Shown one piece after another: positions 1 through 64,000 of a DNA stretch of 64,000 nt. Location: NCBI RefSeq assembly GCF_000002425.4, contig NC_037260.1:14858872-14922871 (forward strand). Reading direction: 5' to 3'. The position numbers and the translations under genes were made by a program. Origin of the DNA: Physcomitrium patens (taxonomy: Eukaryota; Streptophyta; Bryopsida; Funariales; Funariaceae). Numbering within the stretch: the stretch's first letter is position 1; every line of letters starts with the position of its first letter. The notes beneath the pieces are model-generated. The model saw only the letters and a list, made by a program, of their open reading frames with translations, was not told where the DNA came from and did not search any database.

Positions 1-640
1 TTTTCATGCTAATGGTATGCACTTAACTTGTAACTAAAGACACCTATAAAAGCACTAATACATTTATACATATGCATTTCAAATCTATAAAGAGTTTAAA
101 TTGATTTTAAATCATCGCATGTTACTCTCAACCTATGTCAAATGAATGTTACTTAGTAAATATCTCACAACTTAGATGAAATTTCATAAATAACAAAATA
201 TTGTATTTAATTTTATTTTTGTGGATGTTTTTATGATTCATTTATATTTGTGGTTTAAAAAAATGTTTTATGAATATTAATGATGATGTTTTTTCAAACT
301 AAAAATTAAAAAGACTAATAAAAATTGATAATAAAACTTTGTCTTCATAATTTAAAGAAGAATTATAATGAATAAATATAGAATCATCATTATTCTTGTT
401 TGTTTTTATATTGGTTTTTGCACACTTTTTGGATTTCAAATTTTATTTGATACCTTGTAACAAATTTTAAGAGGTAATTTATGCTAAAATATTTGATTGT
501 ATTTTTGTTTCCAACAATCACATAGAAAAGAAAAATATATACATTTTTATTGAATTCATTATTTATTGTGGTTTATTTGACACTGTTTTAAAATTTTCTG
601 AATATCTTCTATTGCATGAAAAATATATGTCATAATATTA

Positions 641-686
<46 letters not shown>
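641..686. repeat. (AT)n(GT)n compound microsatellite
   Basis: About ten AT units run directly into about thirteen GT units. It is a simple sequence repeat with no coding potential. Confidence 0.95.
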
Positions 687-690
<4 letters not shown>

Positions 691-811
691 ATGGTGTGGT
701 TAATTTGCACCATACTAAAAAATAATTATTACAACTAATCATATTGATAAATACCATAATAAAGATTATTATTTATAAGATCGAGTTTAGAACAAAATCC
801 TATCCATATGT

Positions 812-812
812 G

Positions 813-857
<45 letters not shown>
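812..857. repeat. (TA)n(GA)n compound microsatellite
   Basis: A TA tract is followed by about thirteen GA units and ends exactly where the small inverted-repeat element begins. A second TA tract lies just beyond the other end of that element. Confidence 0.95.
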
Positions 858-858
<1 letters not shown>

Positions 859-1041
859 TGCTAAAACCACACCTCCCAAACCATATGATGATTAATTTTG
901 GGGGGATAGGGAATGAGAGACAAAGTTAGGGAACAAGGCACAAGGATTGAAAACAGAGGCCGGAGGGCATGGAACAAGGAACAAAAGATGGGGATGGATG
1001 GAATTGATCATGAGATGGTAATGTGGGGTGTGGCTTTAACA
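859..1041. mobile_element. MITE-like element set between TA-rich microsatellites
   Basis: A 183-bp purine-rich block is bounded by imperfect terminal inverted repeats. TGCTAAAACCACACC at 859-873 matches the reverse complement of 1027-1041 at 13 of 15 positions. Microsatellites flank both sides (812-857 and about 1050-1102). There is no coding capacity. Its interior and right end resemble the stretch around 44333-44490. Placement inside TA repeats recalls the Micron type of MITE known from rice. That family assignment is inference. Confidence 0.5.
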
Positions 1042-1049
1042 ACTCCCTC

Positions 1050-1071
1050 CATCTATCTATCTATATATACA

Positions 1072-1102
<31 letters not shown>
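1050..1102. repeat. (ATCT)n and (TA)n microsatellite
   Basis: Four ATCT units pass into a TA tract of about thirteen units. It flanks the right end of the inverted-repeat element. Confidence 0.9.
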
Positions 1103-2178
1103 CTGACTAGCAAGTCAGATTTTTGATTTGAAACTTTACACAAGGAACAGAGTTACACTCTTCCCTTACCAATTTTAATACACATTTGCCACATTGTCTT
1201 GAGATAAATGTGCCTTTACCTGGGGTTTATAACTCTCAAACTTGTGCAAACCCTAGATTTGGATGACCCCCCCCCACCAGGCAAGTTCCGGGTGGAATGG
1301 TCATGGAACCCCACCAAGCAGCGGAGGGGATTCCGGGTGGAATGGTCGCTGAACCAACCTTGGGGGGATCGCTTCTGCGACGGGGCTCGGCATTCGTCGC
1401 AGTGATGAGGGTGAGCAATGGCGAGAGAGCGATGAGCGAGATCTCAGATTGCTAATTGGGCGAGCGAAATGCGAGATTAGGGTGGCGAGGTGGACAGATC
1501 CCCCGGAAACCCCGCAGATTTTGCAGCAGTGGCGGTGATGATTCAACCAATTCGCACGCTCTGATCAAAAGCTGCCCGTCCATCACCAGAGCCCTAATAA
1601 ATTCCAGATCGTAGAATTTCCGTAATTACCTCCCACTCTAGTTAAGTTCGATTGATCACTACTGCTTCCTTTTCATCGGATTAGCGTTGCCCAATATTAA
1701 GCTCCCCACGTTAATCGCTAGCAGCCCCTCTGAGAACCCCAATTGTGGCCGATTCGCTCACTGCTCGTCTCATTGCATGCCCACTGCGCTGCCACCTTCC
1801 GGTGCACTGTTTGCAGACCATTCCCCCATAGCTCTCCCATTGCGCAGTACTCCATTCCGTGCTGTTTTTCGATCGCAATCAGCTTAATTCAGTTTGCATC
1901 TATTTCGTGATGTCGCCTGGGGTTCGTCTGGATTCATGCGGTGGTGAATCCGCTGCACACAATGGGAGAGAATCGTGAGCAAATCGTGATGACGTTACTC
2001 GTTTCGGTGGGTGAGTATGCCTCCGTGGACGTTGTGATGTCTATTTGAATCGGAGTTTGATCGCTTGTGATCTGTATTGAGTGTAGATGTTCTGTGCACA
2101 CAATCTCCGAGGATATTCTGCGCGCTGCGTCCTGCGTGTGAGGAACAGCATGCTTGTTGAAGTGGTGTCCGGCTGGGA

Positions 2179-2210
<32 letters not shown>

Positions 2211-4368
2211 GACGATTCAGTAACACGTCGCTTGTGTATTTCCTTGCCGCAAGCTAAGCAAGAATGCTATCCACAGCAGTCAGAACAAGTAATGAGGTTG
2301 TAAAAAAGTATGATTAGAATAGGTTAAATGTCACACAGTCAATGCAAACGTAGAAAAAAAAAATGTAAAGGAAAATGGAAGCATGGTGAAACCCATCGTC
2401 ATTATACTCGACTACTATGTTCTTCTTTGCTAACTTTCAATCAATTTGTGCTTGAAATTACTGTAATCGAATGGACTTTCACCCACTGTAAATCATCAAT
2501 TACATCTTGAAGGTAAATAAATACCTTCACCGGTTAGAAATTCAGCATCTACTATACGAAGATGTGACTCTTGCATTCATGTAAACATAGATGAAAGATT
2601 TTGCGCCCTTCATTGAGCCTTCGAAGCTAAAATGTGCCTGATTGTGCATCACATAGCAGTACTGAAAAATAGGGTCTATAGTGTTCAATATTTGTGCGTC
2701 ATCTTTTCGTACACTTCCAGAGAACCTGCAAGCGACACTTATAAACCAGGGTCTCGGCCCTCGGTTTAAACATGATGGCTTCAACTTTGTTGGTTTGTTC
2801 ACTTAAAATAAAATTCACAGTAACTTTCCAGTTTTAGTGGTGATGATGCGGACGTCTGCAAGATTGCATGTTGCAAATTATTTGTAGGGGGAGGGAAGAG
2901 GGTGGAATGCTGATACAGACAGACACTAATTTCAAGTGAACATATGGGGCTGCCTAGTTACAACGCTAGGGTAGTGATGTGCAATACAACTACATTGACA
3001 TGGAACAATTCAATCGCAACTAACTAACTCCAATAACCTAGGGTATTTGTAACAGTTTAAAATGATTGATCTCGACTTTTATCGGGCCCTACTGATAAGT
3101 CCACTCTCGTACCTGAAGGACAGTTTGGCAAGAACCAATGTACACCAAGAACAAACCAAAACTGTATGTATATGTAGCTGGTCATTGTCAAAGAAAATCC
3201 CAGCCATCGCTCCAGAACAACAGCGTGCACAATCATGGAATCCTTGAAAAAAGTAGATCTACAGGTAATGCACAAACTCAGCTCGTGGTCTCAGACAGCC
3301 ATAAAATCCTCCAAAAATGTTCCAGAAATTCACAGCTCCATCCAGATCAAACGCGATTCGACAGGAGTTACTGGATAATGGTGGGGCTACACCTTGCAGA
3401 ACTTAGATACTCAATCGGATGAAGGTTAGTAACTTTATCTCCAAAAAGTTCGGTGATTGTAAAACAGTCTGTAAGCATGGATTGCCAGCTAGGATTACAT
3501 GTCACCAGGATCAATCAGCACTTGAGCTATTGTCGACCAGAAGGGAATTTGTCTGTAATCCAGGCAGTTACTCCGTAAAGTTAATTACCGAGGGGAGGGG
3601 TTGACGAGCCATGTTGCATTGGAGCGGAACTTTTGAAAGAGAGGCATGGGAGGGTGGGCCAGAGCCACAACACCTTGAGGCGTTGCAGTATCTTGTATGT
3701 TGTGGAGTCGCAGCCCTATAGGCCATCCCAGCCAGCCAGCCTGCCCCCAATCTTCGCCCTTGCCTATCCCTCCGTCTTCGCCATCTCTCCGCCAGGCTCA
3801 CGTTCGCTCACGATCTTGCTTTCCAGTACCCTCTCGTGTGTCCGGCCCCGCTTGTTTCAGTGATACCGAAGCCCACCTCCGTGTGTTAGTTCTAGATGTT
3901 GCTGGGAGGATTGTGTGAGTACGTCTAGTGGGCGACATGAGTCGTCCGCTACAGCGGTGATCATAACAACATGGGGCGGGTGGAGCTTCAATCAGTGATT
4001 TGGTGGATTTGGGTGAATTTCGCTAGCGAGGGGTTGTAAGAGTGGAGATCTATCTACATCGCGCGATGGCGATACGGAGGTCGGCGCTCGCACGAGTGCC
4101 TAAGTTGGCTAGATCAGGGTAACTTGGGATTTGTACACCAGGTGCAGGCGGTTTAGTCCAGGTTCCGGGGAACGGCGAATTAGTGTGGTTGTGGATTCCG
4201 GCAGGTGGAGCCTTACGATGAGTGTTGCTACCATATTGCATGCTTGTGGGAGAATGATACTATCTTAGTCTGTATCTAGCTGGAGGCGGAGGTAGGGGTT
4301 TTGAGGACTGCTGATTCATACGGTGTCGGGGTCGAGGAGGATTTTAGCTCGATTAGATCGTCTTCGAG
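1103..4368. other. Intergenic region and probable LBD leader/promoter
   Basis: Less AT-rich than the first kilobase. Short open frames occur, but none carries a recognisable domain or a supported splice structure. The GC-richer stretch from about 3600 to 4368 directly precedes the LBD start codon and is probably its promoter and 5' leader. A TA microsatellite lies at 2179-2206. Confidence 0.4.
2179..2206. repeat. (AT)n microsatellite
   Basis: An uninterrupted tract of fourteen AT dinucleotides. Confidence 0.95.
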
Positions 4369-6426
4369 ATGACAGGATCAGGTAGCACGAACACTGCATG
4401 TGCCGCCTGCAAGTATCAGCGTAGAAAGTGCACTTCCGACTGCCCTTTGTCACCCTACTTCCCACCCGACCAGCCCAAACGATTTCAGAACGTGCACAAG
4501 CTTTTTGGCGTCTCCAACATACTCCGCATCCTCAAGCACGTCGACCCTAGCAAACGTGAGGATACCGTGAAATCGATCGCATATGAAGCTGACACCAGAG
4601 AAAAAGATCCCGTGCACGGATGCTTGGGTGTCATCACCATTCTGCAAAACCAAGTTTCTAAGCTCAAGGACGAGCTTGCTGTGGTCAGAGAACAGCTCTA
4701 CTTGCTCCAGCAGCAACATAATTTCAACCAGCAGGTATGATAACCACTCATCTCAAGCCGGCTGAAACGCAACGCTTGTTGAAATCCACCTCGTAATGTC
4801 TTTGGAAGCTGACGATTGCGAGGCGATGTTCTTGACGCAGGCGCAGGTGCAACAAATCGTGGGTTCCTTGGGAGGGAACACAAGCGTGGTGAACGTGAGT
4901 TCCGGGCAAGAGACCAATGTTCTAATACAGCAACTTCAGGAGTACAATGGCATGAACCACCTCAGTTCAGACTTTGCTAAGAGTAATCTTCTTTCCATAT
5001 CGTGTTTCGAGTCGGATCAGTACTTGAGAAACGACAAGTATGATATCAAATCAGCGTCTTCCTCGAGGTTTGATGTGGGCAGGTACATAAACTTCTCTTT
5101 CATCGCCCAGTATTTATCGATTTTTTTCTGACGCTGAGCAGGTTTGCCAAAATTTTGACACAATGAAGCATCATGGGACTCTTCAACGACGATTTCGATT
5201 TTGTTTCCAAGGGATGCTTTCACCTTTTACGTTGTCCCTGCTTACAATTTAGACTCAGTGCATTGATGAGCTCTCACACCACATCTCCTTCTCAAAGAAT
5301 GGTAGGCGTGAGTAGGGATGTATTGCCCTCTTCTCTGACGCAGGTTTCTCTACTAAGATTATGATGAACGCATGACTTACCCTACGTCCTGTGTTCAACC
5401 CATCCCGATTGGATTAGATACGCTTATATGGCATTAGCCTTATTAACTCTTCGTCAGTCAAGGCTTAAACATGCTAGATACAGCGAATGCACGCATTCTC
5501 ACCGTCGAGCCTGCTTCTGAGATATTTTCTTGGACAATTTTGTACAGTTTCGAACGCACGAGTTAAATGTTTTGGCAGACTCTATAATCCGCTTTCGAAG
5601 TCCTTCATTCAGATTCTCTCTGATTGCCTTGAATAGGACCGCCGTAATCTGACACTATCAACCTTATCTATGCAGTGTGAGATTAACATCACAAGTGCGA
5701 AGGGTTAGGCATACCTAACCTCGGTAGGGCTAATCCAATTCTCTGAATCCCTACATGACGCCAAGGTCACCCTGAACCCTGACTGTCGGAAACGAAACCT
5801 TGCAGGAAATTCTCGCAGACGTGTTCGGTGTACGCATTTAAAGTATACGTGTCGGATAGAAATGTGAACACTCGAGCAGATGGTAAGTAGACGAGAGACT
5901 AACTTAATCAGAAATACTGACAGTAATCTTACGTGCCTTTGTACAGAGACGAGTCTAAGTGACCACTCTGACTTACATTTGTTCAGGGTCACCCAGGTTG
6001 CATCAATGAACTCAAAGCACCTCTCTCACAGCAGTGGTCCACTTGGGGGCTTCAAACAGGTACATCAGCGGGGATTCTCCAGTGCAGCAGTCCGTGCTAC
6101 TGGGATCTGGTGGGCCAGTGAAGGAATCTCCGGTGCATCAGTCCGAACCACCCCGTGGTGCTAACGTTTTCAACGGTTATGGCATGGCCGACCCAGGTAG
6201 CACGTTCACAGACACTTCTGGCGATCATAGAATTTTGCAAGACGTTGACCATGCATTCGCCACCCCAGACCCCTACGCAATGGCGATTCGAAGGAGGGGA
6301 AGCGGACTTCTGAATCTGACGATTGCTTCCGACGCCGAGCTGCGGAGAGCTACTGGTGGGCATCATGGAGTTCCCGAGCACGAGCTGAAGAGCGCTGGAG
6401 TTTACCTCACGTTGACCAACAATTGA
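4369..6426 (+). CDS. LOB-domain (LBD/ASL) transcription factor, 3' exons uncertain
   Basis: Plant-specific DNA-binding regulator of the LATERAL ORGAN BOUNDARIES family. Exon 1 (4369-4734) encodes the whole LOB domain. The zinc-binding C-block has Cys11, Cys14, Cys21 and Cys25 (CX2CX6CX3C). A GAS block follows, with VHKLFGVSN and the conserved DP and G. A class I-type leucine heptad LX6LX3LX6L comes last. CAG|gtatga, 106 bp, ttgacgcag joins exon 2 (4841-5082) in phase 0. That exon gives a Gln/Ser-rich tail ending at AG|gtacat. Beyond this the model is unsettled. A good acceptor at 5986 opens a frame in the right phase. A separate 130-residue open frame (6034-6426) is probably coding but cannot be joined with confidence. 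The domain call is secure and the C-terminus is not. Confidence 0.82.
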
Positions 6427-9301
6427 TACGCATGCCATTATCTTCCAGGCTCTCAAGCGGAGCTCTTCGACTTCGTCTCATTCTGTAGACATTCAACAAT
6501 TCTTATCACCAAGATTTTCCAAAAACCTTTGTCAGATGTATCTCATGGTTTAGTTCAGCATGTTGGGAGTCATCGGCCGGCGGCTGTAGTTTACAGAAAT
6601 ACACTGTAATACAACGGCATCTCTAGACTGCCAGGTTCTGTCACAATGGCGCTTCTTTGGAGCCTAACTTTTGCTTTATGGACCTCAACGACAAAAGTAG
6701 TCATGAACTTCTCTGAAAGACTTGATGGATGCTAAGCTGGGACATGTGAAGGTTTCAGGTGTTTGGTGCTGATCTGGCTGACCTTGGTCTGCCAATAGAT
6801 GAACTGATACTAGATCGTTTACAAGCAGTTGGATTATGAGAACTTAGTGCAGGTTTCGTAGTAATCCAGGTGTGAGTGCTTGGGTAGTGAACCCTCGCAA
6901 CTGGAAGCATAGATTGAATCCGCGTTTCAAATCTGAGGTTTTCGAACAAGATTTCAGTTTAAGCAGGGATGAAGTCAAGGTCCCTTTATAGAAGCCTACC
7001 TATTTTAGAGCCGCTCTAGATATAGGCAGACGGACCATCTAGTGCTGATCGATCTGTAGGGCTCTAAGGCTTGGTAGGCTGTATTCTTTTGTGTACAGTT
7101 CCTGCCGAAGGAACCGCGCCAGCTTCTACACTTCCCCTTTTTTTTCTTCTTTTTTTATTGTATCATAGATACAAGTTTGTGGCTATTTCTTGATGGACTC
7201 AATTTGAGATCCAGAAATTTTTATTTTAGACAGAGTTTCGTTCATCTCTTCTCCCATTCGCTTTCAGATGTTGTAGTTTGCAAAGTTGAGATGTTTTTCT
7301 TATCACTTATTCGGTATTGTCTAACTCGGTAATGGGTGAATGTCTATAAGATGTGGGATAACACATTCTTTCTCTTATTATTAACATTCTGAACTTCTGC
7401 TGTTATGTGCCTTTTTCTTGTCATGGATTGAGTTAAACAATGTGCATATTTAGTGGTACAACAGCAGGTCACACACCGGCATATTAGAGAGGCCAGATGT
7501 GATCTTTGTCTAGGTAGCTCATAACAATCACCAACCTCTTTTTATGCAAAACAGAGCCTGCACTATCTTCATGATAATTGAGAGAACGTAGCATACGGAA
7601 TGAGTATCGATGACCTAGTAATCAATGATCATCAAGAACCGTTCATGACATTTCCGAGTTGCATGTACATGTATAAGTACTCAAATGGCCGTATTCGTTG
7701 CTTAACGAATTTTCCCAGTCTCACAATTGTGTCTCGACTCCACTAGCGAGAACCTACAAATTATGATTTGTCTAGATTGTTTCAGGTGTGCACCAACATA
7801 CTTTAGTCCCAAAATCCCTCAACAATCCTAAATTAACCGAATCTGGTTCCGATGAATCGAAAGACCTTCCGTCTACCTGGAGAACAGCAACAGTTTCAAC
7901 ACACCTTGATGCAGAATACCTTTGAAGTCATTCACCTGTGAGAACTATATTCTTAAGTTGGTGCGCGAAGATCCGTCCAAGAAGTCGAAACGAGGATGTT
8001 TTGGTGGACCGCAACATATTCTGCAAGCACCATAGTTACAGAATAATTTCCTGGAAATATCCAGTAGAATATCAGCTCGTCATTGATCATTAATATCGAC
8101 CAAGATATGAGACTTGTGTGATTGTTCACAGACAGTTGAGCATTCAGACTAGGCTCAGTAGTGACATCTTATCAATCTACTCACAGTCCATCTGCAAGTC
8201 TTCCTGCTTCCACCTTCTGAAAGCTCTCTACACGCATACAAAACTTCCACGCTCTATTACTAGCATTATGTGAGGATATAGTTACTCTCAGACGCCCACG
8301 GCCATGTGTTCAAGTGCTAGTCAGAGATCAGTTGTTAAATATGGCAGTGGAGATAGTGCATCAACTAACGACCTGTTTCACTTGAATGAGGATTATAAAA
8401 TAGCACATTGGAGGACATTAAGGATTGACATGCTCAGCCGGAGCACACGGTTAAACGAGGTTTTAAACAGATCAATGGCACTTGTAAAGCGATAAAAGGA
8501 TTGCGACTTCCTGCAGAGATGGTCTCCGAGGATCATGTTTCCTAAGATGCAAGAGTAAGAGTATAGAATGCTGTCCAGCCAAGGAATTCGACTAGGTGGG
8601 TGATTCGTTTGACGTGACCAAGGACATGTCAAATTAAGAACAATGTTTCAGCAACTCCCGGAGCTGGAATTTAGAGCGAGATGCTCGCAACAGCTGTAGA
8701 TCCGCCACAGAACCCGTGGCACCAGTGCGCATTCTCCGAGATATCACCTGCGGACCTCGCTGTTTACAGTCGCATTGGAGCTTAAGGCAGCGACCTTGAT
8801 GACATTTAGCGTCAAGCCTATCTGGATTTCGCTAAGGTATGATATTGGGTGAAGGTAGCCCTGTTCACTGCGACGACTGTCGTCCTCAAAGTTGCACTCT
8901 AGCATTATCACCGCCAGTTGCAGCAACCGGTTGTCTCCAGGGAATTCCTCGAAGTGTTTTTCACAACGGCGATATGGCTCGGTGAATTAGGTTGGTCATA
9001 TGTCCTTGGGGTAGGCGCTTCCATGAATGGCGTCGGCCATTCGACTTGGAACGTCACCCTCTGCAATCAGCAGATTATTGATTGGATGTTTAGTGCTAGC
9101 CAATACCTTATCTGGTAGCCTATACAATCTAACTACAAAGCTTTAAGTTCCTGTCACTCAAATATATACCTAGTTCGTTTCTGACGAGTTTGAGTCCCAC
9201 TTGACCGACCTCGTCGCATTGTATATCCTAGCCATATGCAACACATTTTAGGCCCCTGTCTGGCTCTACGAATTAATTGCTTGTATTGTATCATGGGTTT
9301 C
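6427..9301. other. Intergenic, no gene recognised
   Basis: The first few hundred bases probably include the LBD 3' UTR. Small open frames near 8304-9118 show no known motif and no matching splice sites. The base composition is mixed. Nothing else is supported. Confidence 0.4.
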
Positions 9302-9456
9302 TGTTACAAAAGTGGTATTCATTCCATGTTGCAAACATGAATGCGCCAGAACAAGGGGAGAGCGGAATTATATGGAACTTATATGCTGGACAAGTCTTAG
9401 CTCTAGGTTCAAATTTTACTTTACAACTGTTTTAGTTTTGCTTCTAATATTCAACA
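9302..9456 (-). repeat. 3' LTR of the copia element
   Basis: Read on minus it starts TGTTGAATATTAG and ends TTTTGTAACA. The outer end shares the run TGTTACAAAAGTG (plus strand) with the other LTR. Alignment of the two needs several small gaps. Confidence 0.8.
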
Positions 9457-9589
9457 CTCCTAGTTAAGAAGTGAGATTAAGTTCTCTATTAAAACAAGGC
9501 TTAATATATCTCTAAAAATTATAAACTTATCTTTAGAAAGAGGTTTTGTGAGAATATTTGTAGTCATTTGCTTTGTGGATTAATACTTC

Positions 9590-9960
9590 AACTTAATCTA
9601 TCATTTTTTTACACATTTCTTCATGAAGTGATGTTTTGTATTTGAATGCTTTGTGCAACTATGGTATCTTGAATTGTTAGCAATAGCAATAACTTTTTGG
9701 TTATCTTCATAAATAATGATCTTCTTTGATTTAGAAATGTCATAATTCTTAAGTACTTAACAAAGCCACAAAGTCTTTCTTGCTACAACAACCAAAGTTG
9801 CATACTTTGCCTTTGTTGACAAAACAAAAACTAGTGATTGTTTCTTACTTGATCAAGTAATAATTACACCACCTAATATAAATGCATAATCGTCGATAAA
9901 ATGACACATCTTTACATAACCTATTCTATTTGCATCACTATAGCCCATGAGTTGCTAACT
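9590..9960 (-). pseudogene. Copia RNase H remnant
   Basis: Translated on minus, this stretch gives GYSDAN, then STKAKYATLVVVARKTLWL, then EDNQKVIAIANN, then TKHHFMKK. These match in order the RNase H signature of copia polyproteins (YSDADWAG, STEAEYMA, DNQSAI, KHI..RYHF). Stop codons interrupt it, including one just after GGVIIT and one after LWLC. It is a decayed, non-coding copy. Confidence 0.85.
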
Positions 9961-12900
9961 TGCTTCTTTGCCTCCATATGTAATACCAAAGCTTTATTTC
10001 TTGCAAGTAACAAAATATTTATTTGATTCTTTGCAAATATGAAACACATATATGTGCCATATATTGAGCAAATTATCAACAAATAAATGCACTATTATAC
10101 CTTATAAAATTTCTAATGTACAATAATAAACCTATAGTTATGTGATAAAGTTTTATATCTTCTGTATGTTTTATATCCATCAATATACATTATATAAAAA
10201 CAAGGTTCACAATAAAGATTTAATAAAGTTCCATCTAAATTCTAGTTTTATTTGCACTAAGATTGCTTCAAGCTATACAAGGTCTTTAGGAACTGCAACA
10301 TCTTGCTTTAATATTTGCATGGAATTTTAATTCATTTAAAAATCTTCATATAAATATCCTTCTCTTTGAAGTTATTATTTAAAAAAGCTAAAAAAATATC
10401 AAGTTGCAATATATTCCAATCAAAGATAATAGCAATTATAATAAACATGCAAATTCTTACAAGATAAGCAATTGGTGCAAAAGTCTCTTAGTAATCAAGA
10501 TCTTTGATTTAATTAAAATTCTTTCCAAATAATTGTGTTTTGAAATGCTTAATACAATCATTGCTAAGAAGCATCTTCTTAAAAATTTATTTTGAATCTA
10601 TAAACTTCTTGCCATTTAGTAAAAATAAAAATATTTATATACCATGATCTTTTAAAAAATTAAATCCTTCATTCATGGCATGACTCTACTTTTTGCAAAG
10701 AAGTGGATCATGGCTTATTCAAAAGTATTTCATTTTGCATGTTTGTTCACATAAATAACATCTATTGTTTAAACTAACAAACTATAATCTCCACAAATAT
10801 TTTTTTTTGTTATTTTCTCAATGCATACAATGTAACTTATTACTACTTGTAATATTTTTTAGATCAATTCAACTTATATAACAACGTCTTGGTTGTAGAG
10901 CTTGAATGGTTGCCTCTACTTTTGATTGATGGAATGCCACTATTTTTATTGGTATAGATTTTTTTTTTCTAATAACTTTAATTCTACCAAATCTATCATG
11001 TATATATGATCTGAAGGCTTAAAGTTTAGATGTTTTTAATCTACTTAGATATTGAAGAGCAAGAAACCAAGTTTGTTTCTATGATTTCTATTTTTTCTAT
11101 TCTTTTCTTTGAAGAATTGGTGGCTTATCAAGCAACTCATCTTTAATATTAAGAAAAATTATATCTTAAATAAAAATAATCTTCTTTTCTTCAATTAGAA
11201 AAACTCATATTCTTTTGCGACATCTAAAGATTCAAAAAAAATATCCTTCTTTGCATTTGTATTAAGCTTGTGATACTTTATTTTGGTATATGATATCAAG
11301 TAAGATGATCAAAAAAATGAACATATCAAATAAAAGGTTTTTTCTATATAAAACTTCATGTGGTATCTTACTACCAAATCTTGTAAGTAAAAGGCAATTT
11401 ACAAGTCTAAGTTACAAACTTGGCAGCAAACAACGAATATTAATAATCCAACTTGACATTGTTTAATAGTGTTCATACTTCTTTAAAGTTAGTCTACATC
11501 ATACTCTTTGTCATATCAACATTCTTATGTACATACATAAGAGTAATCATGTGCCAAATACCTTCAAGATTGAAATGTAAACTAAGCTTATAATTCATAA
11601 ACTTATTGCCTTAATTAATGAAAAAAAAAATCATCTTTCTTTTGATTTTATTTTTTGCCTTTGCCTTTGCCTTTGCTTTCCAAGTCTTATAAATAATATA
11701 TATGGTCTCTAATCTTAAAAAATGTAAGTTTAAAATAACCAAATTATTTATCAATCTACATAACTAATTATTTGGTGCCATCAAAATTAGTTGTATCAAA
11801 ATAACTAAGATTAAACACTACTACATCTAAAATACTATTAGCATGCTTATACTTATGTGAAAAAGACTTGTGATGGATCTAACCAATAATGTACAATTCA
11901 CATATGGATATCTTATTCTTCTTACCTTTGATCTTTAATCTTTTAATACTACTTATTTGCTCTACTTCTCATATTGTATGCATTAAAGCATGTGCTAATA
12001 CTTAATGTCATTTAATGAATGTACAATCCAAAATAGATGAACTATTAATTATAGTAACTTCTTCAATTTTACAAGGCATAAGATAAGCTTTACTATTGAG
12101 CATACTTCCGATGAGTGAATCTTTTGAAAGAAGAATTTAATCAATTTTATTGTCATCCAATATAAATTTGTATAAGATTAAATCTAACAAGAATGTATTA
12201 TGTATTTTAAAAATCTAATATACATCCTTTATGACCACATCAATATTTTATTTTTTTTAGGATTCAAAATTATAAGATATATCTTATTTGAACCTCATGA
12301 TTTGATGAGGCTACCATTGTATCTTTGAAATTGGATGGTTATATTTTTATTGAAGTTGGGAAGCTTACTTCTATCTCTTTGGATGTATACATCCATTGTG
12401 CTATTAATACAAATGTAATGACATGATTAAGACAACAATACAATTGTTGCTTATAATTCATATGATATCTTTTGGACTGAGAAAAAAATAACAATATTAA
12501 TACTTATTATACAACCAATATTTGTTCTAGGATACACTCCATCACCTTATTAATATCATTTTTGTCTACAAGTCCTACAATTGCTTCTGGACTTATCAAT
12601 CTTACGCTTTTTTTTCTATTATAGATGGTACTTCATCTAAGATTGCTTCCTTCTTATATGCACTATTAAGACAAAAAATAGAAAATTAGTTTTTTTCTTT
12701 TTTTTTTTCTTTGTATTTCTTCCTCAAAGAAAATAGATTAGACCATTTCATCTTTAATCTCTTCTTCTTTTTTTTCAATATAGTTGATTAAATAAGTGGA
12801 TCTCATGATTTTGACAATGTAATAAGGACAAAAAATGTCATATTTTTTTTGTCCATTTCACCACCAAACTTAATGTATTGATCACTAAGATTAAAGATTT

Positions 12901-13179
12901 TAATTGAAAAGCTATCCATGGATTTTTTATTAATCTACCAAAGATTGTGAAGATTCTTTATAAAAAATATTTTGATAATAACTTCTAAAGACTTGTTGGT
13001 TTTAGCCAAAATATCCCACATCTTCTTTATTGACTTATATTTGTATATGTGAATCAATTCCAAAGGCTTGGTATTGAAGGCAATTAATGTCAGTGCTTCC
13101 ACTTAGCTTAACTTGCATTTTGATTTCTTATGTGTATCTATAAGACATTATAATATCATGTCTACATGCCTATAGAGTT

Positions 13180-13276
13180 TACATATGTGCATCAATTACT
13201 TCATAACAAATGCCCATGTATTATAGTTCTTCTTATCCAATTGATCAATGCAATGGTTAGTTGAAGATGATGCCAT
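13180..13276 (-). pseudogene. Copia gag N-terminus remnant
   Basis: An ATG at 13276 on minus opens a frame with LDKKNYNTWAFVMK followed at once by a stop. This matches the conserved gag start of plant copia elements (LNGTNYGTWAFKM type). Its position just inside the primer-binding site supports the orientation. Confidence 0.7.
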
Positions 13277-13693
13277 TGCCAAGGCAACCAATGTAATAGC
13301 AACAAGCAGCAAGATTATTCAACAACAATAAATCTTCTAATAGCAATAGATGAACAATCAATAAATATTGTATAAATTAAAATAACAAAGAGTGGTGATA
13401 TCAAGCTTGATTGAAGCAAAAACAATACTTCTTCTAAATCATCACCAACAATAATCAACACCAATAGTAATAATTATTAATGTTGGCAATAGTAGAAAGA
13501 TTCAACAACACAACCAAGCTCTAGTAGCAACAAGATTGCAAGGCTTTAGCAATAGTAAGATAACAAAATTCTACAGCAACAATTTATCCGTGAAAATCTT
13601 TTATCCAAAAAAATCATCTTGTGTTTTCATCTATTACCACTAGTCATCTAGATACTTTTGTATGCAACCATTGTTCATCCAGAGCTCATATCA

Positions 13694-13830
13694 TGTTACA
13701 AAAGTGACATTTATTTGATGTTGCCAACACAAATGTACTAGAATAAGAGAAGAGCAACACTTTGTGGAACTTTGATTACATGCTAGAGAAGTCCCAACTT
13801 GTGGTACAAACTTCACTGTACTATTCGACA
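13694..13830 (-). repeat. 5' LTR of the copia element
   Basis: A 137-bp repeat with TG...CA ends on minus (TGTCGAATAG ... TTTTGTAACA). It is somewhat shorter than its partner, which has short extra segments. The primer-binding site abuts it at 13693. Confidence 0.8.
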
Positions 13831-14929
13831 ATTTCCTTGGACAGTCTATTAAACTGAGTACTTTTTGTTTTGTTTTGTTTTGTTTTTTTTCTTGTTCTAA
13901 AAAATAATTACTTTTAGAAAAAAATTCTCATGATGGTCCTTGTGTAGTTAAAGACTGAAGAAATCACATTCTAAATAAATATTTTTCAGATAATGCTTGG
14001 GCAATCCACAGTAGTACCATGATTGTGCTTCACAACTATATCCTGGTTTGCAATTTTTTCAAGAAATTAGACTTCTTTTTTATGACATTCTGTGGTTCTC
14101 TACCTTCAGAAATTCTGTGGTTCTGATACCAATCCTCTACACATTCCCATCACTATCTCGGACTTTTGTTTTAAATTTGAGTCCCTCTAACTCCTTCGGC
14201 CTAACGTGCAGTGATTTCAACAATCCATGGTCTTTCATGACACTTGTAATGTTTGTGGACTTTAATGCCTTACCTTTAATATCAGTGATGGCCAGGCTAT
14301 GCACTGTAAGCATGCATCGTTTAATTGAAAATAAAATGTGTCGTGTGTTGAAGCTTCGTTTAGTTATAAGTATTGAATTTTTTTGTATAGCAATGCACTT
14401 TGGAACTTTCCCGTGTTTCCTGCACTTGCTGGGCATAGTAGCCCCTCTGTTTAGACGGATTGGTGGGAGTAATTTTAGCTGGTTTTAGTATCGATTCAAA
14501 ATGTGTATACAGTTTTATAACGTCGGTCTGTTGCATAGCTTAGGCATTTCAGAGACCGATGCTCTGTTTGGTGATTAAAGATCACATCTATTTTAATTGA
14601 TCGTCTCGAAGCTGAATCATTTCGAGGTGCACTGTGATCGATTTTGTGGACAAGGATGTAGCTTGTATTTGGTTTCGCATCGTCTGATATCTTAGTTTCA
14701 TGATATTTTGGCCAGTTAGAACAAACCAAATTTTTTACTTGAATACATCCTCGCACTGATGAGCTGCATTGCATCGAGTTTATGTAACAATCAATCACAG
14801 TTTATTGCCTTTGGCACTGAATTCTACACTTATAGTACTGAGTCGGGGTTAACCCCTCCATCTAGTGATACTGAATCGTAAGCACTTTCAATGTCTTGTT
14901 CTGTGGTAATGTGCTTGCAGGTCGATTCA
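13831..14929. other. Intergenic between copia element and GPAT 3' end
   Basis: The part nearest 14929 should include the 3' UTR of the minus-strand GPAT gene. Overlapping open frames on both strands at 14048-14488 have no recognisable domain. No gene can be supported here. Confidence 0.4.
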
Positions 14930-17417
14930 TTACCTCGTTTTCTCCTTAACAGGTACAATGCCATCGTTTCCTGCGAGCAACCGGTACTTATCCTTGCGAG
15001 TGAAATCTGTGCAATCATATCCGAGTTCTCCGGCAAGGAGATGTTGTATGTAGTTCGCCACTTCAATGGACGATTTTCCGCTACCACATGTCATGTTCTT
15101 TGGAATCTCGTCTAGGAATTTGAGTTCGATGGTCGGCCGAGGGTTCATGTAAGCAAAGAAGGGGTCCATGGCTTTGTTACCGCGAGCAGTTGTGCCGTGA
15201 AACATATTCATGTTAATTTTTACGGCCACAGGAACAATCCTGTCACTCAACTCGGCGAAGAGAGCTGAGAATCGAAGCAAGAAAGGCTCCCTGCAAGTAG
15301 TGCCCTCAGGACAAAGAGTGAGCTCACCCTCTTTCAGCACCCTTCTCATATTGGCCGAGTCTTTCTCCCTATCTCGGCACAGGCCGATTGTTGGCATGGG
15401 GGACAGGAACTCTGAGACTTTGGATATGGAGTAAGTCACGGCAGGGACGGGGCGCCCAAGCGCCAGAGCGATGATGACGGGGTCCAGAAGAGTCCGGTGG
15501 TTGCAGACGAAGAGTCTCCCGGGTTCTCCATTCTTGGGCTTCTCAGGGATGTTTCCCTTAACAACGAGGTTGATGCCTGTGAGTTTGTAACACAGTGGCA
15601 TCAAGCGTATGGGGACCCATACACCCATCGTGACGCGGACGATGGACAAAAGCAGGCCGATAGGCATCCATGCCAGCACTTTGAAAGCATTACGGGGCGT
15701 TGGGAGTTGCACAAGCCGACCGTCATGAAAGATTAGCTGCTTCGGCATGTCTTGCTTCTTAACGGCTGGCACTTTCGTTTTGGGTACTACATAGCCTTCC
15801 TGCAACAATTCCCACAAAACTGTATCAAAAATAGAGGTTCTCCCTGAAGGAGTGCAGTACTCGCTCAAGGTCTACAAAAGCATAACATTCACTTGAGATC
15901 TGTGAAGAGCATGATAACGTTGAACTCCTTCTATGCAGTTAACATGCTCTGATATCTAGTATAAATTCGCGATCACAAATTCGGTGATCACTAAAAGCAC
16001 AAGTGACATTTCATTTCTTTTCTTTCTGACAAAAAGGAGAGGGTACCACACGATCGAGAGAACGGAAAGAAACTGAACCTCTAGTTTTATTTGATTCAGC
16101 AACGAATAGGACAGAGAACTAATATCGTATCATTATAGAACTCAACACCAGCAAAAGAGAAGTGCCATTTCAGAATCGTAACGCTTCACATGGGTACACG
16201 GGAAACATGGCAAGACTCCCTACAGACAACTTTCTCAAGACAAGCTTTGGGGGAATGAAGCAAGAACCCTAATGGAACAAGTTAAGAAAATGGGAACCCT
16301 CTCAAGGATTAGGGAGCAGCTTCTCTGTTGCTCGTATTTCATTGCATGAAGCAAGTTGAAGAAAACTCCTAAGACTGAGAAGTGCCATAAAATTAGCTGC
16401 AGCTAATTAGGCAACGTGAGTCAAATCTGTCAGCAGCTATGGAGACCTGGAATCGGAACCTTCTGTGGTAAGTTTCCGGAGTCAATTGCTAGAGTCTCTC
16501 GCAGTAACTAGAGGTAATGCGGGGATGGTCACATAAATGTTGAAAAAACAGCTCATTAGAGAAAGTTGATGGTCAAAAACTATAAGTCGGCGGTCTCCAA
16601 AAGCATGAATCCATTCATGGACGAATCATGAATGGGTTCAGATCAACTGTCAGTACATTCAGCGTTGCTAACATGGGCAATGACACCAAGAGGCAATATC
16701 GCATGTTTCACCACAATCCATAGTGTCACAGGCTTCGAAGTGAGACGTAAGTTTTTAGCAAAACCGCATTACCTTGCAGTACGCCATGAAAGGGAAATCC
16801 GTAACGCGGTCGCCTAGCCCGACGTGCGGGCGCTCACCTCCAATGTTACACCGCTTTAGAGCTTCCTCCTTGTGTGTCCCAACCAGAACACCCGGCTTCA
16901 GAAGCCTGCCTGTAGCGCGGCCCTTTTTGTTCACCTCAATCTCCGTCCCCATAACCTCGTCCGCGCCGAGGACCTCCTTCAGAAACGGCTCCACCATCAC
17001 GCGCGGGTTTGCCGTCAGCACCACACGCTTGCCAAAGCTCGAGAACACCCGCCAAGTCTCAGGGTGAAGGTCATCGGCGTAGAACTTGGTAAGCACAGCG
17101 CGCGCCACACCCTCAATGTCCTTAATCTTCAGCCCCGCGAATGAGAGAAAGATCATGAGGTGAATCCCGGACGCCTCGTCCACAAAGTAGTAGAGAAACC
17201 CAATGAGCGGCGCCATGAGCGACAGCAGCAGCGCCCTGAAGTAACTCCCGGCCTCGAACGCCACCAGGAAGAAATACGGGAAAGCGGACCGCCCCCGAAT
17301 GAGGGTGCCGTCCAAGTCCGCCACCACGGTCTGGCTCCTGCGATCATTCCCTGAGCTGCACGATTTCACCTCCGCGAAGCTGTAGTTCCCGGCCTCTTTC
17401 AACTTCGTCACCTCCAT
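14930..17417 (-). CDS. sn-2 glycerol-3-phosphate acyltransferase with phosphatase domain (GPAT4/6/8 type)
   Basis: Transfers acyl groups to the sn-2 position of glycerol 3-phosphate to build cutin and related extracellular lipids, at the ER. Two exons are joined in phase 0: 16773-17417 and 14930-15799, with a 973-bp gt-ag intron. Together they give 504 aa, normal for the family. The N-terminal HAD-like phosphatase domain has ADLDGTL (Asp34, Asp36) and GLGDRVTD (Asp203, Asp207). These residues are kept in the GPATs that release 2-monoacylglycerol. The acyltransferase domain has NHRTLLDP (His316, Asp321), [17 protein letters not shown] and VPVAVKI in order. Hydrophobic stretches lie near residues 70-105 and 255-280. 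The start at 17417 fits family lengths. An in-frame ATG at 17519 would add a Gly/Glu-rich 34-residue leader and is less likely. Confidence 0.93.
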
Positions 17418-19392
17418 GTCACCTCCTTCCTCTCCCCCCTCCCCCTCCCCCACCCCACCCCCCACCCCCTCTTCAACTCCGAAACTAAAACAATCCAACT
17501 TCCACAAAAGTAATTCCACGAACTCTAGAACGTCTTGGTTATTACGCCTACTCCGCTGTATGTTGACAAATTATCACCTAAACCTGGGAACTCCAACGTG
17601 ATGCAGCGGCAATCGGTTCGGGCTGTAGTTTACCGTCAAACAACCAAACAATGAGCATGACCAATGCAATGATCTACAGACCGTCCCTGAAGCTGTAGTA
17701 ACCACATTTGAGCATCAGTCGAGACTCAACCAGGAACCAGCAGGTTTGAATCTAATCGCTAAGACAACCTCTTCGTGAAACAAATATGTTTCGATCGCTG
17801 TTCTGGACGGCCCCTCTACCCTATCTTCCTTATATACCGTTAGCGACAACCCGATCAGATTTGTCCCAGGAACGAGAGACGAGCGCGACTCATTCACTTA
17901 GAAACACTTAGGCCGTCCATCACCACCCGGTTAGAAAAAATTTGATGACTCCGTCTATTTTTTTGCTTCTTCTTCTCCTGCTTCTCCTTCTTCGGCGGCT
18001 GGTCCCATTACGTGGTCAGGGATCCGGCGACTGGGAGGGACTCGGTTGTTGCCACTTTAGGCCCCGGGATAGATTGCATGAGGGGATGTGGCGAAGCACT
18101 GGCGATGGATCAGAGATGATGAAGGGAGTATTACAGACCCACTGGAGAAATGTTTACATATTCCTGTCTAGATATCTATCTCTGGACATGAATATGTAGA
18201 AAAGTATGTAGATATTCACACATGTGATGTACAACAACAAAACATATATTGCTTTTCTTTTCTTTGCATACATATATAGATAGAAAGATAGATATACACA
18301 CACTCAAGTTTTAATTGCGGTGGTAGCGTGATTGGCAGGAGCGGCTTTGGGCCGGTGGGAGAAGGATCATTAGTTTCAGGCTGGTGATTTAATGGCGGAC
18401 CAGGCAGGGTAGGTGGAGCAGATGTACCAACGCTTTGGAGGGCTTGAAGGCGCAGCTACTGTAGTAGTGTGGGTGTGGGTGTGGTTGTGGTTGTGGGGTT
18501 GCGCTCCTTCTCGCCCGTAAGATCTTTCCTGTCTCCGCTTCTCGGTCCCCGCATCTCCGACGTTGTCTGGGGTCGTCGCCTCCGTCAGCTACCCGTCTCG
18601 TCTCATTCCCCTACTACTAACTCATTCCCCCACCCCCACCCCCCACGTCCTCTTTGGCGTGTGCCTGCCCTGGTGGGACACTCCTCTTGAATGAATTCGG
18701 TCCCTCCACACACATGCACACACACACATTCTGATTCACACCACTTTCTTTTGCTGCTTCTTCTCCTTCGTCATCTCCACCGTCGTCGACTTCTTCTTCT
18801 TCTTTTTTGTGTCAAAGATGTTGGTGACCAACTCTTTTGCGGCAACCTTTACGTTGACAACACCCATGGCCCTTCTTTTGTCTTCTGCTTCTTCGTCACT
18901 CTCTGCGTTGTTGTTGCGTTGTTGGCGATTCTTTATTGCCATGTTTCGTATGTATACTGCCTCTCTTTGTGCTGTTGCCTCCGTGTTCATTTACCTTCAC
19001 CAGATGTATGTGTGTGTGTGTGTGTGCGCGCGTGCGTGCGTGTGTGTATCATGAATTTATGTGGGTGTTTGTTTAATGGATTGTGTGATTATATAGAAAA
19101 ATTGATCCAGGTTGGACAGTGTGTGCTCATGGGCTTTCCACACCATTTGAGGCAAGTATATGGGTTTGTATGATTTCAAACTGCCCACTGGTTAGAATAG
19201 ATAAGAAAAGCATCATGTATACATATTCATATTTATATATTGATTAATTAATTAATGAAGGAATGAGTCACAAACATAAAACTTGATCATGTAGTGAATG
19301 TAGAGGAGGCATGCTAGTTAATAGGGTTAGCTCTGCCATGGCAGATATCAAGCTTCTATTACTAGGATACTAAAGTCAGAGCATATGTACAC

Positions 19393-19423
<31 letters not shown>

Positions 19424-20024
19424 GGGTCAAAAGTCAATAATTTTACTGAATAGACATTAAGAGTAAAAGTTTGATTTTATTTGTCTTGTTAAAAAGCATG
19501 TAAATCATTTCCAGATAATCATTTCTTTACACACTTATTTATTTTGAAATGGTATAAAAGAATTCACATCTAGAAATACAGAAGATGACAAATGTTTGAC
19601 ATGAACACATGGACGTAGCATCACATAACCTGGAGTATTTCTTCTGAAGCAATAATTCATCTCTTGACTATGCAGAAGACAAAGCAATGATTCCTTCTGA
19701 AACAATAATTCTACTGCTCAATCATGGAGCAAAACTTTCACTCTTGTAAGGAAAATACATAAATAAATATACTAATTAAACTAATTAATTAAATTGGAAT
19801 AACAACACTAAAATAATCTAAACAATAGGGAACTATTATGTGTACACTTGGGTACCTTGCAATGAATGTGCTGTAGTCGAGTCCACATGCATCAATTACT
19901 TATTAACAAAAAAACACATATCTATGTTTCATGAACAGTTGAGTATCAAGTAAACATGTTTGTGGTCAAAAACGTAATTCTTCTATCTAAATTAGTATGT
20001 CAATATATATATATGTATATATAG

Positions 20025-20060
<36 letters not shown>

Positions 20061-22822
20061 GTATGCATAATAAAAATGCACAAGTCTTGCATGTTTTTTT
20101 TCCTTGATTAAATTACACAAGGTAGTAAATAAATGAATGTTAAAAGTGTGTCTTTTATTCATTTCTTTTTCTTTTTCTTTCATTCTTTTTTAAGTGAAAA
20201 AGAATTGCTATCCACATAATTAAATGATACGGAAAATGCATCCCACATTTCCAAATCTGCAAACGTATTCACAGAACAATTTGGTAAGTAGAGAAGAAGA
20301 GGGTGTAAAGAGGTGCCACGTAGGACATGAGTGCCACGTAGGATAAAGAGTGCCACGTAGGACAGCCATGGGGATGTGTGAGCAAGGCAACATTCATGGT
20401 GATGGGGAAGTGTGAAAGGACGTTTCCTTCACAAATGTTGCACACACAAAAGGGGCCTGTGCCAAAGGAGACCCCATTGAGCCCCTCCTTCTTCTTTCTG
20501 TTCTTTTGCCATAAATGGTAGGAGTGCTTCTTTCTACCTTGTAATGTCATCATCTCTTTGTGTATCTCAACAATATTAATAGCCCAAATAAATAAGATCA
20601 TATCCTCTTCCTTTTTCTCTTTTATTTTTCTCTCACTTTTTGTTCTTTTTCTTTTCTTTTCATGTAATGTGATGTGACTTGTTAAATATTACAACATCTG
20701 AAAGAGTAATGATTAATTATCATAACTAATAACAATTTAAGTATTTTTATGTATAATATTTGCAGTTTAATATTTGAACATTACAGTTGTAACATGCTGA
20801 TACTAACAGAACATTACTAAACCATGTTTGCATATTTCCACATTACTAACTCATGAAGAAAATTTCGCATAAGCTTTTCTTTGGGTACAAGAAATACTTT
20901 TTACAAGAAATTTTGATAAATTTGTCATCTGTGTTGAAAGGCAAAAAATCGAAATCCTCAATTTTCTCTAATTTTGTTTTTTAATTATCCAATCAATTTT
21001 GGCTTAATATCATCTGCTGTGGTTTTTTTAATGTTCATTTTCAACATATTCTCTCACACTTTCATTTTGGGCTGTAATATCTGAAAATTACCAAAATAAC
21101 TTTATTTTTGTGCAAATATCACTTTCAATGTACATTGTTTATTAACTTAAATAAATGGTTGATGTTTTATTTATTTGTTTGTTTGACAACATTCAATCAC
21201 TAAATTGGGTAATAGTCAATTGATGATTTTGTTGCCTGAAAAATTATGGCATGATTTACAAAGCGACAGGATGATCTTGGTTCTTTAAACATCAAAATAC
21301 TAAAACCATTGAGACAGTAACAAGAGTTTTTTCAAAAACAAATTAATGGTATTAAATGATAATGATTCTTTAAGCATGAAATTTAGGATCCATTTTAAGT
21401 AATTATAATATAAGAGGAAATTTACATGTGCTCATGTTTATTAGCATGTGCACTACACGAATAATATTTATTATCAAATATAAAAATGAAACGAAAATGT
21501 CAGTGAAGATTTATATCGTGTGAAACTAATTTCTAACAAAGTTTTCGATTATAATTTTATTTTAAAATGATATGACTCTTTTTTCTTTTTTGTTGGTTTC
21601 TTTCTTCTTGCATGTCACTTAGATTTTTAAAAAAATATATTTTACACGTCACCTCATGAATTTTTGCATCACTTTCTGTCCAATTATAATTTTTCATTGA
21701 ACGTTTTTGTAAGTACCATATTGAAATATACAACTGAAAAGAAAAGAAAAGAAAAGAACAGAAAAGACTTTATAATAGAATCTTAAAACTCAGTTGTTGC
21801 ATTTTGAACAAAACTTAAAGAAAGACATAAAATTGTGCTTGTTATTTACCAAGAATTGGATGGAAACCAATTCTTGTATTCCTCTCAATGACATCAAATT
21901 CATCAGTCACGAATAAAAAGCCTAAAATAGTTTTGTGAAATATTATCATACCAAAAGTGTAATCAACTATAATAAAAATAAAAAATAAAAAAGGAATTGA
22001 TGATGAGACAAACAAGATCCCATTCATGAGGCAAACCTATATGACCATATATATATATATATATATATACACACTCACACAATTAGTTAATTAATTTTTA
22101 CTCTTTGATCATAAACACACACATGTAAATATTATTTGGGTGCTGCAATTCAAGACACTACAACCAAGTTGTGACAAACCGAACCCAATCATAAAATAAT
22201 TCAAAAGGGATGAATATTAAATGGGACACACACTAATATTGTGACACACAAGGCTTGTGAGGAGGAACGAGGAAAATTCCTCAAATGGGTCTCCATGAAG
22301 CCAAAAAAGGGGGCATAACTTTTGTGATTGCCATGTCATCGCACCAAAACTAATATAAAAAACAACCCCACTTCCACTCACACGGTCATAGGAGCCCATA
22401 TGAACTGGACGGTCTCAGACCCTCCATGATCACGGTCGTAGGAGCAGGACGGTCATGGGGCGTCAACCCCCAGGCCGCAGCCTTATCCCCTTTTGTTGTA
22501 AACCAACGCACTGTTGGATTGTCGCGAATTTCTCCAAAATCTCGGTTGCGATTGTTGCTGTTTGCCACAGCAACGAAGTTAATTTACCGAGTTGTTTGTG
22601 TTCCTCGGGCTTTATCCACTTTCGGAGCCACTTTCCCGTCAAGGTTTTTGTGCATTAGGGTGTTGTCTGGAACCATTGTTTGTTGTGTTTTGGGCATTGG
22701 GTTCTTCCAATTGCACAGTGCCGGGGTTTATGTTGAGGAATTCGGGGAGGAGCCCAATTTTCCCCTCGAGCTCTGGACGTGATTTGGGCTTGTGAGTGGG
22801 GGAATCGAGGAGCTGGGGAGCA
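17418..22822. other. Long AT-rich gap between GPAT and PTAC14
   Basis: Promoter side of two divergent genes. A GC-richer, low-complexity stretch at about 18340-19060 carries GT-rich and CTT-rich tracts. Its longest open frame (18691-19173) is made of that low complexity and is not credible as a gene. TA tracts occur at 19396-19422, about 20004-20058 (mixed with GT) and 22049-22070. A triple ACGT element is listed separately. The stretch from about 22400 on is probably the PTAC14 promoter and leader. Confidence 0.45.
20313..20362 (-). promoter_or_regulatory. Three tandem ABRE/G-box-like ACGT elements
   Basis: The 13-mer GTGCCACGTAGGA occurs three times, at 20313-20325, 20331-20343 and 20350-20362. 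The start-to-start spacing is 18 and 19 bp. Read on minus, each copy contains TACGTGGC, which fits the YACGTGGC consensus of abscisic-acid response elements bound by bZIP proteins. The nearest starts are GPAT (2.9 kb away) and PTAC14 (2.5 kb away), so no target can be assigned. Confidence 0.5.
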
Positions 22823-23175
22823 ATGCAGGGGCTTCGGCTGGGAAGTGCTGCTTGCTCCGCTGGAATTGTGCAACGTCAGATTCTCAGCAATGGCGGTCAG
22901 AATGCTGTGAGGCTGGGTTGCAAGAATGTTGTCTTTGGCCTCCCTAGTTGGGATTTGGGATTGCAGCCAACTCGTGCTGTCTCTCTGCTGGATGGCGGTT
23001 CTACTGGAGGCAGAGTTAAGGCCAGAGCGACTGGCCGTGTCGCCCCAGCCGCTAATGCAAGCAACACGATGGAGTTGATTACCGCAGACGAGAAAGATGA
23101 GGTTCACTTGCTGCTTTACTGTTGTTGTTGCATTTGGCTTATCCTTGCAGATACCCGCAATCTGAATTACATTGG

Positions 23176-23206
<31 letters not shown>

Positions 23207-26200
23207 CATTTTTGTTTTACCTTTGAATTCTCCAGTTCTTCAAGGATTCCAAGTTTGGTTTTAGTTTTTCCTGCACACTAGCTTATAGCATTTTCAACCT
23301 TATGCTGAGAACTTAAGCGTCTATGATCTTCCAGGACGCCGTTGAAGTCAATACCTCTGCAATGTTCCCTTTTAGTTTCTTTGTGATTAGTTTTAGCTTG
23401 AGTGAGCCGAATTTCAATGACATGAAAAGTTAGGCATGTTTTAAAAGTGTTGAAGCTTGCTTTCTGTATTTTCTAACTTAAACCCTAAACCCTCAATCTT
23501 AAACCCTGAAGGTCGAAAGTATAGAGGATTGAGAATTTCAGTGTTGGTTATTGGGTTTTTTCTTCTCCTGTTCTTGTGGGAAGGACGTTGAAAACTGAAG
23601 ATTAACCTAAACCGCTCACTTCATTTGTGTAGTTGGAGCTGCTTGAACCGGATTTCTACAGAATTGGATATGTCCGTCATGTGCGCGCCTATGGCATTGA
23701 GTTCAGAGAAGGACCAGATGGAATTGGCGTTTATTCAGCGAAAGACCTTCCTTACCTTGAGAAGCCACGAGTATGCTTCTTATCATTACTCAAATTTCCC
23801 GCTTCGAAGCTGTGTGGTTTCTACAGTAATGTTTACCTTGAATTTGAATATGGATGGAAATTAGGTTGGGTAACTCTTTGTTGCTTTTCAAATTATGGAG
23901 TAGTCATACATTTAGTCTACGAACCGTGTCTTTTGTTTCCGCTAAGGAGGAAGCTGGTGTACTTTTGAGAGTAAAGCCGTACCAATCCTAGAATGATGCT
24001 TTAGTATTTGTGCATTTGTTTTCTCAACACAGTTTTATGCTACTAATTCTTACAACTTCTCATTTGAATTGCACAGGTCATTCTAGAAGTCCCTATGGAG
24101 ATTATGGTGACATGTAGGAAAGATCTGCCTTGGATGTTCTTTCCCGACATCGTACCAATGGGTCATCCAATTTTCGAAATTATCAACTCCACTGACCCAG
24201 AGGTTGATGAGACACACCGTATTAATCATTATCGTACCAAAAATTGCAGTTTTAAGTACTCTCATCAGATTTGTGTAGTTCTAAACCACGAGCTGAATTT
24301 GTGAAATTTTTTTATCAATGTTAGAACTTCTAGTCTACAACCATGTCCGTGTCAGGTCAGCATCACTTTGTTCTGAAATGGTTTAGCTTCTGTAGAGGGA
24401 AAGCTATAGCATTAACATGGACTTCAATGGTCTATCTCAATCATTGTACTTGTCACATGGATTGCAGAAGGATTGGGATGTACGCATGGCTTGCTTGCTT
24501 TTATTGGCACTAGACACTCCAGACAACTTTTGGCAATTGTATGGTGACTACCTGCCTAGCGTTGATGATAGCAGTAGTCTGCTTTTGGCTTCGGAGGTAA
24601 AGGATTTTGTTGACATTAGTTTCGTAGTTGCTGTGTTGTTACATTACTCGTCAGGCATTATACAAGTCGACAAAATTGATCACCTGAGCGTTTAAGGGTT
24701 AATTCATGAATTCAGTGTAGCTTGAACGCAATCGCCTATGAATAGATTTGTAGCTTGGCTATCATGCATACATGGCTTTCAAGTTGGAATTGTCCTTCAC
24801 ATATACTGCGTCGCTGGGTGGGTTGCAGGAAGAGTTGCTGGAACTTCAAGATTCTGAACTAGCTCAGCGAATTAGAGACTTGCAACAGCGAGCAGAAACT
24901 ACTTGGGAAAAGCATTGGGTATGTATCGTTTACTGCTAGTGAGCTCTGGGCACATTTCAATTTTCCAACAATAATAGGGCATGGTTTTCTTTCGACCTGA
25001 ATAAATAATTTCAATGGAGAGAGTGCTTTTTTGTGCTTCAGCCAGCAGATTCTATATTGAAGTTGAAGAGATTGTCTCGTGAGCCTGGGCGCTTTCGATG
25101 GGCACTTGCAACAGCTATGTCTCGTAGCTTCACAATGCCTATGAATGTAGGAACCATTGTTCAAGACGCTAACATGCTCATCCCTTATGCTGGTGAGCCT
25201 TTTGGCATGTGGAATTCATCGTCTTGTTCATGATTGTGTGAGGTCTATCTGTGAAGGTAGGTCTGTCTTTTCTCTTTGCAAAATCGGAATCCGTCTTCTG
25301 CATAGTTATTTTGCATCATATGGCACGCTCATAATGATATCTCCAAAATATTTTCATGATCAAACCAAGCTTGTTGACTTTGGTGAGTTTTCTCCTCTTC
25401 GCCATCTAGTTTTGGGACTTTAGGTTGGCCTCGTTTTGCAGATATGTTCAATCACTCAGTCCAGCCAACATGTTCTTATCGATTTCGGAAGAAGGATCGC
25501 ATGCTGGAAGTGATTATCAATGCTGGTCAGGAAATCAAGCAAGGAGATGAGGTATATTTTGTTACCGTGGGCTGTTATTCTGCTTAGTTGAGCAGGTGCT
25601 GTAAAGTTTCCCCCAAATTGTCCTTGGAATAGAGAATCAATTCTTTGTGTGTATTCCGTGCTATGCAGATGACGTTCAACTATTTGGAGCAGGGCACAAA
25701 TACGACATTTATGGAACGATATGGGTTCTCCACCGCCGCGGTAAGAACTTTGTTTTGAAGTGCTGTTGTTTTGATTGCTCATTGATAGCGTTAGGTGTCA
25801 GTTATTTTGTTCCTTCAATCTCATAATTCAAACCCTGGTCATGGTAGCACATAGCGGGATCAAACCTTGTATTCATAATCAAGCACTGTCGATTGCTTGA
25901 ACGGCATAGTGTCACTAATGAGTCCGATTTCGGCCGTGCAGAATCCTTGGGATACTCTGAGGTTTTCAGGCAATTCGAAAATACATTTAGATTCGTTCTT
26001 GTCTGCTTTCCAAATTGCTGGAATGAAGGATGAGTACTACTATAATGGTATGTATGGACTCAATTCACTTGGGGAACACTCCAATCATGATATTCACTTT
26101 CTGCTATTCCGTTGATATGAGGATTGGTACTGAAGCTGATGTCTAATTGCAGAAACTGCTTCCGAGGAGGTAGACCCATTTATTGATGGTACAATCGTCG

Positions 26201-26786
26201 CAGCAGCTCGCACACTACCAACCTGGGAAGAAAAGGACTTACCTTATATTCCCAGCACAGAAATACGGTCTGCATGTGAATTACAACACGAGTGCCAGCA
26301 GCTGCTTGATGACTTCCCCACCACTTTAGAAGATGACACACGATTGCTCAGTACGCCACTGCTCCTCCTCATGTCATATCGTTGACTTTCTATTAACTGA
26401 ATCATCTGAAATTTCATGGGTTCTGAAGTTTTACAGTTGACGATTCTCGCGACAGTAGAACCCACCATGGTTTTGTTAAGAGCTTCTATTTGTTGTTTTG
26501 ATAGAAATATACTCGGCTGACTTGGTAATTGATCACGTGCTCATACTCAACTGTGGTTCTACATGCAGATGAGCAAGCAGATGTGAGAAGCCCAAGGTGG
26601 AAGGCTGCTATTAAGTAAGCTCCTCACATTCCTTTTCTGATAATCTCGTTTGTAATCCTTTGTTGTTCTATTTCAGAATTGCTTATGACATATGTTTTTT
26701 GTTTCAGGTACAGGATAGATCGAAAGTCTTTCATCAAGAAAATCATACAAGCTCTAGATGTGTACATGGAGAGGATACTGTATTAG
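22823..26786 (+). CDS. PTAC14: PTAC14-like SET-domain plastid nucleoid protein
   Basis: Component of the plastid-encoded RNA polymerase complex, needed for plastid gene expression in Arabidopsis. Twelve exons: 22823-23101, 23633-23770, 24077-24202, 24468-24596, 24829-24918, 25042-25192, 25442-25551, 25669-25740, 25942-26047, 26153-26350, 26569-26614 and 26708-26786. They sum to 507 aa. Residues 1-80 are basic and Ser/Ala-rich, as in a chloroplast transit peptide. The mature part runs LEPDFYRIGYVR, FFPDIVPMGHPIF, INSTDP, NFWQLYGDYLP, NHSVQPTC (residues 308-315, the SET N-H-S motif), MERYGFST, NPWD and IKKIIQALDVY. It is collinear with Arabidopsis PTAC14 as I recall that protein. A stop just upstream in frame supports the first ATG. 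Intron 1 holds a 29-base T run and a telomere-like motif. Confidence 0.95.
23178..23206 (+). repeat. Poly(T) tract in PTAC14 intron 1
   Basis: Twenty-nine consecutive T residues. On the other strand it produces a spurious lysine-rich open frame start. Confidence 0.9.
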
Positions 26787-28981
26787 ATGTTTTTGTTTTA
26801 ATTCATATTATCCATTTTAGGTGACACTTTCCATTGGTTACCATTACTTCCAGTCTCCGTTACGCTGGCTGATTGTCTATATGTTGAAGGCGTGAATTGA
26901 GGCATCGGGTGAGCACCCAATTAACATGTTAAGAGTGTATTGCTGCACCCAGTTACCGGTTCTCAATGGGGTTTTAAGTCTCTGATTCTATAGCTTGTCA
27001 GTGTGTACTCCAGATCTTACAAGTTTAACCATACAATGTCGGTTTAACATAATAGAGACCTGAGTGTGGACTTGACACTCTCGGATTAAAACAACAATGG
27101 ATTTTAAAGGATGTGTGGGCACAGAATGGTGAGAAACTTTGCCTTCCGAATTCAGCATTTTCACGATCAGGAAATGGAAGATGAGTAAGTTTCATACAAT
27201 TGTCTTCTTATAGAAACTGGTCTGCCATGTGAAGTGTGAATTGTATGTTTCTCTCTAATATACATGATGAATTTCCGCCAGTGATCCTTAACACGACTTA
27301 ACTCTATTCCTCCACCTCTTTAATTGGTTGTAACCTGATCACGATCCATCGTTAAACTTCTTAACGTTGTGAGAACTAAGTTTTGTGAATGAAATGTAGT
27401 TTCTTCCTGGGATGCCACGTGGTGATACACTGCGCTTATTGAACCTCTCAGGCTGAGAAGTTGTCCATAAACTAACCTCCATTGTAGCATGAGTGAATAA
27501 ATAAATGAGTACAAGGATAAAGTAGTCTTCTCTCCACTTGTAAATCCTATTGCTATAAACTACAATGAAAAAATGTTTGAGAGATGTACAAGCACTCTCC
27601 ATGCCCCAATTTTTTCTGATGTAAAATTTCATCCTATAGTTACACTAAAGGGCTTGTTCAACGCCTTTGTACAACCTCAGACATACAGGTATTGTGATGT
27701 GATGATGAAGCAAGGCTCCTCGTTGCTTACAGGCTAAAGCAAAATTGCTTTCACTAGAACACTCAAAAGATGTTCACCATACCAACTTCCATGTCACAAT
27801 GATACTTCGGTAAGAAATACAGAAAGACATGCAAAAAGATTTGTAGTCTAAATAGTACTGAATTACAAACCTAACCTTCACAACTTTCTTATAAAAGATT
27901 TTTTAAAAAAATATTTGATTAGTCATAATATATTTGTTTCAAATGATTCAAGGCTTTGTAACATTATTTATACAAATATATCAAAGATTGGTTTTTAAAT
28001 GAATACACGTAATTAACATGGAGAAAAACCATGGATGATCAAAACATATCACTTTTTATGGTGTTGTTAGATGTTCATTATGCCAAAGTATTGAGACTAA
28101 GCATAAAATAGCAAATTGTACATGCACACAGACATTGATTGTTTATGAAATGCAAATGTTAATTGGGTTTATAACCTTCTTCATGGAATTCAGAATGAAA
28201 AATTAAATTTGCAGAAGTTAAATGTTTGATAATGATGAATAACTTTGGAAACACTTTATTTTTATGCATCTGGCTACCAACAATAGATTATTTTAGAACC
28301 ACCTGATGGAGGCATTTGGTTGAGGTAAAATGTTTAAGTAAATAGTTTCCACACCTTGAAACGTCATTATCATCGAACTTTGTTTCCACTTTGAACTGCC
28401 CAGTATCTGATTACATCACATGGGTTGCATTTTGTTGAATATTCATTACTCCAGCTTCAGAACCTGCTAAGCCATCATTTTTGGTTGTTGAACCTTACAC
28501 AATCTTACAAAAGAATTGTGTTTGCTTTCAGAATCTCCATAATTAAACAAAGGTTCACAGAGTATAATATTAGCCAAAAACCCAACCTATCACATTGGGT
28601 TGCTGCAGATCAGCATCACATCCTGTCTGACGAAGAAACCGACGTCCAGTGAGTCACACTTCGAAGGATTCCAGTCATACCTCACATGGTCCACATTGTG
28701 TGACCTCAAGAAATGCATGGTTTACATCAGTGACAAGGACCAATACGGCAATGTTCTTATTCCGTGCACAGAAAGCAATTTAAGCTTCATTCCAGTCGAC
28801 CTGACAGTACTGTTTCTGGACCTAATGCTCAATGACTAGAGGTCGCCGCCAGTCCATCCCCCGCATTATGCATAGAAAACTTAGTCTCAAGTGTTGAACA
28901 TTTCTGAAGAGCCGCAGAGTTTAGTCGAAGAGGTTTGGGTGAATTCAGTATTGAAGGTTTGGTTTCTGGACGGTTTTAGAG
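26787..28981. other. Intergenic, no gene recognised
   Basis: Starts with the PTAC14 3' UTR and ends with the leader of the rhodanese gene. Short frames such as 28600-28839 have no domain or splice support. Nothing else is seen. Confidence 0.45.
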
Positions 28982-30200
28982 ATGGCTGTGATGAGCACTG
29001 AGGCTGGGCAGCAAGGGGGAGTATGTGAGATGACTGACGAGGAGAAGAGAGAAAGGCTGCTGCGGACTTACAGAGCGCTGTGCGAGGAAAATTTTAAAGG
29101 AGTGCCGGAGATTTCCAGTGAAGAGCTGCTGCAGATCCTGACTCACCCTTGCGCGGATGTGAGAGCATCTGTCGTTCTCGTAGACTGTCGCTCCGAAGCT
29201 GAACAATCTGTAAGTTGTGTGCAATTAGTGCCAACTTCAAGAGTAGTTTGTTTCTCTCTTATTCTCTCCCATTATCTGAGTTTGGTATGTTGTTATTCTA
29301 TGCGATGAGAGTCTCCAAGCTGATCAAGCAGAACATGGGATTGTGTGCAGGTTTCTATCTTTCCAGGGGCAGTGACAATGATCGAAGCGGAGCAGAATCT
29401 TGAGAAATACAAGCAAGTGGAGCTCATTCCTTACTGGTAAAAAGATATGGCGGGTTCTTTCCCTTTTCTCTAGTTCCTGTCTTATTTTCACACAAGACAA
29501 TCAGATCTCCTCATGGCCACAACAGAATGTTTTTGTACCTCCGCAAGCTGAAACTTTACAATCTATGTACTCATTTGCCAATATTCATTTTAAAATTATG
29601 GACTTCAAAATCAAAGTGTTATCGCCAACAATTTCGTGCGTGTCAGTGGCTTGCAGTGTAAGGGTTCCAAGTTCCATCTGTAACTACCCCATGAACATTA
29701 CCCAGGTTGTAAGTTCATCAGTAAAATTAAGAAAATATAGGAGACAAGGCACTACACGTAGCAAATCTTCCAGCCTATGCACAGCTTTAATTGCAAATAG
29801 AGTGGACTAAAGGGAGTGGTCCTCAAGAAAACTGACGGTAGCACTATCCTGAACTACACAAGATAAATACCATAATTTCGGTAGCATTGCAATATCTGAG
29901 ACTAAATTCAATATTCATGTAATTGCTTGATGTGCTGATCTGATTGGAGACAGACGTTTTTGATGCAGCGCCATCGGGAGACGGTCGGGGTTTTTTACGA
30001 AGAAAATTCTTGAGAGAAACCTCGGTATCAAGATCAGGAACCATGTAGGTGGAATTCTTGATTGGAGCCATGTGAAGGGCCCGCTTGTCGATCCTAACAC
30101 GCAGCAAGAGATCCAACGAGTGCACGCGGGTGGAGCTTACCATTTGAAACATCTACCCAGCTTTGGCAATCTCGAAATCTTATTACCGCAGGAGTCATGA
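28982..30200 (+). CDS. Rhodanese-like domain protein
   Basis: A small single-domain rhodanese, the fold used in sulfur transfer or as a phosphatase-like module. The substrate is unknown. Three exons: 28982-29209, 29351-29436 and 29969-30200, giving 181 aa. Residues 60-70 carry the fold's VVLVDCRSEAE strand and turn. Exon 2 gives FPGAVTMIEAEQNL. The active-site loop CAIGRRSG begins at Cys105. Then come HVGGILDWSHVKGPL (the usual AG.. .W...G.P part) and VDPNTQQEIQRVH, as in plant rhodanese proteins. The Cys codon is split by the second intron: exon 2 ends CCT TAC TG|gtaaaa and exon 3 starts C. No clear transit peptide or membrane segment is seen, so cytosol is the default guess. A further 3' exon cannot be excluded. 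Confidence 0.85.
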
Positions 30201-31945
30201 GCACCAATATATTCAACTGAGTTGGAACAATCATTAACTTAGGCCGCAGTGAGCGACACGTGAATGGAGAATACTGCTCCATTGAGAATTAATTTTGGAA
30301 AACTTTTGTAATTATGATACCCACGAGAATAAACCCCTTATGGCAATACAAATTATGTGCAAGAATTATGCGCAAGTCTGATAAGGATTGTGTTATGGTC
30401 AATCAAATACAAAATACAGGATGTGCTCTGGACTTTCAAACCTGCTGAGTTCTTAGATCGACCAGCTCAACCCTCGACAGAACTGACCCGATTTCAAAAG
30501 ACCATCAAACCAAAACATGAACTGAACGATGAGACAACGGAACAAGAGATGTAACGTGAATAAATTAGTTAGTGGAAATACTCAACCAAGCTTTGAGAGT
30601 GTGGACAGGTATCAACATGTAAGTATAAACGTCAAGCGCTTGCAAACGAACACTAATTCAAGGGAAAAAACCAAAGCATCAACAGAGACCAATACAAGGT
30701 TTTGTTACAACAGAGGTTTTATACAAAATTGAAAACCAGATAAGGTAACAATAATCAGTGAAGATTGACCCAGGAGCACAAACTCAGAGCACAAACTCGT
30801 TTCAGAAATTAGACCATGTGATGAAGGATGATACCAAAGTTAACCTACATCTACAATATAATAAGAGATGCTAATCTCATTGTAACAAAGAGCACCCATG
30901 CACTGATTAAAAGGGTGCTTTTGTTGTATGTGAACTTTGTATAACGGCTGAATTTGAGATAATTTTATAACGTTTCCAAGTCGATTCGGCAGAAGGCCTC
31001 TCTGTATCGTCACAAAGCACGAAATTAGTTTAACATGACAACCCAAATACATAGCATTCGATGGTATTTCTCACTAACAATGGAAATAAATAAATAAACA
31101 AACAAAAAATATCTCGGATCCATAAATTAGTTCTGAGACACAAATATCTATGAAGTCTTACACAAATAAGATATTTTGAAACTTTCCAAAACAGAGCCTA
31201 ATCAGAAAATAATAATGAAGCTTTAAGTTAAAGCAGCTTCATACCTCAACAAAGGAGATGCAGAATAGACCTATCTGCAAATGAATGTTGAACTGAACAC
31301 ACAACAGGTGTTACAAGAATTTAGTAATTATTGAATCCTGATTACATTCAAGGTATTCAAGGTGTTCAGTGTATCACCTGAGTAACCAAATTGGAAGATA
31401 GCGACCAGCATCACAAGCCAAACAGTCAAAAACAAAGAGGTGATACATTATTGAAGGTACGAAATCAGGTCAAGAAGCAACATTGATGCAGAGGTTGTGG
31501 CTGGGGAGAAAACTTGATGTTCATTGAAGACAACTATACGCATGAAGCACTAAAACAGAAAGTCGAATGAGGAAACACCAGGCAGATTCTGTGATCCCAG
31601 ACATGCTGACCGCAAGATCATTATCAAGTACACCCAACACAAAATGCAGGGACCTCAATACAAATGAAGTGAGCATCACCCATAGTTGATACCTACCACA
31701 CAATCAACTCCGAAATTATATAGAGATATCAACAAAAAAGAAAACTAAATCAAAAATCGAAACAAGCCTGTTTGCACATGGTACGAGGAAAATACCATAT
31801 GAAACAAATTTTACTGCATAAGGTGTATCCACTTGGTAAACCCAGCATATTACAAAAGCAGGATGTTTTTGCATCCAGTTGAAAAAAAGAAAGAATATTA
31901 AAGAATTTAACAAATACCATAGTACAATCACAAAGTTACATACTC
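30201..31945. other. Gap between convergent rhodanese and GBA2 genes
   Basis: Contains the 3' UTRs of the two convergent genes. Only short frames without domains are seen. No RNA gene or repeat of note was found. Confidence 0.45.
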
Positions 31946-34900
31946 TTACAGATGCTTTGACTTGTAAGGACCATACTTCAGCCAAAGAATAGTGCTTAGG
32001 ACTACACCTCCCAGTAGGATTATATGTAAGACAAATCCAGCAGGGTCATGAGTCTTTCTTAACTGTGGTAGAGATGTGCTGCGGAGGGCATTAGCTAATG
32101 AGGAAAATCGATCATGGGTGACAAGTGCGGAGCCCCTGTCCATTGATGGTACACGAGGAGCTTCCGCTATGGACTTGGGGGGGTACAATGCCCACTGCAT
32201 TGCCCAGATGGCAAGCGGCCGCATGTACGCCAATGATCTGAAGTAGCCATCGATTGTCCATGCTTCCGGAGTTTGAAACCAATATCTGCATTTATCGATA
32301 CCAGTTGAATTCAAGCACACGTTTCAGCACGAAAAGAGTGTATATGCTAGACCAGAATTTTATCAAAAGACACTAATGAAGGTTGCCGCGAGTTCCCAAT
32401 AAGCCCAATCACAGATTGCTCTTCTTTTTAGCTGAGTTAGATCATATAGATCGTATAAAACACAGTGCGGATAAATAGTTCTATTCACAAATTGTAAGAT
32501 AACTTGTCTTTCTCAAAATGTATCCAACTTAATGGACAGTACATCACCAAGATATATGACGTTCGGAAAAAGATGAGGCTAAATACTCACCCGAGATCAG
32601 ACCAGCCGGCTAGAAACACACCCTGAGCAGCTGTGAACGCCTGCTCAACCATTCCTTCGTGTATCATAGCTGCTGATGCTGCATATGTTACCCCAGTCCA
32701 GATTTCACGTGATTGCATGCAAGTTTCATCCACCTTTCCATTGGGATGCATGCCGTTTGCAGCTCCCCACTTACCACCCTTGACCTTCATCACGTTGAAG
32801 TCAAATACTTTCTGTAATGCGCTGCGAGCTTTGTAATCATCGAAAAGAGGTGGCAAACCCGATGCCCAAGCGTACCATTGGCCTGCCAGTTGATCAGCCT
32901 GCACACGTGAAGTAAAAGTCAGTTGAAAACTATCACACACTGCACAACCATATCGGAAAAACGACGGGGAAAAACTAATAAAAACAACTTATAATCTCAA
33001 GTATCTCAAGTTTGAACTAAATAGAAGAAAGTTAGCCAGAGCTACAAAAGCGACCAAAGAACAAAGCACCGACAGAGAAGTATGTGAGTACCTGAACTGA
33101 GTTACTGTTACTGCTTGTTCCACTGTCATAGTTGAAATACTCTCCATTCCAAAGCTTTCGCTCATAAACATCTCTAGCTTGATTAAATTTTCCTTTGAAA
33201 TAAGTGGCTGCATCCTTATCATCTACAAGATCAGCCATGGCAGCCGCAGCTTGCAGTGCAGCTATCCACAAACCTCCACAGTATGCACTAACACCATGAA
33301 CAGACCACGTATCATATGTCTGATCCGGGAATCCATCGTTCTCAATCAGACCATCCCGGTCCCGATCAAATTGGTCCATGTACGCCATTGCTGCATATAC
33401 AGCTGGCCAAACAGCTTTGGCAAATTGTCTATCTCCTGTAGCAACCACATCTCTGTAAACCTGAGCAAAAAAGCAACATCATTCTAAAAGTCAGAAATAA
33501 TCTAGTTTTTCTCCTAGAAAAGTGCAACATATCTAAAAGAACATGAATAAAGCCTACAATGCTAAGTAAGAACAGCTGACACAATACCTGAAGAACAAAC
33601 TTTGGATTAAGATCTTTCCAGTGGCTAGTGTCATGGATGTTGTATGCATTAACTTCAACCCAAGGGTCATGTTGCCCAAGATCGTGCGGAACCGCGCCAA
33701 ACACCTTCCTTATCCCCACGCCCCCGTCAGCCATATATTTAACTTTTTCAGGATTCTGAGAAAGAGTAGCTGCGGCGACATCACGTTGTATTGCAAGTTC
33801 CAGCTTCGGAAATAGAGCAAGGAGTGCAAATGACGCATAGAAATGAACGTCATAAGTATTCCACATGATGTACTCAATACCTTCTAGATAAAGGAACTGT
33901 CCAACATTCTCTTCACCCTCCTGAAGTAGACTGGGCCCTGTGGCTATTCCAGCCTCGGAGGAACCCAACATTGCTGTTTGCATTTGCTTCAATATCAGGT
34001 GTTCCAACGTTTCTGTTTGCATTTGATCAGCAGTCTCCCCGGATTGCAATCGCTCAGTTTCTTGGCTGGCAGCTAACTCCAACTCAGCTTTATCTCTAAG
34101 GCTAAACAAAGATTCACTTGTAGGGAATCCAGCTACATGTTCTAATTCAGAAATATATTGAACTTCTTCATCTCCTAGTCCTTGAAGAAACGGATTAAAA
34201 TCTGCTGAAGGTGCAACATCTGTATTTAAACCAGTATCCTCGCCTTCTTGGTCATTTTCTCTTACTGTGCTTAGGTCAGGACCGGAAGAAGCTGAGTACA
34301 CATCTATACCTTCACCAACCTTCAAAAGATCCAGAGGGAAAGGGACTTCCAAGCTTGTTGCACTGGATATCTCTTCCTTGGAGGGAGAACAAGGAGCAGA
34401 AGTATGTACGGAGGTTACAGTTGAGAGCTCTGACGGTCCTTGTAACGCTGGCAAACCATCTGCAATCGGAGCAGCACCTCATGAAGTAATAATGTTTATA
34501 TGCACTGCGTTTCATTGCAAAAACAATAAACAGGATATCTCTATGTAGGATAGACATACCAAAAAGTAGATGGAAATACTGAATAAAGGACACAATTCAG
34601 TAAGCATGCATGAAATTAAGCTGAATATGACTAGGCAGTATCTCCGACATGCCAGGAATGATACAATCCTCCGTATCTCTTCACTCTGCAACTTCCTTAA
34701 ATCGCAAACTTGGTAGGAAGTGCATCATGTCAAATCACGAATTTTGGAGCTGCACTGAGAGTTGAAATGTTACATGGCTGATAGATCTTACCGGTCCAGA
34801 TAGTGCCACCAGCAACTAAGTAATACAACTCGTTGAAGAGTGTGACACGATACCTGAAAAATTTTGAAATTTGAAACTGAGTTCTCGAAGACTAATTGAA

Positions 34901-37900
34901 AATACCCAGACCCACATACTCGCTTCACACATGACCAATATACTAAAGCACATTGAAGCAGTAGACGATGAGGGAATATAGTTACATGGGGAACATACAC
35001 GAGTAACCTTAAAATCAGAAAGACAGCAGACTATTTCGATTTGCAATTCTGGTTGCAGATGATAAAGCAATACAAACAGTAGCTCACAAGAATGATGCAA
35101 TCTTTCAACAAATCATTTAAAAAAATTGACTGCAGCGGGATCAGACTATCACAATCGGAAATCGACTGTGACACATTACGGCTCATAAGCCTAACAGAAA
35201 AGAATATCAGTGATTCAGATCGCAGTGATCAGAATGAGGTCTGGAAGAGATGAGTAATTTAAACGATCTTATAGACTGGAAAGGAAATACCATTCAGGGA
35301 GTTTTTCATCTTTAAGTACTGGTTGCTGCCAATCTTCTATTGCTATCTCCCATTTCCGATAGTCTACGTGCACACAAGAGGTCTTTTCATCTCGTTCAGA
35401 AGCATTTAAACACCATAAAAATATACACTACGAACTTTTGCCTTCGACAAAATAAAGGATAAAGGTATTTGATCTAAAACTCATGACAAGACAACCACAA
35501 CCCTAAACTTCCTAATTCACGAATTCTCACAACCCACAGCATCCCAGTGAATTAAGATGCAAAGACTGGAATTCAGAAAGATTGCACCAAATCCAGACAA
35601 AGAAATTACTGAATGAAAACCATTACAATAGAAAACTTCAATGTCGTACCACGGAGGGCGTCACGTGTCAGTTTGGATGCTGCATCTCCAGCTGTGCCAT
35701 AGAAGGACGTGTAGCGTCTACAAAATCACTCAAACATCAGGCACGAGTTTTGGAGGATATTGACATGACTGAGCAAACAATTAACATTAGAAATATAATA
35801 CTTATAGGCTGTAAAGTCCCACCTGTGGTAAGACTTGCCCTTCAAGAACTTGACTTCTGGAGAGTCCCATGCTAACGAGAAAACGACATCACGTTTTTCA
35901 CCTGGAGGTACCTCTACACGAGCAGCAATCGCAGCACCAATTGCAGAACCTTGACGAGTCGGTGCAGAGGGTTTAAAATTCCAATTTTCTTTATCAAAAC
36001 TTCCGTTCTGTTAAAGTTGGTGCACCATATCAATAGAAGAAAGCTTTGTACCCATACCATATTCAAACGCCAGAAAAGCCAGAAACGTTTCCTTGCACGA
36101 ACTTGATAAGTTACTTGTGTCACTTATTTAATGCTGTAAGTGACAGTTCCACAGCATACTGCTTCCCTGTTTTAACAACTCCTTGCCATGATTCTATAAT
36201 AGCTTTACTCGAACAGTTTGCAATTGATATGAAGACTTTCATGACGGCAAATAATCAAGTAAAGATCGAACACTACCTCTTTCACTTCTGTCCACATGTC
36301 TTTTGCAGTAACTTCAACCTCTTTACCCCCTAGCGAGAAACAAGGACAGGTAGTCAAGGTCACATCACGCATTTCCTTTGCTGCGATGGCAAATGTAACA
36401 GGACGGCCCCCTTTGGCACCAGTCCTGCATACAACAACATCCTGCTAATTAGCATCAATAAATCGCGGGTTGTAAGTAGAACATCCAAGGAAAAAATATA
36501 AATAAAAATACAAAAAATAAATCTATCGTAATATTTTGAAGTTTGAGCTCAAGAATCATAAGACTAAAATAAATAAAGCATTAATTAAAGTAGAAAATTT
36601 TCCTAGGGCGTCATTCAAGACCAAGTATCTTTGTTAAAATTTAAAATTCAACGTGTAGCGTATTAACAACTTAGTAACTATTCATTTGCAAGGCAAAAGA
36701 TAGATGGATACTTGTGATGAAGACGAACACCACTCACACCACCTTCCTCCCTGCATGTTTTCCAACGAATGTAAAATGAGTGTAAAACCAAATTGTAATA
36801 TGATCTTCTCACAAAAACTTGAAACACCGTATGGTGTGAGATTCAAGGGTTTCCCTTGCACTCACTCAAAAGGCTCATTGAAGTGTCCACCAGTAGTAGC
36901 TGAGTTTCCACCAATAGAATTCTGTCACAGAAGGCAGCAGATTAGAGCTGAATATACGATAACTCGTTAACAATCAAACTTAGGAAAAGAAATAACTTGA
37001 ATCAGCAAAACGCAGCAAACACTGTGGCCAAACAATAATGAATATAATGCGCCTCACATACAAAATAACAAAATGTAATAATATGCCAATTACTTTGTAT
37101 CCTTCTTGTCTACTATACAGCACTTTGGAATTTTAACAGGGCACTTATTCTACCCAAAAACAAATCATAGTACGATTCACTTACAGCCCAAGTGAAAAGG
37201 AGGGTGACATCTGCAGCTTGTTTGCCAGTATTCATGACCTGAATGAAAAGATATAAACCAAACATGAGGATTAATTAGATGATGTCCATTAATTTTAAAA
37301 CACGGAAAGTCAAGAGACAAAATCAAGAGATCTGTGGGTATTCATGTCAGGAAGCCGAAACCAATACTCACCACGTAAGAAAACACACAACAAGGAAAGC
37401 TACTTTCTTCGTAATTGTGAGGAATAAATGGAGAAACTTGCCGGCACGATATTTTTAGGTCTGGGTCTGGTTCACCTGTTCAAATCAAGATACCTAACCA
37501 TTTCAGGCAGATCTACATATACTGACTTGCTGGACAACAAGTCAAACATGAACAAAGTGTAGAATGCGTAAGGAGATTTCAGAACACATTCGCGGATTCA
37601 GGTCATTATTATTTAGAACTACTGGCTAGAGATCTGTGAAAATCAAAAACTCCTACTATCTTTCAAGCTCGAATATGTTAAAGAGTCATCCAACTTCAAA
37701 AATGAACTATGCACGTGAATCTTATTCCTACATGAACCAGAAAAGAGACACAAAAGGAATACCGTAAGTACCTTCATATATTGTCCACGCACGGGGGAAA
37801 AGAGCATGATATGTTGAGTTCTGGCCATCTAGATTCCAGTCCCAAGACGATACACTGGTATCATCTTTCGTACTGTCAACACAACATAAAGCATTATGCT

Positions 37901-40671
37901 TCAGTATTTCAATAACATAATTAAGATCAACAAACACCAGCCAATAGGACCTTACTCAATTTCATAAAGTGTTGAATCAATGGATCTCAGAATATCGTCT
38001 TTGCAGGGCGTACGTACATAGACACCTGTTTCTTTAAGGACACATAGTTTACGTGGTCAATTGATGTGTCTGCGAACCAGGAAGGTGAAGAAAAAAAAAT
38101 CTGGAATCACTAATTTTCTTCCGAACGATAAATTTCATTCATATGTTCATACGGGACTAGCTTTGACAATCGCGTTACTTTTTTAGTAATTTGCCAAACT
38201 TAATGGCCGTAAAATAGCAAGCTTAATATAAATCAAATTAAATCTAAAAAAGCATTACGGAGCCTATGAAAGAGAATAGGTAGGTATCACATATTCATCA
38301 TGTTCCGATTCTCCTCTAGATTCCACATACATAAAAAAAATTAGTTTACAGCTCAAATTCAAAATACTATTTTATTGGTATTTCTAGCTCTTACTCTGAA
38401 AGTTCTTGTGGTCGACCAGGGTACAGCACAGATGCATCTTTCTTCACAACTCCATTGCCCTTATCACGTTTAACAAAAACCTACATCAAGAGCTCGAGTT
38501 GAGAGAAGTTTCAATCATGAAGAAAGTCACTTCCGACAAAATAATATACGCACCAATCACGAAATCAGTACATTGAAAACCTTCTGGCAAGCATCGTGCC
38601 ATTGAACTTTCAAAAATCCATCGAATTCGATTGGTGAGCTCACGAGCATGTTTCATCTGCAGCCTGTTGGTAGCAGGTACGCATGACATACCCAACCCAA
38701 ATACTTTGAAAAATGAAAGCAAGATATGCATCGAAAACCACGGTAGATAAACACTACATACTTTCATGAAAAGCTGTCACAATCGGCTAAAAGAACAAGT
38801 CCAATATGAAAAATAAAAATAAATAATACCGAAAATTGATCGGCTAACACGGGAGCTTCCTCACAGACGCCAGGAATTAACTGCCATCTTCTAAAATCCC
38901 CCCTGAAGCCACGGCCTATACTTCCACCCCTGCATCACGAGGCAAATATCACTTCGATGAACATGCAACTTCTAACATGGAAAAGCAGCCTTCATCAGCA
39001 ACCATTATCAGATTTCTTTAAGATTATACATAGAGAGAGTCTTGGTGTTTTGAATGAAGAGATAATTTGCAATAGGATGGAAAGAAAACTGCAGAATTGT
39101 AGCTTTCCGTCACAAGTAGGCGAAAATGGTAATGATCCAAAAATTTGTCTACTCTGCCGCTAAAAGCACATCAACAATGGGCCGTTTCTAAAGCTTCCAC
39201 CGAGCAAAAGGATGCACTGACCCCATTCCACCGCACGGTACACCATGACAAGCAGAGGGCTTCGTCTCGCGATTGAAAGGATCAATTGGAGGAGCCTGCA
39301 ATTGCAGCACGAAGTTTGAATATGTCAAGATATTGAAGGTAACCGCGCACAATTACAATTTGACTTAATCACGTGAATTGCAGGATTTTCAGATAGTAAA
39401 AAGAAATTGATCTTCAATAAGAAAATTCCTTCCGTGTCACATGAACTGTGAACCACAACGAATCAATTTCCTTCAATTCAAGAAGAGAGCAAGAAGTTTA
39501 TGAAACTGCTTGACAGTGAAGAGTACAAACACTGACACAAATGGCACATGATGAGTAGAAAGAAGCCATTGATGCAATGTAAAGAGAACTGTACGCTGCC
39601 AACAAGTTTGATGATAACCAGGTTGAACATAATTTACCCGGCCTTGAGCTCGCTCTGACTTCACATAAAACCACATACGCATTCCTAAAGTTATCTGCAC
39701 ATTCACAAAATTTTGCAAATGCTTTACATAACCAATACATGCTCCAATGTGATACCCTAATAATCACTATAAATTTTAAAAATGTTTCCTCAACTCAATC
39801 TGTAAAAATTAGACCAGTAATAATAACCCATCTGAATCAGCGAAACAGTTGATCCAAAAATGCAGATCTTGCTGATATATTTCCATAGAGTATAGTCAAA
39901 GGGAGATAATAATATCCCAAAATTCTACAACAAGGTAACAACAGTCTTCGCAGGTAATCAAACAGGGTTTTATCGCAATTACAATTCAAGCCAACAACCA
40001 AATCCCATAGCTCTGACATGATAGAGTTCTTACCATTCTCACAGCTTCCATAAAGGTGACTCGAAACTCTGTCAGGAAATCAGCATGGCTGTTAAGCTTG
40101 CGTCGCCATGCTAGTGCAGAAGGGGCCCCAGGATCGTGATCCAACTGTTCAGACAAGAAAAACACTGAAATGTCAGGACATAAAACCTTTCAAAATATTG
40201 CACATGCTAATGTTAGGTTTGTGCCCTCTAAAACTGATAACGCCACATTATTCAGACAGCAACTCAATAGTTCATGAGAACAACACACTAAAAACATTGT
40301 GGCTAATTTCTGAGCCCCTACATTTGCTCTGCAACTTCAATATGCTTCGCTGCCACCCATAGCATTCATGATTCATATATCTGAATCCAAAAATGATAAT
40401 TTCCTGCAATCATATCTAAGAGTCCGCTAAAATTCAAAAATCAAGATTCACACGCCAATATCATATTTACTTTGCCTGCTGTAATCTGAAAACCAACAGA
40501 TTTAAAGAATCATTTACGTACCATGGCCAAAGTTGGCTTGTGCACATACTCTGCAAGAGGCCATGATGGGCGACGGCCATGGAAAGTATTGCTACGAATT
40601 GCTCTTGGAGAAGAAATTCCTCCAGGAATTGCCCTTGGAGATCCTCCAGGAACTCCTCCAGGAGACGACAT
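31946..40671 (-). CDS. GBA2-type non-lysosomal glucosylceramidase (GH116)
   Basis: Hydrolyses glucosylceramide to glucose and ceramide on a membrane surface. Twenty-one exons (5' to 3'): 40671-40522, 40144-40034, 39694-39638, 39295-39222, 38929-38830, 38480-38395, 37985-37956, 37872-37772, 37475-37372, 37238-37185, 36921-36866, 36750-36712, 36424-36277, 36007-35823, 35717-35650, 35363-35291, 34853-34792, 34459-33588, 33460-33092, 32898-32591 and 32285-31946. They give 1128 aa. N-terminal GBA2 domain: [39 protein letters not shown] and FTWANSIGG. Catalytic domain: [19 protein letters not shown] (near 690-708), [14 protein letters not shown] (near 829-842) and QLAGQWYAW. Exon 7 (30 nt) rests on a weak acceptor. 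An in-frame stop upstream supports the start. Odd points: a long acidic insert at about 505-680 and a C-terminal hydrophobic anchor. Confidence 0.93.
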
Positions 40672-42900
40672 AGCTTCCAAGGTAGAGTATATACTACTCT
40701 TTCTTTGTCAAAATCTTAGAAGCATCTGAGATCGGGCGAATTCTCAAGTTCAAACCTTTCAAATATTTGCAGATAGTACATCACCAAGGTTGCATGAACA
40801 CCTGCATGCACAGCAGCCAGTTATATCCGCAACCAATCCTCAAAAACACAACATTTGTACAGGAAAATGATACCACGAATTATGTGCAAGGCATTTAGGT
40901 CCTTCCGTTATGCCAACCTCATCACGAGTTACAATACCGAATATAAGAGTACCTCGTGCGGACCACTCTAGAAAAAAATGATGTCAAACATCGTCATTCA
41001 GAAAAATTAATCTATGTCTGACATCTTCTGCATATAAAACTTTATTATTCTTCCCAAGAACATATTAAGTATTGACCCAAACATGGACAAATGCATACAA
41101 ATTTTTCAACAATTCTCTGTGTAACCAAGAGAATTTCTATAATCGCTTTAACTGAACTTTTTTTCGAGCTGATTCGCAGAACTCATTCATTCCGATTAGC
41201 ACAACAATAATTTGAATCGAAACCCCGAGACAATCATCACCACAGCTTGCAAATGAGCCATAAATTCAGGAAAACGTGGAATCAACCTGATGCGAATTCC
41301 ATTCTAACTCGCTGAAAAATAATGTATGCAGAGCACAGGCAAGATTGGAATTTCTGCATTGCAAAATGCTCACAATGTACAGAAATAAGACACAATTCAG
41401 AAGTGAAATCAATCAGAAGAGAATCCAGCGATATGTCCAGCAGCATGCTCAGATCAAATTAGACACCAGAGTGAACAGAAATATAAGGTCTAAGCAGAAG
41501 ACAACATGTTCGTAAATGAGCAAAACTTTGAACTTTCAAGCACATTGCGCTGACATCTAGATCCTCCCAAAAGCACAAAACGAAGAAATTATCCACGTCG
41601 AACGGATTCCAACAGAACGCCCTACAAACAGAAGAGAGATATCGTGGTTCAACGAGCATAAAAAGGTCTAATGCTACCTATTCTATCTGGAGAACATAAG
41701 AATACTTGACCAGTAACACCTTTCTGAATTGATTAACAAAGATATAAAAACGATTAATTCAATTTTCAGCTTCGCAACCAAAACTCAAGCATTAAAACAA
41801 AGAAAAGAATAATCATAATTGTTTTTTAAAAAGTTCACATTAAGTTACATGTTAAGGATTATTACAAAATGAAACTTACTTGTCCGCAGTTTCGACACAT
41901 GCTATTCATACAAGCGCAGAAGCACGCAGAACACACTCAGTTTCAAATCTTCCGGAACACAAAGCTCAATTCAATCCCATCCACAAACTATTCAGAAAAA
42001 ATGAAAAGAAATTAAAAAAAAAAAAAAACAAAACAAAACAAAACAAAACTAACACCCCCTCCTCTCGCCACTTCGTCAACAAAAACACATCGTGCCAAAA
42101 TGCAAAAAAGAACACACCAGCCTGAAGTCGACTCCACCTCAACCACCGCATAATTCCAACAAGTATTCAAACTCACATACGCACACACACTCACACGCTC
42201 ACTCACCTCAACAAGATCACCCCCTATTCCAATCACACTTCCATTGCGTCCTAAACCAAGACCTCCCAATTCTCGTCTCAAACTTCAGCTTTCCTCACAC
42301 TCGTCACCACATTCGAACAAGCCAAACCATGTCTGCAGAGTAATGCTGTACCACTACGGATTAAGGCGAACGGATTAATTACAAAATACATCTACCAAAA
42401 AAAAGGAAATCCGGTCGGTTTCTTTAGCCCACGGTGGCCGTAATTCCGCACCTAACAGCGCAAGCGTGGTGTCGGCAAATAGCTTGGATCCTCGGCAACG
42501 AGATCCCGCACTCCAACGCACAGATCCCCGACTCGCTCGATCGCTAAACGCCTCCAAGCGCAACAATTCCCGCATGCACACACACTGCCCCTGCCCCCTC
42601 CCTCGCTTGCTCTCCTTCCCTCCCCTTTCCTTTCCTCGAAGCCCGGACACTTTGGCTCCCGAATCTGGTCCAGTTGCTACTACTACAACTGTAGGGCCTC
42701 AGTCCCCAATTTTAAAAATGTAACCCTCCATAAACTAAATCTTAACCCTCACTAATAATCGGAAATCAAACTATACCTCTTCTTGTTCACAAGGCACTGC
42801 TCCAAAGGAAGCGAAGCCGAACGGGAAACACGCCGCTCCTCCCCCACTTCCACGGCCTTGTACGCCCCTTTCGAATGAACACACGGCTTGTTCTACGGTT
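40672..42900. other. GBA2 5' leader, first intron(s) and promoter side
   Basis: Minus-strand upstream region of the glucosylceramidase gene. The coding start is at 40671. The leader probably extends toward the GC-richer stretch at 42380-42870, where transcription may begin. An A-rich and CAAAA repeat lies at 42014-42049. No coding exon is supported. Confidence 0.4.
42014..42049. repeat. A-rich / (CAAAA)n repeat
   Basis: A run of A residues passes into several CAAAA units. Confidence 0.85.
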
Positions 42901-43163
42901 TAAGGGGGTGAAAAGGATGAAGACCAATCAGATTCTTAACACGTGGTACTTTCATGAGTGAATAGTAACGCGACATGTCAGCCGGGGTTTGTTGTACAGG
43001 TCAGAGGCCGCTGGCTCTGTTCACACCGGTTTCGTGTCCCCTTCCTGGAGGTTGCTGGCAGCTTTATTGACTCGAGCTGGTTGGGGATTCCGCTAACTTC
43101 AACGAATGGTTGTTTGATTTAGCCCCACAAAACGACTGTTGCTCATACGGATTTTGACTCGTA

Positions 43164-43192
43164 GTAGAAGAAGAAGAAGAAGAAGAAGAAGA
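43164..43192. repeat. (GAA)n microsatellite
   Basis: About nine GAA-type triplets, followed by a degenerate purine-rich stretch. The Arg/Lys-rich open frame over it is a product of the repeat. Confidence 0.85.
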
Positions 43193-44332
43193 GGGAGAAG
43201 AAGACGACAACGGCGACGACGAAGAAAACGAAGAGCATCGTCGCCAGTGGGTATTTCGAACAAACGGCTTCTTGTGATTGGAGTGCGGAAAAATTCAAAG
43301 CAGACGTCACTATGTGGACAGTGTACCGCTGCGCATGATACGTATCGTGGCGCCCAACCGATTCCTCAACATTCACAGCGAAATCTCCACGGATTCACTC
43401 AACCCCCCCCCCCTTGTGATCACGGATCTTGTGGTTGTTCAGCAATGGACCTTGTGCTTAATTTCGTGCTCCAATTCTAATCGCGTGTTACACTAGAGTT
43501 GGTGCATCCACTGCATAAGACGCTAAGCATGTTGTTGCAGTTCTCCACAAGCTTTGTTGTTCATCATTTGAATTTGAAATTACTGGAGGGGTTTTGTAGA
43601 AGGAAATTGTGTATTTGTCACGAGGAGCAGAGAAAGTTGGAAATCTTCCTTCATCAACAGTTGTACAGGCTTTCTACAAGTCAAAGTTACAATCACAAAT
43701 GTGTATAAAACAATCTATTATTTCATATAACAAAAAGTAAATATAAAGAAATGTCTCTGTTATTATTTTTTGTTTACCTTTAATTGTTTTACAATGATTG
43801 CATTTGAATATGTGTATGAAATAAAAGAATATCAAGAGACTAATTTTGTCAGCAACTGGGGCATGGAGGCAATGAGGCCAAAGACGGGAGACAAATTGTA
43901 TTTTATTGTATTTGCATTTGACAAAACCACTCCCAAAACCATCAACTACCAGCTAGCCATGTTGGGATTCATGTGGGTAGTGGTGGCAAAGAGGTTGTCA
44001 AGCAGCATGAGAAAAGGTTGTGTAAGATGTTGTCTTTGGTGATGCTAGTCCATAGAGAAGATAGATCATTTATATTAGCAAGGGCTTAGACGTGGAACCA
44101 ACACTCATAGCTTAGTCGGATGGGGATGATGCGACCTCATTCAAAAAAAGAAAAAATGGAAAAAAGTTTTTGTGAAGAACAACAAAAGAGGTGTCCACAA
44201 GGCCATGGCAATGTATAGGTTTACACCTCACACTTGGCCAAGGGAAATAAGTACATGCTCTAAAAGTGTCATTTCAGCCTTAACAAGGCATACTTGTGCA
44301 GACACATACACTAGATTTTATCATGGGAATGA

Positions 44333-44499
44333 AGATGGAAGGGGAGGGGGGTTTGGGATGGGAGACAAAGAACAAGGAAGGAGAACAAGGACAAGTGGGA
44401 ATGGACGATAAAGTTGAGAATGGACAAAATCAATCATGAAAAAGCAAGGGGCAGGGCTTTAACAACATTGAGATGTGGCTTTATCAACTCTCTTATTTA

Positions 44500-44534
<35 letters not shown>
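44333..44534. repeat. Dispersed repeat related to the 0.9-kb element, with TA tract
   Basis: GGGATGGGAGACAAAG, several AACAAGG-type units, AATCATGA and TGTGGCTTTATCAACTC occur in the same order as the related words in 900-1047. A TA microsatellite follows, as in the other copy. The left inverted repeat is not clear, so this copy may be truncated or diverged. Confidence 0.5.
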
Positions 44535-44538
<4 letters not shown>

Positions 44539-47500
44539 ATATACTAAATATACCAATTTTGAACAATAAAAATCAAACCTCAAGCAAAAGAATGGTAGAT
44601 AAACATGCACACAATTTTTTCTCACTCTTTATATATATATATATATATATATAAGTATTATGATTATCATTATTTACTTTGAAATAAAAAGTAGACAACA
44701 TTTTCAGATTGATTTTTCAGCACAGAAGAAAAAAATGGAAAAAATGGTTTTTGAAAAATCATGACAAGGAGTGAATCTAACATCCAAACATCAAAGTTAC
44801 CAACAAGAAGATGGGGACTCACATGAAAAGTGTTGATGCATTCAATTCTCAAATAGATTTTTGAATAATACTGTCCTTCACAATAAATCTCTAACCTTAT
44901 TGATTGGGGCATTTTGTCTTTTCTCAAATTTCCACTTGTGCAACTATCAAATGCAATATTTTATCTAATCAAACTATTGGAACATGTCTAACTTCTATAT
45001 CATCCAGCATAGCCATCATATTGCCACTTCATTTTTGTTACCACCATGGTTTATTTGACAATTCTAATTTTGCATGAGGATTTCTGGTTTTTTTTATTAG
45101 TGTATTATTGAATTTAGTTGAATTGTTTTGAGTGAAACTTTCATTTTGAGTGAATGCAAAAAAATTGCTCACTGAAGGTTTTTAAGCATTGGAAAGTCAA
45201 ACAAAATTTTAATATGGAACAAAGATCACATTAAAGAATAAAAGGCATATAGTTTACATCTCTTTACAGTACAATTACTTTAACTAAAAATCATAATATA
45301 AACTTCATATCTGTATTCCCAATGCTCATCCATGACTGCATTAAGCTTAGGTTGATCAGAGAGGATAAAACCTAGAATATGTTCTAATATTAAATGATAA
45401 TGCCAATTACTGAGATTGGTATGAATAATTTTAATTATATTATTATTATTATTATTTATTTACGACCATTATGTCATTGTTAATAAAAGTAATTAAAATG
45501 AACATAATCATTAAGATAACTAGTGCTTAAACCGTTTGCTTTGCCATTGTTGAATACGTTTCTAGCAGCCAATCAGTGCCCCTCATTGCAATTTAAAAAA
45601 AAAAAACAAAAAAACGGTGCCATGTGAATTGTGTTAGCTAGGTGCGGGTTGGATTCATTTGCGCCCCTGCGGCCACTAGCCCAACCCGTTCCATCTTGTG
45701 ATCCAAGTGATGGGATAATTTGGCAATAATTAGGCTTTACCACCCTACTGCTTCAACCAATGGAATTTTTTGACACTCTAGCCAAACGTAGGTTGGTCAA
45801 TTTTTTAGGAATATAGATGATAAAAATGTTGGTCAATTTATTCTTTTTAGAAATAAAAATTAAATAATAAATATCTATATTAATTTTGTATTAATAAAAT
45901 TTTAAAACATTGATAAAGTATTGTTGCATGTAGTCCAAAATACATGTTTTTTTCTTCATCATATGTAATACTAGTTGTTGATTAGTCAAATATTTTTTGG
46001 TATAGATTTGATGATTTTATTTTCCTATTTATGTACTAATTTTGAATATGTATGTATTTTATAGTTTTTGAATATTATTTTTTAGTCATTAAGTTGAATT
46101 TGAACTGAATTTTTCATAGTACTTGAAACAATATTTAAAGTTGGTATGGAGTTGGAAATGGTGTAATTCTATAGACATTAGCTAATATGTTCTAACTCAA
46201 TTAATTTGGATGTTTTTATGTAATCTAATAGTATTCATTTTTAAAATTAATACATAAGAATATATGGATAAATTGTTTTTTTTTAATATTAAAAAGTTGT
46301 TAATATTTTAGAAGCTAGTCAAGAATAACAAAAATAATAAAGTTATATATGCTTCTATTCTACAATCCTCAAAATTACAATGTAAGGATTATAAAGACAT
46401 TGATTCTTTTGGTACTTTTGTTTTTATATTTAATATAGATTTTTATTCATGTATACGTATGTTATTTATAAAAAATACCATAGTAAAAAAAAAAGAAACA
46501 TAAGATGCATTATTTCTATATCAATAAGTGACTTGTAGCATTTGTTCTTTAAATTAGTTCAAAAACATTATTTTCTTATATCTTAGAATAGCTAAGGTAA
46601 ATTTATTTAAATAAATTTTCAATAATTTTTATAAATACAAAATCTCAATAATGGAGGAGCAAAAACACACTTTTTTAGTCTTCCGTTAGCAAAGAGAGGG
46701 GTACAAAAACACTTTCGTAGTCTTCTTTTGGCAAAGGAAAGAGAGAAGTGCAAGAATTGATGTCTTTTGTATTATGATGTACATCTTGTTTGGTGCATGC
46801 TTAGGATACTTTTTAGAAAATCTTTGAGGAAGTTAGCAACTTTAGTGATTAGAATGGTAGAACCTTAATTGTGTGTATATTGGTTTAGATTGAAGTAAAA
46901 AATCTTTGTATTTATTTATTTGTTTGTGTGTATGTGTATATGTGCTTTTATGTTTGTTTTCTTAACAAAGTATTTCAATAATTTAATACTTGTCATGTAA
47001 TATTTCTGGTCTTAAAAAAAATTCTACATAACATTCTTATTAATTAGTATACATAAATGCAAAATTTAGATTGTTGTTAATCTTGCCAATACTTTTTTTA
47101 TACATTGATTATTATTTAATTTTCTTTTAGTGTTTTTGTACTTTGTGATAGCCATTTTAATTCTTTATTTTGTTGTACAAATGCCATTGTTTTTCTCTCT
47201 ATTCTTAGTTGTATATGTGCTTCTTTGTAAATTTGTCTAGATTTGTGTTTTACATAATAATCTATATTTACATATAATTTTTAATATTAATTATAACTTG
47301 ATGATATTTCAAAATCAAATTGCTTCTAATGTGGATCAAATTATTCTGTAACAATACATTTGATACATTAACTTTCGTTTTAATCTTATTATCATCAAAT
47401 TTTTATTTATTATGCTACAAATAAGAACTAATGTAGCCACACACTGAATAATTTGATCCACACCAGAAACTAAGTTTATATTATGTTTGTTATGTTTGCA

Positions 47501-47600
47501 AACTTAACTTTATTGTATAATATTATGGCCGGTCGATACTCTTACAAAATTCTCACTAATCGTGTTCTGTTTGATCGCGGTAATACAAGCGAACAGCATC

Positions 47601-48990
47601 ACCATTGTATTCCGATCGATTCAATTTAGGGTTTCCCACGTTGTTTGCGAAATGTGGGATCATGTACGTTTTCCTTGAAGACTGTCTCGAGAGATTGGAA
47701 ATTGGACTTTGATAACAAATCTGACGCAGCGCTCAGTTTGCGTCACTTCTAATTGCAAATTTCTTGATGGATTGGTTACGCACACATTTTATTAAAGCGA
47801 TATACAACGTCTCCAGAAGGCAAAGATTTCCAATGATCTTTGAATTGTCTTCTCATGTATGAAGAATCTTCCTGGTAATCTCAAGCAATTTTTTTTGACA
47901 TGGCCGAGTCTGTCAGTTTGATATGTATAGTCGAGATTGTACCGTTGTTATATTCACATCTTGTTGCATGAGATGGATTAATTTAGTAGTCACTTAGTAG
48001 AAGTTCTCAGCAAGCATTTGATAGAGTTTTGTTTAAGAGCGCTCTTTTGTGTGTATTTGTGTGTGTCGAATTGTACCTTCGACATTTGTAGCGGGACGTG
48101 ATGATAAATTGTTGCTGTAGGGCATTGTTTATTGGTTTAGAGTAAGTTTTGGTAGCTGATTTAGGTAGCTTTTCATCAATTTGAGGGAGAAGGTATGGCT
48201 CAGGGTTGGGAAGGGTCAATTTGGTTGAATTGCTCGTTCTGGGTGGATTTCTGTCAATGGTGAATCGTCTGTAGGATGAGTAGAGTAATGTGTGCAGTGC
48301 ACACGAGGATCGGTTTTTCTTAAAGCATACTCTTAAACTAATTGTTTCTTACAGTGTTTGCCGATAACAGCTCGAGGATTTTAGCTTTGCCGATTAGAAT
48401 TAACTGGTTACTCTTTTTCATGGCGCCACAACCTAGTCCTAAGCCTATTCGTGTCTCTAAACTTATTTCACAGAACACTTGAAGTGCTTCTTTAATCAAA
48501 CACGTGCGGATCGGTAGTAGCTATCGATTTCGGACGATGACGTATATGACTAACTGAAAATCCGTTGGTTCCTTGCATCAGAGACGTTGCCGAGCATATT
48601 CGTTACACCCTTTCTAGGCCACACTCAGGAGTTGATGAACTTGAAAGCAACCCTTATCTCTTAAGCATCTTTTGTTAGAACTAAGTCAACTAAGACAATG
48701 ACACCGATGAGATTAATGATATTGATGTGACAATGACACCCCAATTCGCCTTTGAAATTTAGACAAAGCGCGTCTGTTAAGATTATTTTGGTTGGTAATG
48801 ATTCTAGTCAGCCTTACAACAGTAGGAGGTCTCGCGAGTGACAGCGACAGCGGCTCCTGAAATGTTAGATGGAATGTAATGAATTGTCTTCGGTTGAGCT
48901 CTGTGAGCCTTTTGAGTATGTGCTTAAGGTTTGGATCCTCAGGTTTTGCAGATCATTTGCAAGTATTTATAAGTTCTCAATCCAAACGCT
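47601..48990 (+). promoter_or_regulatory. Probable CAPE promoter and spliced 5' leader
   Basis: The AT content falls from about 47520 on. A telo-box (TTTAGGGTTT) lies at 47625-47634. Just upstream of the CAPE start, ttttgcag ends at 48950, so a leader exon probably begins at 48951. In that exon a TAA lies in frame seven codons before the ATG. No upstream coding exon is supported. Confidence 0.4.
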
Positions 48991-51900
48991 ATGTCTGAAC
49001 AGGTATGTAGTTGCCATCAATCTGTTTTTTTAACCTGCTTTTGTGGAAGGCTCTGGACTTTCGAGGGAACATATTTTGACGTGCTTCCGACGAATTGCAG
49101 GAAAATTCGGCTCCGAAGTCTGGAACTTTTCAAGTTTCAGAGGGTGAACACAAGTCTTTGCAAGGCATCGAATCTTGGTCATTTGACGTCTTTCAAGTCG
49201 AGGATGATCAGCTACCTATGGTATTCACTACCTTGACTGTATGCATGAATCTGTTGTTAGGTTTATTACTCAGTGTACATGTATGGAGACTGGTCTATTC
49301 TGATTGAAACAAGGAGATTCAGAACTACGATACTTCAGTTTATGTAATAGCCATGTGCTCATGAATAATTGGGTTGCAGTTGGTGGAAAAGATCTTTCGA
49401 AGCCTCAACATCTTTAATAACTTTCCAATAGATATGCACAAATTTCGAGCGTTCGTCCGTGCAGTGAGTACTTTTTGTACTCTTTCCTATATTTGTTGTT
49501 GTGTAATTGTTCATGCTAAGACTAATTGGCAGTAGCGACTTCAAGTTGCACAGATCTGTGCTAATGAATATAAAGAACGGATGATAACGTGAAAAAAGAA
49601 AAAAGAAAAAGAAATAGAAAAATCCATTTCTGAATATTTTGCAGATGGTAGCACGCTATCAGCCAAATCCATATCATTGCTTCCGGCATGCTTGCGATGT
49701 GCTTCATGCTGTGTAAGTTGGAATTCAACATGAAATATTTGCTTAATTCAGAGAATTCTTTACCACCAAGATCTCGTGTATTGTACTAATCCTAAGCTGT
49801 TGTTGCCCTCCAGTACACATATGACATTGTGCAAACCTTGTTAGCCAATATACCCACAATTTTGCTTACAACGTGTGTAGATACTTGATACTTACTCTCG
49901 CGGAGGGTGCTCAAAGGCTGAATCAGATGGAAATATTTGCTGTGGCCCTGGCAGCTGTGTGTCATGACGTTGATCATCCTGGGCTTACTAATGCATTTTT
50001 GGTTGCTGCTAGTGATCCTATCTCACTCAGATATAATGACAAGGCTGTCTTGGAAAGTCATCATGCTGCCACTGCGTTCCTTACGATGCGGGTAACTACT
50101 CTCAGCTTTGAAGCACTTGCTATTCCGGAACAACTCATGGAAAACTTACACTGCTAAGCCCGTATGCCACGATGTTCTGACGAGTTTGCACTTATTGTAG
50201 GGGCATGACAATGTGAATATCATGTTCTCACTGGATGAACCTCACCAAAGGCATTTGAGGAGACTTGTTCTATCCTGTATTCTTGCAACAGATATGGGTG
50301 TGCATGCTGAGATTATCAGTTCTTTCACAGGACGGTTGAATGATCGTCGGCCCTTTGAACTTTCTGCGCCATACACTCCTCCTGGACCGATGCCCTCAAA
50401 GGCTCCTGAACCAAGTGATACAGGTATAGTATAGTTACAAAATCAAGATTTTTAAGGTTCTATTGCTGTATTTTAATACGACGTCTTAGCATGTGACAAA
50501 TTAGTACAACGAAAACCTGTGCTATCTGCATAAACGTCATATATAAGTTCATATGATTGAATGTAGAAAGTAAGTGCGTATGCAGGGGACACAAAAACAT
50601 TAAGGGCTGATGAGGCGTCTATGAGTTCAAGTGCTGCACCTCCGAATGATGGCAACACCAATCAACCGCCACCAGAACTCAAATCCCCAAATCCGAAATA
50701 TCTGCTACCACCTCTTACCAGCAGCTCTGACGTTATGTTGTACATGCAAATGATAATCAAGTGTGCAGATCTTAGCAATGTCGTCAAACCGTTCTTTTTA
50801 TCCAAACGGTGGTCAGCACTTCTTCTGTTGGAATGGTTTAGACAAGGAGACATAGAGAGAGAACTAGGCATGCGTGTCTCCAAGTTTATGGAAAGGAGTG
50901 AGCCTACAACTCTCATGTACGTTCCCATCCCCTTGTGTTCACTTATTTCAAGAGCTTACAATATTACTTGGTTTACTACAGTGTATGTTATTAGAGTAAT
51001 TGGAAAATGTCATGAAACTTGAGTTCGTTTGCATGGCGGAGGACAGTATAACAAATCTAGCTCCTCACCTAGATCGTTGTTTATACTGCAGGGATATGAC
51101 TATTGGGTGCATTGACTTTGTTGCTAAGCCCATGTTTGAAGCTACTGCAGTTCTTCTTCCACATCTCCATGATGAAGCTCTTGCTAACCTCACATTGAAT
51201 CGAAGCCTTTGGAGCAGTTTTAGCATGGGCGGCCGACGAGGCTCTGAGGCAATACATCTACTTCATATCCTTTACTAGTTTCTACAAAATCTGGATATAT
51301 TATTTGAAAATATAGAGTTGAAGAGTCTTGTTTGTCATGACCTTTAGATTGGTCATCTTGTCACGAGTCTTATTTGACACTTCATACTGTTGCGTCTGTC
51401 TGCTATATTGGCACGATACGTACTTTTAAGACACTTACTAACGTCAAAGTATGCTCTGGGTGAATCTGTGGTATCATACATCAATTGTGAGTGATTATCG
51501 AATTGGAAATGCAGGTAGCTAGGAATATTCTCGGGCCGTTTCTGCCCCCGCCAATTACTATTGATGGGATAGCGGAGAAGTTTGGCGAAGCTGCTGTGAA
51601 AATGGATATCTCATCAAGCTCTCTGCATTATGATATGTACTTGCCAGGTGTTGAGAAGGAATCTCTTCCCATGGCTCCATTGCAACTACTCCCAACATTG
51701 TCTCCAGAGGAACCTACTCCCTTGATCAATGAATTACGTATGGATGAGCATCATCCTTCACTTCTAGCGCTTGATTCTAGCGGCGATAAAAGTCAATCAA
51801 TCAACAAAGGTCCACTCAGACAGGACCGTGAATCTTCAATCTTAGGTGGAGCAGCCCCTTTGAGTTTATTGCGTGTCAACAGAAATGCTTCACTTGATGC

Positions 51901-54900
51901 CAGCTCAGGCGATGGTAATAACTTAGCTCTCAGAAGTTTTGTGGCACTGAGGAGGAATACAGTAGATGAAAGGAATAGAAAACCGAGCTCCATTTCTCTT
52001 CCACCTCCTGGATATAAAGGAACAGAAATGATGACAGATCCCTCAAAAAATGTCGCTCTAGATATTCAGTCTCTGGCCTTTATTCAAGATTCTGCTTGGG
52101 ATAATCGCAAATTTTGGGACAGCATAAGACGACATCCAAACGGAAAACAACTCCATGCATTCTTGGAATCAAGGTTATGGATTTCCATCAATATAATTGC
52201 TACATTTGTGGCAATGTTTGCAAACGATTTTACGAAAGCAATTCTGCCAAAAGCAGTAAGAAACTTATATAACTCATTGCTAAATTCCTTGATTGTTCAT
52301 CAATTTTTTGTTGTTAAATCCAATTTGTTGAATGATCTTTCTATTGATACATGAACTGCAGGCAGATGCTTATGAGACTCACATCTTGAGTATATGCTTA
52401 TTCATTTTCTTTCTTGAGATTATAATGCTCTCAATTCTTTCACAGGGCTACTTCCTTGGTTTTTTCTTTTGGTATGTAAGACTGTTTTTTTAACATCTGC
52501 AGTGGCATTTTTTTAATTCAAATGTATTTCCAATCGAGTATTCGATTTTGAGTTTACGGACTTAGCACACCCTTCTAGTACTCACTATTGCATTGCTTTC
52601 ACTTTCAGGCTTGATTTGATTGGAAGCGTTTCACTTCTGACAGTTATTACAAACGTTTACACTCAAAATCTTGTGATTGCAAGGACTGGAAGAGCTGTCA
52701 AAGCAATGAATCGATTGAGCAAGTCCATGCAAGCTACGCCTTTGTCTAGCATGTTCCCAATTACTTATATCCTAAAGGTGATCACTAGACTTTACGTACC
52801 AAAATCTTTTAGTCTAATACCATGGTCTTCTATTTAATGCTGTTAATAATATTGTTTTGATGTTTCCCCTTTTCATGCTTGATTATGTCAATTCAGTGTA
52901 TTCATATCTGATTATGTGGATCTTTATGGTCTCAGGTCTTTCATTACAAAAACGTTGTAGTAGATGACGACGAGGATGAATATTTTCATGTAGTGTCTTC
53001 AACGAAACCAAGTCAAGTTTGGACTGAGCTTTCGGAGCTAACAGCTCAAAAGCTTATAATTGGTCTGTTGGTTATGATGATCGTGAGTCCTTTATTTCGA
53101 GACAACCACCGGGACTTGGGACCTAAAATGTCCCTCAACACTCTTGATGAATTCCATGGTTGTACTGCTCATTTCAATGAGACCATAGACAGAATTCAGA
53201 CTTTCAATATGCTACATGGCTACAATCTTCTATATATGGGTATCAACGGGATGTGTTGTGGAGTTTCTTGTGCACTTGATAGCGCAACCAATTTTATGCA
53301 GATTGTTCCATCTAAGGGTGCAGACGGTAAGAAAGAGGCACAATTGGAATATCGTACTGTGGAACTCAAATCTGTGCTAAGTGACAGCAATCGAACTGAG
53401 GCCTTGTATTCCATCCGCAGTGAATTGCGAACCAAGCATGCCCTAAATGTTAGTTTCATATACATGACTTTTCAATTACAGTCAGGAGCATCACTCTTTA
53501 GTCACGATATGAGTTCATGATTGGCCTTGCAAATCTAGTAATTTAGAATCAAGTTCAGTACTTCATTGTGTTTCTGAAATCTATTTTTTGAGAATTGTTC
53601 TAGAGTTTTGAACACTACATAAACGTGCTCATGGTTGGGTTTCATCTATGCTGGGTTAGTGTTGAAAACAGATGGCAATGACGGTACTCTGGTTGATTAT
53701 TCTTGGTGCTTGGTCCTTCGTCTTGAGTAATGATTCCAATCGATTGCTGATTCAGGTACAGTACTTAATCTCTTTGTTTGGTCCTCAAAACCTGAAACAT
53801 AGTTGCATCTGTTATCTGGACTAAGTTTTGGACTTATTGTAGCCCCAACACAATAGCCTATCTTACTTTCTTTATTGTACGCTTTGCGTAATTCCTACAT
53901 CTTAAATGTCTTAAAGTCAACTTGTTTCATATGCATATTAACACTGTTAGCTCGTACAGATGTTGGTTTAAGAGTGTACAGCCTTGTATTTTGTGATGAC
54001 AGCCAATTGAACGCATGGTAGAAATTGTGAAGGAGCTTTCGGATGATCCTGTCTCTTTTGCTGCAAGAGCCAATGTGAAGCAACCAGCAATAAGTAGTGT
54101 TGGACAGGTTCGACTGTATTTCTCAGAATGTTCTCATGCTCCATACTTTGATATTGAGATTTTGTTACAACAACAATGGAATCAATCCGTTCTCAGTACA
54201 GAAGTATGGGTTAGTTACAATTAAAGAATTGTTATCTTGACTATTGAATTAAATGACATATATTGGAGTGTCGATCGTTTTTCTGAGCTGATAATGCTAA
54301 TCTGTCATCTGCTATGTGGTGTTCAACTCTGGTTTTCCTTAAATAAGTTGTCAAACATATTTGTGGTAGGTGATGGAAACGCGAGTGGTAGAAGCTGCTC
54401 TTGTAAAGATTGCAAGCCTGTCAAAGGTGGCACTTGGGGATGCTGGCATGGATATTTTATCTGTTAATCTGAAAGGAGGCAGTGAATTCAATCGTAAGGT
54501 TTACATTACTATGACCTTGGTCCTAATGGAATCTCTAGACTTGATACCTTGTATACTATGAATCTGACAAAGAACTTTTTTAGTTAACTCTTTCAATCAT
54601 GGTATTGTATTTGATGACTGTTCTTTCTAATGCATCCATTCCACATTGTACGTTGACGTAGATGTCAGGTAGTTGTTTGATCTCTACATGTGGATTTGAT
54701 ATACAAATTATTTGTAGGATGGGGATTCCTAAAAGTTTGAAGGATACCCTCGTCCAATCTCTAGTTGTTCCTAATATTTATTGCTACTCCTACTATCGAA
54801 TCAGATTGATGGCGAGTTCTGGTTTCTAGAGCATGAGACTTTTTTCTTTTGCTTTTTTCATAAAATACGAGTTCTTCATCTCGTAGTTCTCTTCAGTTCT

Positions 54901-55588
54901 TGTAATTTTAGTATGAAAATGAGTTTTACAAGTTCTAAATTTGTTTGTGTGCCTGTGTCACAGCTATGATTCCTGGGAAAAAAATTCGCGCATGCTTTGG
55001 CTTTTGCGACATCCGAAACTTCACAGATGCCACTGAATGTCTTCAAGAAGACGTGATGATGTTTGTCAACAAAATTGCTGATGTGGTTCATAACAAGGTA
55101 GTCTTCCATTCAGGTTTTCCAAACAAGAACATTGGAGATGCATTTCTACTTGTTTGGAAGAAAAGTGCGGCTGATAATATTCAAAAGGTAACATTCTTCC
55201 TCGAACTCATCTTTGAACTTCTGAAGTTCTTTAGATGACTTGTCATTTTCGCAAGAACGGACTTCGTTTGATTTTGTTTATGGTGGTCCAATCTTAACAA
55301 ATTCTCATGATTTTATGCTGGCGAACTGTTTGTAATGTTGCATCTTACAGACACGCGGCACTAATTCATTTGCTGATCGTGCGCTTCAATCTTTTTTGGA
55401 TATTATCCAATGTATAGAGACATCTCAAACTTTAGCTGAATATGCGATGCATCCAGCAATTCAGAAGCGAATGCCTGGTGAGTTACATCCTCAGAGCATG
55501 TTATAATGTTGCTTTGGTGAAGCTTATATGCAGCCATGCATGGCTATAGCTGTTTAGTCAAAGAATTCAACCGCACTTCGTTTTCATG

Positions 55589-55623
<35 letters not shown>

Positions 55624-56167
55624 CAAAATATTAACGACGTGATTTTATTGAGCAGGATATAAAATACACATGGGATTCGGCCTTCATGTTGGATGGGCTA
55701 TTGAAGGTGCAATTGGCTCAGCTCACAAGGTTGATCCTACGTACTTGTCACCACATGTAAATGTCTCCTCGCGACTGGAAGCAGCAACAAAACAATATGG
55801 TGTGATGATGTTAATCTCGGAGACCGTAGTTGCAGAATTAACCAAAAGCAGTTTGCGCCACTGTTGCCGCAAGTTAGACCGCATAACTGTGAAAGGAAGT
55901 GCTGCACCTATCATTATCTATACGTTCGACTTGCCATTATTTCAACAGGACCTTAAAGGAAACCCAGCTGATTATCGAGCTCTGTTTGAGAACGCGGTTG
56001 ATAATTATATTGAGGGAAATTGGTCATCCGCTTTGGAGAAGCTTGAGGAGTGCTTGCAACTATGGCCAACTGATAAACCCGGCCATGTTCTTCTCAATTT
56101 TATGGCCTCACACAACTACAGGATACCTGCAAGTTGGAAAGGTTACCGAGAACTTACTGAGAAATAG
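48991..56167 (+). CDS. CAPE: CAPE: combined cyclic-nucleotide phosphodiesterase and adenylyl cyclase
   Basis: One protein with both a cAMP-degrading and a cAMP-making domain. Eighteen exons: 48991-49002, 49101-49220, 49380-49463, 49645-49712, 49881-50091, 50201-50423, 50586-50916, 51092-51248, 51515-52255, 52362-52471, 52609-52777, 52936-53448, 53672-53755, 54003-54107, 54370-54493, 54964-55187, 55351-55477 and 55656-56167 (1304 aa). Class I PDE domain, residues 18-390: PYHCFRH (His83, His87), HDVDHPG (His123, Asp124) and KCADLSN (Asp301). About five hydrophobic segments lie between 624 and 931. Class III cyclase domain, 1019-1240: FCDIRNFTD (Asp1033), NKNIGDAFLLVW (Lys1072, Asp1076) and VNVSSRLEAATKQYG (Asn1170, Arg1174). 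A TPR-like tail follows (YIEGNWSSALEKL). The architecture matches Marchantia CAPE, linked to motile sperm. Intron 8 appears to use a GC donor. Confidence 0.95.
55591..55620 (+). repeat. (AT)n microsatellite in CAPE intron 17
   Basis: Fifteen AT units inside the intron at 55478-55655. Confidence 0.95.
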
Positions 56168-56380
56168 TGAATATAAGTTTTTTTAGGCTTGTACACTAAG
56201 AGCAGTTATAGAGAAGCATCACTAATATGCCTTATTAACAATAGAGGTTACGATTCAGTTATTATTGATGCAAATCGTATGCTTTATAGCTTGATGACCA
56301 CCTGCTAGTATGGGCAAGTGAGGTGAAAGAAAAACTTTGCTTCCTTTTCACCTTGTGTGCTCTCTCTTAGAAGCGACAAA

Positions 56381-56432
56381 TTTAAGTTGCAGAGACAACA
56401 GTTCAATTTAAGTTGCAGAGACAACAGTTCAA
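56381..56432. repeat. Perfect 26-bp tandem duplication between convergent 3' ends
   Basis: The unit at 56381-56406 (begins TTTAAGTTGCAGAG) is repeated without change at 56407-56432. It lies in the 399-bp gap between the stop codons of CAPE and the MUCI70-like gene, so it is probably in one or both 3' UTRs. Confidence 0.9.
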
Positions 56433-56566
56433 TCATCCGACTACGGATAATTGCCACAAGTCTGGTCTGAGAAGAATCTTTTTTTGGTTGACATCATGGG
56501 TAAGACATGGATGGCATCTTCCCTTCACCTTTATAGAGGTGATTTGAAATCCCTTATGCAAGCAGG

Positions 56567-58821
56567 TTACGTGCCGAATTTGTCTGCACTGCCTTCGTTC
56601 TTAGCAAGTTTCTGTAGGTCGTCCATTCGTTTGACCCATTCCAATTTGGACGAGTGTTCTCGCACATGTTTGTGCAGTGCAACAAGTGTGTTGTACTCAC
56701 AATTGGGGAACATGAAGAAGGGAAACTTGTAACGCAGCCTGTGAAGTACATAACCGAAGCTTAGTTGGTCCCTCGGAGTAAATCTGTTCACTTCGTTGAA
56801 CCAGAGACACGAAAAAAGGTTTGTCATGGGTGTGTGCTCCCGCACGATTAATCCTCCCTCTGGAACGTCTGCAGCAGTTAAGGAACGAATCAAGCGCATG
56901 TTGTAAAGCACAACTCCTCATCTTCGTTTCAATTTCACAGATACTTCCTCTCAAGGAGTTTCAAGCTGCCATTAATCGAATGCCGGTTCGGAAGACATCG
57001 CAGGATAGCACACCTTGATAAAGAATATTCACTCTCAAAAAGTCGCTCTTGGGCACCAAGAAGATTTTTCAAAAATCATTGAAGGGAAATCTGTGGAACA
57101 GGATTCAGCGTGAAGTTTACCTACCACTCTGCAGTGGGAGTTTAGCTTCGGACCACGGTTGCAGGCCCTCTTTACGGTAAACCTCCATATGTTGGTCAAT
57201 TAGAGGACGAGCATATCGCTTTCGTCTCTTGCATGCATCCGCTTCTTCATACACACTTCGATGATACTTATGTTGCGCAATTGCAAACGACTGATTCTCT
57301 CTCCACAAATACCTGCTTCCTTACAGTTCAAAATCTAATTCAAACCGCAGATTATTTTCACTACTCAACAGCGTGGATGTATGAAAGACAAAGGTTGAAG
57401 GATTTCTACCTCTCAAGAATCAAGAGGGGGTCGGCTACAAGCTCCAATTTCCCATCAATCCAAATACTATACCGCGTTTTGGGAAACAACCGATGAAGCA
57501 GAAGCTTCGGCACCTTGCCATTTCGTCTTGCCTCATCATAAGGCAAGCTCTTCATTTCAATTACTCGCCACATTCCAACCCAGTTTCCTTCATTTTCATC
57601 TCGTACCAGAAATTTTCCCTCTTCGAAGGTCTTGACAGAAACATGGTCTGCCAACATTATGAAGCAAAATATCTTATGAGCCAGCCGGCTCACATTTGAG
57701 GGCTGATGCGGTTGGTCATAGTTATCAAAGATGCCGGTGGCTACTAGAAACCTGCAGTGGCTCACATACCCTTGATCTTTTCTAGCGATTAACTCTGGTC
57801 CATCAACTTGAGCGAATCCACAGTGTATCTGCACAAGGAGGGCATTTAGTCCAGTGTCTTGGATAATTTGTTGAAGAGTATTTTATATATTTTTCAGATG
57901 TTGCAGTTTTAGATGAGGCTGGTTGGGTTTAAGTACATTCTTCTTAGGCTCGAGATCAAAACTTTCTTCTCTTTGTCGCAAGGTTTGATTTCCCCCAAAG
58001 AGAAGATTCATCGGCAGCTCCTTGCCACCATTCGCAAAACTTCCTTCCACAACATAACTCAACTCCAAATCGACCGACGAGGCATTCCTCTTCCAGTCTG
58101 GGAACTTTACGGACCATGGGCTGTCCACAAGTGCAATGGGACAACCTGTGAAAGACACAAATTAGACTTCTCATTGATGAGCTCAGAATACCATTTGCAC
58201 ACAAGCTGTGCATCTTCCCTCCCCCCTAAAAACAACTTAAGGCCAAGAAACACTGCGTTCGATTTAGCTATCCATGTCTGAAAAACCATCTCACGGAACA
58301 AGTATTCCTGTATCTCTGGTCAAGTATGACCATTCGATATATTTTACTTAATTCAATGCATTGCCAAATGGCTACACTCTTTCCTCACTTTCAAAAAAAA
58401 TAATTGCTTTTCAAGAAGTGACTATCACCAAGTAGTTGCAATCTTACGGTGTGCAGGACCAGGGAAGAGCCCAATCGCTGCAAGAAACATATAAATCTTA
58501 CGCCTCTTCTTGCATTTCCCTACATCAAAACAGCACTGAATCTGAAGTAAACCAAGCCTACCACACCGAAAAGGAGTAAGCGAATAAGTGATATCCCTTC
58601 CAGCATCACTCACCAAAGGCACTGCACGCAACAATTTTTGAGACAATCTTCAAAGCCACAAACCAATGTAAGAGCAACAAACCTGGAAAGGGGGTCCTGG
58701 ACTCGCACGACCAGAAGAAGAACACCGTCAAGGAGAAGAGAACACTGAACCATACGATGATCATCCCTGCAAGAAACAGCCATCGCGCCTTTCTCCGCCT
58801 CATACAGTGCATGAGCTCCAT
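56567..58821 (-). CDS. DUF616 / MUCI70-TOD1-like type II membrane glycosyltransferase
   Basis: Member of the plant DUF616 family, which includes the pectin-related MUCI70 and the TOD1 protein reported as a ceramidase. Five exons: 58821-58683, 58145-57937, 57828-57410, 57312-57125 and 56868-56567. They give 418 aa. A short basic N-terminus (RRRKAR) and one membrane segment (about 14-38) indicate a type II Golgi protein. The luminal domain begins IHCGF (117). It continues with DQGYVSHCRFLVATGIFDNY, NGKVPKLLLHRLFP, YSIWIDGKLELVADP, LWRENQSFAIAQHKYHRSV, VPEGGLIVREHTP and LWFNEVNRFTPRDQLSF, the family blocks in order. Splicing exon 1 directly to exon 2 keeps phase, but a small extra exon near 58200-58540 cannot be ruled out. 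The exact substrate is unknown. Confidence 0.88.
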
Positions 58822-59428
58822 GGTTGCCGACTACAAGCTCTCAATCTACGCAAGATCGTATCCATGGACTGTAGCTTCCGGCGCATGGACGGTTCGGTTT
58901 AGTGGAGCATGGTGCTCGCTTCCTTGCTCGCTTGTTCGTTCGTCCGTCCTATTTGTCGTCGTTGGATCCGTCTCTCTTTTTGTCGTTCGCTCAGTCATTC
59001 GTTTGGTCGTTCGTCCAGGCTTTCGTTTGGTCAATTATTCGGTCGTTCGTTCGTTGTCCTCTGCTTATTCTTCCAGGAACTGAATTCGGGCTAGTTGTGA
59101 GGTGTTACTGTGGTTTTGGACTGTAATAGTATAATGGATTCATTGGTGTTAAGTGCACTTCGCATTCAGTATTCATCATGTCAATGAATTTAGAAATACG
59201 GATCAATACATGTAATAAAAGATAAAAATATAATCTTTAATATTTGTATAAATGTATACAATACATACATTACATATGACTATTCTTTATGTAATGGCCA
59301 TACGTACATTACATATAGTAAACCATTCTTTTTGTAATGGCCGGATTAAATATGTTAATATTTACATGTGAGTTCAATTCAATATTTGCACAATGTCAAT
59401 TTAATTGAGTTGGAAAGCATCCTAGAAA

Positions 59429-59435
<7 letters not shown>

Positions 59436-59462
<27 letters not shown>
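59436..59462. repeat. (AT)n microsatellite
   Basis: Uninterrupted tract of about thirteen AT units. Confidence 0.9.
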
Positions 59463-59963
59463 CAAACAAATTAATAATTTAAAATCATACACATACAAAA
59501 TTTCACTATAATATTTGTATCACAAACCAATTGAAGACCTCCAACACAACACCAATAGATAAACATGGTTTTTTTTTACGTTCAATTCTTTTTTGGCTCA
59601 AGTTACATGCACACCCCAAATTGCTATACACACACCTATTATGTCTGTCAGCACATTCAAGGCCTATAAATGGCTGCCCTGCTTATCTCCTACAAATGGA
59701 TTTGGAGATGACTTCCTTCCTCTCTTCCTTGTCCCAGCACAAGTCCTAGATGTCCTCCCCCTCCTCTTTATCCATTGCCAATCAAATTAACAAACTAGCC
59801 AATCAAAGGCCTCTATTTTCTTGGATGTCTATAGTAATTTGGGGTGTACGTGTAACAACTTGAAATGTGCATGTAGCCTCAGCCTTCTTTCTTTTAATTT
59901 TCAATTTTTTTCAAGGAGAACACCTCCGCAATAAGAAACAAAAAAGGATCAAACGCCACCATC

Positions 59964-59971
59964 CCACGTGG
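59964..59971 (+). promoter_or_regulatory. Palindromic G-box upstream of phytoene synthase
   Basis: CCACGTGG lies 676 bp before the start codon of phytoene synthase. In angiosperms, light-regulated bHLH and bZIP factors act on G-boxes in phytoene synthase promoters. Whether this site is used here is inference. Confidence 0.4.
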
Positions 59972-60646
59972 ACAATAAGCCAATGCCACCTAAGCAGGTC
60001 CCAGGGACGGGAATCCCCCTCCACTCATGGGTTCCGTCGGAACCCGGCCCGTTCCCCCAGAATCCAGCCCGCGGGATCGCCGGCTCGACTGGGTCCGATT
60101 TGTCCCACATCCACGTCCATATGAGCGACGCCGAAATCAAGCGATGCTCGACACCGATCGGGGATACGGATCCCCCTGACCCAGGAAGAACCCACGTCGG
60201 TAATTGGAGCGGCGTTGAAGATTCGGACACCAGGATGTTTCCACCGGATGACTCTGCATCGCCCTCATTCCTTCAATCGCATTGTACTGGTGGACTTCAT
60301 CTTTATAGCGGCTTTTGTGCCTCGGTTTGTACCGGTTTGGCTGGACAATTTTGTTTTGCGTGGGAGACTCGCAGTGGATGAATAAACCAATCGTGATTGC
60401 TGCACCTCGTTAGCAGACAGAGAGACTATTTTGTCGTGTCCTTTCCTGGTTTGGGGTGGAATCGGAAGGAGCTCGTAAGAGTCTGTGAGGAGTTACGGGG
60501 TTTGAGTTCGATCGGGATGTGTCGAAGGCTGAATTTGGAGATGTTTCTTGGTGGTGGTGGTGGTGGTGGACGTAGTTGAGGTTGGACTGAGCGAGGAGTT
60601 GTTTGGTTTTTTTTGTAGTTTTTGGGAGAAGTTGGGTTCAAGCGCA

Positions 60647-63227
60647 ATGCAGGCTGTGGGATTTGGAGCTGCGATCAGCATTGAGAAGCTTTCGTGGGGA
60701 GAGAGTGTTCTAGGTGGAGATGCGGAGATTCGCAGCCCTGGAGATTGCAACGACTCACTAGTGAAGTTGCGTTGTGGTCGGAACGCGAGAGTGGTTGCTT
60801 GCGCTACCAGCTACAGCGTTCCCCCGGCAGCGTTGACGGAGGCGAGCGTTTTGACAAGAGAGCGTTATGGCTTCCGCGCTCAGTCCAGCGTTACCACAGA
60901 GCCGTCGGAGAGGAGTTTCATGTCCGCTGAGCAGAAGGTGTTCGAGGTGGTGCAAAAGCAGGCTGCCATGGTCAACGAGGAGCGGCGACGAAGCGTAATG
61001 TCCTTGCAAGATGTGCGGTCTCACTTTATGGCTGGTAGCGCTGTGAATGTGTTGGACGAGGCTTATGTTCGCTGCGGCGAGGTTTGTGCTGAGTACTCGA
61101 AGACCTTCTATCTGGGTAAGACCACCTTCCTCTCTCTTGACGTCTTACATTCTTGCTTTCGGCCTCGCCATTTTCAAGATTATCACCGGCAATTCACCTT
61201 CTTCACTTGGTTTTCATCCAAGAGTGCAACCAGGATATTGCAACTAAGCTGTGGTATTGTTCGATATTGATGACAGGAACGAAGCTTATGACTCCGGAAA
61301 GGCAACGTGCCATTTGGGCTATATATGGTAAGATGTTCTAATTGTGTTTTTATCTTTCTGTTTCCAAGTAGAGTTGGCTAGCCGTAGATCTTCGTAGGTT
61401 CTTTCAAGTTAATGGATCATCATCGTGTTGGTGTAATCGCTGCAAGCGTTCAACAATTCTACTCAAAATCCCTACTGTGATAGTGGTTTCGGAAAAAGAA
61501 CTGAATATATCTAGAAGAACATCCTAGGCTTCTGACGTGTTTATTAACTGCAGAACTTTGTCTGAGACTAAAACCATGTGGGGATAAAAACGCTGTAATG
61601 GTGGGTTAAATCTCGACTTGCCGGGTGCAGTATGGTGCAGGAGGACGGACGAACTTGTAGATGGGCCTAATGCATCTCGCATCACCCCCACTGCTCTTGA
61701 CCGGTGGGAAGATCGGTTCGAGGATATTTTTAGGGGACAGCCATATGACATGCTGGATGCTGCACTTGCTGATACAGTCACCAAATTTCCTGTCGATATT
61801 CAGGTACGCAGCGCGGCTCACCAATTTTGTAACTCTTCAAAAGTTCAAATACTCGTGTCGCAAATCTGGAATGAACTCCCGTTCGCTTGAGACTAACAAA
61901 TCTTTATGAAAAGGGTGATGATGCCCAGCAATCTGGATGGATCCCAGCAGCCTATTCACAATTGTGTGCTTTTATAATGCAGCCCTTCCGAGATATGATT
62001 GATGGGATGAGGATGGATATGGTGAAATCGAGATATGCCAATTTTGACGAACTCTACCTGTACTGTTACAATGTAGCCGGCACCGTGGGTCTCATGAGCG
62101 TACCTGTTATGGGCATTGCGCCTGAGTCAAAAGCCACCACTGAAAGTGTCTACAACAACGCTTTGGCGTTAGGAATCGCAAACCAGCTTACAAATATCCT
62201 GCGGGATGTCGGAGAAGAGTAAGAATTCTAAAATTTTGTTTGATGGTGCTCTTTAATTATTTTGTTGTATGTTCAATTGTTCGGATCTGTTGAAACGATG
62301 CGGCCGTTATAGGATGAGAGGAGAAGCATCAAGTGAGTTATGGGGAGGACGCTGACCATTATTTTTCTTTGGTTGGTCTAGTTTGAACTTTATCAAGTAG
62401 GATGGTCAAAATACTTAGTTGTTTGTGCTTTCCAGCTTATCGATGTACATATGCAGCAAGAAGATTTCATTGAGTCACTTTTATTTGCAGTGCACGGCGT
62501 GGCAGAATCTACCTCCCACAAGATGAACTGGCGCGTTTCGGTATATCGGATGCAGACATTTTTGCTGGAAAGGTTTCTGATAAATGGAGGGCCTTCATGA
62601 AAGACCAGATTAAGAGGGCTAGAGTGTTCTTCGTGGAGGCTGAGAAAGGTGTACGTGAGCTGGACAAAGACAGTCGCTGGCCGGTAAGTTAAAATCCCTA
62701 CTGAAATCATGTAAATCCCAGGAATGATTACACTTTAGGTAAGAGCCGTCTTGCCCGAGTTCATGCTTTTTCGTTGCTCTCATTACTTGTGCTATGCATA
62801 AGTCATGCAGTCTAAGTCTTCCTCCCTAGCGTGTATTTCTGTTAAAGAGGATTTGCACGTATAGGTCCATGTAAATTATGATTTTTGCGCTCAATTCAGC
62901 TCAGTTTGCACACCCACTTCAGAATCTAAACTAGAAGTCTGGAAGTCAATCTTTCGCTGACTGTCGCTGGTATCAACTTACTTTCTCTCCAGCTCCAACT
63001 TTCTGCTTTACACGCTCTTAAGCTGATTCTCCAATGTTTGGTGCAAACAGGTATGGTCCGCCCTGATTTTGTACCAGAAAATATTGGATGCTATCGAAGC
63101 AAACGATTATGATAATTTCACAAGAAGAGCTTATGTGGCCAAATGGCAGAAGCTTGTCTCTCTTCCGGTTGCGTATGGCCGAGCGTTGGTTCCACCTCCA
63201 GATGCACTAGCCAGGTTATCACGTTGA
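60647..63227 (+). CDS. PSY: Phytoene synthase
   Basis: Condenses two geranylgeranyl diphosphates to phytoene, the entry step of carotenoid synthesis in plastids. Six exons: 60647-61115, 61277-61327, 61631-61803, 61983-62218, 62491-62683 and 63051-63227. They give 432 aa, normal for plant PSY with its transit peptide (about residues 1-70, Ser/Ala/Arg-rich). The two Asp-rich substrate and Mg2+ motifs are intact: DELVD at 180-184 in RRTDELVDG, and DVGED at 306-310 in [13 protein letters not shown]. Other blocks are [56 protein letters not shown] and [22 protein letters not shown]. The ATG chosen is the first in its frame. Neither the product nor a paralogue number can be read from this window alone. 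Confidence 0.97.
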
Positions 63228-64000
63228 CTATGAAATGCTGATGTACTCCAAGTGGCAATGAATGTCGAAGTCCACGAAGATCCGGTGTACTCTCGCGTGG
63301 AATCCTTCATGTTCTGTACTCCTATTACTACTCTGGGTCAAAACTCAGACCTAGGAGGCAGCCCCAGAAGCTGTAGATCCAGTCGTGAAGTTACCAAGCC
63401 TACCAAGCCTTCTTTAAACTTTGTGGGTAGGCGGTGAACCAATCAAGTGGACTGGACATCAATGAAATTGTACATAACCATCTAAACATAAATATAAATC
63501 ATTCACTCCTGTTTAGCTCCACTTCGTGAACTACGATGTCTGGTTGATAGATCAATAGTTAGACATGTTAGTGTGCAATGAATGAATGGCACCGATGGTG
63601 AGAATTTCTCACTACCGGTACAGCATCGGCACAACCTGCTGGAATGCTAGTGGTGAAGCTCCGACAGGTGATGCTAAAAATCACTATCAAGCACCTCAGA
63701 CGTGGTTGTATTCATACAATTCTCTTGTGGTGATTGTTACTCAAGTGTAAAGCTTTTGTAGAAGAGTATATCTGTTAGTTTTAATATGAGCAAACACCGT
63801 TTGTGTCGGTTGCTTACACTCATTTGTGGGCGGCTTTTCAAGTATAAACTATGCTTGGCTCCTGGCAACTTCCTACTTTAGCCCTACTTCTCCATGGAGG
63901 CATGTTGGCAGGGATATCACTGTAAATATTGGGATTAATAAGAGTTTTTACCTAAGACTTGTTGTTTCAAGCGGCAGATTACGAAGTACTTCTATCACTA
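63228..64000. other. Phytoene synthase 3' UTR and downstream DNA
   Basis: No further gene is recognised. A short frame at 63252-63437 directly follows the stop codon and has no domain. The 3' UTR probably lies within the first few hundred bases. Confidence 0.45.

Follow-up and report, generated by a model that had tools for sequence, protein, structure and literature searches.

A voltage-sensor-like S1-S4 domain between the phosphodiesterase and adenylyl cyclase of CAPE from the moss Physcomitrium patens

Introduction

CAPE, a protein combining a phosphodiesterase (PDE) with an adenylyl cyclase (AC), was reported for Physcomitrium patens in 2016 (PMC5159850; statements on published work here and below refer to the available sections of the articles cited). 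For the Marchantia protein, PDE and cyclase activity were both demonstrated in vitro and the promoter was found to be active in the antheridium; the cyclase activity was low, and the authors proposed 'a mechanism to stimulate AC activity' (PMC5159850). The central part of CAPE has been described as 'two hydrophobic segments' (PMC5159850) or as 'four transmembrane regions' (PMC8115329), and the word 'voltage' does not occur in the main text of either paper. Both catalytic classes are also reported in one protein, as in CAPE, for Saprolegnia-type AC+PDE proteins, which resemble CAPE by their description and were judged independent of it by the authors of that report (PMC8115329).

Cyclases carrying voltage sensors have been described in other eukaryotes. 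The ion-channel adenylyl cyclases of Paramecium, Tetrahymena and Plasmodium contain, as does CAPE, a voltage-sensor domain and a cyclase in one chain (Weber 2004, cited in PMC10651576 and PMC12223298). The 'bimodal' VSD-cyclases PPTG_13136 and PPTG_13761 of Phytophthora, described in 2025, combine an Ion_trans/S4 domain with a cyclase and possess no pore, which is the arrangement in CAPE, although no PDE is described for them (PMC12223298); PPTG_13136 is reported to be located on the flagellum of the zoospores, and the terms 'CAPE' and 'Marchantia' do not occur in that article. A 2023 review, whose figure is said to cover all reported voltage-sensor proteins, names in its section 4 (PMC10651576) channels, sNHE, the pore cyclases of Paramecium, Tetrahymena and Plasmodium, Ci-VSP and Hv1, and does not name CAPE; compared by description, the non-channel S1-S4 proteins in this review resemble CAPE in placing a sensor on a non-channel activity, whilst their effector domains differ. 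In a literature search that left aside most subscription journals, bioRxiv and supplements, the CAPE membrane region was not found described as a voltage sensor; as far as this literature goes, the voltage-sensor-like domain, the wider distribution of the protein and the link to flagellar sensor-cyclases are new for CAPE.

Results

The window analysed here is a 64,000-nucleotide stretch of P. patens DNA, in which neither an Rfam scan nor a tRNA scan gave a match; all features below lie on the + strand. A single open frame of 1304 aa results from 18 spliced exons within 48991..56167 (48991-49002, 49101-49220, 49380-49463, 49645-49712, 49881-50091, 50201-50423, 50586-50916, 51092-51248, 51515-52255, 52362-52471, 52609-52777, 52936-53448, 53672-53755, 54003-54107, 54370-54493, 54964-55187, 55351-55477 and 55656-56167), and this splicing reproduces exactly the PDE-cyclase frame that an earlier, sequence-only reading of the window had proposed. 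The nine catalytic residues named in that reading (His83, His87, His123, Asp124, Asp301, Asp1033, Asp1076, Asn1170 and Arg1174) are all present under those numbers. Judged by the spliced model and these residues, the locus is the P. patens CAPE gene (PpCAPE), with the domain order claimed before; since the fusion was known and the moss member had been reported in 2016, that finding was correct rather than new, as the reading itself had said in denying a new family. In both the PDE tree and the scaffold tree described below, PpCAPE groups with the plant CAPEs. The Marchantia polymorpha protein (MpCAPE, P0002) shares domain order and catalytic residues with moss CAPE, the identity being 62% in the PDE, 48% in S1-S4 and 83% in the cyclase, and differs in its length of 1610 aa and its longer linker; from the activities demonstrated for Marchantia we infer that both activities probably work in the moss protein as well.

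The PDE half is joined to the remainder of the protein across a GC-AG intron between exons 8 and 9 (51249..51514), whose GC donor after exon 8 (51248) is the sole unusual splice site in PpCAPE. A U12-type AT-AC donor at the end of exon 8 (51264|ATATCCTT), giving 1308 aa, was ruled out by the RefSeq protein with the GC-AG join; the Pfam PDEase_I scan and the first search for relatives were run on this provisional 1308-aa model. PpCAPE is identical to the RefSeq P. patens protein P0001 over all 1165 overlapping residues and to the assembled contig P0198 over 555 of 555, and both contain the exon 8/9 junction. This finding bears on the possibility, given beforehand as one that would overturn the fusion, that PDE and cyclase are two separate genes in which exons 8 and 9 are never joined, so that only the gene model unites them. 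Such a split does occur in database models of the fern gene (P0008 and P0199, with adjacent locus tags), but with the junction present in P0001 and P0198, and with full-length CAPE cDNAs published for Marchantia, Anthoceros, Cycas and Ginkgo (PMC5159850, PMC8115329), we regard two genes as exceedingly improbable. P0001, which is RefSeq isoform X4, has its ATG start at 48869, reads exons 1-2 in a different frame and resumes inside exon 5; it is without the first four PDE metal ligands (His83, His87, His123 and Asp124) and hence a two-enzyme protein need not come from every PpCAPE transcript. It is possible that P0001 represents a PDE-dead form.

The N-terminal class I PDE domain (residues 82-377, exons 4-8, 49672..51173; PDEase_I E 4e-67, Pfam) carries its metal-binding residues His83, His87, His123, Asp124 and Asp301, together with Thr353 at the position that is occupied by the purine-binding Gln in most class I PDEs. 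In our alignment, Thr is also present at this site in the Marchantia, Riccia, Anthoceros, Chara, Cryptomeria and P0010 rows, Asn in Cycas, Ala in P0011, Rhodelphis and Opistho-2, and Gln in all four diatom/Tetraparma-type rows; Thr or Asn in plants has been noted before (PMC8115329).

The class III adenylyl cyclase domain (residues about 1028-1235, exons 16-18, 54993..55957) has its substrate, metal and transition-state residues all in place (Asp1033, Lys1072, Asp1076, Thr1163, Asn1170 and Arg1174). All 25 family members aligned have Asp1033, Lys1072 and Asp1076, and 23 of them have Asn1170 and Arg1174, with P0009 showing a gap and P0046 departing. The moss cyclase gave no match to Pfam Guanylate_cyc; it matches solved cyclases, and in a fold search the corresponding part of a fern CAPE model has the cyclase fold. 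A C-terminal helical tail follows (55958..56164), which ends in the family motif W-x-G-x-R-x-L-T-E-K.

Between the two enzymes lie membrane segments, as seen in the model and by hydropathy; the sequence-only reading, whose domain order stands, had overlooked this region. Hydropathy detects five helices (S1, S2, S3, TM5 and TM6) while the charged S4 escapes it, and this may be why two or four helices were counted in the literature. The S1 hydropathy peak (1.52) alone means little, because three peaks within the soluble PDE reach 1.31-1.49. Through alignment with its relatives and a family profile, the middle of CAPE (residues about 619-735, exons 9-11, 52163..52756) is identified as a voltage-sensor-like S1-S4 domain homologous to voltage-gated channels. 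Pfam Ion_trans matches four of six relatives scanned, namely Chara CAPE (4e-6), P0011, Rhodelphis P0012 and Tetraparma P0042, and covers only the S1-S4 half of the profile (positions 2-127 of 241); Marchantia P0002 and Opistho-2 P0024 show no such match at E<=0.1. When 20 S1-S4 segments of the family were scanned alone, Ion_trans was found in 15 (best 6e-12), and the moss segment gave no Pfam match at E<=0.01. A profile built from these 20 segments retrieved 23 distinct PDB sequences at E<=0.1, all of them voltage-gated channels or chimeras thereof; the E-values are modest, with 0.003 for Nav1.7 domain III (0.0026 being the best overall), 0.04 for Shaker and 0.05 for HCN, and none at 0.001 or below. 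In fold searches, where S1-S4 was searched within larger models, no channel was among the matches listed (50 each), both lists being filled by the cyclase.

Conservation within the domain was assessed on nine land-plant rows, two of which are the same moss gene, and 147 others. Phe665 and an acidic residue at 668 (Glu668 in moss) in S2 are present in 9/9 and 147/147 rows, Asp688 in S3 in 8/9 and 147/147, which we take to be the pattern of the gating-charge transfer centre of Kv channels. In S4 (residues 711-730, 52682..52741) the moss protein shows five charges spaced 3-4 residues apart, Arg711, Arg714, Lys717, Arg721 and Lys724, and thus falls within the 4-6 S4 charges, about every third residue, given for voltage sensors (PMC10651576). 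A basic residue is found at 711 in 9/9 land-plant and 129/146 other rows, at 714 in 8/9 and 131/146, at 717 in 9/9 and 135/147, at 721 in 8/9 and 143/147 and at 724 in 9/9 and 144/146. The S4 of the relatives follows the pattern ARAGRAARAGTRAGRxxRxxRxxR in the alignment, whereas the two inner charges are missing from moss: a basic residue at 727 occurs in 0/9 land-plant rows versus 119/142 relatives, and at 730 in 1/9 (Anthoceros) versus 143/147. Chara CAPE keeps both. With 727 absent and 730 nearly always absent, voltage sensing in land-plant CAPE may be weakened. In Selaginella P0007, S3 breaks off after FAFW and the S3-S4 loop is absent, possibly due to a fault in the gene model.

The fern CAPE model (mean pLDDT 75) contains the S1-S4 helices, TM5, an alpha/beta domain, a long single TM6 helix and the cyclase, with low confidence in the S4 stretch (pLDDT 51-64, residues 281-310); the sensor-like domain is linked to the cyclase through this one long helix. 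In the moss protein, TM5 (residues about 777-795, 53038..53094) is followed by a small alpha/beta domain in the model of the exon 12 product (residues about 797-913, 53098..53448), predicted to be extracellular from the topology and yielding no confident structural match. TM6 (residues about 914-932, 53672..53728) is continuous with a cytoplasmic helix (...IQPIERMVEIVKELSDDP...) in the fern CAPE model, after which come the signalling helix, cyclase and WxGxRxLTEK tail; the cytoplasmic signalling helices preceding the moss cyclase span residues about 942-1017 (54003..54493). The K+-channel filter motif T-x-G-Y-G was found between sensor and cyclase in 0/158 family members, whereas the Paramecium, Tetrahymena and Plasmodium cyclases are described with a K+-channel pore. 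T-x-G-F-G occurs in 3/158, always directly before the cyclase, and a bare GYG in 5/158, the moss not among them. By its sequence, CAPE is therefore without a K+-channel pore signature. Via the family profile, moss CAPE thus presents an Ion_trans/S4-type domain and a cyclase with no pore, as is the case for the pore-less VSD-cyclases of zoospores. The peptide used to raise the PPTG_13136 antibody aligns with family member P0066 at a score of 74, whereas 20 shuffled peptides scored 47 at best, and corresponds to moss residues near 1110-1128; on this one peptide, the CAPE and Phytophthora literatures would describe the same scaffold. CAPE hence appears to belong to the pore-less VSD-cyclase family of zoospores, with a PDE added.

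For the wider distribution, 120 of 542 matches listed in one search and 120 of 286 in another were used. Own domain models found PDE, sensor and cyclase in one protein in 58 of 318 proteins scanned, PpCAPE and P0001 being the same gene: streptophyte CAPEs, centric diatoms, Tetraparma, P0012, which we take to be Rhodelphis, P0024, presumably the unicellular holozoan Opistho-2, and others. The domain order of CAPE thus recurs in diatoms, Tetraparma, Rhodelphis and a holozoan, so that the fusion, rightly placed by the sequence-only reading in Marchantia and other plants with motile sperm, is not confined to plants. A further 100 of the 318 proteins show sensor and cyclase with the PDE not matched, including Mesostigma, Tetraselmis, Chlorella, Palpitomonas, Blepharisma, the fern half-gene P0008 and the truncated P0014. 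P0014 scored for sensor and cyclase only; by eye, its N-terminus resembles the end of a PDE. On the basis of these sequences, CAPE is a member of a eukaryote-wide sensor-cyclase family.

Three trees were calculated: a PDE tree from 53 of the 184 rows that covered the domain sufficiently, after thinning at 72% identity; a scaffold tree from 80 of 150 rows, thinned at 62%, sensor and cyclase having matched in 158; and a careful tree from 40 of the 80 scaffold-tree rows. CAPE has been published as a late plant fusion of a PDE with a green-algal cyclase, placed within the streptophytes between Klebsormidiophyceae and Charophyceae. The streptophyte CAPEs do group in a single clade, both in the PDE tree and in the scaffold tree, and the 2016 cyclase tree places CAPE beside algal cyclases as two clades with a branch support of 72 (PMC5159850). 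In the scaffold tree, however, all 21 PDE-fused rows fall inside one 31-row group (SH-aLRT 91), whilst the four rows with green-algal names lie in a separate 19-row group. Forcing the CAPE lineage and the green-algal sensor-cyclases into one clade was rejected on the quick tree with an AU p of 0.0058, a value somewhat too favourable since the 19 'green' rows, of which four carry a green-algal name, were taken from the same tree. The careful tree unites CAPE with P0010, P0011, P0014 and P0015 in a starred clade (100/100) and gathers the green-algal, ciliate and Phytophthora-like rows in a 13-row clade without CAPE (100/99). Given the AU rejection and these clades, the published green-algal derivation within streptophytes is not supported, and with the same architecture also present in diatoms, Rhodelphis and a holozoan we consider a late plant fusion improbable. 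One clade of PDE fusions is not rejected in the PDE tree (19 fused rows with two plant PDE-only models, p 0.23), where the free tree needs six label changes. In the scaffold tree such a clade, comprising the 21 fused rows, P0014 and P0015, the last included only as sister of P0014, beats the free tree by 5 log units (p 0.6); in the careful tree it appears in 2% of 200 bootstraps, with no starred branch against it.

Discussion

On balance, we consider it somewhat probable that PpCAPE is a membrane PDE combined with a pore-less S1-S4 sensor-like domain, a TM5-extracellular-TM6 hairpin, a signalling helix and a cyclase, whose activity would be under voltage control. In such a protein, a change in membrane potential would move S4, and this movement would be relayed via TM5/TM6 to the signalling helix and from there to the cyclase dimer, the change in which would set sperm cAMP synthesis, with the flagellum as its probable site. 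The attached PDE would keep the cAMP signal local and brief, and the extracellular domain may supply a second, chemical input. No gating current, voltage clamp or localisation of any CAPE was found in the accessible parts of the literature searched.

An alternative that we hold to be unlikely, though deserving serious weight, is that S1-S4 is a relic sensor serving as membrane anchor and dimerisation scaffold, with CAPE confining cAMP turnover to a membrane patch and showing no response to voltage. This would agree with its published interpretation as a membrane-anchored local cAMP regulator (PMC5159850, PMC8115329), with the S4 charge lost at 727 in all nine and at 730 in eight of nine land-plant rows and with the missing Pfam match of the moss segment alone; a pure anchor role nevertheless hardly fits the conservation of the five S4 charges, Phe665, the acidic residue at 668 and Asp688, each kept in eight or nine of the nine land-plant rows. 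Slightly less likely again, in our estimate, is that CAPE acts mainly as a receptor, its domain between TM5 and TM6 binding a small molecule and driving the cyclase via TM6, with S1-S4 being secondary.

Under the voltage-controlled reading, CAPE may be under the control of the sperm membrane's electrical state, and the sensor-like domain inside the protein points to voltage as a candidate stimulus for cAMP in plant sperm, one that is directly testable in Marchantia or Physcomitrium. If voltage control holds true, CAPE would join the short published list of non-channel voltage-sensor proteins, with synthesis and breakdown of one messenger placed on one voltage-sensing chain. More speculatively, and as an idea that we put forward only tentatively, CAPE could be a machine by which swimming plant sperm control cAMP through voltage: a pore-less sensor between cyclase and PDE, inherited from an early flagellate and kept for as long as there are swimming gametes (among streptophytes and, perhaps in an independent case, among centric diatoms). 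Each potential change would then give a flagellar cAMP pulse, and CAPE would correspond in plants to the voltage-sensing sNHE known from animal sperm. Centric diatoms have flagellated sperm and pennates are not known to; as a lead, among the 7991 best-sharing candidates scored, with the genus readable in a minority of rows, no pennate appeared among the readable genera, and the genera with a PDE and sensor-cyclase were Cyclotella, Thalassiosira, Cyclostephanos, Skeletonema and Tetraparma. The earlier statement that seed plants without motile sperm lack CAPE does not quite hold, as the Cupressales retain CAPE yet have no motile sperm (PMC8115329), and Cryptomeria P0009 is among our matches. The residue of Cryptomeria at the PDE site equivalent to moss Thr353 is given as Asn in the available sections of PMC8115329 and is Thr in our alignment of P0009.

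S4 charges and the age of the CAPE architecture

In PpCAPE, the moss PDE-sensor-cyclase gene, residues 727–730 at the inner end of S4 of the voltage-sensor-like region are encoded at window positions 52730–52741. In the alignment, the charge at position 727 is absent from all nine land-plant rows (two of which represent the same moss gene) and that at position 730 from eight of the nine; both charges are found in Chara and in the majority of relatives. This loss of inner S4 charges places a change in the sensor at, or close to, the emergence of land plants.

In a 40-row tree, P0010, P0011, P0014 and P0015, relatives found in protein searches, form one clade with plant CAPE with strong support; CAPE proper would predate plants should these four proteins not stem from streptophytes. 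Among the 7991 best-sharing candidates scored for the P0030 family, the PDE-sensor-cyclase proteins with readable names came from centric diatoms or Tetraparma, with no pennate diatom amongst these names; this centric-diatom distribution is possibly a second link to flagellated gametes. Many of the name-readable proteins also exhibit GAF domains.

Gene models and neighbouring genes

Within 48869–50091, the RefSeq isoform P0001 of PpCAPE starts at an upstream ATG (48869), with exons 1–2 translated in a different frame; because these splice into mid-exon 5, P0001 lacks the first four PDE metal ligands (His83, His87, His123, Asp124). P0198, a protein from an assembled contig, likewise differs in its start upstream of exon 5, and both could represent PDE-dead splice forms. 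In the fern Adiantum nelumboides, CAPE is annotated as two adjoining genes, P0199 covering the PDE half and P0008 the half with sensor and cyclase; in all likelihood this is a single gene split by annotation, and the Ceratopteris model P0200 contains the PDE only.

Directly downstream of PpCAPE, on the opposite strand, lies a TOD1/MUCI70 glycosyltransferase-like gene (57406–57882, minus strand; Pfam E 3e-50). The minus strand also carries a RAM2-like glycerol-3-phosphate acyltransferase gene (14933–17570; E 2e-59 for the HAD-like portion and E 5e-8 for the acyltransferase portion) and a glycosyl hydrolase family 116 catalytic region (33432–34478; E 1e-43).
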